This document shows positions 1 to 44,758 of a DNA stretch of 44,758 bases, piece by piece (position 1 is the first letter of the stretch; each line of letters opens with the position of its first letter). The stretch is from NCBI GenBank assembly GCA_003056165.1, contig LSNR01000001.1, positions 1 to 44,758 of the forward strand, read 5' to 3'. Below the pieces are notes generated by a model. It saw nothing but the letters and a program-made list of their open reading frames with translations. It had not been told where the DNA came from and did no database searches. A program made the position numbers and the translations under genes. Source of the DNA: Parcubacteria group bacterium M6-OD1-3 (lineage in GTDB: Bacteria > Patescibacteriota > Minisyncoccia > Moranbacterales > UBA9337).

Positions 1-318
1 ATCAGAGTAAGAGTTAGTTGTTGAAGTATTTATTAAAGTTGTTGGTGTACAAGAAGTTCCTGTACATCTGTAAATATTGTAACCTTCAGCATTAGCATTA
101 TCAGGTAGATCTGTAGAAGCTGTCCATGATAGATTTATTTGTGTATCTGAGGTTGGTGTAGTTGTTAGGTTGGTTGGAGTTGTTGGTGGAGTTGTGTCTG
201 AGGTTTGAGCGTTTGTAGTGTTAATTAAAAAAGTTATTCCTATTGTTAGTGTAATTGCAAAAAGAATTATTAGTAGTTTTAATTTTATTATTAAGATTGA
301 GCTGTTAGGTTTTTCCAT
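1..318 (-). CDS. Partial secreted protein with fibronectin type III-like domain (N-terminal 106 residues)
   Basis: An ORF open to the left window edge reads leftward from an ATG at 316-318. The first ~20 residues are polar/basic (MEKPNSSILIIKLKLL), followed by a hydrophobic stretch (IILFAITLTIGITFLI) ending near NTTNAQ, which fits a signal peptide or anchor. A Thr/Pro-rich linker (TPPTTPTNLT) follows, then the start of a fibronectin type III-like fold: QINLSWTASTD and GYNIYRC match the usual sLsWtas...YnvYR pattern. The protein is probably exported and cell-surface associated. No SD is visible upstream. Most of the protein lies outside the window, so its catalytic or binding role cannot be told. 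Confidence 0.7.
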   Translation of the reverse strand, partial: MEKPNSSILIIKLKLLIILFAITLTIGITFLINTTNAQTSDTTPPTTPTNLTTTPTSDTQINLSWTASTDLPDNANAEGYNIYRCTGTSCTPTTLINTSTTNSYSD

Positions 319-586
319 TGGGTTGATTTTAAAAAATAAGTCTATTCCAAATAGTTATTAATCTATGAAAACTAGTGCTATTTTGTTAAATTATAACATG
401 ACATAAAGTGTTGCACAACGAACTATAAGTGTATTTAAAAAAATTCCTGCTAACAGACATAACAAACGAGCTCTATTAAACAATTAAGATAGACTTCTTA
501 ATTTTCGGTTATTCATTGACTAAGCCATTGTATACTCTATAATTTATATACGCCCGTTTTGTTAATTATCGCCGTCAAAATATACT
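319..586. other. Intergenic region between divergent genes at 318 and 587
   Basis: This 268-bp AT-rich spacer separates two divergently transcribed genes for exported proteins. A sigma70-like promoter for the rightward gene is visible at 516-543. No tRNA-like or long hairpin structure was seen in the rest. Confidence 0.5.
516..543 (+). promoter_or_regulatory. Sigma70-like promoter of the RlpA-like gene
   Basis: TTGACT at 516-521 and TATAAT at 538-543 are separated by 16 bp, about 44 bp upstream of the ATG at 587. This is one of the best consensus matches in the window. It is assigned by eye only. Confidence 0.6.
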
Positions 587-1543
587 ATGCAAAAAAAGTG
601 CTGTCTTAAAAATAAATATTTTTTAACAATAATAATTTTATTGTTTATTTTTTTTGGTTGGAAATATTTTTCCGAAGAAAAACGAGTTCTAGGCATCTCC
701 ACACAGACAAAGATAATTATTTTAGATGACAACGGACTTTCTCAACCAATAAAAAGTGATGCTAATTCTGTCGCAAATTTTTTAAGTGAACAACAAATTC
801 AACTTAGCGACCACGACCTCATTTATCCTAACGAACAAGCCCGGCTATTTCCAGGAATGACAATAAAAATTCAAAGAACTAAAAATATTTCAATTCTTGC
901 GGATAAAAAAAATTTTGAAATTCACGGTTTCGGAAATACGGTTGAGGAAATTTTACAAGAAAATAATATTAATTTTAAAGAAGAAGATATTATAAAACCT
1001 TCTCGACAAACTATTATTTATAATAATTTAAAAATCGAAATTATTCGCGTTGAAATAAAAGAAGAAATTGTAAAGAAAAAAATTGATTTTAAAACTATTT
1101 ATAAAAAAGATGAAAATCTCAGTTGGAGAAAAGAAAAAACAAAACAAAAAGGTATTTCGGGTATCAAAGAAATAAAATATCAAGTCGCTTATCACAATGG
1201 AGAAGAAGTCAGTCGAAAAATTATAGCTACAAAAATTACAAAAAAACCAACTGATGAAATTATTGTCAAAGGCTCTTATATAAAATTTGGAAAAAGTCAT
1301 AAGGGAGTCGCCAGTTGGTATGCTTATACTGGAACAATGTCTGCTGCTAATCCTTGGCTCCCTATGGGAAGTTATGTAAAAGTAATCAATATTGAAAACG
1401 GTAAATCGGTAATTGTAAAAATAAACGACCGTGGTCCATTTGGCAATGGACGAATTATTGACTTAGATAAAACGGCTTTCGCAAAAATCGCCAATCTTGG
1501 ACAAGGTACTGCCAATATAAAAATGGAAGAGATTTTAAATTAA
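587..1543 (+). CDS. RlpA-like double-psi beta-barrel protein with DUF348 and G5 domains
   Basis: This is a 318-residue membrane-anchored or exported cell-wall protein. It has an N-terminal hydrophobic segment (about residues 11-25), then two DUF348-like ubiquitin-fold repeats (about 40-95 and 98-150; the second includes GNTVEEILQENNI), then a G5-like region (about 155-230, with KEEIVKKKIDFKTIY). The C-terminal RlpA-like double-psi beta-barrel (about 238-318) shows GVASWYAYTGTMSAANPWLP and KINDRGPFGNGRIIDLDK, the family hallmark with the conserved Asp. The order DUF348-G5-DPBB resembles Rpf/YabE-type proteins of Firmicutes, which act on peptidoglycan. The role here is inferred: binding or cleaving wall glycans. 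It has its own promoter and stands alone on the plus strand. Confidence 0.85.
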   Translation: MQKKCCLKNKYFLTIIILLFIFFGWKYFSEEKRVLGISTQTKIIILDDNGLSQPIKSDANSVANFLSEQQIQLSDHDLIYPNEQARLFPGMTIKIQRTKNISILADKKNFEIHGFGNTVEEILQENNINFKEEDIIKPSRQTIIYNNLKIEIIRVEIKEEIVKKKIDFKTIYKKDENLSWRKEKTKQKGISGIKEIKYQVAYHNGEEVSRKIIATKITKKPTDEIIVKGSYIKFGKSHKGVASWYAYTGTMSAANPWLPMGSYVKVINIENGKSVIVKINDRGPFGNGRIIDLDKTAFAKIANLGQGTANIKMEEILN

Positions 1544-1636
1544 TTTTTATTTAAAAAAACTATCTCAAAATTATATTGCACTTTAATTTTTATCTTCTTT
1601 GATCCCGCTTGAGTTTTAAAACATTTATCTTTTAAA

Positions 1637-1672
1637 TAAAAAAACAGACTACGAGTCAATAAACTCGCAGTC
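1637..1672 (-). terminator. Rho-independent terminator of the minus-strand hydrolase/membrane-protein unit
   Basis: A 10-bp stem (1647-1656 with 1663-1672, one mismatch, 6-nt loop) is followed on the minus strand by a run of seven T. It lies about 50 bp past the stop of the small membrane protein at 1720. Confidence 0.65.
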
Positions 1673-1719
1673 CAAAAGAATAGTAGAAGCAAAATTTTAA
1701 TTTATCAAAATTATCTCTA

Positions 1720-1893
1720 CTAAAAATAATAAGCAATTATTCCAGCAAATGCCCCCAATAATGAGGCTATTATCAAATTGCAATAATCAGTTATCGCCAT
1801 CCCCCCAGAGACAGTTTTTGATCCCTTGTTCAATTTTCTAAAAACCAAACAATAAACAATAACACTAGCTATTATTGAAATAAAAATTTTCAT
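1720..1893 (-). CDS. Small two-helix membrane protein (57 aa)
   Basis: This small protein has two hydrophobic helices (IFISIIASVIVYCLVF near the N-terminus and LIIASLLGAFAGIIAYYF at the C-terminus) joined by a polar loop, KLNKGSKTVSGG. The start at 1893 is chosen because an SD, AGGAGGGT (1898-1905), sits just upstream. A longer frame to 1929 would only add a Lys/Arg-rich stretch. It overlaps the 3' end of the upstream hydrolase frame by 29 bp, which suggests translational coupling. The family is not recognised. The strong SD contrasts with the SD-less starts of most neighbours and may mark an accessory gene. Confidence 0.6.
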   Translation of the reverse strand: MKIFISIIASVIVYCLVFRKLNKGSKTVSGGMAITDYCNLIIASLLGAFAGIIAYYF

Positions 1894-2872
1894 TTTTACC
1901 CTCCTCTTTTTTGGTTTCCGCAACTTCAAGATAATGATCTATGTTAGCTGCGGTTATTTCATCTGGTGAAATGGTGGTGTTATGTCGCAAACCACTCATC
2001 ACACTTGTCGTTAATCGACTCTTATTATTAACACTTTCCACAACTTTTGTCAATTGTGATTTTTCATTATCTTTATTTTCTGGCGGATAAACAGCGTCTA
2101 ATTCACCTGAAATATAAGTAACTGGGAGGTCTATTTTTCTCAATTTTTCTAAAAGATGACCTTTCGATATTTTTTTCGCCTCCGCTATTCTTTGCGATAA
2201 TCTTTCCTTAGCAAATGGACTTTTTGTCTTTGGTATATATTTCCTTAATTCATCTTCATAATCTTTTTCTCCTAAAAAAATTGTTTTTAATTTAAATTCA
2301 GTTGAAGTCTGCAATCCAGATGCAATAAATTTTGATGATAATTTTAATGCGTTTTCATTTTCTTTAATTCCAGCTGGATTTAATAACGTTAGACTATCAA
2401 TTTTATTAGGATATTTAATAGCTACTGATGCTAAAATTTCACTCCCCATTGAATGACCGACTAGATGCACTTTTTTATCTTGCAAATCCAATTGCTTTAA
2501 AAGAGAAATTATTGCCATAGCTTCATTTTCAAAACTGTCAGTTTCATAATATTTTTCAGAAGGATTTTCTGAATTTCCATAACCAGGCAATGACGGCATT
2601 ATTACTTTTCTTCCTTCACAGGCTAACGAAAAGCCTAATTCCGAAATTCCTTCCCAACCAGAACCAAATCCTGGGAGCAACAAAACAGGATTACTATCCT
2701 TATTTTCTTTTTCCGCAATAGAAATTTCTCGATAATCAATTTTTAATTTTTCTCCATTAACATCTATTTCTGCAGTTCTCTCTTGCTCTAATTATTGTCC
2801 CACTTCTGGAATAAATTCTTTCCTATCTTTAAAAATTTCGTTGATTGACAATATTTCTATTTTTTCACCCAT
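1865..2872 (-). pseudogene. Alpha/beta hydrolase interrupted by an in-frame TAA
   Basis: From ATG 2872 the frame reads 26 residues (MGEKIEILS...EVGQ), hits TAA at 2792-2794, and then continues open in the same frame to 1865. The downstream part is a full alpha/beta hydrolase core: oxyanion-loop region LLLPGFGSGW, nucleophile elbow VGHSMGS, acid GELDAVYPP and a late His in GLRHNTT. Codons after the stop (EIDVNGEKLKIDYREISI) look like the normal first beta strands of the fold, so the gene was once intact. The only start after the stop is a weak TTG near 2683, which would delete those strands. It follows the GT4 gene by 17 bp. It is probably a nonsense-mutated gene; a sequencing error or readthrough is possible. 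Confidence 0.7.
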
Positions 2873-2888
2873 ATTATTTTACCTGATA

Positions 2889-4049
2889 TTATTTATTGTT
2901 AAAATTTTTTATCACATCTTGATAAACTCTGAGCATTTTATCGGCACAGATTTTAGAGGTATATTTTTCTCTAGCGATTTCTGTTGATTTTTTGCTAAAT
3001 TTTTCTCTTAATTCTTTATTTTTAATCAATTTTTCAGTCGCCACCACAAATTCTTTTTCATTCTCGGAAACCAAAAATCCATTTTGATTATTTTCCACTA
3101 AATCTTCAACTCCCGAAGCTTTAATTGCTACAATAGGTAGTCCTACATACATCGCTTCACTAATAATCATTCCTTGTGTTTCTGATTTTGAAGCATACAC
3201 AAAAATATCACCCGCTGAATAATAATTTTTAATTCTATTTTTTTCAATTATTCCGACAAAGATAATTCTGTCACCTAATTTGCTTTCGAAAACCTTTTTA
3301 TGAAGCTCTTTTTCCAAATATCCTTTTCCTGCTATCATAAATTTAGTTCGCCTATTTGCTTGCAATATTTTTATAACAGCTTTCATTAAAAATTGAATAT
3401 TTTTTTCTTCTGTTAATCGAGAAACTAGCAATAATAAAGTTTCATCTTTTTTTATTTTATATTTTCTTCGAATTTTTTCCCTATCTGTATTTTTATAAAC
3501 ATCTTCCTCAATTCCTGTTGCAATTGCTTTGATATTTTTATTTTTTACACCCCACTCTTGAATTATTTTTACGATTGAAAGAGTTGGAACAATGATTTGG
3601 TCAACTTGATTAGCATACTTAACTGCTTGCTCAATTACTAATTTAGCAACAATTTTTTTCGGTATCAATGGTACATAATTAGTATATTGATCGTACAAAG
3701 TATGCCAAGTAAAAACAATGGGAATATTTTTTTTTCTTGCTAGTCTTAAAGCTACACTACCCAATAAATTCGGATGCTGAGAATGAATTATATCTATATT
3801 CAATTCCTCTATTTTCTTACTAAGTTTTCGAGAATACGGAATGACCAAAGGAAATTTTATTTTATATCTAAAATCAACAGCTGGGTATCTAAAAACATTT
3901 GGATTTTTATCGTTATAATTTTTATAGTTCGGCGCAAAAATAAAAACTGTATATCCCTTTTTCTCAAATTGTTTTCTAAAACTTTCAATAGAGCCGGTTA
4001 CTCCATATGGATTTGGAAGATAATTGTTAGTAAAAATAGCAATATTCAT
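2889..4049 (-). CDS. GT4-family glycosyltransferase
   Basis: This 386-residue GT-B glycosyltransferase begins with the typical NIAIFTNNYLPNPYGV strand-loop, where a Gly-containing loop contacts the nucleotide sugar. The C-terminal domain has LLLLVSRLTEEKNI, FMIAGKGYLEKEL and the donor-binding E-x7-E motif SETQGMIISEAM (about residues 290-300), followed by GLPIVAIKASGVEDLV. The best family match is GT4 (glycosyltransferases such as diacylglycerol or phosphatidylinositol glycosyltransferases and capsule enzymes). The HTWHTLYDQYTNYVPL segment resembles lipid-directed 1,2-diacylglycerol 3-glucosyltransferases. It is likely cytoplasmic and membrane-associated, making a glycolipid or surface glycan. 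The acceptor cannot be told. It sits between two alpha/beta hydrolases on the same strand. Confidence 0.85.
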   Translation of the reverse strand: MNIAIFTNNYLPNPYGVTGSIESFRKQFEKKGYTVFIFAPNYKNYNDKNPNVFRYPAVDFRYKIKFPLVIPYSRKLSKKIEELNIDIIHSQHPNLLGSVALRLARKKNIPIVFTWHTLYDQYTNYVPLIPKKIVAKLVIEQAVKYANQVDQIIVPTLSIVKIIQEWGVKNKNIKAIATGIEEDVYKNTDREKIRRKYKIKKDETLLLLVSRLTEEKNIQFLMKAVIKILQANRRTKFMIAGKGYLEKELHKKVFESKLGDRIIFVGIIEKNRIKNYYSAGDIFVYASKSETQGMIISEAMYVGLPIVAIKASGVEDLVENNQNGFLVSENEKEFVVATEKLIKNKELREKFSKKSTEIAREKYTSKICADKMLRVYQDVIKNFNNK

Positions 4050-4076
4050 AATACTTTTTAAGAAAAAATTGAGCGC

Positions 4077-4904
4077 CTAGTTTTCATCTAGGAATTTTAG
4101 AATATCTTCAAAAACATGTTCATTTTTAATATCAGAAATAAATGTATGATAAGCTTTTTGAATATACTTTACCTTCTTTTTTTCTGATTTAATCTGCTCG
4201 TAAATTTTTGTGGCACTATTTTTGGTTACAATATGATCATGTGCTGATTGTAATAATAAACAAGGTTGCGAGATTGCTTCTAAGTTTTCTCTAGATTTTT
4301 TTACTATTTTTCCTAATTCCAAAACATTTTTAATTGGATATTTCTGATAAGAAATTAATCGAGTAATTGTCGTAGCTAATCCGAATGTCGGCGGATAAAA
4401 TTTTTTATGATATTTTTTAAAACTACTCAACATCTTGATCGAGATTTCTCCTATTTTTTCAAATTTTAACTTATAGGGAGTTGCCATTAAAATCAACCCA
4501 GTGATATCATTTCTTTTTTTAGCCAAGCAAAGAGCAATGTTGGCACCCATAGATGTCCCACCGACAAATATTTTATTATGATTTCGTTTTAATTTTTCAA
4601 AAGCATTATGTGCATCACTTATCCAATCCTCATATTTAATATTTTCTAAATCCTGATATTTTGTTCCATGACCGGAGAACATTGGGCTATAAGCCGTATA
4701 GCCGGCTCGATTTAAATGTTTTCCCAATCGTCTAAGTTCATAAGGAGTTGTTGACCAGCCATGCAACAACAAAACTGCCTCTCCATTATTTCCTTTAAAA
4801 TAAAAAGATTGCTTAATAAACACCTGCTCTTCTTTATATAAAAGATATGGATTGGACAATAAAATATTTTGCCTTCTCTTTTTTTTAATTGCCTCTCTAA
4901 TCAT
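4077..4904 (-). CDS. Alpha/beta hydrolase, carboxylesterase/monoacylglycerol lipase-like
   Basis: This 275-residue single-domain hydrolase has the oxyanion motif VLLLHGWSTTPYELR, the GHG segment of YSPMFSGHGT, the nucleophile elbow GGTSMGANIAL (Ser at about residue 126), the acid in SAHDHIV and the His in AYHTFISD near the C-terminus. All triad residues are present. The LHGWSTTPYE/GHG pattern is that of the Est30-like carboxylesterase group, which cleaves short acyl esters. The first ~30 residues are basic and amphipathic, with no signal peptide, so it is cytoplasmic. The stop lies 27 bp before the GT4 gene start, so the two are likely co-transcribed. The substrate is unknown. Confidence 0.85.
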   Translation of the reverse strand: MIREAIKKKRRQNILLSNPYLLYKEEQVFIKQSFYFKGNNGEAVLLLHGWSTTPYELRRLGKHLNRAGYTAYSPMFSGHGTKYQDLENIKYEDWISDAHNAFEKLKRNHNKIFVGGTSMGANIALCLAKKRNDITGLILMATPYKLKFEKIGEISIKMLSSFKKYHKKFYPPTFGLATTITRLISYQKYPIKNVLELGKIVKKSRENLEAISQPCLLLQSAHDHIVTKNSATKIYEQIKSEKKKVKYIQKAYHTFISDIKNEHVFEDILKFLDEN

Positions 4905-5018
4905 ATAGTCTTATTTTCAACATACTATACAAGTTTTCTCTAAAACTTTTAACAGACCTCTTATGGAACTTCTTCATTGCAAAATTTTTTAACTCTTAAT
5001 GAAACTGTAACGATAAGT

Positions 5019-5058
5019 AAATTATCTTGCAATGTGCTTAAACATTGCGAGATAATTT
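5019..5058. repeat. Isolated 40-bp stem-loop in the 4905-5228 intergenic region
   Basis: Two 17-nt arms (5019-5035 and 5042-5058) pair with one G-T wobble around a 6-nt loop. No T-run follows on either strand, so it is not a classic terminator. The remaining 4905-5228 spacer (324 bp) shows no ORF with a plausible start. Confidence 0.6.
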
Positions 5059-5228
5059 ATAAAACTAGACAAAATTGTGACAAAAGTTAAAAAATTACAG
5101 CAGAAGAAATTATACAAGGAGTCTAATACTAAAATTTTAACCCACTAACATTTTTTTAGCAAGAAAAAACAGACACCAAACAATCTGAACCAATTTTTGA
5201 AAGAAAGCTAAATAACTACAAAGAAAAA

Positions 5229-5840
5229 TTATTTTGAATTATTGTTAAAGAATTTATTCCCGAAAACTTTTTTAGTTTTTTGGGATTTAACTAAGTTGAC
5301 TAAGATAAAAGTTAACAAGGCCAATCCCATTGCTAACCAACCTGCCCATTCAATATATTGTTTAATTTCTCTCCAAAGATAACCATAAAAATATCCTATT
5401 GAAACCAAGAATCCACTCCAAACTAAACCACCCAAAATAGAATATTTCATAAACCGTCTAAAATTCATCTTAGCAATTCCTGCAGCCACAAAAGTAACAA
5501 AACAAAGTCCTGTCGTTGACTTTGCTAGAAAAATAGTTTTACCTCCGTGTTTTGTAAAATATTTTTCCATTTTCAAAATTCTTTTTTCTGTTACACCGAT
5601 ATATTTGCCAAATTTATTTACAAAACCAAATCCCCATTTTTTACCAATGCCATATAGTCCAACATCTCCTAAGACATCGCCAATAATTGACAAAATTAAA
5701 ACAACCAAAACATTAAAAGCTCCTAAGGATGCTAACATTGCAGCAATAATTGTTGTTACTGGACCCTCCAAAAGCATCAGTGGAAAAATAATCCAATAAC
5801 CATAATCACTTAAAAATTGAAAAATTTGTTGTCCGTTCAT
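5229..5840 (-). CDS. DedA/SNARE-associated family membrane protein
   Basis: This 203-residue polytopic inner-membrane protein is of the DedA (VTT domain) family. Diagnostic features are the early EGPVTTIIAAMLAS re-entrant segment, GDVLGDVGLYGIGKKWG (usually GD..G...Y.iGr..G) and the FLAKSTTGLCFVTFVAAGIAKMNFRRF segment, which matches the F.gRf.p.vR.......aG...m....F pattern with the usual Arg/Pro replaced by Lys/Thr-Thr. Members are implicated in lipid scrambling and envelope homeostasis. About five hydrophobic stretches are visible. It may be co-transcribed with mltG, whose stop lies 24 bp from its start. The family call is strong; the transport substrate is unknown. Confidence 0.85.
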   Translation of the reverse strand: MNGQQIFQFLSDYGYWIIFPLMLLEGPVTTIIAAMLASLGAFNVLVVLILSIIGDVLGDVGLYGIGKKWGFGFVNKFGKYIGVTEKRILKMEKYFTKHGGKTIFLAKSTTGLCFVTFVAAGIAKMNFRRFMKYSILGGLVWSGFLVSIGYFYGYLWREIKQYIEWAGWLAMGLALLTFILVNLVKSQKTKKVFGNKFFNNNSK

Positions 5841-5863
5841 AAATATATTTTTAACTCTCTTCC

Positions 5864-6886
5864 CTATAGTCCATTTCTTAATTTATTTAAATTGTGTTCA
5901 TCTAAAGTTCTAGAAAATACTGTTTTGCCTGTTTCTGGATTGCTTAAAAAATAATTATAATTTGTTTTCGTCGGGTAAATTGCTGATAGAATAGAATCTA
6001 ACCCTGGATTAGCTATTGGTCCTGGTGGCAATCCTGGATATAGATAAGTATTATACAGCGATTCAATTTGTGTATCTTTATAGGAATATTGTTTCTTATT
6101 TTCACCCAAAATATACGCTAATGTTGCACAACTTTGAAACGCCTGCCCGCTCTTTAAGCGTCGCCAGAAAATTCCGCTAACTATTTTTTTGTCCTCATTA
6201 GATTTAACTTCTCTTTCAATAATACTTGCCATTGTTATAACTTCATAAATTGTTTTATTTTGTTTTTTAATTTCCATACGCAAATCATCGCTTAATTTTT
6301 GGTCAAAATTATCTAACATTTTAACAATAATATCTTCCTCATCAAAATTGTTAGCGAAAAAATATGTGTCAGGAAACAAGAATCCCTCTAAGTTTTTTTC
6401 TGCAGGAATACTTTCCAAAAAACTATAATTATATTTTTTCTCAAAATAATCTACACTTTTCGTTAACTCCAAGAATTTATCCTTATTAAAATCATTTTCA
6501 CTTAATCTATCTGCCATTTGTTCAACAGTCCACCCTTCTGGAAAAGTTATTTTCTTTTGATTATTTTCTTCAACAATATTTCCATCAACAAATAAAGCTA
6601 CTATTTCCGGAATGGTCAATTTTGAGTTAATCAAATATTCTCCTGCTTTGATTTTCCTTTGCTCACCATTTTTATAAACATAAAAAACGAAATTCAACTG
6701 ACTGTTAATCATTTTTTTTTCTTTCAAATTTTTACCAACTTTCCAAGCATTTTCACCTTTCTCAATCTTAAATTTAATCAATTTTGGATTATCATCATTT
6801 TTTCTTCCATTAAGTAAAAGGAGTGTCACTCCAATTAACAAAATTGCAATTAAATATATACTAGTTTTTTTTGATAATTTTTTCAT
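5864..6886 (-). CDS. mltG: Endolytic murein transglycosylase MltG (YceG-like)
   Basis: This 340-residue membrane-anchored lytic transglycosylase cleaves nascent glycan strands and so sets glycan chain length. It has an N-terminal transmembrane helix (about residues 9-27), a LysM-like region (IKFKIEKGENAWKVGKNL) and the YceG catalytic domain. That domain includes LEGFLFPDTYFF, MASIIEREVK with the catalytic Glu (about residue 222), SGIFWRRLKSG and NTYLYPGLPPGPIANPG. All hallmark motifs are intact and the length is typical. It lies 27 bp downstream of an unknown membrane protein gene and upstream of the DedA gene, an envelope-related run. Its partners in this organism would be MraY and FtsW, encoded near 38-40 kb. 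Confidence 0.92.
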   Translation of the reverse strand: MKKLSKKTSIYLIAILLIGVTLLLLNGRKNDDNPKLIKFKIEKGENAWKVGKNLKEKKMINSQLNFVFYVYKNGEQRKIKAGEYLINSKLTIPEIVALFVDGNIVEENNQKKITFPEGWTVEQMADRLSENDFNKDKFLELTKSVDYFEKKYNYSFLESIPAEKNLEGFLFPDTYFFANNFDEEDIIVKMLDNFDQKLSDDLRMEIKKQNKTIYEVITMASIIEREVKSNEDKKIVSGIFWRRLKSGQAFQSCATLAYILGENKKQYSYKDTQIESLYNTYLYPGLPPGPIANPGLDSILSAIYPTKTNYNYFLSNPETGKTVFSRTLDEHNLNKLRNGL

Positions 6887-6913
6887 TTTTTTGATAATTT
6901 TTACAAAAATATT

Positions 6914-7915
6914 TTACTCAATCACTTCCACTTCAATCATTTTCTTTCCAACGGAAACAAATTTAACACTAATCATAATCTTAAATAACAGCCATGTCAA
7001 CATTATTAGAAACGGACTTAAGAACATACCAATTGAAACAATACTCAAGAACAATAATCCTGTGAATATCCAGTGCATTATTGGAATATTTTGATCAACA
7101 TATCCAACATTAACATTCATAAATTTATTGATTTTTTTATTGATAATTTCTGAGAAAATATCCATCATCTTTTCATTCCCAGTAATTTTGTGTTCCACCA
7201 TTTTAGAAATACTCTCTCGTCCTTCTTTAAGGATAGATTGTTTTTTTAATTTCTCAATACTATCATTATCGACTATATATCCCAAAGGAATATCATTTTT
7301 TACATCAACAATATTTGCAGAATTTTCATCTTGATTTATTTTTTTTAAAATAAAATCGTCTACAGTTATTTCTTCAGTATTATCACCACTCTTGAAAGAC
7401 GGATCAAATTTTGAAAGTATTTTTGTCGCCCATCGTGTTTGCTGACTATTTATTTTAAATTCTGGCAATGTTTTATTTGTATCTAACTGATTAACTCCAA
7501 AATAATATTGTCCGGTCAAAATCAAGGCAATCGCAAAAACAAAAAATCTTCTTTCTAGACGCAAAGAATTCCAAACACTAATTTTTATTCTTAATTTTAA
7601 TTCATTTTGAACAACCTTTTTGCCAGTCCATAAAATCACTCCAGATACAATTATTACGCCAAAGAGAAAAATATTTGCTGTGAAAATTAAAGGTATAATC
7701 AGTGCCAACATCGATACTCCGAAAAATAACCGATTATTTTTTATTAAAATAGCCCCCAATGACCAGCAAATAAAGAACAGGGAGAAAAAAATGATTGGTT
7801 GTAGCCAATTTTCTGTTTGCGATGTTTGGATAATTCTATTAGCCGATTGCCATAATAAAAACGCAAATATTATCACTAATAATAATTCCGCGTATTTAAT
7901 AACTTGTCTTTTCAT
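6914..7915 (-). CDS. Membrane protein of unknown function (4 + 2 transmembrane segments)
   Basis: This 333-residue protein is not recognised. About four to five hydrophobic segments fill residues 8-145 (for example LLLVIIFAFLLWQSANRII and IFFSLFFICWSLGAIL). A hydrophilic middle of about 115 residues (150-265) follows, and two more helices lie near the C-terminus (HWIFTGLLFLSIVSIGMFL and LIMLTWLLFKIMIS). The middle domain carries WATKILSKFDPSF and many acidic residues and is probably extracytoplasmic. It is immediately upstream of mltG on the same strand, so an envelope role is plausible, but nothing in the sequence shows an activity. Confidence 0.75.
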   Translation of the reverse strand: MKRQVIKYAELLLVIIFAFLLWQSANRIIQTSQTENWLQPIIFFSLFFICWSLGAILIKNNRLFFGVSMLALIIPLIFTANIFLFGVIIVSGVILWTGKKVVQNELKLRIKISVWNSLRLERRFFVFAIALILTGQYYFGVNQLDTNKTLPEFKINSQQTRWATKILSKFDPSFKSGDNTEEITVDDFILKKINQDENSANIVDVKNDIPLGYIVDNDSIEKLKKQSILKEGRESISKMVEHKITGNEKMMDIFSEIINKKINKFMNVNVGYVDQNIPIMHWIFTGLLFLSIVSIGMFLSPFLIMLTWLLFKIMISVKFVSVGKKMIEVEVIE

Positions 7916-8291
7916 TTTTGTTTTAAAAAATTATTAGCTTTCAAATATTCAATCAGATTTCAAGATATTTATTATTTCATCCTCTGACAAACATTTTTAT
8001 TATACCATCCAAAAATTAATTTCACAAATGTTGTATTTCTAACTTCAATAATTAATTGCAACACTTTAAATAAACATTAAACTATGTAAGTAATAAATTA
8101 AGTAATAATTAAAAAAATATTTATGTAGTAGTGGTAATAGTGATAGCAATAACGGTAATATCAGCAACAATAATGGTAATAATAATAATAATAGGAAAAA
8201 CAGGAAAAATAAAAAAAGAATAATGATGACGGGAAACCTTCAATAGTATAATTATTCAAAATAAAGCTCTACAATTATCCCAACCAACCAC
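7916..8291. other. AT-rich intergenic region with trinucleotide-like tract
   Basis: This holds no gene with a credible start. From about 8128 to 8195 the sequence is a degenerate trinucleotide tract (GTA/GTG/ATA/AAT units, ending in a run of AAT). Two overlapping frames stay open there only because of the repeat, one hydrophobic and one Asn/Ser-rich. The left end presumably contains the promoter of the unknown membrane protein gene at 7915. Confidence 0.5.
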
Positions 8292-8345
8292 ATCCAATAA
8301 ACAATCATTTTCCCACGGCCGTGGGAAAATGATTGTTTATTGGAT
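8292..8345. repeat. Perfect 54-bp palindrome containing Cas2-locus palindrome copy P1
   Basis: Every base from 8292 to 8318 is complementary to 8345 back to 8319, with no loop and no mismatch. The centre is the CCCACGGCCGTGGG core (8312-8325). The 28-bp unit shared with the other three copies is 8305-8332, with outer TCAT/ATGA. Both flanks read as the ATGATTGTTT flank seen on one side only of copies P2 and P4. Confidence 0.9.
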
Positions 8346-8654
8346 TAAAAATGAAAGACAAAAGTTTTAAGTTTAGAGATGAGAACTTAAAGATTAAAAT
8401 TTGGAGTTTAAAGATGAAAGATTTGGGTTTAAAGATACAAGCTTGAACACCAATTAATTAAACTAACGGTTTTTTTTTAATTTAAATAATTAAACTTTGC
8501 TCAGCTTAAATTAAACAACGGAACATAGTTTAAATTTAAGCCTGAGTCTAAACCTAAATTTAAATCTAAGCCTGAGTCTAAGTCTGAGCCTAATTTAAAC
8601 TCAAATTTAAATTCAAATCTAAACTTAATCTCAAACTCAGAATTAAATTCAAAC
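8346..8654. repeat. Degenerate short-period repeat tract
   Basis: Between two palindromes the sequence shows two low-complexity tracts. At 8360-8445, units like TTTAAAGATGA/GATTTGG recur. At about 8530-8655 there is a period-6 degenerate repeat (units such as AAGCCT, GAGTCT, AAATCT, AACTCA, AATTCA). The period-6 tract is open in one frame as alternating Lys/Glu/Asn with Ser/Pro/Leu, but it has no start codon and follows a TAG, so it is not called a gene. Confidence 0.6.
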
Positions 8655-8700
8655 TATAATATCAAAAAATCAACCTACTCATAATCCCACGGCCGTGGGA
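8655..8700 (+). repeat. 46-bp direct repeat, left copy
   Basis: It is identical to 9603-9648. It comprises a 24-nt AT-rich lead-in plus most of palindrome P2. With a mismatch of two bases the similarity continues to 8712/9660. The two copies flank the PaaX/Cas2-like gene. Confidence 0.9.
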
Positions 8701-8706
8701 TTATGA
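8679..8706. repeat. 28-bp palindrome copy P2, overlapping the Cas2-like gene stop codon
   Basis: This is a perfect 28-bp palindrome with core CCCACGGCCGTGGG (8686-8699) and outer TCAT/ATGA. The stop codon of the minus-strand gene (8701-8703) lies inside its right arm, so the last residues of the protein are written by the element and its flank. Confidence 0.9.
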
Positions 8707-9279
8707 TTGTTTTAAAGTTTTATTTTTTTTGAAAAAATACCTTTTCAATTTATTTTCATTGTCAATTTTAATAGCAGTTATAACTCTTACATATTTTTCC
8801 GACTGATAAAGTCTCACTAATTTCAAGATTGACCTTTCGAAAGCATACGGCGAGACAAAAACACTATGTTGTAATTTTTTGAAATCTAATTCTCGCAAAT
8901 GATTTCTTAAAACATCTCTAAAGCCCCTATCTTTTTCGGGAATATCAAAAATAACAATTCTCCATTTTTTATCCCAATATTTAGATTTTTTGAACTTTAT
9001 AGAAGACCCCAGTAAACTTAACTTCCTAGCCTGTTCCCTTCCCTCTTTGGTTAAAACTAACTTGAAAGATCCATTGGCTAATCTTTTTTCCTCCAATAAC
9101 TTTTCTTGAGTTAAACGAGAAATAGAGCGATTAAAGTTTTGTTGATTAATTTCCCGCCATTCTCTTTTGATAGCTCTCAATGTACGAAAATATTGTTGCG
9201 GTGAATGAGAAAGACCCAACGCTGTCCCTCCTAAAAGTACTACTAAAATCTTTTTTTGAACTGAACCAATTTTATACAT
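8701..9279 (-). CDS. PaaX-like winged-helix protein with Cas2-like C-terminal domain
   Basis: This 192-residue protein has two parts. Residues ~1-95 form a winged helix-turn-helix (KILVVLLGGTAL, NFNRSISRLTQEKLLEEKRLANG, LVLTKEGREQA). Residues ~100-185 form a ferredoxin-like Cas2 fold: KWRIVIFDIPEKDRGFRDVLRNHL, then LDFKKLQHSVFVSP and YVRVITAI. The Asp in FDIPE occupies the position of the metal-binding Asp of Cas2 nucleases; PaaX repressors share this fold. No cas1 or CRISPR array is in the window, so an adaptation role is unsupported. It is bracketed by 28-bp palindromes and a 46-bp direct repeat, and its stop codon lies in a palindrome. Alternatives are a repressor that binds the palindromes, or a nuclease mobilising them. 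Fold assignment is firm, function open. Confidence 0.85.
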   Translation of the reverse strand: MYKIGSVQKKILVVLLGGTALGLSHSPQQYFRTLRAIKREWREINQQNFNRSISRLTQEKLLEEKRLANGSFKLVLTKEGREQARKLSLLGSSIKFKKSKYWDKKWRIVIFDIPEKDRGFRDVLRNHLRELDFKKLQHSVFVSPYAFERSILKLVRLYQSEKYVRVITAIKIDNENKLKRYFFKKNKTLKQS

Positions 9280-9556
9280 AAATCATATCCAATTATTTTA
9301 ATTACACTTATTTTTAATATTTTTTAGAGTTTCGCTTTAGTAATGTATTTTAATATTTTATCTTAATCTATCACTCTAAATATCCTAATTTTAATATTCT
9401 ATTTTAATAGTTTATTTTAACAATATATTACTCTGTGTACCGTTATATATTATATATACCGTCATAAATATTGTTATAAATATTGCTAAGAATATTGCAT
9501 TCTTAACAAATTATCTTAATTCTATTTCGCTATAATTACTCTGTACTTTTATTTTA
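9280..9556. other. AT-rich region upstream of the Cas2-like gene
   Basis: These 277 bp of nearly pure A/T sequence have recurring TTTTAATATT-like units and a TATATATTATATATA-like stretch around 9440-9460. It must hold the promoter of the minus-strand gene starting at 9279, but no convincing -35/-10 pair stands out. No ORF is supported. Confidence 0.4.
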
Positions 9557-9584
9557 TCATAATCCCACGGCCGTGGCAAAATGA
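9557..9584. repeat. 28-bp palindrome copy P3 (imperfect)
   Basis: It has the same core as the other copies but ends GTGGC instead of GTGGG. The outer TCAT (9557-9560) and ATGA (9581-9584) pair, and the inner two bases on each side do not. It lies 70 bp from copy P4. Confidence 0.85.
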
Positions 9585-9602
9585 GTATAAATACTTGTAG
9601 AA

Positions 9603-9648
9603 TATAATATCAAAAAATCAACCTACTCATAATCCCACGGCCGTGGGA
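9603..9648 (+). repeat. 46-bp direct repeat, right copy
   Basis: It is identical to 8655-8700 and in the same orientation. Together the copies define a unit of about 1 kb (8655-9660) holding the Cas2-like gene, its upstream region and copies P2 to P4. Confidence 0.9.
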
Positions 9649-9654
9649 AAATGA
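9627..9654. repeat. 28-bp palindrome copy P4
   Basis: The core CCCACGGCCGTGGG is at 9634-9647, extended by T/A to 16 bp. Two mismatched positions on each side (AA/AA) are followed by paired outer TCAT/ATGA. The right flank TTGTTTT matches copies P1 and P2. Confidence 0.9.
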
Positions 9655-9699
9655 TTGTTTTGCTTTGACAGTTTTGATTATTTTAGCTTAATCAGTTTT

Positions 9700-9731
9700 A
9701 GCTATTAATATTTTTAGCTATTAATATTTTT
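9700..9731 (+). repeat. Two tandem copies of a 16-bp unit
   Basis: AGCTATTAATATTTTT is repeated exactly twice (9700-9715 and 9716-9731) in the AT-rich spacer between the repeat locus and clpC. The surrounding 9661-10017 region shows no ORF; it also contains a REP-like palindrome at 9900-9924. Confidence 0.85.
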
Positions 9732-9899
9732 ACTTTTTTCTGCTTAATTTAATCTAACTTGATTGTAATATTTTTTTAATATTAATCACGATATTTTTTA
9801 AAATATTTTTTCAAAAAATCCTCTTTCGCAACAAATTTAATTACGATATTTTACTCCCTGAAATCATTTCTTTAGTGATATGTAATAATTCTATTATTA

Positions 9900-9924
9900 C
9901 TTTGTGAAGACTGTCCTCGCGAAG
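9900..9924. repeat. Degenerate REP-like palindrome of the GAGGAC-n-GTCCTC family
   Basis: 25 bp with two 12-nt arms around a central T. Right arm GTCCTCGCGAAG matches the 22-kb palindromes closely, and the three arm mismatches would be G-U compatible in RNA. It looks like a solitary, decayed copy of the element found at the RAYT gene. Confidence 0.65.
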
Positions 9925-10017
9925 TAAGGGTTCATCTAATTTTTATTATTTTAAGCATAAAGTTTTAGTATTTATTCAGAGTATTGCAATTAATTATTAA
10001 ATTTATATTTAAAATGA

Positions 10018-10045
10018 TTGACAATTAGCCACATCTACATATAGA
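10018..10045 (+). promoter_or_regulatory. Sigma70-like promoter of clpC
   Basis: TTGACA at 10018-10023 and TATAGA at 10040-10045 have a 16-bp spacer and lie 36 bp before the ATG at 10081. No CtsR-type or CIRCE operator was recognised nearby. Confidence 0.6.
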
Positions 10046-10080
10046 ATTAAAGACACCTAAAATAAATATTTATAAAAAAT

Positions 10081-12633
10081 ATGATGAATAACAATATATT
10101 TAAAAAAATGACGACGCACGCTAAACATAGCTTTAGTGAGGCTGAAAATTTGGCCATTTTCTATGGCTCAAAAACTGTTAACCCAGAGCACCTTTTGTTT
10201 GCAATTTTCTTAGAAAAAGGTAGTTTAGGTAGCAATATTCTCAAAGATTCCGGAATTAAAAGACCATTTTTTGACATAGCTTTGGGCAATGCTAGTAAAA
10301 ATACAAAACGCAAGATATCCAAGATAAATACTTCTGAAAGTCTAAAAAATATTGTTACTAAAGCTTATGTATTGGCAAGCAAATTTAAATATCCATATGT
10401 CGGAACCGAGCATTTGGCTTTTTCAATTATGGAAAAACCTAATAACTTCGTTAAAGAAATTTTGCAGTTAGCGACCAAGCATAGAAAAAATACTCCCAAA
10501 AAAACGATTTCTAGAAAGACATTAAAACAATCTGATAATAATTCCTCAAAAATAAACAGTGGTATCAAGATAAATTCTTTAGATAAAAATGTTTTAAATG
10601 AGCTACTTTCTTCGCTAGGTCTACCTAATTTTAACTCTCCGTTAAATAGTAAATCACCGGATAACGATGGAACTTCTGCTTTAGACTATTTTTGTATCAA
10701 CTTGAATGAGAAAGTAAGACACTCAGATTATTTAATAATTGGTAGAGACAAAGAATTAGAACAGACAGCTATTTCATTAGGACGGAAAGATAAAAATAAT
10801 CCATTATTGATTGGTGAACCTGGGGTTGGGAAAACTGCTTTGATTGAAGGCTTAGCGAAAAAAATAAATTCTGGAAATGTTCCCCGACATTTATTAAACA
10901 AAAAAATACTTTCTTTGGATATGGCCTTAGTTGTAGCTGGGACAAGCTTTCGTGGAGAATTTGAACAAAGACTAAAAGATATTCTTGTTGAAGCATCTAG
11001 AAATAAGGATGTCATTTTATTCATTGATGAAATCCACAGTATCATCGGCGCTGGAAACACAAGTGGTAGCTTGGATGCAGCTAATATTCTAAAACCAGCC
11101 TTAACACAAGGAGAAATTCAATGTATCGGAGCGACAACTTTAACAGAATACAAAAAATATATTGAAAAAGATTCCGCCCTAGAACGTCGCTTTCAAACAA
11201 TCATTGTTGCTGAACCATCTAAAAAAGAAACTGAGAAAATATTGCTCGGCATCAAAAAAAATTACGAAAAATTCCATAATGTTTCTATCAAAAACGAAGC
11301 CGTTCTTCAGGCAGTTACACTAAGCTCTCGATATATTCAGGACCGTTCTCAACCAGACAAATCAATTGATTTAATTGATGAAACATCTTCACGCATTCGC
11401 AATAGTAAGAGTAGTTCCAAATTATTGAGAATGATTGATGGCATAGAAAAAGAATTAGAAAAAATATCAATGAAAAAAAATAATTTGATAAATAAGGAAA
11501 AATATGATGATGCATTGAAATTGCGTAATTCAGAAAAAAAATTTTTGGAAAAGATAAGTCATCTCAAGAAAAAACAAAAAAAAATTGAACAGTCCAACCC
11601 TGCTATTATAACCGCTATTGATATAACTGAGACAATATCTATTATAACAAAAATTCCTCTTTCCAAACTACTTTTTCAAACCTCCAATAAGATTATTGGT
11701 ATCAATCGTCGTTTAAATTTACAAATAGTTGGACAAAAAAATGCCACCAAAAAAATATCTGAAACTATCTTACGATCACAAACTGGAGTAAGTGACAATA
11801 CTAAGCCAATCGGCTCATTCTTATTTTTAGGACCTAGTGGCGTTGGAAAAACTTTAACCGCCAAAACTCTAGCTAAAGAATTTTTTGGAAGTTCCAATGC
11901 TCTATTAAAAATAGATATGAGCGAATTTATGGAACGCCACAGTATCTCTCAATTATTAGGAGCTCCAGCCGGCTATATCGGTTATGGTGAAGGTGGAAAA
12001 TTGACTGAACAAATTCGTCGTCAACCGTATAGCTTGGTTTTATTCGATGAAATTGAAAAAGCACATCCCGATGTTTTTAATCTCCTACTTCAAATCCTAG
12101 AAGATGGAATATTGACTGACGCCGAAGGTCGCAAAATAAATTTTCGAAATACTATTATTGTATTAACCTCTAATATTGGCACATCTGAATTTACTAGAAT
12201 TTCCGACATTGGTTTTGATTTTGAAAAAGTTACTCGTCAAAAAAAATCTTTGCGCGAGAAATTTGAAAATATAAAAGAAAAAGTTTTGCAAGAATTAAGA
12301 CAAAAAGTAAAACCCGAAATACTAAATAGACTTGACCATATTATTATTTTTAATATGCTTTCACGGAATGAACTAAAAAGAATAACTACTCTGGAATTAA
12401 AACAACTACAAAAACGCCTACTAAAGCGTTCTATTGATTTTAATTATTCCAAAAAATTAACTAATTTTATTGCCGAAAAAAGCTCTTCCGATTACAAAGG
12501 AGCTCGTTATATTCAAAAAAATATTCGCAATTTAGTTGAAAATAAAATTGCCGAAGAAATTGTCAAAAATAATTCTTCCAAAAATAAAATTTTCTTAGAT
12601 ATTAAGGATAATAAGATTGAAATAAAGAAATAG
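10081..12633 (+). CDS. clpC: ATP-dependent Clp protease ATP-binding subunit ClpC
   Basis: This 850-residue HSP100 unfoldase feeds proteins to ClpP. Order: Clp N-domain with two repeats (about residues 8-145; FSEAENLAIFYGS and VNPEHLLFAI), first AAA+ module with Walker A GEPGVGKT (245-252) and Walker B LFIDEIH (~313-319), a short middle region with a UVR-like motif (KEKYDDALKLRNSEKKF, ~472-490), second AAA+ module with Walker A GPSGVGKT (584-591) and Walker B LVLFDEIEKAHPD (~652-664), and a D2-small domain. An IGF tripeptide (710-712) sits where ClpP-binding loops lie, supporting ClpC over ClpB. The short middle region also fits ClpC. A linker of about 60 residues rich in Ser/Asn/Lys (~148-205) separates the N-domain from the first AAA+ module. 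No clpP is in the window. Confidence 0.93.
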   Translation: MMNNNIFKKMTTHAKHSFSEAENLAIFYGSKTVNPEHLLFAIFLEKGSLGSNILKDSGIKRPFFDIALGNASKNTKRKISKINTSESLKNIVTKAYVLASKFKYPYVGTEHLAFSIMEKPNNFVKEILQLATKHRKNTPKKTISRKTLKQSDNNSSKINSGIKINSLDKNVLNELLSSLGLPNFNSPLNSKSPDNDGTSALDYFCINLNEKVRHSDYLIIGRDKELEQTAISLGRKDKNNPLLIGEPGVGKTALIEGLAKKINSGNVPRHLLNKKILSLDMALVVAGTSFRGEFEQRLKDILVEASRNKDVILFIDEIHSIIGAGNTSGSLDAANILKPALTQGEIQCIGATTLTEYKKYIEKDSALERRFQTIIVAEPSKKETEKILLGIKKNYEKFHNVSIKNEAVLQAVTLSSRYIQDRSQPDKSIDLIDETSSRIRNSKSSSKLLRMIDGIEKELEKISMKKNNLINKEKYDDALKLRNSEKKFLEKISHLKKKQKKIEQSNPAIITAIDITETISIITKIPLSKLLFQTSNKIIGINRRLNLQIVGQKNATKKISETILRSQTGVSDNTKPIGSFLFLGPSGVGKTLTAKTLAKEFFGSSNALLKIDMSEFMERHSISQLLGAPAGYIGYGEGGKLTEQIRRQPYSLVLFDEIEKAHPDVFNLLLQILEDGILTDAEGRKINFRNTIIVLTSNIGTSEFTRISDIGFDFEKVTRQKKSLREKFENIKEKVLQELRQKVKPEILNRLDHIIIFNMLSRNELKRITTLELKQLQKRLLKRSIDFNYSKKLTNFIAEKSSSDYKGARYIQKNIRNLVENKIAEEIVKNNSSKNKIFLDIKDNKIEIKK

Positions 12634-12722
12634 CTTTTTTACCCTGCTCTTCACACCTCACAACATATCATATCTCTTGCGATAGTATAATTCATAAAGG
12701 TATTCTCAAAAGAATAACTAAA

Positions 12723-13460
12723 ATGACATTTTTCAGTTTTAAAAAATTTATTTTAGAAACCCTATTCCCAATTCATTGTATTTCTTGCAATAAATATGGA
12801 GATTGGCTTTGCCAAGATTGTTTGAACAAAATTTCACTTAAAAAACATCAAGTTTGTCCCATATGCGAACAAAAGCAAACTCCAAATGGCATAGTTTGCT
12901 TTGACTGCAAAAGTAAATACACTATTGACGGATTGCTAGTAGCGTCTTTTTATCGTCGAAATAAAAAGAAAACCATTCTCGCCGAATTAATTCATTATTA
13001 TAAATATCGCTTTATTAATGAATTAAGTAATCCTTTGGGAGAAATTTTAGTTAAAGCCTTTTTACATTCTGATTTAATTCTGCCAGATTTAATTATTCCC
13101 ATTCCACTTCACCCGCGTCGCTTACGCTGGAGAAATTTTAATCAATCAAAATTATTAGCAGAATACTTAAGTAAAAAAATTACACCTAATTTTGAAATTA
13201 CCGTGACTGAAGATATTATCATTAGAAAAAAATACACTCACCCACAAGCAAAAATTAAAGACCGTCGACGCAGAATTAATAACTTACAAGGAATTTTTGC
13301 TATTAATAGCAACACAAAAGTCGCCGAGCTTTTAGAAAACAAGACTATCTTACTAGTCGATGACATTGCTACTACTGGTTCCACTCTCTTCGAATGTGCT
13401 AAGACTTTAAAGCAATATAAGGTCAAAGAGGTTTACGCTATAGTCCTTGCCAGACAATAA
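12723..13460 (+). CDS. comF: ComF-family phosphoribosyltransferase-like protein
   Basis: This 245-residue protein has an N-terminal zinc-ribbon-like region with paired Cys (HCISC, LCQDC, CPICEQ, CFDCK; residues ~18-65) and a type I phosphoribosyltransferase domain. The PRPP-binding motif ILLVDDIATTGST lies at about residues 210-222, and PIPLHPRRLRWRNFNQS is the typical ComF segment. ComFC is needed for DNA uptake in competent bacteria, probably at or near the inner-membrane translocation step. CPR bacteria commonly retain com genes, consistent with scavenging DNA. It is 90 bp downstream of clpC on the same strand and converges with lgt 17 bp later. Confidence 0.9.
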   Translation: MTFFSFKKFILETLFPIHCISCNKYGDWLCQDCLNKISLKKHQVCPICEQKQTPNGIVCFDCKSKYTIDGLLVASFYRRNKKKTILAELIHYYKYRFINELSNPLGEILVKAFLHSDLILPDLIIPIPLHPRRLRWRNFNQSKLLAEYLSKKITPNFEITVTEDIIIRKKYTHPQAKIKDRRRRINNLQGIFAINSNTKVAELLENKTILLVDDIATTGSTLFECAKTLKQYKVKEVYAIVLARQ

Positions 13461-13477
13461 TTATAACATTTTAGTCT

Positions 13478-14290
13478 CTACTTATAATTACTAATATTAA
13501 TAATTATAATTCCGATAATTATCATCAGCAACGATAATATTTGTCCCATCGTTAAAAAGCTGATAATAAAACCTAGTTGCTCATCAGGCTGTCTCAGAAA
13601 TTCCAAAAAAAATCTAATCATTCCATAACCAATTACATATATCCCCGTAAGCAAGCCTTGTTTTTTGGAAAACTTATTTCTTAATATCCATAAAATTACA
13701 AATAGAACAAAACCTTCAAAAAAAGCTTCGTATAACTGTGACGGATGTCTTAATTGTTTTTCATTTCCGAAAAACATTCCCCACCAACCATTAGTTGCTC
13801 GTCCATAAAGCTCCCCATTTAAAAAATTTCCAATCCGACCGAAAAAATATCCGGCTGGAATAGTCGGCACAACAAAATCAAGTATTCGCCAAAAATTTAT
13901 TTTACGCTTTCGACAAAAAAAACAAGCTATTAAAAAAAATCCAATTACTGCCCCATAATAACTCATCCCATATAATCCAACAAAATTACCTCTAGCGTCA
14001 AACGGCGAAACTATTTCCGATAAATGCTGAGCATAATAATTCCAATTGTAAATAATAACATAACCAATTCTTCCGCCGATTAAAACACCCCCAAAAGAAT
14101 ATATTAGAAAATCTAAAACATCATTATATTTGAAATAAGTTTCCTTCTTGGAGATTCTCCACTTTAATAAACTGACAATTATAATTAACCCGACTAAATA
14201 CATTAAAGAATACCAGCGTATATTTAAAAATCCAACTGAAAAAGCAATTGGATTTAAATATTGTGGGATATTTTGATAAAAGTTAAACAT
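13478..14290 (-). CDS. lgt: Prolipoprotein diacylglyceryl transferase
   Basis: This 270-residue inner-membrane enzyme transfers diacylglycerol from phosphatidylglycerol to the lipobox Cys of prelipoproteins. It has about seven transmembrane helices. Conserved signatures: NIRWYSLMYLVG near the N-terminus, the Lgt signature FFGRIGNFLNGELYGR (~residues 148-163), RHPSQLYEA and FFLEFLRQPDEQLG. The segment usually written HGG in bacterial Lgt reads YGMSYYGAVIG here, so the common His is a Tyr, a difference worth noting although other catalytic Arg/Asn/Glu positions are kept. The start overlaps the end of the AI-2E exporter frame by 8 bp, so both are one operon. Confidence 0.92.
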   Translation of the reverse strand: MFNFYQNIPQYLNPIAFSVGFLNIRWYSLMYLVGLIIIVSLLKWRISKKETYFKYNDVLDFLIYSFGGVLIGGRIGYVIIYNWNYYAQHLSEIVSPFDARGNFVGLYGMSYYGAVIGFFLIACFFCRKRKINFWRILDFVVPTIPAGYFFGRIGNFLNGELYGRATNGWWGMFFGNEKQLRHPSQLYEAFFEGFVLFVILWILRNKFSKKQGLLTGIYVIGYGMIRFFLEFLRQPDEQLGFIISFLTMGQILSLLMIIIGIIIINISNYK

Positions 14291-15338
14291 TGTATTTTTT
14301 CAATTGTCCTTTAAATTCCTTCCCGTAAATTTCCCAAAGTGCCAAAAATAAAGCCATAATAACTGGTCCGATAATAAAACCGATTATTCCAAAACTTATC
14401 AAGCCACCTAGCGTCGCAAAAAAAACTAAGAGTGGATGCATTTCTGTATCATTGCCGACTAATTTTGGTCGTAAAATATTATCAATAAAAGATATAACGA
14501 TTGATCCAAAAGCTAATATAAAAATCCCCTGCCAAATATTTCCCATAAAAAGCATTATAATGCCAACTGGTGCCCAAACCAAGCCGGATCCAATAGCAGG
14601 AATAATAGAAAGAATAATCATAGCAACTCCCCAAATTACAAAAGATTGCACACCCGCAATAGCAAACATTACTCCACCCAACAGTCCTTGGATAGTTCCG
14701 ACTATGATGGTTCCCTTTAATGTCGCCCGCACCATTGAAGAAAATTTTCGAGAAAGCTCTTCTTCATACTTATTTTTTAGCGGACTAAGGTACATTGCTT
14801 TTTCAATAATTTTATGACCGTCTATCAAAAAATAATACAAACTAAAAAACATCACAAATACCCAAAGTATTGAAGCTATTACATTCTGATAAGTTTTTTG
14901 AATAACGGTCAATACTCCACTCCCAATATTTTGAATAGTTTTATTCATCTGACTTTGTTGAAAGAATTGTTCCAGATTAAGCATTTGAGCTAAAGAAGAA
15001 TTCCTAAAATTGTTTAAACTTACAACAATATGATCTTGATAAGAATTATCCACGGATACTCTCTGGTAGAATCCATTAACTTCATTAGCAACTAAACCAA
15101 ATAATGTAACTGTTGGTAAAACAATAATTACTAGAACCAACAAGCAAGTTAATAATGAGCTAATTGCTTTTTTCCCAGTTTTTTTTAATAAAAAATAATA
15201 GAAACTATGAAAAGTCGCTGCTAAAATAGCTGCCGTTAAAATAGCTGACAAGAATGGCTTAAATAGCATAAACACCAAGCCACTCATAATAATCAGCACT
15301 AGCATAAAGAAATAAACATTATAATTTTTTATTTGCAT
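14283..15338 (-). CDS. AI-2E family transporter (UPF0118/PerM-like)
   Basis: This 351-residue polytopic membrane protein of the PF01594 family has about eight helices. Family features: an early SAILTAAILAATFHSFYYFLLKK pair, a long extracytoplasmic amphipathic loop (~90-165), and a C-terminal core with GTIQGLLGGVMFAIAGV, ILSIIPAIGSGLVWAPVGI, DNILRPKLVGNDTEMHPLLVFFATLGGL and GIIGFIIGPVIMALFLALWE. The P-x-L-x-G and HPLLVF segments are near-invariant in the family. Members include the AI-2 exporter TqsA and Na+/H+ antiporter-like proteins, so the substrate cannot be fixed. It is first in an operon with lgt (8-bp overlap). Confidence 0.88.
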   Translation of the reverse strand: MQIKNYNVYFFMLVLIIMSGLVFMLFKPFLSAILTAAILAATFHSFYYFLLKKTGKKAISSLLTCLLVLVIIVLPTVTLFGLVANEVNGFYQRVSVDNSYQDHIVVSLNNFRNSSLAQMLNLEQFFQQSQMNKTIQNIGSGVLTVIQKTYQNVIASILWVFVMFFSLYYFLIDGHKIIEKAMYLSPLKNKYEEELSRKFSSMVRATLKGTIIVGTIQGLLGGVMFAIAGVQSFVIWGVAMIILSIIPAIGSGLVWAPVGIIMLFMGNIWQGIFILAFGSIVISFIDNILRPKLVGNDTEMHPLLVFFATLGGLISFGIIGFIIGPVIMALFLALWEIYGKEFKGQLKKYNV

Positions 15339-15748
15339 ATATATTCTGTAACCGACAATTTACAGCCAGCTACTTTTCTAAAAAATTAACTTTTTGCACA
15401 AACATTCCATATGAAAAATAGTACCACAAATAGTATAATAAAAAAAGTAGTTTTTAAAATTTTGTCCGTAGCCGTATCCTTTTTTTAATTATAAAAATCG
15501 GATACAATTATTTACTCACGGAAATTTAAGGAGGATTTTCCGCTTTCAAACTACGAACAAAATTCTAACAACTACTCAAATTAAGCTCATCTAATTGCTA
15601 TTCTAACAACATTCAAATATAGCATACTATCAACATTTTGTCAATAATGTGTACCTACATTCTACGCCCAATCTTAATCTAGAAAAAAAGACACCTTCCG
15701 TAGTATAATTATTTAGTCTAACAAACTATAATAATTAACTACAAAAAG
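15339..15748. other. Intergenic region between the AI-2E exporter and the IS30 remnant
   Basis: The 410 bp contain the branched inverted-repeat element at 15458-15564 and, from about 15680, probable left-end sequence of the IS30 remnant. No ORF is supported. Confidence 0.5.
15458..15564. repeat. Branched (three-way) inverted-repeat element
   Basis: Outer arms 15458-15471 and 15551-15564 pair over 14 bp with one mismatch. Inside are two further hairpins: GTATCC (15474-15479) with GGATAC (15500-15505), extended by a T-run/A-run, and CGGAAA (15519-15524) with TTTCCG (15537-15542). The layout of an outer stem with two inner hairpins resembles the insert in elp3. It could be a structured RNA leader or a non-autonomous mobile element. 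Confidence 0.6.
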
Positions 15749-16080
15749 ATGTCTCATAAACATATTACACCAGAACAGAGAAATGTAATAGCTGTTTTGA
15801 AAAGAATTGGAACTTTTCAAAAAGATATAGCAATAATAATTGGAGTTACCCCTTCAGCCATATCTCAAGAGTTAACAAGAAACAAGGATGAAGATAGCAA
15901 ATATCGAGCTGGAAGTGCTAAGAAAAAAAAGAAAGAAGATTTAAAGCTAATCAAAGATTTAATAAAATTAAAAATAATGAATGGTTGAAAAAATATGTTA
16001 TTAAAAAATTAAAGCTAGGTTGGTCTCCTGAACAAATCAGCGGAAGAATAAAAAAAGATTATTTTGAACATATAATAATT
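15749..16080 (+). pseudogene. Truncated and frameshifted IS30-family transposase
   Basis: The first 79 codons encode an IS30-type N-terminal HTH (HITPEQRNVIAVLKRIGTFQ, then ITPSAISQELTRN-like VTPSAISQELTRNKD). The frame then stops at TGA (15986-15988). In another frame, homology resumes with NEWLKKYVIKKLKLGWSPEQ and ISGRIKKDYFEH, the family's WSPEQIsGR motif. The DDE catalytic domain is missing; similarity ends at 16080, exactly at the 3' end of the convergent metallophosphoesterase gene. So it is a dead fragment with at least one frameshift and loss of the 3' two thirds. A left terminal inverted repeat may lie near 15683-15710, but no right end exists. Confidence 0.8.
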
Positions 16081-17185
16081 AATTATTTTTTGCTTTCTCA
16101 TTGTAAAAATTAGACTCTTTTTCAAATTCTATTTGTTTATCCTTTTTCTCACGAGGAGAATAATAAAACATAGTTAAATTGGGAACGCCTTTCACGATAT
16201 TTAATTCATAAAAAGATTGAGGATAATATGGATTTTGTTTTGTTCCAGTTAAAGAATAATAGTGTGTGTATTGACCATGGTGATAAGCTCTCACCTCCAT
16301 ATGCCCATTAAAAAACCCATCAACACGATACTCATCCAGAAGCTGTCTAACCTCTCGAAAATTATTAATTGGTCTAACAATTTTGTTAGCATAAGGTGTT
16401 GTTTTTCCAGGAAATAAACCTTGATGCATAAAAACAAAAACTCGCTTTCTAGTATTAAGCTGTTTTTTAAGCCAATTTATTTCTGAAGGAGATAAATGTC
16501 CGGGAATAAATTTATTTTGGTGAGGAGAACGATGAAGATTTTGTTTATTATAATTAGCATCCAAAAAAATAAATCGGTAATTATCTTTGTCTATTGTATA
16601 ATATAGGGATTTTAATTTAAAAGTTTTTTCAAATTGTTCCGGAGTAACACTTCGCAAATCATGATTGCCGGCCAACCAATAAATTGGAGTATTTACATTA
16701 CTCATATATTGCTTAATCAAATCCAGTTGTTTTATTCCAAAATAATCGGGATTACGAGTTCCATCAATAATATCGCCTAAATGTACCATAAAATCCGGCT
16801 GAAAATTCTTCATTTCTTTTATAAACTTTAAAAATCCTGGTTGGCCAATCGCTATATGTTTACGATTTATTTGACTAAGCAAATTAATATGAGTATCGGT
16901 GATAATTCCAATTTTAACATTTTTTGATGGTATAATTTTTTTTCGCCAAGCAGGAATTGCATTATAAATAACTTGAGCTCTTAATGAGTTGTTATAAAAT
17001 TTTAAATTATTATTATAGGCCTCTTCCCTATAATAGAAAAAAATAATTAACCAAATAATTACCAAAACAGTCACTGCATAAAATACTAGTTGAGTAAATA
17101 GTTGATGCTTTTTATTAAAAAAATTTACCCACTTTAAAAGATTTTTTTTATCAACATAAAAGAATTTATGAAAAACTTTTTTCAT
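16079..17185 (-). CDS. Membrane-anchored calcineurin-like metallophosphoesterase
   Basis: This 368-residue protein has one N-terminal transmembrane helix (about residues 31-52, LFTQLVFYAVTVLVIIWLII) and a calcineurin-like phosphoesterase domain. Metal-site motifs in order: GIITDTHINL (D-x-H), HLGDIIDG (GD), AGNHDLR (GNHD), FMHQGLF (the late His) and FNGHMEVRA. The last should be GHxH, but the second His is Glu here. Since that His normally ligates a metal, activity may differ or be altered. The family is divergent and hydrolyses phosphomonoesters, diesters or nucleotides; the substrate is unknown. It lies 42 bp downstream of the C39-like peptidase gene, likely an operon. Confidence 0.82.
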   Translation of the reverse strand: MKKVFHKFFYVDKKNLLKWVNFFNKKHQLFTQLVFYAVTVLVIIWLIIFFYYREEAYNNNLKFYNNSLRAQVIYNAIPAWRKKIIPSKNVKIGIITDTHINLLSQINRKHIAIGQPGFLKFIKEMKNFQPDFMVHLGDIIDGTRNPDYFGIKQLDLIKQYMSNVNTPIYWLAGNHDLRSVTPEQFEKTFKLKSLYYTIDKDNYRFIFLDANYNKQNLHRSPHQNKFIPGHLSPSEINWLKKQLNTRKRVFVFMHQGLFPGKTTPYANKIVRPINNFREVRQLLDEYRVDGFFNGHMEVRAYHHGQYTHYYSLTGTKQNPYYPQSFYELNIVKGVPNLTMFYYSPREKKDKQIEFEKESNFYNEKAKNN

Positions 17186-17227
17186 ATTTTTTACCTATTA
17201 TTAATTAAATTTGCACTTTTTATTATA

Positions 17228-18100
17228 TTATTCCACAACAATCATCGCTTTTTGACCTTTTTCAATATCTTTTTTATTTCCCGGAAAGTCATGTATAGCA
17301 TTATACAAAATATCTAAATTATACTTATAATTTTCTCCACGCTTTGTTCCTGGATCATTAGTAATTATTATATCATCATTATTATATCCAACCAATACTA
17401 AGTTATGATAGAGCGGTCCGGGCGGTGTAAAATACGGATTTTTTAAAAGTCGTCCAGCAGTTGGCACAATAATTGGTTTTTCTTGAGCTAACCATTTTTT
17501 TAAATCATTTTTAGTAAAATTATAAACTACCTTTAAATTATCAAGTCCGTAAAATTCTTGAGCTAACTGAATAACATCTTCCATATTACTATCTTTATAA
17601 TCTCCGTAATTTCTTATTTGAAATTTAATCATTTTCTGGATTTCATTTTCCATTTGCTCTTTACTAATTTTAGTTTTGCCGTCCAAATAATATTTAAGCA
17701 TAACCAATGACGCCTCCTCACAAGCTTCTTCGTGATATTCATCCCAAACTCCCAATGGCGCTTGTGAAGCAAATGGAACTTTCAGTAAAAAATTTTTTAA
17801 CAATGCATTATTATTATCATCAAGATTTTCTTTTGCTTTAGTATGTACCTCTTCATCTTCCTTGTCATCATTTTCATCATCCTTATCATTTATCATTTCC
17901 ACCTCTCCAACATCAACAACAAAACCATCTTGTGTTTGCTCCACATTAACAGAATCTCCGCCTTCTGATTCTACTGTTATTTCCTCATCTGCAACTTCAC
18001 TGTTTTTTGATAAATAAAAATAACCACTAAAAAAAACAACTCCAAAAAGGAATAATCCGACTATTACTAAAACCACTTTCGAATTTTTGATTTTATTCAT
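17228..18100 (-). CDS. Membrane-anchored C39-like cysteine peptidase
   Basis: This 290-residue protein has an N-terminal transmembrane anchor (about residues 9-29, VVLVIVGLFLFGVVFFSGYF), a highly acidic linker of about 65 residues (DKDDENDDKEDEEV) and a C-terminal peptidase_C39_2 papain-like domain. The domain shows LKVPFASQAPLGVWDEYHEEACEEASLVM-type start, with catalytic Cys in EEACEEAS, a His in YHNLVLVGYN and Asp in ITNDPGT, matching the Cys-His-Asp arrangement. Members cleave leader peptides or act on exported targets. The domain lies outside the membrane. The target is unknown. It precedes the metallophosphoesterase gene on the same strand. Confidence 0.85.
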   Translation of the reverse strand: MNKIKNSKVVLVIVGLFLFGVVFFSGYFYLSKNSEVADEEITVESEGGDSVNVEQTQDGFVVDVGEVEMINDKDDENDDKEDEEVHTKAKENLDDNNNALLKNFLLKVPFASQAPLGVWDEYHEEACEEASLVMLKYYLDGKTKISKEQMENEIQKMIKFQIRNYGDYKDSNMEDVIQLAQEFYGLDNLKVVYNFTKNDLKKWLAQEKPIIVPTAGRLLKNPYFTPPGPLYHNLVLVGYNNDDIIITNDPGTKRGENYKYNLDILYNAIHDFPGNKKDIEKGQKAMIVVE

Positions 18101-18158
18101 ATGTAATTTATTTATGATTGTATTTAGCCGATTAACTAAAACCTGTATTTTTATGACT

Positions 18159-18401
18159 CTATTTTCTATTATCAGCTTCTATTTCTAACTCATTCAAAAA
18201 TTTTTTTACCTTTAGGATTGGTTTAATTTTCAAATATGTTTCTTGATCTTCTTGTTTATTTAATTCCGCCCTAGTTCTGTCTCCATAACCATCTGGAATA
18301 AAAATTTTATCCCAACCAAAGCCATTTTCTCCTGTCGGTTTTTTTGCAATTTTTCCAGACAAATTTCCTTCAAAATATTTTTTATTTCTTCCAATCCTCA
18401 A
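18159..18401 (-). pseudogene. C-terminal half of a Ham1/ITPase-type NTP pyrophosphatase
   Basis: This frame of 80 residues matches only the second half of the inosine-triphosphate/non-canonical purine NTP pyrophosphatase family: NLSGKIAKKPTGENGFGWD, then IFIPDGYGDRTRAELNKQE (usual pattern: GfGwDpiFiP.g...T.AEl...eK). The N-terminal half with the substrate-binding SxN..K motif is absent, and the late SHR motif is lost. The only start is a TTG (18399-18401) placed directly after an in-frame TAA, and it overlaps the abrB-like gene by 20 bp. It looks like a broken gene whose 5' half was replaced by the regulator gene. A functional domain fragment is less likely. Confidence 0.65.
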
Positions 18402-18540
18402 TTAAAATTCCTTTTCCTCGCTTTTTAACAATTACTTTTTGTTTTTCCTTGAATTTCAATTCCTTAATCAATTCTCTAGGAATGCTTATATAATACGTCC
18501 CTCGACTACTTCTAATTATTTTTCTAATTTCTTTTATCAT
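18382..18540 (-). CDS. AbrB/SpoVT-type swapped-hairpin DNA-binding protein (52 aa)
   Basis: This small protein has the AbrB/MazE-like swapped-hairpin pattern: RKIIRSSRGTYYISIPRELI, then KELKFKEKQKVIVKKRGKGI and ILIEDWKK. It is similar to archaeal and bacterial phosphate/antitoxin-type AbrB regulators (SRGTYYISIPkel.kel). The start at 18540 (MIKEIRK) is preferred; a longer frame to 18564 would run into the palindrome. The 33-bp palindrome at 18553-18585 lies just upstream and shares 18 nt with a site upstream of the next gene (19095). It is likely an autoregulated repressor that also controls that neighbour, or an orphan antitoxin. No toxin is adjacent. Confidence 0.72.
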   Translation of the reverse strand: MIKEIRKIIRSSRGTYYISIPRELIKELKFKEKQKVIVKKRGKGILIEDWKK

Positions 18541-18552
18541 AATAATTTTACT

Positions 18553-18585
18553 AGTATCATACAAGTATAATACTTGTATGATACT
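18553..18585. promoter_or_regulatory. 33-bp palindromic operator upstream of the abrB-like gene
   Basis: Two perfectly complementary 16-nt arms (18553-18568 and 18570-18585) surround one A. It lies 12 bp before the start codon at 18540, so a bound protein would block expression. 18 nt at 18551-18568 recur, inverted, at 19127-19144. Confidence 0.75.
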
Positions 18586-18678
18586 TATTTTATTTTAGTA
18601 TAACATACGAGTACACAAGCCTTTCCCCTGTTTTTTTCATATGGAACTTTCTTTAAAAAATTGTTATGTTGCATAAAA

Positions 18679-19095
18679 TTATTTTATCTTATTTAAATTT
18701 TGATTGATTATAATTGGTTGCATAGCAATAATTTCATCAGTATAAGGCATATCCGGAATATCGTTATACAAATAAATTTTCTTATCCAAAACATGTGCAA
18801 ATGCCATTTCCAAAAAAGAATTTCCACCAATATAACCATCAATACTATTTTTCTCGATATTCAAAATAAAAACCGCATCCGCATTTTTAATTTTGTAAAA
18901 ATAATCCTTAATTAAATCATCTTTAATTTTATTTTCTATAGATTCACTGCTACTTAATTCCATTTTTAGCACTTCACTAGCGTATTTATCAGCATTATGA
19001 GGAGTAATCACTTCATGTCCACCTCTTTCCAATTCTTTCGCAACCTCCATCATATCTTTTGAAAACAACATACTCCCACAAATAACAATTTTCAT
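18679..19095 (-). CDS. Nucleoside 2-deoxyribosyltransferase-like protein
   Basis: This 138-residue Rossmann-like protein begins KIVICGSMLFSKDMMEVA and has KNADAVFILNIEK in the middle. The motif GGNSFLEMAFAHVLDKKIYL contains the Glu (about residue 98) that is the nucleophile in 2-deoxyribosyltransferases; IPDMPYTDEI follows. The family (PF05014-like, including short archaeal/CPR members) cleaves or exchanges the base on nucleosides or nucleotides. The substrate here is unknown. An operator-like palindrome (19123-19140) lies 28 bp upstream and is shared with the abrB-like gene, so the two are probably co-regulated. It could act in salvage or nucleotide clean-up with the NUDIX gene next door. 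Confidence 0.75.
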   Translation of the reverse strand: MKIVICGSMLFSKDMMEVAKELERGGHEVITPHNADKYASEVLKMELSSSESIENKIKDDLIKDYFYKIKNADAVFILNIEKNSIDGYIGGNSFLEMAFAHVLDKKIYLYNDIPDMPYTDEIIAMQPIIINQNLNKIK

Positions 19096-19122
19096 ATTTT
19101 TATTATATTAGTAGTATACCTA

Positions 19123-19140
19123 TATCATACTTGTATGATA
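19123..19140. promoter_or_regulatory. 18-bp palindromic operator upstream of the deoxyribosyltransferase-like gene
   Basis: TATCATAC and GTATGATA pair around TT. The wider 19127-19144 stretch is an exact inverted copy of 18551-18568 at the abrB-like gene. Its position 28-45 bp upstream of ATG 19095 suits a repressor site. Confidence 0.7.
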
Positions 19141-19208
19141 CTAGCTCAACTTATTTTTTAAAAACTACTTTTAATTTTTTCGATTATCAAATTCTCCATA
19201 ATTATTTT

Positions 19209-19658
19209 TTAAAACTCAATCCATTTTCCGTCTAAATAATTTTTTATCGGTTCTTCTGTAGTTTGTGTGATTTTTTTCGGTAGCTTATTCATTGAAAACC
19301 AATCTACTTTATCACATTTGTGTGGTTCCATAATTTTTGGTTTTCCAGAAATTATTTTCGCCACAAAATTTAAAGCTACCCAATGCTGTTCTTTATCTTT
19401 TGTAAAATGATTTGTATGTGGTAAATAGCCGATAATTTCCACTTTAATATCTAATTCTTCTTTCATTTCTCTAATCATTGCTTTTTCTGCGGTTTCTCCA
19501 AAATCAACTCCTCCGCCCGGTTTACTCCACCAACCAGCCTCATTTCTGACCTCCCCCGCTCGTTTCATCAACAAAACCTCGTCTTTATCGTTCAAAATCA
19601 AACAACCGCCACCAACGCCAACATAATCCTTTCCTTTGATTAAGTTTTTATTATTCAT
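19209..19658 (-). CDS. NUDIX hydrolase
   Basis: This ADP-ribose/NTP pyrophosphatase-type protein is about 149 residues from the chosen start. The Nudix box is complete: GGGVDFGETAEKAMIREMKE followed by ELDI, matching G-x5-E-x7-REUxEExGU. Upstream strands GVGGGCLILNDKDEVLLMKR are typical. The start at 19658 (MNNKNLIKG) is preferred because it lies in the AAAAATATG context seen in neighbours; a frame to 19694 would add 12 residues. HTNHFTKDKEQHWVALNF resembles NUDIX enzymes acting on nucleotides (MutT-like). The substrate is unknown. It sits between the deoxyribosyltransferase-like gene and a hydrolase. Confidence 0.88.
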   Translation of the reverse strand: MNNKNLIKGKDYVGVGGGCLILNDKDEVLLMKRAGEVRNEAGWWSKPGGGVDFGETAEKAMIREMKEELDIKVEIIGYLPHTNHFTKDKEQHWVALNFVAKIISGKPKIMEPHKCDKVDWFSMNKLPKKITQTTEEPIKNYLDGKWIEF

Positions 19659-19713
19659 ATTTTTGTAAAATTTACAGGTGTCCAACTCCTGCAACTTTTA
19701 TTTTTATTACTTG

Positions 19714-20346
19714 TTATTTTTTATTCTGTGCTATATTTTTTATAATCTCCGGAAATTTTTCTACCGAAAAATGTCCATTATCTTCAAAAATTATTTTCTT
19801 GGCATTTGGTAAATATTGAGTAAATTTTTCTAAATCAGAAAAAGGCACACAATCATCATCTTTAGAATGATAAAGAAAAATATTTTCTGTTTGCTTTTCA
19901 ATATTAAACAACTTATTGGTATCCAAAATAAAATCGCCCAAATTATCTTTATCATCTCTGTCTTTAGCATCAAACGGTGCTGCGGCTAAATGTATCTGAG
20001 AAATTTTTACCGGAAATTTATTCTCACTCAAATATTTTGCCCAAAATATCCCACCTAAAGAATGCCCCACTAAAATAATATCATCTTGCAAAATTGAGAA
20101 ATATTTTTCCAGCCAAATTTTCCACTCTGCATATTTGGCATTTCTCGGCAAAGGCATTTGTGGTTGAATAACTTCAAAATTATCTCCCAAATCTTCTTGC
20201 AAATGCTTTTTCCAGCCTTTCTCTTTTTCTTTTAACTTCTTAAAATCCAACTGATAATTTTTAAGATACTCCAAATACTCTTTATAAGTCGGAAAAACTT
20301 CTCCACCATGGATTACCAATACTTGTTGCTTATTTTGTTTATTCAT
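19714..20346 (-). CDS. RBBP9/YdeN-type alpha/beta hydrolase
   Basis: This 210-residue serine hydrolase has VLVIHGGEVFPTYKEYLEYL at the N-terminus, a PQMPLPRNAKYAEWKIWLEK segment typical of RBBP9/YdeN proteins, nucleophile elbow LVGHSLGGIFWAKYL (Ser about residue 95), acid in SKDDDCVPFSD and His in FEDNGHFSVEKFP. All triad residues are present. The family hydrolyses small esters or peptides; no substrate can be inferred. The start lies in the A-rich AAAAATATG context with no SD. Confidence 0.85.
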   Translation of the reverse strand: MNKQNKQQVLVIHGGEVFPTYKEYLEYLKNYQLDFKKLKEKEKGWKKHLQEDLGDNFEVIQPQMPLPRNAKYAEWKIWLEKYFSILQDDIILVGHSLGGIFWAKYLSENKFPVKISQIHLAAAPFDAKDRDDKDNLGDFILDTNKLFNIEKQTENIFLYHSKDDDCVPFSDLEKFTQYLPNAKKIIFEDNGHFSVEKFPEIIKNIAQNKK

Positions 20347-20387
20347 ATTTTTTTAAAAAATTACTATTTTATTATTTTCCAAAATTT

Positions 20388-21143
20388 TTATTTAAAGTCT
20401 CCCACTAAAAATCTTTTTCGTTTTTTTTCTGCCATTCGCTCAATTGCATAGCGTAAAGTTGTGCGAGGAAGTTTGTTGTAATTTTTTATTAAAAATTCTT
20501 CCACTTTCTTTTGGGAAACTTTTCTATTTTTACTTTCTTTTTCTCCCAATTTCCACGCTTCGCGCAACATCCAACCGACCGCCTTGTGCATCAAATCTTC
20601 TTTATCATTTAAAAGTTTTTTGGATAATCGCAGAGTTTCCACTATTTTTCCGTTGCGAATAAATGCAAAAGTAGCAATAATAGCAATTCGCCTATCCCAT
20701 AAAATTTTTGACTGAACTAATTTATCCAATATTTTTTTATCTTGCAAACCGTGCAAAATCGCTTGCCCTAAAATATAATGCGCCGATAAATCTACTAAAT
20801 CCCAATTATTAACTCTATTTTTATGTCGCCAATAAAAATTAACAATTCTTTTTTGCAAAATTCTATCTTTATTTTTTACAACTTGTTTATTTTGTTCAAC
20901 TAAAATAATCAACGCCAATAATCTTTCTTCGTGAATTTTTGAATTTAGCAAATACCGCAAAACGGCAAAATCAACTTCCAAAAAATTTTTCGCTACTTTA
21001 CGAGTATCCGGTACGCTTACTCCAATAAATTCATCATTTTCCCCATATTCTCCTTTGCCAGTTTTAAAAAAACGCTCATTGCTTTCTCTTCGTTTCACAC
21101 TCGCATACCTTCGCAATTCTTTTTTTAATTTATCCACTATCAT
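20388..21143 (-). CDS. DNA alkylation repair protein, AlkD-like HEAT-repeat glycosylase
   Basis: This 251-residue, largely helical, Lys/Arg-rich protein belongs to the AlkD/AlkC family. Matching features: YFGENDEFIGVSVPDTRKVAK-like GENDEFIGVSVPDTRKVAK near the N-terminus, HEERLLALIILVEQ, NNWDLVDLSAHYILG, WDRRIAIIATFAFIRNGK and KAVGWMLREAWKLGEKE (usually K..GW.LR..gk.d...v..f), then PRTTLRYAIERM. These enzymes excise alkylated purines. The WDLVD and GWMLRE catalytic-face residues are kept. It is a stand-alone gene in a minus-strand run. Confidence 0.88.
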   Translation of the reverse strand: MIVDKLKKELRRYASVKRRESNERFFKTGKGEYGENDEFIGVSVPDTRKVAKNFLEVDFAVLRYLLNSKIHEERLLALIILVEQNKQVVKNKDRILQKRIVNFYWRHKNRVNNWDLVDLSAHYILGQAILHGLQDKKILDKLVQSKILWDRRIAIIATFAFIRNGKIVETLRLSKKLLNDKEDLMHKAVGWMLREAWKLGEKESKNRKVSQKKVEEFLIKNYNKLPRTTLRYAIERMAEKKRKRFLVGDFK

Positions 21144-21312
21144 AAAATCATTTTCATAATTAAACTATATTCCGTAAACACTTATTCTTTAAATACTAAA
21201 AAAATTAATTTATGAATAATCTAAAAATCATTATTGTCAGCTTTTCTGAACTGAATTTTTATAAACATTTCTCGTTACACAATTTCATTCTACCACCTTT
21301 TGAGAAATAAAA

Positions 21313-21345
21313 AAGGGGATTTTAGGCGGTTGCCCAAAATCCCTT
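21313..21345 (-). terminator. Strong rho-independent terminator of the small-ORF cassette
   Basis: A G/C-rich stem (AAGGGATTTT with AAAATCCCCTT, plus GGGC/GCC near a short loop) is followed on the minus strand by CTTTTTTATT. It sits 12 bp after the stop at 21358. It is the clearest terminator in the window. Confidence 0.9.
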
Positions 21346-21357
21346 CAACACACTTTC

Positions 21358-21573
21358 TCAGCATTTCAATGCCTGCTCTACTTGAGCAAAAATGCTCGAA
21401 ATTTCCTGATCGCATTCTAAGACAGTATTGCCAGCAAAACTTGCCCGACATCCCATTTGTTGCCAAGATTTCCGGCAAACATTACATTCACGCAATGTAG
21501 TTAAATCCTCTCCCTCTGTACAAGCTACACTGTCACCCGTACTTGCACATAAAAATAAGTTGATTATCATCAT
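21358..21573 (-). CDS. Small Cys-rich protein (71 aa)
   Basis: This is the third gene of a three-gene cassette. The start at 21573 (MMIINLFLCAST) is chosen because AAAGGGAG lies 4-11 bp upstream; a longer frame to 21642 would run through the preceding gene. The protein has a short hydrophobic start and then seven Cys, including ECNVCRKSW, GCRASF, LECDQ and a C-terminal LKC. The Cys spacing suggests metal binding or disulfides, but no family is recognised. Codons are visibly more G/C-rich than in neighbours. Stop, terminator and SD-led start make it a real gene despite its size. Confidence 0.65.
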   Translation of the reverse strand: MMIINLFLCASTGDSVACTEGEDLTTLRECNVCRKSWQQMGCRASFAGNTVLECDQEISSIFAQVEQALKC

Positions 21574-21586
21574 TGTCTCCCTTTCA

Positions 21587-21715
21587 TTATTTTGATCTTT
21601 TTTTCCTCCAATTAAATTCCTTTGCATAATCTCTGTTCCCAAGATTGGTCGTAGGAATAAAATTTGCCAATTTTCTGCGAATAAATCGCATAAAGAAAAT
21701 AATATACTTCATCAT
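21587..21715 (-). CDS. Small basic protein (42 aa)
   Basis: This frame starts MMKYIIFFMRFIRRK and ends FNWRKKRSK. It has a short hydrophobic N-terminus and then a strongly basic C-terminus. A strong SD, GGAGGGG, is 3-4 bp before the ATG at 21713-21715. The start overlaps the stop of the upstream 111-aa gene (ATGA-type overlap), and the stop lies 13 bp before the next gene's start, so translation is coupled through the cassette. No family is recognised. Confidence 0.6.
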   Translation of the reverse strand: MMKYIIFFMRFIRRKLANFIPTTNLGNRDYAKEFNWRKKRSK

Positions 21716-22047
21716 TTCCCCTCCAAATATTTAATGATTTTCATTGTTAACAGAAATGATTTTTCAAAACGAGAAACATCATTATCTAAAGAGCACAATT
21801 TGTCTGATGCATTATGCCCCTTTCTTACAACACTTCGCAATATTTCAGTTTTCAAGCCCACATAATATTGCACTCGGTATTGCAAGATGCAAAAATAAAT
21901 CCATCCTCCTATCAAAATCAAACCAATTAAAACTATTATCTCGATACATGGCTTGAATTGAAGCGTAGCCAATGCAAGTAAGAGGTTTAATGCTGTGTAG
22001 CCCGCAATTATCTGTAATAGCCTAAAATTAACTTTGCTTTCTTTCAT
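21712..22047 (-). CDS. Small two-helix membrane protein (111 aa), first gene of the cassette
   Basis: This frame has two long hydrophobic helices (LLQIIAGYTALNLLLALATL and CIEIIVLIGLILIGGWIYFC) followed by a hydrophilic, mostly helical cytoplasmic-type tail (YYVGLKTEILRSVVRKGHN and ending KIIKYLEGK). A perfect SD, AGGAGG, lies 5 bp before the ATG at 22047. The stop TGA overlaps the next start. The family is not recognised. The membrane-helix plus tail layout and company of tiny basic and Cys-rich genes recall secreted-peptide or phage-like cassettes, but that is only a guess. Confidence 0.7.
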   Translation of the reverse strand: MKESKVNFRLLQIIAGYTALNLLLALATLQFKPCIEIIVLIGLILIGGWIYFCILQYRVQYYVGLKTEILRSVVRKGHNASDKLCSLDNDVSRFEKSFLLTMKIIKYLEGK

Positions 22048-22144
22048 CTTTTCCTCCTTTTATAATATTGTCAAAAAAACTTCTTGAACTTCCCAAACTT
22101 CAAACTAACATCTTAACCAACCCCTGTCAATTACTCATCAAACT

Positions 22145-22165
22145 TTGCGAGGACAGTCCTCGCAA
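22145..22165. repeat. REP-like palindrome R1, 3' side of the RAYT gene
   Basis: A 21-bp perfect palindrome: TTGCGAGGAC, a central A, GTCCTCGCAA. It ends one base before the RAYT stop codon at 22167. Confidence 0.85.
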
Positions 22166-22166
22166 T

Positions 22167-22862
22167 CTATTCCCAATCCTCTTTTCTAAATTCGTTTCTT
22201 TGTTCTTTTATTTCCATCACCCTATTTTTTGCTCGATTATAATAATTACTATCAATGTCAATCATATTTTTGCCCTTACAAATATTCATCGATCTGCTAC
22301 TTTGAGAGGACAGTCCTCGCAAAGTAGATTTAAAATTGTTGATATATTCGATTATACTTGAACGAATTATTTTATTTTTATTTATATCTAGGTTATGAAT
22401 CAAAAAATTTAAATTTACATACATAGATAAATTATCTAAATCAACCTGACTATCAACAATGCGTGACTTAAAAACTCCTTGAAATAAAGAACCAGAATAT
22501 TTGTGTCGCTCATTGAAATACATTACATATCCAGTTAAAAGTTTTTTCATAAAAATAGATATTCCATCATTATGCACTTGTTTTAAAATTAGATGGAAAT
22601 GATTGGGATTAAGACAATAAGCTATTATTTCAACCAAACAATTCCCATTTACTTCAACTTCTATTTTATTTCTAATTGCATTATTACTATTGTTTTTAAA
22701 TTGTTTAAAAAAATGAACTGGCTCTGTTGTATTAAATTCTTTTAATCCCATCAAAAAACGCCACGAGTCCAGCGTGTCTTCGAAAATAACCCTTTTATTA
22801 TTACCTCTATTATAGATATGATATATTTCACCATTTACAAGAGGCTCTCTTCTTTTAGACAT
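22167..22862 (-). CDS. REP-associated tyrosine transposase (RAYT, Y1 family)
   Basis: This single-strand DNA transposase-like protein of about 231 residues is related to IS200/IS605 TnpA. Motifs: VNGEIYHIYNRGNNKRVIF (YHIYnRGnn), the HUH pair in NPNHFHLILKQ and TGYVMYFNERHKYSGSLFQ with the catalytic Tyr, then GVFKSRIV and a short HNL segment. The start at 22862 (MSKRREPLVNG) is chosen because the longer frame to 22913 begins inside a REP palindrome. One REP palindrome (22297-22327) lies inside the gene near its 3' end and encodes RGLSSQSS. RAYTs are domesticated enzymes that spread or maintain REP sequences. The gene is flanked by REPs R1 and R3. Confidence 0.88.
   Translation of the reverse strand: MSKRREPLVNGEIYHIYNRGNNKRVIFEDTLDSWRFLMGLKEFNTTEPVHFFKQFKNNSNNAIRNKIEVEVNGNCLVEIIAYCLNPNHFHLILKQVHNDGISIFMKKLLTGYVMYFNERHKYSGSLFQGVFKSRIVDSQVDLDNLSMYVNLNFLIHNLDINKNKIIRSSIIEYINNFKSTLRGLSSQSSRSMNICKGKNMIDIDSNYYNRAKNRVMEIKEQRNEFRKEDWE
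22297..22327. repeat. REP-like palindrome R2 inside the RAYT coding sequence
   Basis: 31 bp with 15-nt arms (CTACTTTG... / ...CAAAGTAG), a central A and one mismatch. The GAGGAC-A-GTCCTC core equals R1 and R3. It is translated in frame as part of the RAYT C-terminus. Confidence 0.85.
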
Positions 22863-22887
22863 AATATACTTGTTATTACGTATTATC

Positions 22888-22918
22888 AAACTTTGCGAGG
22901 ACAGTCCTCGCAAAGTTT
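22888..22918. repeat. REP-like palindrome R3, between rmuC and the RAYT gene
   Basis: A perfect 31-bp palindrome: AAACTTTGCGAGGAC, a central A and the complement. Its last base is part of the rmuC stop codon (22918-22920). It lies 26 bp upstream of the RAYT start. Confidence 0.9.
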
Positions 22919-24021
22919 TAGTCTTCCATTTTTGGCTTGTCTAGTATTTCTGGCTCGATTGTTCGCTCCCCTTCAGTAATCTTAACTACATCTTTATCTA
23001 TCTTATTAAACTCTTTATAACCATTATTGTAATGATTAACAGTTGTCGCCATACTATTTCCCAATTTTTTATAATAACTATCAAAGGCTGTAATATGTTT
23101 ACCTAATTTTTCGACATTGCTACGAATTTCTTTAGCACCTTCTTCAATCTCCATTGCTCGCAAACCTTGCAAGACTGTTTGTAAGTATGCCAAGAAAGAA
23201 GTTGGGGAAACGATAATGACATGTTTATCACGAAAAGCATATTCAATCATACTACGAGTATCAACGTTTACCGCACCAATTTTATTAACGAGCAAATCAT
23301 AATAAATTGCCTCCGATGGAATAAACATAAAAGCAAATTCCATTGTATTTTTATCCGGCTTAATATATTTGGAAGTTTCATCAATCCTATTCTTCAAATC
23401 CTGTTTAAAGCTTTTTTCTAATTGCTCCCGCTCTCTATCATCATTGCAATTTAAAATCCTTTCGTAATTTTCCAAAGAAAATTTAGAATCAATCGGCACG
23501 ATTTTATCTTTTACAAAAACTACTGCATCTACAATATCGCCATCATCAAAAGCATACTGCATCTCATAAGATCCTGGAGGTAAAACATTTTTTAAAGTAT
23601 CTTCCAAAAAATATTCCCCTAAAACACCTCGCTGTTTTGGATTTTTCAAAATATCCTGAAGATTTTTTAATTGCTCTGAAAAACCGACGACTTGTTTATT
23701 GGTATCTTCCAATTTCGTCAATTTCTCTGTTATACTGGCAATTTGTTTAATGGACTGATTATGCATTTCCTGCATATTTTTTGTACTGGTAATAATATTT
23801 TTCTGTGTAGTTTGATGTGTTTCTGATAATTTACTATCAACAACTTGCCGTAAATCTTTATTTTGTTCAGACAAATTAGAATTTTGCTGAGTCAAAACCG
23901 ACAATCTTTCCATCATCTCCGTTAACTTTTCGCCGTTATCATTTCCTTCCTTTTTATTTATTAAAAGGAAAATAACCACAGCTATTGCCACCAACAAAAT
24001 AATCAAAAGAATTGTCTCCAT
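22918..24021 (-). CDS. rmuC: DNA recombination protein RmuC
   Basis: This 367-residue protein has an N-terminal transmembrane helix (about residues 3-22, ILLIILLVAIAVVIFLLIN), a long coiled-coil region (25-120, many Gln/Leu/Glu heptads) and a PD-(D/E)XK-type nuclease-like RmuC domain. Signature segments: QRGVLGEYFLEDTLKNVLPP, DAVVFVKDKIVPIDSKFSLENY, FAFMFIPSEAIYYDLL and SPTSFLAYLQTVLQG. The conserved PIDSKF carries the active-site Asp/Lys. RmuC limits DNA inversions and replication-associated rearrangements. Its stop overlaps a REP-like palindrome. Confidence 0.92.
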   Translation of the reverse strand: METILLIILLVAIAVVIFLLINKKEGNDNGEKLTEMMERLSVLTQQNSNLSEQNKDLRQVVDSKLSETHQTTQKNIITSTKNMQEMHNQSIKQIASITEKLTKLEDTNKQVVGFSEQLKNLQDILKNPKQRGVLGEYFLEDTLKNVLPPGSYEMQYAFDDGDIVDAVVFVKDKIVPIDSKFSLENYERILNCNDDREREQLEKSFKQDLKNRIDETSKYIKPDKNTMEFAFMFIPSEAIYYDLLVNKIGAVNVDTRSMIEYAFRDKHVIIVSPTSFLAYLQTVLQGLRAMEIEEGAKEIRSNVEKLGKHITAFDSYYKKLGNSMATTVNHYNNGYKEFNKIDKDVVKITEGERTIEPEILDKPKMED

Positions 24022-24054
24022 ATGTTTTTGTTTTTAAAGATTATAAATTAAATT

Positions 24055-25167
24055 TTATTCTAATGTTCTCAACTCTTTGATTAATTTCTTTTGTCGTCTA
24101 CTTATTTTTTTCGGAATGACAACTTTGATTTTTACTAAATGATTTCCTCGTCCAACACCACGAAGGTACGGTACTCCCTTCCCGCGAATTCTAAAGGTTT
24201 CTCCAGATTGCGTTCCAGACGGTATTTTCATCGCCACGACACCATCAATAGTTTCTACATTTATTTTATCACCTAAAATCGCTTGTGTAAAAGAGATTTC
24301 TTCCATAGATAAAATGTCATTTCCCTCTCGAACAAATTTCGGATGAGTCGTTACATGAATATTTACAAACAAATCACCAGCAGGTGCTCCACTCTTTCCG
24401 GCCTCACCTTCTCCCCTAATTGAAATAGTTTGTCCATCATTTATTCCTGCTGGAATATCTACTGAAATATTTTTTTCTTCTTTAATAATTCCTTCACCAG
24501 AACATTTTTCACATTTTTCAGAAAAAACTTTTCCCCTTCCTTGACAGTCAGAGCAAGTCGTCTCTTGTGCAATAGTCCCAAGTACAGTTTGAACAGTTTT
24601 TCTAATCTTTCCAGAACCCTGACAAGTTTTGCAGGTTGTTTCCTTAGTCCCAGGCTTTCCCCCTGTACCATTACACACACTACAACGACTATTTTTATAT
24701 AATTTAATTTCTTTTTTAACTCCGGAAACCATTTCCGCAAATGAAATTTCTATGTCAGTTTGAATATCCGCTCCACCACTTTCTCTTGTTCCACCTCCAA
24801 ACATGTCAGAAAAAACATCTTCCCAACCTCCGGCACCACCACCTTGTTGTTGTGCAAATCCACCAAAATCAAAACCACCAAAACCACCTTGGGAAGAAAA
24901 TCCTTCAAAGCCAGAAAAACCGTCTTGTCCGCCAGCACCACCAGGTTGAGCACCGTCAAAAGTCTGTCCGAATTGATCATATTGCGCTCTCTTTGTTTTA
25001 TCCGATAAAACTTGATAGGCCTCATTTATTTCTTTAAACTTAGCTTCATCCCCACCAGTTTTATCAGGATGATGTTTATGAGCTAATTTTCGATAAGCTT
25101 TTTTTATTTCATCATCAGAAGAATTTTTTTCTACCCCTAAAATTTTATAATAATCCGTCATACTCAA
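24055..25167 (-). CDS. dnaJ: Chaperone protein DnaJ
   Basis: This 370-residue type I (DnaJA) co-chaperone stimulates DnaK ATPase. Domains: J domain (1-70) with HPD at 33-35 ([10 protein letters not shown]), a Gly/Phe-rich linker (about 75-125), four CxxCxGxG zinc motifs ([32 protein letters not shown]; about 155-225) and the C-terminal substrate-binding region ending near [13 protein letters not shown]. All Cys motifs are intact. A CIRCE-type HrcA operator lies at 25214-25240, just upstream, indicating heat-shock control. dnaK and grpE are not adjacent. Confidence 0.95.
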
Positions 25168-25213
25168 AAAAATAGTTAAAATTATATTTTTAATCTACCA
25201 TAAAATAAAAAAA

Positions 25214-25240
25214 TTAGCAATCTATCATCACGAGTGCTAA
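25214..25240 (-). promoter_or_regulatory. CIRCE-like HrcA operator of dnaJ
   Basis: TTAGCAATC (25214-25222), a 9-bp spacer, and GAGTGCTAA (25232-25240). The CIRCE consensus has TTAGCACTC at the first arm, so one base differs; the second arm is exact. It lies 47-73 bp upstream of the dnaJ start. The same inverted repeat may also end transcription of pcm-side reads, since T/A runs flank it. Confidence 0.85.
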
Positions 25241-25262
25241 TTTTATTTTTATCAAATTTAAC

Positions 25263-25892
25263 CTACTGTCCGATAGATTTGTCTACTAAGGGAACAAATG
25301 AAAATCCTGGATACTTCTCTTCATAAAAATCATTTTCACCTCGTTTTTCTAAATAATGTAAACAATTATAGACAGGTATAATCAGTTTTCCTCCAACAGC
25401 CAGTTGATCTTTTAACTTTTGTGGAATTTCTTTGACAGAGGCTGAAACTAGTATCCTGTCATATGGTGCTCTAGCAGAATATCCTTTAATACCATCTATA
25501 TTATAAAATTCAGCAATACCTCTTTTAATAAAATCAAACTTCATCACATTTTTTTTGCCAAAATCACACAATTCATTGATTCTTTCCAGGGCGATTACTT
25601 TGCCTTTTTCACCAACAATATAGGAAAGTAACGCTGTTATCCAGCCTGAACCACTACCAATATCTAAAATTTTATGCCCAGGACGGGGATCTAGAAGTTC
25701 TAACATAATCGCTGTGGTAGCTGGTTGTGAAATTGTTTGGCCATAACCAATTGGTAATGGAATATTAGCATCAGCCTCAAGATACATTTCCGGCAACACA
25801 AACTCCATCCTGTCGATATTCGCAAAGGCCTCAATAATAGCACTAGTTTGTAGATATCCATCTCGCATTAAATCATTGGTTAGCCTATTCAT
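25263..25892 (-). CDS. pcm: Protein-L-isoaspartate O-methyltransferase
   Basis: This 209-residue SAM-dependent methyltransferase repairs isoaspartyl residues in damaged proteins. Family features: LPLPIGYGQTISQPATTAIM-like IPLPIGYGQTISQPATTAIM, motif I HKILDIGSGSGWITALLSY (about residues 73-91), VIALERINEL (motif II), PYDRILVSASVKEIPQKLKDQL and GGKLIIPV. Motif I and the ISQP element are diagnostic. The length is typical. It is upstream of dnaJ with a 96-bp spacer containing the CIRCE site. Confidence 0.9.
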   Translation of the reverse strand: MNRLTNDLMRDGYLQTSAIIEAFANIDRMEFVLPEMYLEADANIPLPIGYGQTISQPATTAIMLELLDPRPGHKILDIGSGSGWITALLSYIVGEKGKVIALERINELCDFGKKNVMKFDFIKRGIAEFYNIDGIKGYSARAPYDRILVSASVKEIPQKLKDQLAVGGKLIIPVYNCLHYLEKRGENDFYEEKYPGFSFVPLVDKSIGQ

Positions 25893-25912
25893 TTTTTACA
25901 ATTCTTAAAAAA

Positions 25913-26356
25913 TTAGATTCCCATTATTTGAATAATAACATCTCTTTTTCTGGCACCGTCAAACTCCACAGCAAAAATACTTTGTCTTTCACCTAGCATC
26001 ATTTTTCCTTTTGTAATTGGTACAGATTCATTAGCACCAAGAATAATTGATTTAGAATGAGAGTGTCCATTACTTCTTCCATCTGACTTTACGCCATTAC
26101 TTCTAAGTTCAAATAAGTCATGTGAGTAATGATCTTCAACTGGGATTAACTTGTATAGAACTCTTGTAAAATCTTGCAATAACATAGCCTCATTATGATT
26201 AATCGCCACACCCATTGTTGTATGTGGACAATAAATTAAAACTTGTCCTTCGCGAATCCCTGATTTATCAATAATATCATTGACCTCATCAGTAATATCC
26301 ATAAACTCAATTTGATCCTTACTCTCTAAGTCAATTCTTTCTTTATATATTTTCAT
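25913..26356 (-). CDS. YjbQ/UPF0047 family protein
   Basis: This 147-residue protein has IREGQVLIYCPHTTMGVAIN, then EDHYSHDLFELRSNGVKSDG, SHSKSIILGANESVPI and MLGERQSIFAVEFDGARKRD, the conserved sequence of the YjbQ family (sometimes annotated secondary thiamine-phosphate synthase enzyme). The His/Asp-rich ends suggest metal or phosphate binding at a trimer interface. Thiamine-pathway activity is known only as a side activity in some members and is not implied here. It lies 20 bp upstream of pcm. Confidence 0.88.
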   Translation of the reverse strand: MKIYKERIDLESKDQIEFMDITDEVNDIIDKSGIREGQVLIYCPHTTMGVAINHNEAMLLQDFTRVLYKLIPVEDHYSHDLFELRSNGVKSDGRSNGHSHSKSIILGANESVPITKGKMMLGERQSIFAVEFDGARKRDVIIQIMGI

Positions 26357-26412
26357 ATTTTTAGTCTAGCTTGACCACCAGTAAAGTGGGCAAATATTTT
26401 TTAAGTTATTAA

Positions 26413-27501
26413 TTATTTTAAATTTTCCAAATCTAGACTTTGACGCAAAGCTTTCGCCGCAACCTCTGGTCGAATCATCGAAATTTCAATACCAGTCTCC
26501 AGTTCAAATCCCGCCCAAGTGGAAGTATGTGGCAATATTTCAATATGCCAATGATAATGTGGGTAATCTTTTCCATCGCAAGGTGAAGTATGAATATAAA
26601 AATTATAAGGAGGATTGTCTATTGTCTTCTTTATTGCCGTTAATGCATTCTTAAAAACCTCCGCTAACTTTATTTTATCATCATTGGTAATTCTTTCAAA
26701 ATAAGGACTATGTTTTTTTGGCATTACCCAAATTTCAAAAGCACTTCGGCTAGAAAATGGACAAAAAGCAATGAAGCTATCATTCTCAAAAACTATTCTC
26801 TTCTTATGGTCACTTTCATATTTAGCCATTGTGCAATAAACGCATTTTTTATTGCTTTTATGATACAATTTGGCTCCTGCAAGTTCTTGTCTAATGTAGG
26901 GAGAGATAACTGGAATAGCAATCAATTGTGAGTGAGGATGAGAAATTGAGGCTCCAGCTTCTTTGCCATAATTGTGAAATATCGTTATAAAATTTACACT
27001 TTTCTTTTTCATTAAATCTAAATATCTATCTTGCAAAGCATCAAAAACTTCCGCCACCTCAACAATTTCCAAGTCCGGCAAATGATTAAAATGATCTCTA
27101 GTAACAATAAGTTCGTGATAGCCAGTGCCAGTCATCGCAAAATATGGACCTTCTTCCAAGGAACGAGGTACTCTACCTCGAGAAAAAGCGGGATATTTAT
27201 TTGGAAAAACTCGCAAAGTCCAATCTCCGTCTTCTTTACGATATATTAAAACATCTTTTTCTTGTCCACTTTTCTCCGGATCACAAAACAAACAATTATC
27301 CGTACTTGTTTCCAAATTATGCGTACTATATTCAACGTTCGCAAAATCTTCCGGGCGCTTTGCTCGCCCAGTCGCTATTACAACCCAATCTCCTGTCACA
27401 ATATCTTGTCTTAATTCTGACTCCGACACTTTTTTCGCTGTAATTGTAGAAGATTTTGTTTTTTTGTTTTTTTGTTTTTTAGAAATTTCTATTTTCATCA
27501 T
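26413..27501 (-). CDS. galT: Galactose-1-phosphate uridylyltransferase
   Basis: This 362-residue HIT-superfamily nucleotidyltransferase exchanges UMP between UDP-glucose and galactose-1-phosphate. Features: SELRQDIVTGDWVVIATGRA (family start; preceded by a Lys-rich tail of about 28 residues), CLFCDP zinc site, the catalytic HPH in SISHPHSQLIAIP (about residues 190-200), KKCVYCTM and HYHWHIEILPH near the C-terminus, and TWAGFELETG. Start codons ATG ATG follow an SD-like AGGAGG immediately, so the second ATG is better spaced. It may work with the GT2 gene upstream in making surface or carrier-linked sugars. Confidence 0.9.
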   Translation of the reverse strand: MMKIEISKKQKNKKTKSSTITAKKVSESELRQDIVTGDWVVIATGRAKRPEDFANVEYSTHNLETSTDNCLFCDPEKSGQEKDVLIYRKEDGDWTLRVFPNKYPAFSRGRVPRSLEEGPYFAMTGTGYHELIVTRDHFNHLPDLEIVEVAEVFDALQDRYLDLMKKKSVNFITIFHNYGKEAGASISHPHSQLIAIPVISPYIRQELAGAKLYHKSNKKCVYCTMAKYESDHKKRIVFENDSFIAFCPFSSRSAFEIWVMPKKHSPYFERITNDDKIKLAEVFKNALTAIKKTIDNPPYNFYIHTSPCDGKDYPHYHWHIEILPHTSTWAGFELETGIEISMIRPEVAAKALRQSLDLENLK

Positions 27502-27537
27502 CCTCCTTTTATTTTTTTATTTTTTTATTCTGTTTTC

Positions 27538-28311
27538 TTATTTTTTCATCTCGCTAACTTTTTTGCTCAACTGATATTTCCCTATTGTCATATTCCAGCG
27601 TGCACTAAACAAATCCTTTAGCGTGCTTATATAGCCACCAATTCCAACCAAACTATCTCCACTATCATTCCACTCGACCGGAACTTCAACAATCTTATAA
27701 TCAAGTTTTCTACCAATAATTAAAATTTCGAAATCAATTCCCCAACGATCAACAGTTGTTCGCGGAATAATATCTTCAACCGCCTTGGCGGTAAAAGCCT
27801 TAAAGCCACACTGCGTATCCTTCATTCCCCAAAGACCTAATGTTGCTTGAATCAAAATATTTCCAAAATCACCTAACAATTCTTTCCACTTTGGCTGATG
27901 TTTCTTAATATTTGTCTCTTCCAAATCCCTAGAACCTATTACGATATCAGCTCCTTTTTCAAACTCCGGAAAAAACCTGTCTAACATCCTAATCGGGGTT
28001 GCTCCATCCATATCCGTAAACAATCTAATTTTTCCTTTTGCTTCCAACAATCCTTCTCTGACAGTATATCCTTTTCCCTTATTTTCTTCTCTATTTAAAA
28101 TACGAATATTTTTAAGTTCTTGCTGATATTTTTTAACCAATTCCGGCGTTTTATCTGTCGGACCATCTAACGCAATTATAATCTCATAACTCTTACCAAT
28201 TTTTTCAAAATACTCTCCAATTGATTTCAAATGTTCTTGCATTTTATCTTTTCTAATCTCCTCATTATATGTAGGTATAATAACAGATACCTCTGGCATT
28301 AAATTTTCCAT
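27538..28311 (-). CDS. GT2-family glycosyltransferase, dolichyl-phosphate glucosyltransferase-like
   Basis: This 257-residue GT-A enzyme shows VSVIIPTYNEEIRKDKMQEH, IIIALDGPTDKTPEL, NKGKGYTVREGLLEAKGKIR, LFTDMDGATPIRMLDRFF (the DxD-type metal site in TDMDG), IVIGSRDLEET, and DTQCGFKAFTAKAV followed by RWGIDFEILIIG. The last segments are typical of Alg5-like enzymes that move glucose or mannose to a polyprenyl-phosphate carrier. There are no strong transmembrane helices, so it is cytoplasmic or peripheral. The product could be a glycosyl carrier for surface glycans. galT follows 36 bp downstream. Confidence 0.87.
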   Translation of the reverse strand: MENLMPEVSVIIPTYNEEIRKDKMQEHLKSIGEYFEKIGKSYEIIIALDGPTDKTPELVKKYQQELKNIRILNREENKGKGYTVREGLLEAKGKIRLFTDMDGATPIRMLDRFFPEFEKGADIVIGSRDLEETNIKKHQPKWKELLGDFGNILIQATLGLWGMKDTQCGFKAFTAKAVEDIIPRTTVDRWGIDFEILIIGRKLDYKIVEVPVEWNDSGDSLVGIGGYISTLKDLFSARWNMTIGKYQLSKKVSEMKK

Positions 28312-28398
28312 ATTTTTTTATTCTATCTTACTTTTAACTTATTAAAAAACCTTCCTAAGTCTTATTTAAATTATACTACTTTTTTAAATATCTGCCAA

Positions 28399-29151
28399 CT
28401 ATTCTTTTTTCCCAACTAAAACAATATTCCAATCATTTATAATTTCACACCTTTCAATCTTAAATCCAGCTTGTTTAAAAAGCTTTCTTAAATCTCGCTT
28501 TGTAAAAGCGTGATGGAATCGTTTAAACTTTTTACCTTCATTGTTGGTAAAATTTATCCAACAATCATTCCAACCCAACTCTCCCGAAAACTCATTCAAG
28601 GGTTCAGTTCTTAAAAATAAAATCTTCTTTAGATTATTATTCCAATTTTTAAAAATATTTTTTCTATATTCCTTTTGCCATAAATTCCAAACTGTAATAA
28701 CAATATGTCCATTTGGTTTTAAGCTTCTATATAATTCTTCAGCTATTTCTAACCTCAATTCTTGACTTGGCAAATGATGAAAAACAGCAATAGAATAAAT
28801 AGTATTGAAACAATTCTCTTTAAATGGTAAACTAGTTTGACTGGATGATATTTTTTGAAAAGAAATTTTTTCTCGAGAATTATCAGTATCTAGATATCCT
28901 TCCCTCGCTAAATTTAATAATTTTTCTGAGACATCTACACCGGCATAATTAATTCTTTTATCAAAAAATAACTCTAGCAAACGCCCATTTCCACAACCAT
29001 AATCTAAAACTTTATCACCATTTTTCGCATAATCTTTAATAAATTCCAAGTTCCCCCAGAAATGTTTTCTAGTTTGGGAAAACTTACCAGAAATCAAATC
29101 ATATCCCTGCTCAGTTTGGTGCAATATTTTTTTAACAATTTTTCGTTTCAT
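28399..29151 (-). CDS. Class I SAM methyltransferase, Trm9/ALKBH8-like
   Basis: This 250-residue methyltransferase has motif I KVLDYGCGNGRLLELF (about residues 48-63). Segments match yeast Trm9: GYDLISGKFSQTRKHFWGN (YdxIaxxFSxTRxxxW), IYSIAVFHHLPSQELRLEIA (SIAVvHHwst.eRR), NGHIVITVWNLWQKEY (aliycWA.eq) and a C-terminal FKRFHHAFTKRDLRKLFKQA, ending in CEIINDWNIVLVGKK (..DNWwvv...). Trm9 methylates cm5U34 to mcm5U in tRNA wobble positions after Elongator. The gene starts 5 bp from, and divergent to, elp3, which supports this function. Without a cognate Trm112, activity is unproved; a general methyltransferase is the alternative. Confidence 0.8.
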   Translation of the reverse strand: MKRKIVKKILHQTEQGYDLISGKFSQTRKHFWGNLEFIKDYAKNGDKVLDYGCGNGRLLELFFDKRINYAGVDVSEKLLNLAREGYLDTDNSREKISFQKISSSQTSLPFKENCFNTIYSIAVFHHLPSQELRLEIAEELYRSLKPNGHIVITVWNLWQKEYRKNIFKNWNNNLKKILFLRTEPLNEFSGELGWNDCWINFTNNEGKKFKRFHHAFTKRDLRKLFKQAGFKIERCEIINDWNIVLVGKKE

Positions 29152-29156
29152 AATTT

Positions 29157-30884
29157 ATGGAAAACATTAATCTTCATCAAAATTTTATAATCGAATCTTT
29201 AAAGTTGGACTTACCTAATTCTAGCAAATTTTTGAATTTTAAGAAACGCTTTTGTAGCCAAAATAAAATACCCCAACCGACTAATGCCGACCTGCGTGAG
29301 CTTTATGAAAAAATGATTACTAAAAGAAAAATTAAACGCAATCCTCAACTAGAAAAAGTAATGCTTTCTCGTGCTATTCGCACTCAATCAGGTGTTGCTG
29401 TTGTTGCTGTATTAACCAAGCCATCATCTTGCCCTGGTAAATGCATTTTTTGTCCGACTGAAAAAGATATGCCCAAAAGTTATTTATCTAATGAACCTGC
29501 TGTAATGCGTGCAATTATGAATAAATTCAACCCTTATCGTCAAGTTCAAGGTCGATTAAAGGCATTGGAACTAAATGGACACTCAACCGAAAAAATTGAG
29601 TTGATTGTAATGGGCGGAACATTTTCATATTTTCCAAGACGCTATCAGCAATGGTTTATTAAGGAATGCTTTCGTGCTTGCAATGACTATCCTAAAAAAC
29701 AAAAAATAAATATTAAAAAAGATGCAGATTTATTGTATCATGAGCAAAAACGAAATGAACTAATAAAACATCGCGTTGTTGGGTTAACATTAGAAACTCG
29801 CCCTGATTATATTGACGATAAAGAAATTTTAAATTTTCGTCAACTTGGATGCACCCGCGTAGAAATTGGCGTGCAATCAATTTTTGATGATATTCTAAAA
29901 TTAAATAATCGCGGACATTTAATATCTGAAACTATTCGTGCTACAAAATTATTAAAAAATGCCGGATTTAAAATTAACTATCATATGATGCCCGGACTTT
30001 ATGGAAGCTCACCCGCTAAAGACTTCAAAATGTTCAAAGAATTATTTTCCAATTCTGATTTTCAGCCAGATATGTTAAAAATTTATCCAACAATAGTTAT
30101 TAAAAATTCAAAATTATACAAATTATGGAAAAATGGAGAATATAAAGCGATGACTGACAAGCAATTTGAAAAATTAATTATCAAAATCAAAAATGAAGTA
30201 ATTCCTCCCTATACTCGTATTCAAAGATTAGTGCGAGATGTTCCACTTCCTTCTATCGAAGCGGGACCAAAAATTTCTAATCTCCGCCAACTAGTTGCTG
30301 AAAAAGCTAGTTGCAAATGCATTCGCTGTCGGGAAATAAAAGGTGAATATAACCAAGTGAAGCAACGAGGAGGTCGCTCCTCAAGGAGGAGCGAGGCAAA
30401 GCCGAGCGACGGAAGAGGTGCGACCTCGTTGTTGCGATATAATACACCTACGCAAAAACAAATTACTCAAAAAAACAACGCTTTATCCCTCAACCGCATC
30501 AACTACCCTGCTTCCGATGGCAAGGAAATTTTTTTACAATTTATTGATAATAAAAATAGACTTTATGCACTACTCCGCTTAAGAATAAATCCTAAAAAAC
30601 TAAAAAATTCTAACCTAAAAATTTATCCAGCAATTATTCGCGAACTTCATACCTACGGCAAACTCGCGCCCGTCGGCAAGCAAGATGTAAAATCTCCGCA
30701 ACATATTGGCTTTGGAAAAAAACTTATTAAAGAAGCAGAAAAAATCTCCAGAGAAGAATTAACTAAACTTGATATCCCTAAAAACCAACAATCTCTTGCT
30801 ATCATCTCCGGCATCGGCGTCCGCGCTTACTATCGCAAACTTGGTTATCGATTGCAAGGGACTTATATGGTGAAGAGGATTTAA
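29157..30884 (+). CDS. elp3: Elp3-family radical SAM / GNAT tRNA-uridine modification protein with an in-frame GC-rich insert
   Basis: This 575-residue Elp3-like enzyme would install cm5 or related groups on U34 of tRNA. It has a radical SAM domain (about 80-370; cluster motif SCPGKCIFCPTEKDMPKSYL, then MGGTFSYFPRRYQ, GLTLETRPDYI, TRVEIGVQSIFDDIL, KINYHMMPGLYGS) and a GNAT acetyltransferase domain (about 390-575; PASDGKEIFLQF, IRELHTYGKLAPVG, QHIGFGKKLIKEAEKISRE, AYYRKLGYRLQGTYMVKRI). Between them an Arg/Ser-rich stretch of about 25 residues is written by a GC-rich palindromic element (30362-30435). Start codons of this gene and the Trm9-like gene are 5 bp apart, so each promoter must lie in the other gene. 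Full-length and likely functional. Confidence 0.9.
   Translation: MENINLHQNFIIESLKLDLPNSSKFLNFKKRFCSQNKIPQPTNADLRELYEKMITKRKIKRNPQLEKVMLSRAIRTQSGVAVVAVLTKPSSCPGKCIFCPTEKDMPKSYLSNEPAVMRAIMNKFNPYRQVQGRLKALELNGHSTEKIELIVMGGTFSYFPRRYQQWFIKECFRACNDYPKKQKINIKKDADLLYHEQKRNELIKHRVVGLTLETRPDYIDDKEILNFRQLGCTRVEIGVQSIFDDILKLNNRGHLISETIRATKLLKNAGFKINYHMMPGLYGSSPAKDFKMFKELFSNSDFQPDMLKIYPTIVIKNSKLYKLWKNGEYKAMTDKQFEKLIIKIKNEVIPPYTRIQRLVRDVPLPSIEAGPKISNLRQLVAEKASCKCIRCREIKGEYNQVKQRGGRSSRRSEAKPSDGRGATSLLRYNTPTQKQITQKNNALSLNRINYPASDGKEIFLQFIDNKNRLYALLRLRINPKKLKNSNLKIYPAIIRELHTYGKLAPVGKQDVKSPQHIGFGKKLIKEAEKISREELTKLDIPKNQQSLAIISGIGVRAYYRKLGYRLQGTYMVKRI
30362..30435. repeat. GC-rich branched palindromic insert inside elp3
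   Basis: About 74 bp far richer in G/C than the surrounding gene. Outer arms 30362-30377 and 30420-30435 pair with two mismatches (GAGGTCGC with GCGACCTC is exact). Inside are a 7-bp hairpin (GCTCCTC, AAG, GAGGAGC) and a GGC/GCC hairpin around AAA. It is translated in frame. The design resembles palindromic inserts known in Rickettsia proteins. Confidence 0.75.
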
Positions 30885-31148
30885 CTCCCATCTCTAGAGA
30901 TTTATTCCACAACAGGCTAAAGAAATCACTACTGATATACTTGTCATATAATGATTTGCAAAAAATTAACTAGCAAGATTATCTACTAATTACTCACAAC
31001 AAATGAATCATACTTATATTGACAACATTATAAATACACCAAAAAAATTAAAACTATAACTTATTCCCTTTAATAGTTTTTGTTTTTTTGTTATAATCAA
31101 ATTAGAAGAATAGCAATAAATAATTTTTGCTTTTTTATAATTTTGATT
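30885..31148. other. Intergenic region between elp3 and the PP2C-like gene
   Basis: This 264-bp AT-rich spacer has TATAAT at 31092-31097, which could serve the gene at 31149, but its -35 partner is weak. Otherwise nothing is seen. Confidence 0.4.
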
Positions 31149-33521
31149 ATGGTTTCAAAAAAACAAATAAAATTAGACCGCAAAATTTCCGAAATAATTA
31201 TTGTAAATAATAAAAAGCTAGCTCCCTACATAGAGATGGTTAATGCTAGCTCTCGGAATATTGACCAAAAACACCTCGGAACTATTCTGGGAATTTTTGA
31301 AATAAAAGATACCTCAAAAGATTCTGCTTATATAGTTAATTTTTTAGCGTCAGTTGTAAAAAAAACCTATTTCAACACAAGAAAGAAAACTGTTGCTGAT
31401 AGTTTTGAAGCAACTTTAGCAAAAATAAATTTATCTTTGTCAGAGTTGGCCAGACACGGGAATATAAATTGGATTGGAAAAATAGATGCTGTTATTTGCT
31501 CCATTAGTGATAATCAGATAAACTTCAGTGTTTCCGGCGACGCTAAAATTTTACTTTTGCGAGATCAAAAACTAATTGAAATCAGTAGCGATCTATCCCC
31601 CAAAGATGAAGCGACCAATCCCATAAAGACCTTCACTGACATTGCCAGTGGTCGACTTGAAGACAATGATAAGTTAATTCTAACGACTGACGATATTTCG
31701 CATATCTTTACACTTTCTGACATAGAGAACTATGCTCTATCTTTTTCCAATAAAAAGTTTTCAAGATTTTTAAAAACGGCCTTAATTAACGAACTTGAAA
31801 TAGCTGGAACAATTATAGTTGATGTGTTTAAAAAAACTTTATTCACGCAAAAGAGTGTCAAACGAGGTAAGAGCACTTCCAAAAAATTAAATGCTTTTAG
31901 TAGTGCAACATTCGAAAAAACATCTTCAGAAAAGAAACCTAAAATTACTATCCCGACAAAAAGTAAACCCAAAGAAGATAACTCTTCTAAAAATACTTCC
32001 GACAAAAAATTAAATTCTGCAAAAACCGTTTCGAGTAAAAAAGGAGACTTTGTTAATAAAAAAACCGGACACATTTATTTAAAAAATAATAAAGAAAAAT
32101 TTGATTCATCGCAAGATAATCAGTTTAATAATTCATTGATAATTTTTCAAGAAAAAATATTTGAATTTGGGTCATGGCTCAAAAATCGTTATCTTGATAA
32201 AGGCTATTATAATGTAAAAAGATATTTTATTCCATTACTCGCTAATGCTCACAAAAAAATCTTTCCTTTTATTAAAAATCTATTATTAAAATATTTCACC
32301 AATTTATGGCAGTCTATTATGAATTTTTTATTAAAAAAAACGACTGTATCAAAAAAAATAATAAAAAATATTACTATTAAAAAACATCAACCATCAAAAC
32401 CTAAGGAGATTATTGCCAAACCTCAAAACAAATCGACAGTAATAATGTCCTCATCAAAAACAACAACATCATCGTCTGGTAATTTAAAAATTATTGAAAA
32501 AATATCAAAAAAAATAACCACCTTATCTTTTTCAATTGGTAAAATACTTCCTCATCCAAATAAACTAAAACTTAGTTTCAAAAAAATGACTCGCCAGCAA
32601 AAAATTTATACCATTGTAGCGATAATGGCTATTTTAATTTTACCACTGGTCTTCACAAAATTAATAATCAAAAATAATCCTTCTGAAGTGTCTAATCAAC
32701 CATCATATAAAACTAATTCAAATGAACTGTCCATCAACCCCGCTACTGAAAAATATATTGAAGCCACTCAAATTTATCAATCTAATGATAATTTACTGGG
32801 TACTTTTATTTTTAATGGATCCGTTTTTGCAATCTCAAAACACAAATTAATAAAATTAATTAATAACAATCAATATGATTTCCCTTTTCCAGATTATTTC
32901 GGACAAGCGACAACCTATTCTTTCATGAGTGATCTAAACCTTTTATTCCTCTTGGACGAAAACAAAAAACTTATTAGTTTTAGTCCAATTTCTCGAAAAT
33001 TTAAAGACAATGTTATCTCTATCCCAGAAGATTCTGAAATCACTTCAATTGGGACCTATTTAACTTACATATATTTAGTAGATACAAAAAATAATCAAAT
33101 CTATCGCTATCCTCGTGCCGAGGGAGGCTTTGGAGAAAAAACCAATTGGCTTAAAGAAAATATTGATTTAAAAAATATCTCTGCTATAGCAGTTGATGAA
33201 AATATTTTTCTTTTAAATTCTAAAAACAATATTTTGAAATTAACTAAGGGGAAATTACAGCCTTTTAATTTAAAAATGGACGACAACTCATCCGCAAGTG
33301 CTATTTTTACAAATGATGACTTAAGCTACATTTATATTTTAGACAATTTAAATGGTGAAATTGTAATATTTGACAAAAATGGAAATCGTTTTAATTTTTT
33401 ATCAAACCAAAAACTTACTCAAGCAAATAATTTTTGGATAGACGAGAAAAAGAATTTAACTTATTTCACTGTCAGTAAAACATTATTCAAATTAAAGTAT
33501 AACTTTAAAAACAATAAATAA
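31149..33521 (+). CDS. Degenerate PP2C-like domain protein with transmembrane helix and C-terminal propeller-like domain
   Basis: This protein is about 790 residues from the start at 31149 (MVSKKQIKL); a longer frame from a TTG at 31080 is unlikely. Residues ~1-235 look like a PP2C/serine phosphatase fold (FSVSGDAKILLLRDQKLIEI, DDKLILTTDDISHI), but the metal-binding DG-GG motif is missing at the usual place, so catalysis is doubtful. A Lys/Ser-rich low-complexity stretch follows (~240-330). A transmembrane helix (IYTIVAIMAILILPLVFTKL) lies near residues 485-510. A C-terminal domain (~520-790) has repeated strand motifs (LLGTFIFNGSVFAIS; IAVDENIFLLNSKN), suggesting a beta-propeller outside the cell. 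It may be an envelope signalling or sensing protein; the function is unknown. Confidence 0.65.
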   Translation: MVSKKQIKLDRKISEIIIVNNKKLAPYIEMVNASSRNIDQKHLGTILGIFEIKDTSKDSAYIVNFLASVVKKTYFNTRKKTVADSFEATLAKINLSLSELARHGNINWIGKIDAVICSISDNQINFSVSGDAKILLLRDQKLIEISSDLSPKDEATNPIKTFTDIASGRLEDNDKLILTTDDISHIFTLSDIENYALSFSNKKFSRFLKTALINELEIAGTIIVDVFKKTLFTQKSVKRGKSTSKKLNAFSSATFEKTSSEKKPKITIPTKSKPKEDNSSKNTSDKKLNSAKTVSSKKGDFVNKKTGHIYLKNNKEKFDSSQDNQFNNSLIIFQEKIFEFGSWLKNRYLDKGYYNVKRYFIPLLANAHKKIFPFIKNLLLKYFTNLWQSIMNFLLKKTTVSKKIIKNITIKKHQPSKPKEIIAKPQNKSTVIMSSSKTTTSSSGNLKIIEKISKKITTLSFSIGKILPHPNKLKLSFKKMTRQQKIYTIVAIMAILILPLVFTKLIIKNNPSEVSNQPSYKTNSNELSINPATEKYIEATQIYQSNDNLLGTFIFNGSVFAISKHKLIKLINNNQYDFPFPDYFGQATTYSFMSDLNLLFLLDENKKLISFSPISRKFKDNVISIPEDSEITSIGTYLTYIYLVDTKNNQIYRYPRAEGGFGEKTNWLKENIDLKNISAIAVDENIFLLNSKNNILKLTKGKLQPFNLKMDDNSSASAIFTNDDLSYIYILDNLNGEIVIFDKNGNRFNFLSNQKLTQANNFWIDEKKNLTYFTVSKTLFKLKYNFKNNK

Positions 33522-33555
33522 AAAATAATTTTAATGTAAATCACTAAATGAAGAA

Positions 33556-35115
33556 TTATATTAAAAGAGATTTTTCTGTCATTTCTTTTGGTTTTTCTAT
33601 ATTCAAGACACTTAAAATAGTAGGTGCGATATTACCCAAGAGACCACCAGAAAATAGCTTTCTGTTTTTGAAGTCTTTTCCAATTAAACAAAATGGTACT
33701 GGATTTTTAGTATGAAAAGTATTAGCTATTTCTTTACCATCAATAACATCAATCATGTTATCAGCGTTGCCATGGTCGGCAGTCAAAAAAATCTGTCCGT
33801 CTTTTTTTAATATTTCCCTAGAAATTTCTCGCACTTGCTCATCCACAAATTCTACGGCTTGAACAGTTGCTCTTAAATTTCCAGTATGCCCAACCATATC
33901 AGCATTAGCAAAATTTATAGCAACAAAATCATATTTGTTTTTCTTTATTTTTTCCAAAACATAATTGGTAATTTTTTGAGCTGACATTTTCGGAGCTTCC
34001 GCATAAGAACCAACTTTGGGAGAATTTACAATATGTCTATTTTCTCCACCAACAGGCTTTGGATAACCTCCATTAAAAAAGTAAGTGATATGTGCATACT
34101 TTTCACTTTCACTAATATATAATTGTTTTCTTTTTTTCAACACAATTGGCAATGAATTTACCAAAGTTTTTTCTACAAAAGCTGTATGCAAGTTCATATC
34201 TGGTCCAAAATCTGCCATTGCTACAAAATAGAGATTTTTTATTTTTTTTAATTTTGGCAGATTGTCATTCTTTTTAATTTCATCGTCTACCTCTACGAAA
34301 AGTTTTGTAAATTGCCTAGCTCTATCTGAACGAAAATTATAAAAAATGAGACTATCATTTTTCTTCAACTGTATAATTGGTTTTCCATTTTTAACAATAA
34401 CAGTCGGCAAAATAACTTCATCAACCTCTCCTCGTCGGTAAGCTTCTTTAATAGCTTCTTCTGGAGAATTTGCAATTATACCATCGTTAAAAACTATTGC
34501 CTTATATGCCTTTGCTAATCTTTCCCAATTTTTAGCTCTATCCATCGCCCAAAACCGACCAGAGATTGAAGCAATTATACCGATTTTCTCTTCTTTCATC
34601 ATCTTTTTATAATGTTTTAAATGATGCAAAGCACTTTTTTGATATGAATCCCTTCCATCCGTAAACAAATGACAATAAACTTGATTGATGCCATTTTGTT
34701 TTGCTAGTCGCAATAACATTCTAAAATGTTCTGGGGTTATATGTTGGCTATCATAAGTACTCATCAATCCCATAATATGCAAATTGCTTTTTTTAATTTT
34801 ACAATTTCTAACAGCTCCGATAAGTGCCGGATTTTTAAAAAAATCACCATTCTTTATTGCACAATCAATTCTATAAGCCTCTTGTATAACTACTCGTCCA
34901 CCGCCAATATTGATATGTCCCGCTTCCGATCCACTCATTTGATCCACATTTAAACCAACCGACTTTCCAGTTGCATTTAAAAAAGTAAATGGATATTTCT
35001 TTTTTATTTCGTCTACAAAGGAGGTCCTTGCCAAGGTAATTGCGTTTCCTTTACTTCTTGGAGCCTCTCCCCAGCCATCCATAATAATTAACACTGCTGG
35101 TTTTTTGTTTTTCAT
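33556..35115 (-). CDS. gpmI: 2,3-bisphosphoglycerate-independent phosphoglycerate mutase
   Basis: This 519-residue alkaline-phosphatase-superfamily enzyme interconverts 3- and 2-phosphoglycerate. Motifs: LIIMDGWGEAPRSKGNAI (metal Asp), MSGSEAGHINIGGGRVV with the catalytic Ser (about residue 64), FTDGRDSYQKSALHHL, SGRFWAMDRAKNWER, NFRSDRARQF, NFANADMVGHTGN and LTADHGNADNM with late Asp/His metal ligands. The length is typical. It is last in a minus-strand run, pgk-eno-gpmI, with a 6-bp gap to eno, so lower glycolysis is co-transcribed. Confidence 0.95.
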   Translation of the reverse strand: MKNKKPAVLIIMDGWGEAPRSKGNAITLARTSFVDEIKKKYPFTFLNATGKSVGLNVDQMSGSEAGHINIGGGRVVIQEAYRIDCAIKNGDFFKNPALIGAVRNCKIKKSNLHIMGLMSTYDSQHITPEHFRMLLRLAKQNGINQVYCHLFTDGRDSYQKSALHHLKHYKKMMKEEKIGIIASISGRFWAMDRAKNWERLAKAYKAIVFNDGIIANSPEEAIKEAYRRGEVDEVILPTVIVKNGKPIIQLKKNDSLIFYNFRSDRARQFTKLFVEVDDEIKKNDNLPKLKKIKNLYFVAMADFGPDMNLHTAFVEKTLVNSLPIVLKKRKQLYISESEKYAHITYFFNGGYPKPVGGENRHIVNSPKVGSYAEAPKMSAQKITNYVLEKIKKNKYDFVAINFANADMVGHTGNLRATVQAVEFVDEQVREISREILKKDGQIFLTADHGNADNMIDVIDGKEIANTFHTKNPVPFCLIGKDFKNRKLFSGGLLGNIAPTILSVLNIEKPKEMTEKSLLI

Positions 35116-35121
35116 ATTTTT

Positions 35122-36378
35122 CTATTTTAGTTCTTTACTAATCTCCAATAATCTGTTATACTTGCAAATTCTTTCTCCACGAGAAAGCGACCCCGTCTTA
35201 ATAAAATCCGCTTCTGCACCAACTGCCAAATCTGCAATAAAATCATCTGTGGTTTCTCCACTACGATGTGAAATGACAGTTTTCATATCATTCTCCTTTG
35301 CTAATTTCATACAAGCAATTGTTTCCGTTAATGTCCCAATTTGATTTGGTTTAATTAGGACACTATTACAAGCATTTTTTTTAATAGCTTTTTCCAATCT
35401 CTTAACATTTGTTACTAGCAAATCGTCACCTATATTCATAATCTTATCTCCAATTTTTTCATTCATCATTTTCCAACCATCCCAGTCTTCCTCCATCAAA
35501 CCATCTTCAACAGACATTAAATTATATTTAACAATCCATTCATTATAAAGATTAACAAGATTTTCTTTGTTTAATTTTTCGTTCCTTGGTTTTAACAAGT
35601 ATTGATCAGTTTCTTTTTCATAAAATGAATTAGCGGCAACATCTATAGCAATGAAAACATTTTCTCCTGCTTGATAGCCTGCTTTAGAGATTGCTGAATT
35701 TATAATTTCCAAAGCATATTCATTGCTTTCCAGTTTTGGAGCAAAACCACCTTCATCACCAACTGCTGTACTATAACTTTCAGCAGATAATATTTTTTTA
35801 AGCGTATGGAAAATCTCACTACCAGCTCGAAGCTGTTCTTTATAGCTATCTACATCACGAGGAACCAACTTAAATTCCTGAATAGCTAATCCTGAATCAG
35901 CATGCTCACCCCCATTTAAAATATTAAACATTGGGATAGTTTTAAATTCATCTGCTTTAAATCCAAAAGTTTCAGCGATATACTTATATAATGGAATTTT
36001 TTTATCTAAAGATCCCGCACGACAAATCGCTAACGAAACTCCCACAATAGCATTAGCACCCAGCTTAGATTTATTTTCTGTTCCATCTATTTCAATCATT
36101 CTTTTATCAATCATTTCTTGTTGCTCAACATCTATCCCAATAAGCTCATCGTTAATTATAGTATTCACATTTTTTACCGCTTGCAAAACTCCTTTTCCAC
36201 CATAACGCTTTTCATCATTATCACGCAATTCTAAAGCTTCGCCAGCCCCTGTAGATGCTCCAGATGGCACACCTGCTTTAGCGATAATTCCATTTTCCAA
36301 ATTAACTGACACTTCTAGGGTTGGATTTCCTCTTGAGTCTAATATTTCCCTTGCTTCAATTTTTTCTATTTTTGTCAT
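35122..36378 (-). CDS. eno: Enolase
   Basis: This 418-residue enzyme makes phosphoenolpyruvate from 2-phosphoglycerate. Signatures: REILDSRGNPTLEVSVNLEN, GVPSGASTGAGEALELRD, KLGANAIVGVSLAICRA, NILNGGEHADSGLAIQEFK, VGDEGGFAPKLESNEYALE, SVEDGLMEEDWDGWK, LIKPNQIGTLTETIAC and SHRSGETTDDFIADLAVG. Catalytic Glu/Lys and metal Asp/Glu residues are all visible. The length is slightly short of the usual ~430. It lies between pgk and gpmI. Confidence 0.96.
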   Translation of the reverse strand: MTKIEKIEAREILDSRGNPTLEVSVNLENGIIAKAGVPSGASTGAGEALELRDNDEKRYGGKGVLQAVKNVNTIINDELIGIDVEQQEMIDKRMIEIDGTENKSKLGANAIVGVSLAICRAGSLDKKIPLYKYIAETFGFKADEFKTIPMFNILNGGEHADSGLAIQEFKLVPRDVDSYKEQLRAGSEIFHTLKKILSAESYSTAVGDEGGFAPKLESNEYALEIINSAISKAGYQAGENVFIAIDVAANSFYEKETDQYLLKPRNEKLNKENLVNLYNEWIVKYNLMSVEDGLMEEDWDGWKMMNEKIGDKIMNIGDDLLVTNVKRLEKAIKKNACNSVLIKPNQIGTLTETIACMKLAKENDMKTVISHRSGETTDDFIADLAVGAEADFIKTGSLSRGERICKYNRLLEISKELK

Positions 36379-36393
36379 ACTTTTTTAACTTTA

Positions 36394-37467
36394 TTATTTA
36401 TTATCAATTAAAACTTCTAATCCAGGCATTGCTTCATCACTCAAAAATTCCAACATTGCCCCACCACCAGTAGAAACAAAGGAGAATTTATCTGCCAGAT
36501 TATTTTTTTGAACAGCTTCTACAGATTCTCCTCCGCCTACTACAGAGAATGCTCCACTTTGAACAATTGCTTCCATAATTTTTCTTGTTCCTTTATCATA
36601 TGGTTTTTTTTCAAAAAGTCCCAACGGTCCATTCCAAACAATAGTTTCTGCTTGTGAAATAATTTTTGAAAATTCTTTAATAGTATATTCACCGATATCA
36701 AATCTTCCCTCTCCTGCAAAATCAACTGGCAAAATTACACGGGAATTAAAATTTATATTTTTATCAACTGCTTCATTGGCAATTTTTCCTCCCACTAAAA
36801 TAAAGTCATAATTTTCGCTCAAAGCCTCAATCAAAGGAAGTTTAGTTTCAATTTTTGCTCCACCTATAATTGCTACGGCCGGATGCTCCGGATATTTCTT
36901 AACTCGCTCTAAATTTTTAACTTCTCGTTGCAACTGAAAGCCAGCAAAAGCCGGAAGAGTTTTTGTTACACCAATTACCGAAGCGTGAGACCGGTGACAA
37001 ACACCGAAAGCATCGTTTACAAAAACATCAAAATTTTCTGCCAATTTCCGAGCAAACTCAGCATCATTCTTTTTTTCCTCTTCATAAAATCTTACGTTTT
37101 CCAAAAGAACGACTTCATCATCCGCAGATGTTTCCAATTCTTTTTTTATAACATTAGAATGGCAACTGGACACAAATTTAATATTACGATTTAAAATTCC
37201 TCTTAAATTAGGCAATATTTGTCGTAATGAAAATTGTTCCATCCACTCTGCCCCAGGATTGTTTTTGTGGTATTCTAAAGGTCTTCCCAAATGAGAAACT
37301 AGAGTCACCTTTCCTCCTTGAGCTATTATAAAATCAACAGTATCTTTTATCGCCTCTATCTTATAAGCTTCACGCACTTCACCGTTTTCTATAGGGACAT
37401 TAAGTCCGGCTCGTAATAAAACTTTTTTATTTTTGAATTTATATGTTTGTATTTTTTTTAATCTCAT
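36394..37467 (-). CDS. pgk: Phosphoglycerate kinase
   Basis: This 357-residue enzyme makes ATP from 1,3-bisphosphoglycerate. Features: LLRAGLNVPIENGEV, TLVSHLGRPLEYH, VVLLENVRFYEEE, FVNDAFGVCHRSHASVIGV, AIIGGAKIETKLPLIE, IVWNGPLGLFE and FVSTGGGAMLEFL. Two residues that usually bind the 3-phosphoglycerate end differ: the Asp of RxD-NVP is Gly (RAGLNVP), and the following R of the RI motif is Lys. The length is short of the usual ~390-400. The gene is probably still a kinase because all nucleotide motifs are kept; altered kinetics are an inference. First of pgk-eno-gpmI, 93 bp after mraY. Confidence 0.92.
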   Translation of the reverse strand: MRLKKIQTYKFKNKKVLLRAGLNVPIENGEVREAYKIEAIKDTVDFIIAQGGKVTLVSHLGRPLEYHKNNPGAEWMEQFSLRQILPNLRGILNRNIKFVSSCHSNVIKKELETSADDEVVLLENVRFYEEEKKNDAEFARKLAENFDVFVNDAFGVCHRSHASVIGVTKTLPAFAGFQLQREVKNLERVKKYPEHPAVAIIGGAKIETKLPLIEALSENYDFILVGGKIANEAVDKNINFNSRVILPVDFAGEGRFDIGEYTIKEFSKIISQAETIVWNGPLGLFEKKPYDKGTRKIMEAIVQSGAFSVVGGGESVEAVQKNNLADKFSFVSTGGGAMLEFLSDEAMPGLEVLIDNK

Positions 37468-37560
37468 ATTTTTATTTTATTTTTTGAAAAATTGAAAATT
37501 TTACAAATCGAGAAACTAATTTACCCTTTACCAATTGACGATATAAATTAAAAAAACTAT

Positions 37561-38658
37561 TTAATCCATTCCTATCGTCCCAACAATAGTACCAATGACT
37601 GCCAATACTATTGCAAAAATCCAAGCTCGCATAACAACTTTTGGTTCTGGCCAACCCTTTGCTTCAAAATGATGATGTATTGGTGCGGCAAGAAAAATTT
37701 TTCTATCGAATAATTTTTTACTAGTTAGTTGTATCACAACACTACCGGACTCCATAATATAAATAAATGCGATAATCAATAAGGGAATAATAGCATTATT
37801 TAACATTGCCACTACACCCAGAGTTGTTCCTAAAGAAATTGCTCCAGTATCACCCATAATGAATCTAGCCGGATAAATATTGAACCATAAAAATGCCAGC
37901 AATGCTCCAGATATTGCTGCACAAAAAGCTGCCAAATCAACTCTATTTTGAGCAAAAGAAATTATTGCGAAAGAGGAAAATGCCATCAATAAAACCCCAC
38001 CATTAAGCCCATCCAATCCATCAGTTTCATTTGACGATATTGCCGTAAACAAAATAATAAAAATAAAAAGAGGAATATACCACCAGCCAATAGAAAAATC
38101 CCCCACCGCTGGAATATGTAATTTATCCCAGCCAAGCTTTGAATAAAACCACCAAGCTCCTAATGCCGCAATTCCAAAAAGCCACCAGAATCGCATTGCA
38201 AATCTCATTCCACCACCTTTATTTGAACCCCATCCTCTAGTGCTCATAATATCATCAAAAAGACCTAAAATTCCGGCAGATATTAAGGCAAATAAAGGCA
38301 ACCATGTTTGAGCTCGATTTAAAAAATCCAATCTGGCGATAAAATTAGTATCACTCCATTTAGCAACTATCGGAAATAAATATTCCGACGAAAAAATAAG
38401 TATTAATATTGTTGCCCAAATAATTAAACCACCCATAGTTGGTGTTCCTGATTTTTTGGCATGTAATTTATTTACAATTGTTAGTTTTTTTCCATCAACC
38501 GAATTCTTTTTTATTTTAATTCCGATTTTATATTTATATAAAATTTTCGTCCATAATGGCGTAATTGCAAAAGCTAAAACAAAAGACAGGATACCAGTAA
38601 AAAGTATTTTTAAAATATTTACTACCTCAGGAATTGTTTGTATTTGTGAAATCTGCAT
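37561..38658 (-). CDS. mraY: Phospho-N-acetylmuramoyl-pentapeptide transferase
   Basis: This 365-residue polytopic enzyme (about ten helices) makes lipid I from UDP-MurNAc-pentapeptide and undecaprenyl phosphate. Signatures: KKSGTPTMGGLIIW (near residue 65), GLFDDIMSTRGWGSNKG with DD motif, ISSNETDGLDGLNGG (usual VNLTDGLDGL), FNIYPARFIMGDTGAISLGTTLG and HHHFEAKGWPEPKVVMRAWI (HHHxE motif). The usual NLTDGLDGL is NETDGLDGL here. It is followed by pgk and preceded by ftsW (34-bp gap). Confidence 0.95.
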   Translation of the reverse strand: MQISQIQTIPEVVNILKILFTGILSFVLAFAITPLWTKILYKYKIGIKIKKNSVDGKKLTIVNKLHAKKSGTPTMGGLIIWATILILIFSSEYLFPIVAKWSDTNFIARLDFLNRAQTWLPLFALISAGILGLFDDIMSTRGWGSNKGGGMRFAMRFWWLFGIAALGAWWFYSKLGWDKLHIPAVGDFSIGWWYIPLFIFIILFTAISSNETDGLDGLNGGVLLMAFSSFAIISFAQNRVDLAAFCAAISGALLAFLWFNIYPARFIMGDTGAISLGTTLGVVAMLNNAIIPLLIIAFIYIMESGSVVIQLTSKKLFDRKIFLAAPIHHHFEAKGWPEPKVVMRAWIFAIVLAVIGTIVGTIGMD

Positions 38659-38692
38659 TAATTTTATTTGATATTTTTAAATTATTCCTTAA

Positions 38693-39799
38693 CTATATTC
38701 TACTCTGTTTTGAAATATTGAGCAATATTCCCATCGCCGCCATCAAAAAAATAAATGATGTACCTCCATAGCTAATGAAAGGTAATGGTATTCCAGTAAG
38801 AGGCATAATTGCTGTAATTGCTGCGATATTTACAAAAGCTTGAAAAATAACCCAAGAAACAATACCTATCGCCACTATTTTTCCGAAATCATCAGGAGCA
38901 TTTTTAGCAATTTTAATTGCTCGTAAAGAAAATAAAATAAATAATATTACTATTATGCCCGCACCGACTAATCCCAATTCTTCTCCAATGATTGCGAAAA
39001 TTGAATCACCAACTGGCTCAGGGAGATAATTGAATTTTTGTCGACTGTGTCCTAATCCCAATCCAAAAATGCCACCAGAACCAATTGCTAGTAAGGCTTG
39101 ATTTATTTGATAACCAACGCCTTGCGGATCATGCTCTGGATTTAAAAAAACCAAAAAACGATTCATTCTATAAGGAGCTATTGCTATTAAACCAACTAAT
39201 CCCATCATTCCCGCCAAAAATATGCCAAAAATATGCATCAGATTTGCTCCTGAAATAAAAAACATACTCATCGCAATCAATATTATCACGCCCAAGGTTC
39301 CTGTATCTGGTTGTTTAATTATTAAAAATCCAGCAATTGCCAAAATTCCTAAAAAAGGCAACATTCCTTCGTAAATATCCTTTATCTTTTCCTTCCCTCT
39401 ACTTTCTAGCCAAGCTGCCAAATACAAAATAATGGAAAGCTTAACCATCTCCGAAGGTTGAAATGAGATTGGTCCCAAGTTTATCCAACGACTAGCTCCG
39501 TAAGCATTGCTTCCGATATTAGGTATAAATACCAAAATTAAACAAATCAACGAGACTATAAACATTGGCACTGAAACTTTTTTCCAAAAATGATAATCAA
39601 TCTTAGAAAAAAAATACATAATTATCAATCCTGGTAAAAATCCAAATAAAAATTGATGCTTTAAAAAATAATTTGAATCTCCGAAGCGAGTTGTTGCGTA
39701 AAAAACACCCGCACTAGAAATCATCATTAGTCCAAAAATTGTCAATATTAAAATTATCGACAACAACATTTTATCAACTTGTGCATTTTTATTTTTCAT
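38693..39799 (-). CDS. ftsW: Peptidoglycan glycosyltransferase FtsW (SEDS family)
   Basis: This 368-residue SEDS protein (about ten helices) polymerises lipid II during septal growth. Signatures: GLMMISSAGVFYATTRFGDS, RWINLGPISFQPSEMVKLSI, VIKQPDTGTLGVIILIA-like IIKQPDTGTLGVI, GLGLGHSRQKFNYLPEPVGD, FAIIGEELGLVGAG and GIPLPFISYGGTSFIFLMAA. QKFNYLPEP with EELG favours FtsW over RodA. It lies between trmD (9-bp gap) and mraY. Catalytic Asp in the WINLGPISFQPSE loop region is consistent. Confidence 0.92.
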   Translation of the reverse strand: MKNKNAQVDKMLLSIILILTIFGLMMISSAGVFYATTRFGDSNYFLKHQFLFGFLPGLIIMYFFSKIDYHFWKKVSVPMFIVSLICLILVFIPNIGSNAYGASRWINLGPISFQPSEMVKLSIILYLAAWLESRGKEKIKDIYEGMLPFLGILAIAGFLIIKQPDTGTLGVIILIAMSMFFISGANLMHIFGIFLAGMMGLVGLIAIAPYRMNRFLVFLNPEHDPQGVGYQINQALLAIGSGGIFGLGLGHSRQKFNYLPEPVGDSIFAIIGEELGLVGAGIIVILFILFSLRAIKIAKNAPDDFGKIVAIGIVSWVIFQAFVNIAAITAIMPLTGIPLPFISYGGTSFIFLMAAMGILLNISKQSRI

Positions 39800-39808
39800 A
39801 ATATTTTT

Positions 39809-40522
39809 TTAATGTTTCTGACGCCAATCTTTTATTTTTTTATGATTGCCACTTAATAAAACTTTCGGAACTTTCCAACCGTTAAATTCTTCTGGTTTTG
39901 TATACTGAGGATATTCTAGATATCGTTTCGCTTGTTGAATTTGTTGTTCTTTTATTAACTTTGTTATTTTATTGTCTTGAATATTTCGAACATTTCTATG
40001 ACTTTCTTCCTTCAATGATTTTACATTTCCTAACACTCCAGGAATTAATCTAGAAACAGAATCAATCAAGACCATCGCCGGCACTTCCCCTCCCGTTAAA
40101 ACATAATCACCAATGGAAATTTCCTCATCAGCAATATATTCCGCCACTCGCTCATCCACACCCTCATATCGCCCACAAATAAAAATTAAACTGTCATACT
40201 CTGTCAAGCGTTCCGCATCTCTTTGTGTATATCGTTTTCCTTTTGCGGAAAATAAAATTACTCTAGTTTTTACATTTTTTTGCTTGTTTTTAACATCTTT
40301 AATGTTTTGTACACAATTAAAAATTGGCTCTACTTTCATTATCATTCCCGCACCACCACCATAAGGAGTATCATCAACTATTTGATGTTTGTCAGTAGTA
40401 TATTTACGCAAACTATGAGTTTCAATATCAATCAATTTTTCTTTTTGCGCTCGCCCCAAAATAGACTCACTGAAATATGAATTAAACATTTCCGGGAAAA
40501 TTGTAATAATATCAAACTTCAT
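39809..40522 (-). CDS. trmD: tRNA (guanine-N1)-methyltransferase
   Basis: This 237-residue trefoil-knot methyltransferase makes m1G37 in tRNA. Motifs: [58 protein letters not shown] (knot), [20 protein letters not shown], and [20 protein letters not shown]. The catalytic Asp and knot residues are present. The length is typical. It is the first gene of the minus-strand trmD-ftsW-mraY run; upstream is the 615-bp palindrome-rich intergenic zone. Confidence 0.96.
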
Positions 40523-40813
40523 AAATTACTTCGAGATCCATAACTAAAATATTCTCTTTGCGCATAATTACACAGAATACCTAGAAATAAATACCATCTC
40601 TTAAAAATTAAAACAAATCGTATTGTTATTACAATAATTATCTTAACATTTTTTTAAAAAACAAAAAAGGTTGCGCATCAAATTATCTAAAACAATATTA
40701 TTTTAAAATAAAAACTTTTAACTAATATTTTTGCTTTAATTTTATATTTTAGTTTAACTTTATTTTTTTATTTATACTCATATTTCACTTTGTCTTCAAT
40801 GATTATTATATTC

Positions 40814-40846
40814 TTACTCTTATTTCTTTTTCAGAAATAAGAGTAA
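40814..40846. repeat. 14-bp-stem hairpin
   Basis: Arms TTACTCTTATTTCT (40814-40827) and its exact complement (40833-40846) enclose a 5-nt loop. A further outer pair, CTCATATTT (40778-40786) with AAATATGAG (40852-40860), nests around it. No T-run follows. Confidence 0.75.
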
Positions 40847-40892
40847 ACTATAAATATGAGAGCTTAAAAAAATATTGAGTAAAATATAAAAA

Positions 40893-40926
40893 TGTGTATC
40901 TTTAAAGATATCTTTAAAGATACACA
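40893..40926 (-). terminator. 34-bp perfect palindrome, possible terminator of the CHAP gene
   Basis: Every base from 40893 to 40909 pairs with 40926 to 40910 (TGTGTATCTTTAAAGAT and its complement). On the minus strand it is followed by a T-rich stretch (TTTTTATATTTT), so it may end the CHAP transcript 212 bp past the stop. A loop-free palindrome can also be a protein-binding site. Confidence 0.5.
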
Positions 40927-40965
40927 AAAAATACAAACTTCAAAACGACTTCATTTACAAATAAT

Positions 40966-41006
40966 CTAGGACGGTCCTAGTAAATTATTACCTAGGACGG
41001 TCCTAG
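40966..41006. repeat. Two CTAGGAC-g-GTCCTAG palindromes, 11 bp apart
   Basis: 15-bp palindromes at 40966-40980 and 40992-41006 are identical. Their GGAC-n-GTCC centre is like the 22-kb REP family, with G instead of A in the middle. Flanking AATAAT/ATTATT can extend pairing around the first copy. Confidence 0.8.
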
Positions 41007-41137
41007 CTATCTTAACTACAATAACTACAATAACCACAATTTTATACAAAAACTTAAAATCTTCCTAAGAAATTAAAAAACCCTCATCATCAACATTGCG
41101 ACAAAAAGGATTGTTTTTCATAGAAAGGATATTCTTA

Positions 41138-43135
41138 TTAGTTTATTTGAAAATCTAGAGGAATTGAAATATCTGAATTGCCTTCTGTATTACTATTGTC
41201 ATTATTATTCGAGAAAATATAACATTCTTCCAATAAGAGGAGACTTCCGTTTAGTAGAGGATTATACTCTTCTCTGTCATCTATCCCGTAAGCATAGATG
41301 GTATGTTGATGTCCATCTTTGAGAATTTCGGGAACTCCAAAAACAAAACCGTGATTTTTATCGTTAAACGGTAAGTCCGGTCTTATTTGATTAGCGGTTG
41401 TTTTGCCGATAAAAGTTCCTATCCCCGCTTCTCCGTCCGCATAGAAATGAACATCTATGGGAGAAGTGGTGTTAGGATCTCTTACCCAACCTCTGATTTG
41501 ATTGCAACTTACTTCATCCAACCAACCTTCGGGGAATTGATTGGGGACTTGATAATCTCTATTCCAACACAAATAGTTATCATCCCAGGTATCTGGGTCG
41601 GATGTTTCTAGCCATTGGACGCAATTTTTGTTGGAAATTGGTCCGGCTGAACTCCAGTAAAAGTTAAGGTTGCTTTCGTTTGTTACACAAAGGTAGTTAT
41701 CGTTCCAAGTATGATTGCTTGGTTCGGCTCCTTCGGTAATTTGAGTACAACGCATTCCTTGAATTGGACCAGCACTACTCCAAGAAATTCCTTCATATTC
41801 TTTAGAGCAAAAGTAATTATCATCCCAAGTATCAGGATCAGCTGTCTCCAAGATTTGGATGCATTCCATTTCGCTTATTGGTCCGGATGAATTCCAAGCA
41901 AATTCAGGGGTTGGTTGAGATTGAGGATTGTTGATGAAAAAACTCTCCACACGAGAATTGTTATTGTTTTCTGATTGTTCATTGACTTCATTGTCAGAGT
42001 CAACATTGGCTTTGCAATCAAGGATTTCTCCGGGGTAGTTGGGAACTGTGTAGTTTAGTGTTTCTAAAGAAGTATTATTATCCGTTACTAAATTATCTAC
42101 ATCAAATTCCATTACATCTTCTGATCCGGGGATTTCCTGCCAATCAGTAATTCCTCTTACTCTACAAAAGACTTCTCCATCTATTGATTGAGAGTTGGAG
42201 TTGAATAAATCACTTTCTTCTACATCACGATTATTGACTTGAGCTTCAAGTCTCATCGTAATTACTTGATTGGGATTGACATTTTCTGTTGGACAATTAT
42301 CGCAATTTGCTGAGATTTCATGTCCATCTTGATGAAGAATGTCAAAGTCTGGAGTGATGTCAGGTTTTGAACCAGGTTCTGAATCAGCAGAACCGCCACC
42401 CATACCAGCAAAAGCTTCTGAAACAACAGCAATCTTATTAGGATTATATGTGCTAACACAGTTAGTACAACGATAATCGTTCCAAACCTTATTGGCAATC
42501 CAATTCCATTCTTCGTGAGTTTGATTATCGCAGATGTTATCCATTTCATAACAATTGAGATAATGAAGACTATCTATTCCTTCTTCGTAGGCGAGGATGT
42601 GGATGAAGCCAGAAGGATTATCTGAAGGATAGATCCATTTTTCACTGTATTCGTGATTTCCGTTGCCGTTGTATTGCTTAATGAACACCTTATTCCAAGA
42701 TGTACTTGAAGAATAATCTACCGTTACTACTTCGGCGACATGACCGTAACTTCCCATATTTTCCCAGTAAACAATATCTCCTGGGATTGGAAAATTATCC
42801 ACCGTGATACCTGCTCGTAAAGCTGCGTCATTCCAGTCTTTTCCATGATGCCAAGCCTGTCCGCTTGGTTGACGATAGGAATTATTAAAACTGATTCCGT
42901 AATCGTTTAAGACATACGCTGCGAATGAGGTACAGTTGCATTGGGCGAATGCCCATTTGTCAGACCAATACCATGTATTAGGATCATATGGATCTGGTTT
43001 TTGCAATATTGAATAATGCCCTTCGCTCGTCAAGTCTCCACCATCAGGACAAACACTTTCATATGGATAACTTGCATACGCATTTCCAAAACACATACAC
43101 ACCATAGCCAACATTACTACAATTTTTCTCAACAT
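41138..43135 (-). CDS. Secreted CHAP-domain protein with CARDB-like and repeat domains
   Basis: This 665-residue exported protein has a signal peptide (MLRKIVVMLAMVCMCFGNAYA). A CHAP domain (about 25-190) carries catalytic Cys in QCNCTSFAAYV, His in GSYGHVAEVV and the PGDIVYWEN motif, suggesting amidase/endopeptidase activity on peptidoglycan. Next come a Cys-rich segment (~200-240), a CARDB-like beta domain (~285-400), three repeats of about 33 residues (WSSAGPI...C.Q..E...P..WDDNYLC; ~410-515) and a C-terminal domain with CNQIRGWVRDPN, HGFVFGVPE and LKDGHQHTIYAYGIDD that occurs in other secreted bacterial proteins. SD AGGAG sits 7 bp before the start. Codons are less A/T-rich than in housekeeping genes. 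Probably a secreted wall hydrolase or adhesin. Confidence 0.8.
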   Translation of the reverse strand: MLRKIVVMLAMVCMCFGNAYASYPYESVCPDGGDLTSEGHYSILQKPDPYDPNTWYWSDKWAFAQCNCTSFAAYVLNDYGISFNNSYRQPSGQAWHHGKDWNDAALRAGITVDNFPIPGDIVYWENMGSYGHVAEVVTVDYSSSTSWNKVFIKQYNGNGNHEYSEKWIYPSDNPSGFIHILAYEEGIDSLHYLNCYEMDNICDNQTHEEWNWIANKVWNDYRCTNCVSTYNPNKIAVVSEAFAGMGGGSADSEPGSKPDITPDFDILHQDGHEISANCDNCPTENVNPNQVITMRLEAQVNNRDVEESDLFNSNSQSIDGEVFCRVRGITDWQEIPGSEDVMEFDVDNLVTDNNTSLETLNYTVPNYPGEILDCKANVDSDNEVNEQSENNNNSRVESFFINNPQSQPTPEFAWNSSGPISEMECIQILETADPDTWDDNYFCSKEYEGISWSSAGPIQGMRCTQITEGAEPSNHTWNDNYLCVTNESNLNFYWSSAGPISNKNCVQWLETSDPDTWDDNYLCWNRDYQVPNQFPEGWLDEVSCNQIRGWVRDPNTTSPIDVHFYADGEAGIGTFIGKTTANQIRPDLPFNDKNHGFVFGVPEILKDGHQHTIYAYGIDDREEYNPLLNGSLLLLEECYIFSNNNDNSNTEGNSDISIPLDFQIN

Positions 43136-43254
43136 AATTTTCTCCTATTAGTTGAGGTTTTTAATTGTCAAGGAACTATTCCTTGATTTTTATATAAAAA
43201 TCAAATTACAACATACAAAAATAATATCTTTTATATGTTGAATATCCAATTTCA
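43136..43254 (-). promoter_or_regulatory. Leader of the CHAP gene with hairpin and palindrome
   Basis: The leader contains the SD AGGAG (within 43141-43147), a hairpin CAAGGAA/TTCCTTG (43169-43185), and an adjoining 18-bp palindrome (43185-43202). The hairpin has a counterpart with changed but still pairing bases at 44027-44051. A CTC...GAG pair spans the SD in both copies. Confidence 0.55.
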
Positions 43255-43848
43255 CTATTGAGTTTGTTCTATGGTATTTAGATAAATTCCAAAATTTTTA
43301 TCTTGTAATCTAGCGGAAATATCAAAAAATTTCTTGTATTCTTCATCTGTTATTATATTATCAATAATTTTATATCCACATATTACTTCTTCTCTTTTAA
43401 AAACAATTATCCCTCCAGCATCAATGCACCAAGATTTTCCAACTTCTTTTGTATATTTTTCTATGTCGCTCTGCCCTATGCTACCTAATTGAAAAAAACC
43501 ACAACTCCACCCATAATTTTCAGACAAAGAACAACCAGTCAAGTTTTCATCTGTTTGATCAACACTATAAAACATTGCACTAGAAGTTTCTATATTATTG
43601 CCATATTTCTTAAATTTATACCGTAAGTCTTCTTTAGTATCCTGTGTAACTTTAAACCTAACTCCTAACTCTGGAATCTCATACCAAACTAAGTTATTTT
43701 CATCTACTGCTTGCTCCTGATTCTCAGCCTTATTCTGTAGCTGATTGATCTCATTTTTTTTCTGATTATTATTCCACATCAAAAAACCTATGGCTATTAT
43801 AACCAACAACAAAACAACAGTCAGAACTAATATAATCATCTTCTTCAT
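43255..43848 (-). CDS. Membrane-anchored protein of unknown function, paralog 1
   Basis: This protein is about 197 residues from the start at 43848 (MKKMIILVL; a GTG at 43869 is less likely). A transmembrane helix (IILVLTVVLLLVIIAIGFLMW) is followed by an Asn/Gln-rich stalk and an extracytoplasmic domain: LVWYEIPELGVRFKVTQDTK, DLRYKFKKYGNN, four Cys (SLSENYGWSCGFF, WCIDAGG, VICGYKI) and a C-terminal KNFGIYLNTIEQT. It is similar throughout the domain to the second copy at 44115-44758 (VWYEIPELG, DLRY, KFGIYLNVIEQ). The family is not recognised. Conserved Cys suggest disulfides. The gene is upstream of the CHAP gene on the same strand. Confidence 0.7.
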   Translation of the reverse strand: MKKMIILVLTVVLLLVIIAIGFLMWNNNQKKNEINQLQNKAENQEQAVDENNLVWYEIPELGVRFKVTQDTKEDLRYKFKKYGNNIETSSAMFYSVDQTDENLTGCSLSENYGWSCGFFQLGSIGQSDIEKYTKEVGKSWCIDAGGIIVFKREEVICGYKIIDNIITDEEYKKFFDISARLQDKNFGIYLNTIEQTQ

Positions 43849-43906
43849 AAATTCAAAATTAACTTTCACTCAACTTCGTCTAAATTATCACAAAATCAAA
43901 TAAAAA

Positions 43907-43993
43907 TCAAGTAACATGCAGAAAATAACTTGCATACGCATTTCCGAAACACATACACGCCATAACCAACATTAGTACAATTTTTCTCAACAT
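43907..43993 (-). pseudogene. Signal-peptide relic: duplicated 5' end of the CHAP gene
   Basis: From ATG 43993 the frame reads 28 residues (MLRKIVLMLVMACMCFGNAY then ASYFLHVT) and stops at TGA. The first 23 residues match the CHAP signal peptide with three changes, and the SD (AGGAG) and leader hairpin are copied as well. The catalytic domain is missing. It marks the 3' break of a tandem duplication. Confidence 0.85.
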
Positions 43994-44114
43994 AATTTTC
44001 TCCTATTAGTTGAGTTTTTGAGTTGTCAAAGAGCCAACAATTGGATCTTTGTTAAGTTTAACAAAATAATCACAATTACAACACGCAAATTTTTGTGTAT
44101 TGTAAAATAATTAG

Positions 44115-44758
44115 TTATTTTATTTGTTCAATTACATTTAAATAAATTCCAAATTTTTTATTCTTAATTGTTTCTATATATTTTTCATAATTGTCATCTA
44201 ATAAAACAGGTGATTGTGGTCCCGCATAACAAATTATATCATCATTAATTACCTTAATAACTTGACTATCCAAACAAAGTGGACTCTTGTGTTCTTTTTT
44301 TGCTTTGTCGTTATCCTTTTTTAATACACTACTCAAAAAACCAATTGTACATAAATTATCACCCCATTCATTAAAGCAACTTTGGTGAGGTAAAAAATCA
44401 ACTTCTGATTGAGAATAAATTCCAACAGATTTATTATTAAATTTACTAACAACATATCTTAAATCATCCTTTGTATCCTTCGTCACCAAAAACTTAATTC
44501 CCAATTCTGGAATTTCATACCAAACCAAGTCTTTTTCTTTTTTTAGTTTTTCAATTTCTTCCGGAGAAAGTTGTGGGTTGTTTTAATGTTTTCAATTTCT
44601 GTCTTGTTTTTTTCTTCTTGATTTTCAGTTTCTTGCTTGCTTTCATTTTCATCATTTTTAGCAACTTCAACTTTTTGCTTTTGTTGATTATTTATTACTC
44701 CTTGATTTCTTGTTTTTTGGAAAACCAAAAAACCACCGACTAGTGTGTGCGTGGTCGG
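44115..44758 (-). pseudogene. Paralog 2 of the membrane-anchored protein, frameshifted and cut by the window edge
   Basis: Two frames together match paralog 1. The upstream frame (44543-44758, open to the window edge) has a hydrophobic GGFLVFQ segment and a Glu/Asn/Lys-rich stalk (VEVAKNDENESKQETENQEE). The downstream frame (44115 to about 44590) has QLSPEEIEKLKKEKDLVWYE and PELGIKFLVTKDTKDDLRY. A single-base shift near 44585-44590, in an A-run/ACAACCC tract, joins them. KFGIYLNVIEQIK ends the domain. Cys positions partly differ from paralog 1. It could be a pseudogene, a sequencing slip, or an unusual frameshift. Confidence 0.7.

Follow-up and report, generated by a model that had tools for sequence, protein, structure and literature searches.

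The locus and its repeats

The window, by which we mean the whole stretch of 44,758 nucleotides that was analysed, comes from a Moranbacteria-type genome (818 kb in 26 contigs, 94% complete). One of its genes is accompanied by palindromes on both sides and by two copies of a direct repeat:

8292..8345, no strand: perfect palindrome of 54 bp, the distal one of the two downstream, centred 382 nt beyond the stop codon
8655..8700, plus strand: 46-bp direct repeat, copy 1, composed of 24 bp of flanking DNA and of the left arm and core of a palindrome
8679..8706, no strand: perfect palindrome of 28 bp that includes the stop codon and is centred 8 nt beyond it
8701..9279, minus strand: gene for a 192-aa protein with an N-terminal winged helix and a PaaX_M/Cas2-like domain
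9557..9584, no strand: imperfect upstream palindrome, core CCCACGGCCGTGGC, centre about 291 nt before the start codon
9603..9648, plus strand: 46-bp direct repeat, copy 2, an exact match to copy 1
9627..9654, no strand: imperfect upstream palindrome with two mismatched arm pairs, centre about 362 nt before the start codon

An earlier account of this DNA, made from its letters alone (the sequence-only reading), placed these features correctly throughout, including the exact 46-bp repeat (8655-8700 is identical to 9603-9648) and the position of the stop codon (TAA on the minus strand, 8701-8703) inside the palindrome at 8679-8706. Its count of four copies of a 28-bp palindrome needs qualification, in that two copies are perfect and two (9557-9584 and 9627-9654) are degraded. 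The distal downstream palindrome (8292-8345) has the 28-bp unit at its centre (8305-8332), and its arms run 13 bp past this shared unit. The centre of the proximal palindrome, 8 nt past the stop, falls at the commonest downstream position across the gene family. The perfect copies form hairpins when folded as single-stranded DNA; a search of Rfam gave no match. Recombination between the two copies of the 46-bp repeat would delete the gene, leaving one palindrome. The DNA between the two downstream palindromes (8350-8650) consists of low-complexity degenerate repeats, GA-rich at first and then TAAGCCTGAGTC-like. Far from any Cas2-like gene, the window also holds a perfect 34-bp palindrome (TGTGTATCTTTAAAGATATCTTTAAAGATACACA, 40893-40926), which lacks the C-NNNN-G centre described below.

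With up to 3 mismatches allowed, the palindrome core is found four times in the window, always at this locus, a number reached in none of 100 shuffles. With at most one mismatch it occurs at six places in the whole 818-kb genome, four of them at this gene; one of the two remaining sites, C12:44064, immediately precedes a tsaE-like gene, and the other, C26:2025, sits in a diverged duplicate of the C12:44064 segment. A diverged duplication of about 330 bp in this genome (L007 5850-6160 and L008 1790-2130) carries the same palindrome together with the first tsaE-like codons. In the L007 copy there is a match between the outer left arm and the right flank, which gives the impression that one arm was rewritten using the other.

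The encoded protein and its family

The protein matches the PaaX_M family (PF20803, E 7e-22) and is the only member encoded in the window's genome; its PaaX_M/Cas2-like domain spans residues 100-173 approximately. It is neither a scoring Cas2 (PF09827, E 8e-4 and 20.0 bits against a cut-off of 23.8; TIGR01573, 22.5 bits against 24.5) nor a scoring PaaX equivalog (36.8 bits against 264.6). An AlphaFold2 model built with 54 sequences (mean pLDDT 78.5, pTM 0.58) has a well predicted Cas2-like part and an N-terminal winged-helix-like part of lower confidence. The best solved structure in a fold search was E. coli PaaX (8a39), followed by Rv0674, a Sulfolobus RNase, VapD and many Cas2 proteins. Invariant in the 54 sequences are Asp112, in the first Cas2-type strand, Arg121, Ser139 and a WD..WR stretch. 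No Pfam match to the PaaX C-terminal domain and no H-hydrophobic-H (HUH) motif was found in the window protein, nor any match to Y1_Tnp in Pfam scans of 11 family members.

The family is patchily distributed, with at least one homologue in 56 of 123 related genomes and up to 11 per genome. A single-sequence peptide scan of genome contigs returned nothing, and an alignment-based scan found homologues. A profile scan of a species-level genome collection gave at least 579 matching loci, and the best 80 of these are nearly all labelled Patescibacteria (Moranbacteria, Yonath-, Lloyd-, Giovannoni-, Azam-, Nomura-, Taylor-, Zambryski- and Vogelbacteria, and other Patescibacteria). No homologue was found in 2.9 million viral contigs (IMG/VR), in PLSDB plasmids or in INPHARED phages. 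In agreement with the sequence-only reading, which had noted that there is no cas1, no Cas1 match was found in the window's genome (94% complete), and Cas1 is present in only 2 of 20 related genomes searched. All sequence data are MAGs, in which repeats may be collapsed or misassembled, and the sequences compared here and below are non-independent.

Association of palindromes with the gene family

Palindromes are strongly associated with these genes. At a score of at least 12, a threshold set like the others within this analysis, a palindrome lies within 250 bp of 55 of the 82 homologues from Paceibacteria-type genomes; the corresponding figures are 9 of 258 for control windows at these loci and 2 of 800 for shuffled sequences. 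A second, largely independent set drawn from other lineages gave 31 of 49 homologues against 6 of 345 controls. The co-occurrence of palindrome and Cas2-like family across genomes, suggested as a check in the sequence-only reading, is thus observed twice. Such palindromes are found upstream in 36 of 80 cases and downstream in 42 of 80; 50 elements have a palindrome on both sides of the gene. Upstream, the centres are concentrated at distances of 26-130 nt from the start codon, and downstream at 8-93 nt from the stop codon, which the downstream palindromes often overlap. The clustering at such genes that the same reading had envisaged is also seen: the core is carried by 10 of 10 strong palindromes near a gene and by 6 of 38 elsewhere, in 831 kb of sampled stretches that were partly picked to include such genes.

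What is conserved in this association is the architecture and not the sequence. The exact 14-bp core is nearly absent from 186 relatives, and the window's 28-bp sequence is private to its genome; present in the relatives are the C-NNNN-G core and the self-complementary arms. Taken alone, the near-absence of the 14-bp core would look like a refutation; the palindromes beside homologues, read directly, show that it is not one.

Architecture and cognate pairing

The centre of the palindromes is a 4-nt core (GATC, GGCC, GGTC, TATC, ATAT, TATA, AATT and others) closed by a C-G pair in 126 of 129 cases. Arm positions are paired in 74-99% of cases, against 26-48% with shuffled partners, and the arms vary between elements yet remain self-complementary. 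Lengths are mostly 28-58 bp, with self-complementarity extending to 40-58 bp. In the 50 elements with both palindromes, arm identity is 87% between the left and right palindromes of one element and 37% across elements. The core type follows the protein tree, on which it changes 29 times; shuffling gives 44 changes on average and never fewer than 39. The design of the palindrome is therefore conserved while its sequence is not, each gene having its own version. At one site with conserved flanks in two genomes (L083 and L093, in G106 and G116), the palindromes of the Cas2-like genes differ in both arms and core.

Several features bear on the form in which the palindromes act. Asymmetric cores, read in gene orientation, are more often GGTC (24) than GACC (7; p 0.003, uncorrected for relatedness), and among arm mismatches there are 55 of the G-T and 37 of the A-C kind. 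Together with the long self-complementarity, the strand bias of the core favours a folded single strand, or a process in which one arm serves as the template of its partner. Within an element, the two copies can have different outer arms and each still be self-complementary; the test that gave this result is in part circular, since pairing itself defines where a palindrome ends. Conversely, conservation at positions 1-4 from the centre and again at 12-13, about one helical turn further out, is compatible, along with the PaaX-like fold and non-significant covariation, with a dimer on duplex DNA. Within one dispersed family, arm pairing (85.4%) is no better than in column shuffles (87.2%), so there is no visible sign that solo copies are maintained as hairpins, and an attempt to prove a hairpin by covariation within the family gave a negative answer.

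Dispersed solo palindromes

Palindromes of the same kinds also occur away from the genes. In one genome (G027), three palindrome families match three paralogues (family A, C26:23340; B, C37:48027; C, C40:1757), and a fourth, GCATATGC-centred, is cognate to the paralogue at C26:10849. The last family has 14 copies in this genome and 10, 8, 6, 4 and 1 in five congeners, with 0 matches to a reversed-pattern control. The 22 solo copies checked are all intergenic, none of them lying inside an ORF of at least 100 aa. Dispersed solo copies cognate to one paralogue do exist, and the comparison with RAYT/REP systems drawn in the sequence-only reading is supported.

Two further observations concern dispersed palindromes. 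A segment of G027 (L208 1880-3440, contig C10) holds two tandem composites of family B and family A palindromes about 120-130 bp apart, which resemble the BIME mosaic arrays of classical REPs. A dispersed GCTACGTARCATGYTACGTAGC-like family, with centre AACATGTT or AGCATGTT and no cognate gene identified, is present in L187, L188, L198, L204 and L205 (G055, G022, G043) and in L331 (G027).

Evidence on movement

Blocks of homology bounded by palindromes were found in two pairs of congeneric genomes. In two congeners (G049, G074), elements are closely similar from the first to the last palindrome and lie in unrelated flanks; a search for the joined flanks of this element recovered neither of them from the other genome, G074 being 87% complete. 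In the other pair (G061, G032), a block of about 1.25 kb is 92% identical, with its left boundary exactly at a palindrome and its right end about 11 nt past the last one. Neighbour genes are mostly unrelated from locus to locus. Congeners also differ in what they carry at an orthologous intergenic site flanked by a dedA-like gene and typA: G094 has two palindromes there, G090 has one that differs from these, G027 has another type, and G065, G061 and G032 lack palindromes of the type. With regard to the earlier question of insertion sites that differ between strains, orthologous sites do vary in palindrome content but are not clean single insertions. A clean empty site for the window's own element, a point also raised in that reading, was not found in relatives; in the comparison anchored on ClpC it could not be read, as the upstream neighbour is not conserved.

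A locus at a CCA-transferase gene exists within one genus in two versions, one that bears the gene, with a gap of 1.7-2.1 kb, and a short one of 28-128 bp. It was rejected as a clean excision site since the insert carries other ORFs, which points to a hotspot. In L088 and L091, the left palindrome abuts an apparently truncated ABC-transporter ATPase frame, which may mean that a gene was truncated here or received an insertion.

Interpretation and alternative explanations

In REP/RAYT (TnpA-REP) systems, or REPtrons, a gene is bordered by palindromes, cognate palindromes are dispersed, and the two co-diverge (PMC2817692, PMC8266576). On balance, we favour the reading that Patescibacteria have a REPtron-like system of which this locus is a single unit, with the Cas2-like protein as the cognate and perhaps mobilising factor. 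The gene for the winged-helix/Cas2-like protein would lie between palindromes cognate to that protein, and such palindromes would also occur elsewhere in the genome as solo intergenic repeats. A dimer would recognise the cognate palindrome through its C-NNNN-G centre and arms, either as an extruded hairpin or as a duplex, and the Cas2-like domain, with its invariant Asp112, would nick or bridge it. Palindrome-bounded DNA might then be copied or moved into intergenic DNA, the gene remaining single-copy per palindrome type and the solo palindromes multiplying. The sequences themselves show the association, the architecture, the cognate pairing, the dispersal and the palindrome-bounded blocks of homology; binding, cleavage and transposition are putative activities of the protein. 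Counting against the REPtron-like reading are that no precise empty site or target-site duplication was found at the loci compared, that copy numbers are low beside classical REPs, that arm pairing within one dispersed family does not exceed column shuffles, that the data are MAGs, that about a third of the homologues have no palindrome at the threshold used, and that the window's upstream palindromes are farther from the gene than is the norm in the family. It is tempting to speculate further that a Cas2-type protein recognises and disperses its own hairpin-forming palindromes without Cas1 or HUH, and so represents a new class of mobile repeat; this is an appreciable possibility, held with less assurance than the REPtron-like reading itself.

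The main rival, which we consider rather unlikely, is a PaaX-type regulator whose dimer binds duplex operators at its own gene (autoregulation) and at a small scattered regulon. A winged helix joined to PaaX_M, with E. coli PaaX as the best solved match, is what such a regulator would look like, and upstream palindromes are often found at 26-130 nt from the start codon. Since the two half-sites of a homodimer have to be identical, arms would co-diverge with the protein in this case too, and the two conserved blocks one helical turn apart, like the non-significant covariation within families, fit a dimer on duplex DNA. Operators would not, however, be expected to be equally common downstream of the stop codon (42 against 36 upstream at a score of at least 12) and often to overlap it, nor to be self-complementary over 40-58 bp, far past a normal half-site. 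Differing outer arms that are each self-complementary (in part a result of how palindrome ends are defined) also speak against this regulator, and palindrome-bounded homology blocks are not expected of operators.

Considerably less probable is an mRNA hairpin, bound or cut for autoregulation by a Cas2/VapD-like RNase, with the solo copies as other mRNA targets. Solved homologues among the relatives of Cas2 and VapD include endoribonucleases, and the excess of GGTC over GACC and of G-T over A-C mismatches looks as if one strand mattered. The same strand bias fits strand-specific processing of single-stranded DNA, however, and palindromes at both ends, their dispersal and the palindrome-bounded blocks would be left unexplained.

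It is very improbable that these are common bidirectional terminators, or AT-rich inverted repeats that arose by chance beside a compact gene: the palindromes are intergenic and some downstream copies are flanked by runs of A and T (e.g. L066), but T5 at the 3' edge is confined to 4 of the 36 upstream and 2 of the 42 downstream palindromes, on which count the terminator reading was rejected, and neither the excess over control windows and shuffles nor the C-G closing pair nor the cognate pairing with paralogues is accounted for. Least credible of all is a decayed CRISPR adaptation module with an orphan Cas2, for which the weak Cas2 profile matches speak, and against which stand scores below both Cas2 cut-offs, a far better match to PF20803, a winged helix foreign to Cas2, the lack of a Cas1 match in this genome and the rarity of Cas1 in related ones.

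If the REPtron-like reading is correct, a gene-plus-palindrome system is widespread in ultra-small bacteria, with at least 579 loci, among genes that profile annotation easily reads as "Cas2" or "PaaX". It would give orphan Cas2-like proteins a testable function and bear on the DNA-holding role of Cas2 in CRISPR adaptation. Should the proposal of a new class hold as well, the Cas2 fold alone can be the core of a transposition-like activity, and has been recruited for palindrome handling outside CRISPR. The several orthogonal protein/palindrome pairs per genome make specificity and activity directly testable.

Comparison with known systems

In the open-access literature searched, we found no account of a Cas2-like or PaaX-like gene accompanied by cognate palindromes. 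Novelty rests on the gene-palindrome association and on a protein unrelated to RAYT, and would be less if the operator reading were right. With the PaaX repressor the window protein shares a winged helix and a Cas2-like PaaX_M domain (closest solved structure 8a39); it differs in length (192 aa against a 279-position model), in score, in having palindromes on both sides of the gene, and in its architecture, in which only PaaX_M and a winged-helix-like N-terminus represent the full three domains. With CRISPR Cas2 and VapD it has in common the ferredoxin-type Cas2-like fold and the conserved first-strand Asp, and it differs by the added winged helix, by a genome lacking a Cas1 match, by the absence of an identified array and by its gene-linked palindromes. 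IS200/IS605 elements are likewise small one-gene units with palindromic structures near both ends, but here there is no HUH/Y1 transposase, no multi-copy full-length element was seen and there is no target-site evidence.

The closest parallels are with REP/RAYT. One short gene is bordered by palindromes, solo palindromes of the same type are intergenic, the gene is mostly single-copy per palindrome type, palindromes co-diverge with the protein, and several palindrome classes are associated within one genome. Unlike RAYT, the protein is winged-helix/Cas2-like, with no Y1 domain and, in the window protein, no HUH motif; the palindromes are longer (mostly 28-58 bp) and have a C-NNNN-G centre; copies per family number about 1-14 instead of tens to hundreds; and the hosts are Patescibacteria. 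A GTAG/GTGG head at the palindrome foot occurs in 2 of 78 palindromes (random expectation 7.6%), and the system is not filed as REP/RAYT since both this foot and a HUH/Y1 domain are lacking. It may nevertheless work like REP/RAYT, and would then be a convergent counterpart built on an unrelated protein.

What the first reader, a model, noticed from the sequence alone, without database searches (positions are those of the whole stretch)
21306..22063. Compact three-gene cassette of tiny proteins with strong SD sites and its own terminator
Genes of 111, 42 and 71 residues overlap or nearly touch (stop TGA overlaps ATG). Each has a strong SD (AGGAGG, GGAGGGG, GGGAG) and the set ends in a clean terminator. 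Codons are more G/C-rich than neighbours. The products are a two-helix membrane protein, a basic peptide and a seven-Cys protein, none recognised. The set sits beside a REP/RAYT unit. It could be a foreign cassette, for example for a secreted peptide, or a phage-derived or toxin-like module.
Basis: partly seen in the sequence, partly recalled or inferred. Interest (0 to 1): 0.7.

Follow-up and report, generated by a model that had tools for sequence, protein, structure and literature searches.

The report
Foreign-looking three-gene expression unit
A small bacterial genome whose genes mostly lack the usual ribosome-binding signal carries a compact unit of three tiny unknown genes with strong signals and its own terminator, one of a scattered set of similar units that look imported.

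Summary
The cassette is real and lies on the minus strand: 111, 42 and 71 codons (22047 to 21358), each with a strong Shine-Dalgarno (SD) site, ending in a 12-bp-stem terminator. It stands out because neighbouring genes almost never have an SD, and its GC3 is 0.34, reached by only 2 of 5000 random host pieces. I found no convincing homologue of any of the three proteins in family libraries, phages, plasmids, viral contigs or up to 383 related genomes (P0002 in family libraries only), so the function stays open. The wider result is that the cassette is one of a scattered class. In this genome, genes with an AAGGAGG site are terminator-linked far more often than other genes (8 of 14 against 8 of 96) and have higher GC3. 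The same link holds in loci sampled from relatives (11 of 18 against 4 of 51). Sibling units include a ThyX, a 2-TM peptide and secreted proteins. The best reading is that these are horizontally acquired, self-contained transcription units that work like phage morons, though this one is not in a prophage. REP/RAYT linkage looks incidental. Secreted-peptide and toxin ideas gained no support.

The parts
21712..22047 (-). Gene 1, 111 aa: two hydrophobic segments (about residues 10-31 and 34-56), then a charged, helix-predicted tail
   Evidence: single-sequence model pLDDT 79.6, pTM 0.38
21587..21715 (-). Gene 2, 42 aa, net charge +10; its ATG overlaps the stop of gene 1
21358..21573 (-). Gene 3, 71 aa, seven Cys, net charge -4
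   Evidence: low-confidence model, pLDDT 52.7
22053..22059 (-). SD of gene 1, AAGGAGG
21718..21724 (-). SD of gene 2, GGAGGGG
21577..21581 (-). SD of gene 3, GGGAG
21316..21343 (-). Intrinsic terminator: 12-pair stem, 4-nt loop, T run
22102..22130 (-). Promoter-like pair TTGACA-17-TAGTTT, a form also seen before three other strong-SD genes in this genome
   Evidence: a lead only, because the pattern was derived from three of the four sites

Best explanation
The cassette is a horizontally acquired, self-contained transcription and translation unit that works like a phage moron but sits free in the chromosome: probable own promoter, strong SDs for each gene, translational coupling at the overlap, and its own terminator. 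Shown: SDs, overlap, terminator, deviant GC3, no match in relatives, and about a dozen units of similar design in the same genome. Inferred: that it is expressed, that it came by horizontal transfer, and that a donor using SD signals supplied the control elements. Because the host 16S rRNA gene keeps a full anti-SD (TGGATCACCTCC), such a unit could be translated at once wherever it lands. The products would be a small 2-TM membrane protein, a basic peptide and a Cys-rich protein made together. My guess at the role is a membrane-acting accessory function, such as exclusion of a phage or competitor; this guess is weak and not part of the stated confidence.
For: SD contrast with 37 host genes. 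Pooled GC3 0.339; 2 of 5000 host pieces reach it. Terminator. AAGGAGG-N4-9-ATG occurs 35 times in the genome, against 6 for the reversed control. In sampled stretches 8 of 14 AAGGAGG genes have a terminator within 130 nt, against 8 of 96 others (Fisher P 6e-5), and mean GC3 is 0.36 against 0.25 (P 7e-7). In relatives it is 11 of 18 against 4 of 51 (P 1.5e-5). TTGAC lies within 200 nt upstream of 11 of 15 unit leaders, against 17 of 76 host genes. An intact anti-SD lies at the 3' end of the 16S gene. A sibling unit carries ThyX with 6 viral relatives, the best 48% identical.
Against: No donor, homologue or empty site was found. No other genome of the same genus is held. Some strong-SD genes look native, such as a bS21-like gene at C5:8935 (named by eye) and a pilin-like protein with GC3 0.27, so a strong SD alone does not mean foreign. 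The host-gene comparison for TTGAC includes operon-internal genes. A full sigma-70 promoter score does not separate units from hosts (P 0.10). The shared TTGAC-17-TAGTYT form was not seen in the relatives' 29 loci. In relatives several strong-SD genes have GC3 at or below their neighbours.
Confidence: 0.6

Rival explanations
1. Native, highly or conditionally expressed genes: the lineage keeps SD sites and terminators for a small set of strongly expressed or stage-specific transcripts. The cassette belongs to this regulon and its GC3 reflects expression-linked codon choice.
For: All 34 genomes searched have more AAGGAGG-ATG sites than reversed controls. Genes that look native (bS21-like, HU-like, pilin-like; named by eye) have strong SDs. 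The 16S gene keeps its anti-SD.
Against: P0001 and P0003 are in none of the relatives at a convincing score. A sibling protein was found in only 1 genome besides its own among 285 class genomes. Native-looking SD genes have host GC3 (0.27), whereas most orphan units lie at 0.33-0.50.
Confidence: 0.22
2. Cargo of the neighbouring REP/RAYT element: the RAYT transposase captured or moved the cassette.
For: A REP palindrome lies 90 nt upstream of gene 1, and a RAYT gene is adjacent. One other strong-SD unit, on C1, also has a REP copy about 1.2 kb away.
Against: No REP lies downstream of the cassette. Only 5 palindromes of this type exist in the genome, fewer than the strong-SD units. The RAYT has no SD and host GC3.
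Confidence: 0.05
3. A bacteriocin, toxin-antitoxin or immunity module: the basic 42-aa peptide acts on membranes, the 2-TM protein is its immunity or transport partner, and the Cys-rich protein is a regulator.
For: Sizes and charges fit loosely. Pfam's cyclic bacteriocin model hits P0001 at E 0.14 only.
Against: That hit is far below the cut-off (12.9 against 27 bits). The helical moment of the best segment of P0002 is reached by 372 of 5000 shuffles of that segment and 1160 of 5000 of the whole peptide. No PADLOC, PHROG or NCBIfam match worth the name.
Confidence: 0.08

Closest known systems
Phage morons (accessory loci of prophages)
   Same: Compact unit of small unknown genes, own terminator, deviant composition, likely own promoter.
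   Different: Not in a prophage; lies between host-type genes (RAYT and a DNA alkylation repair enzyme); about a dozen such units are scattered singly through a 0.82-Mb genome.
Individually transferred genes reported in groundwater Patescibacteria (PMC12455944; abstract and passages seen)
   Same: Single-gene-scale horizontal acquisition in this kind of genome.
   Different: That paper names transfers by sequence match to donors and its method needs a donor in the data set; the passages seen do not describe an SD plus terminator signature.
Integron gene cassettes
   Same: Small mobile gene units.
   Different: Here the unit carries its own SDs, terminator and probable promoter, and there is no array. 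attC sites were not tested.

Membership tests
Phage moron | Own transcription terminator | tested here: met
Phage moron | Own promoter | tested here: inconclusive
   Promoter-like TTGACA-17-TAGTTT at 22130-22102; the full promoter score does not separate units from host genes
Phage moron | Nucleotide composition unlike its surroundings | tested here: met
   Pooled GC3 0.339; 2 of 5000 host pieces reach it
Phage moron | Lies within a phage or prophage | tested here: not met
   Nearest neighbours are alkylation repair, hydrolase, RAYT and RmuC genes; the larger window ORFs read as cellular by eye. Within the window, PHROGs was run only on the cassette proteins
Phage moron | Inserted between genes adjacent in relatives | tested here: inconclusive
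   rmuC neighbourhoods of six relatives share no neighbour of the cassette region with the window; no same-genus genome is held
REP/RAYT element | Unit bounded by REP palindromes on both sides | tested here: not met
   REPs only at 22147, 22304 and 22895, plus a 2-mismatch match at 9904
Bacteriocin or toxin-antitoxin | Match to a known family | tested here: not met
Integron gene cassette | attC recombination site | not tested
   No attC model was run

The most novel reading that the evidence does not exclude
In this order of reduced-genome bacteria a distinct population of self-contained gene units (promoter, AAGGAGG SD, short orphan genes, strong terminator, raised GC3) moves between genomes and inserts singly into chromosomes whose own genes mostly lack SDs. 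The recipient ribosome keeps its anti-SD partly for these, so imports are expressed on arrival.
Probability: 0.3. Interest if true: 0.7.

Novelty: new variant of a known kind. Interest (0 to 1): 0.5.

Why it matters
If genes with strong SDs and terminators in SD-poor reduced genomes are mostly recent imports, SD strength plus a terminator becomes a sequence-only marker for accessory genes in uncultured bacteria, including orphans that no homology search can place. It would also bear on why such genomes keep a full anti-SD when few of their own genes use it, a question that ribosome profiling could test.

Tried and rejected
Homology: P0003 in 93 genomes (its own included) gave 3 weak matches besides itself (E 0.007-0.064, two with stops inside). 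I rejected them as chance: the frames of L003 and L004 lie over larger ORFs, and L005 has two stops inside. P0001 in 383 class genomes gave 5 others at E <= 0.01, four of them inside frames of 304-408 codons, and in 128 order genomes 2 others, in frames of 355 and 240 codons; I rejected them as generic membrane similarity. Scans of genome and viral contigs, phages, plasmids and PDB sequences gave nothing usable. P0002 was searched only in the family libraries.

Synteny: rmuC was found in 7 of 9 family relatives but its neighbours are not conserved (six stretches), so no empty site could be shown. Structure: both models were made without an alignment; P0001 came out as near-continuous helix and P0003 at low confidence, so no fold search was run. 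Gene calls used a simple caller that picks some internal starts, so the main test uses the exact AAGGAGG rule instead. The ORF at C17:27787 was set aside because the 16S gene lies there. Amphipathic-peptide reading of P0002: not beyond shuffles. Shared families among strong-SD proteins: an all-against-all comparison of 73 proteins linked the cassette to none (best E 0.084).

Full report
Anatomy. The window is a whole contig (C10) of an unnamed 817,765-base genome in 26 contigs. On the minus strand three ORFs of 111, 42 and 71 codons run from 22047 to 21358. The stop of the first overlaps the start of the second. SDs AAGGAGG, GGAGGGG and GGGAG precede them. A 12-pair stem with a T run ends the set, and its region folds better than all 200 shuffles.

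Why it stands out. Of 37 larger window genes examined at their called starts, 2 have an exact SD of 5 nt or more and one more has AAAGGAGG abutting the start codon; most of the rest start in A/T-rich sequence without one. The pooled GC3 of the cassette is 0.339 (76 of 224 codons); random 224-codon pieces of 23 long host genes average 0.229 and 2 of 5000 reach the cassette's value. Against this, host-codon log-likelihood does not favour the annotated frames of the two shorter genes. That is expected if they are foreign, but also if they are not real genes; the argument for coding is the SD, overlap and terminator arrangement.

No relatives. Pfam, PHROGs, NCBIfam and PADLOC give no match of note for the three proteins. 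P0003 has no convincing match in 93 genomes, P0001 none in 383 class or 128 order genomes, and scans of genome contigs, viral contigs, phages, plasmids and PDB sequences gave nothing usable.

A class of units. The pattern AAGGAGG-N4-9-ATG occurs 35 times in the genome against 6 for its reversed control. I read the 30 loci given for these sites; some sites lie by chance inside larger genes. Several start genes with strong terminators: C16:9681 (418 aa), C17:5509 (380 aa, reductase-like), C17:30237 (223 aa), C17:49271 (215 aa, histidine phosphatase-like, below cut-off), C19:70664 (436 aa), C4:5045 (250 aa), C3:877 (124 aa), C2:14734 (128 aa). C1:8266-6999 is close in design: a 59-aa 2-TM peptide, a 13-codon frame and ThyX, each with a strong SD. 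Later stretches added C25:5113 (137 aa, terminator) and C23:28162 (139 aa, GC3 0.56, no terminator called). In sampled stretches 8 of 14 AAGGAGG genes have a terminator within 130 nt against 8 of 96 others (P 6e-5), and GC3 is 0.36 against 0.25 (P 7e-7). Of the six without one, P0001 and the 59-aa gene are first genes of multi-gene units, and ThyX lacks one by this rule only: one search finds a -22.5 kcal/mol hairpin after it.

Check in relatives. In 29 loci that the tool returned from the relatives, 18 usable AAGGAGG genes include 11 with a terminator, against 4 of 51 other genes (P 1.5e-5). All 34 genomes searched, the own one included, have more AAGGAGG-ATG sites than control. The GC3 excess is not uniform in relatives: several SD genes there are at or below host GC3, so composition supports foreignness in this genome better than across the order.

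Promoters. TTGAC lies within 200 nt of 11 of 15 unit leaders against 17 of 76 host genes (P 2.6e-4), but operon-internal host genes inflate this and a full promoter score gives P 0.10. TTGAC-N17-19-TAG[TC]NT occurs 5 times in 146,545 bases sampled; 4 lie upstream of strong-SD genes, including this cassette. I derived it from three of those four by eye, and it is absent from the relatives' loci and from the later stretches. It is a lead only.

Ribosome. The 16S gene on C17 ends in TGGATCACCTCC, so strong SDs can pair.

REP/RAYT. The neighbour at 22862-22167 is a Y1_Tnp protein above the Pfam cut-off, with REP palindromes at 22137, 22299 (inside its ORF) and 22888. None lies beyond the cassette, so the cassette is not a REP-bounded unit.

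Literature. Listings for Patescibacteria, Parcubacteria or CPR with Shine-Dalgarno, leaderless (81) and orphan or horizontally acquired genes (86) show no paper whose title or abstract start describes such units. PMC12455944 (abstract and passages) reports individually transferred genes and up to 13% of genome length by transfer. PMC11665869 (passages) says translation regulation is likely to be key in these bacteria and awaits study. PMC7067206 (passages) describes moron loci; the moron features used in the membership test are partly recalled. Only open-licence papers are searchable.

Verdict. Observation confirmed. Foreign, self-contained, moron-like expression unit: most likely (0.6). Function of the three proteins: open.

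Noticed in passing
22299-22325: A REP palindrome lies inside the RAYT reading frame and is translated there (LRGLSSQSS).
   Followed up: partly
29157-30884 (about 30340-30440): The Elp3-like gene (named by eye) has an in-frame stretch (RGGRSSRRSEAKPSDGRGATS) with an inverted repeat that looks like an inserted repeat element.
   Followed up: no
41138-43135 and 43907-43993: A large secreted protein and a short ORF nearby share a near-identical signal-peptide-like start, both after AGGAG: a possible truncated duplicate.
   Followed up: no
L040:3000-4267 (G000 C1:6999-8266): A sibling strong-SD unit with a 59-aa 2-TM peptide, a 13-codon frame and ThyX; the ThyX has relatives in 6 viral contigs, the best 48% identical.
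   Followed up: partly
L036:2276-2853: A family relative has 44-aa and 70-aa strong-SD ORFs in a row ending in a strong terminator, like the cassette in design.
   Followed up: no
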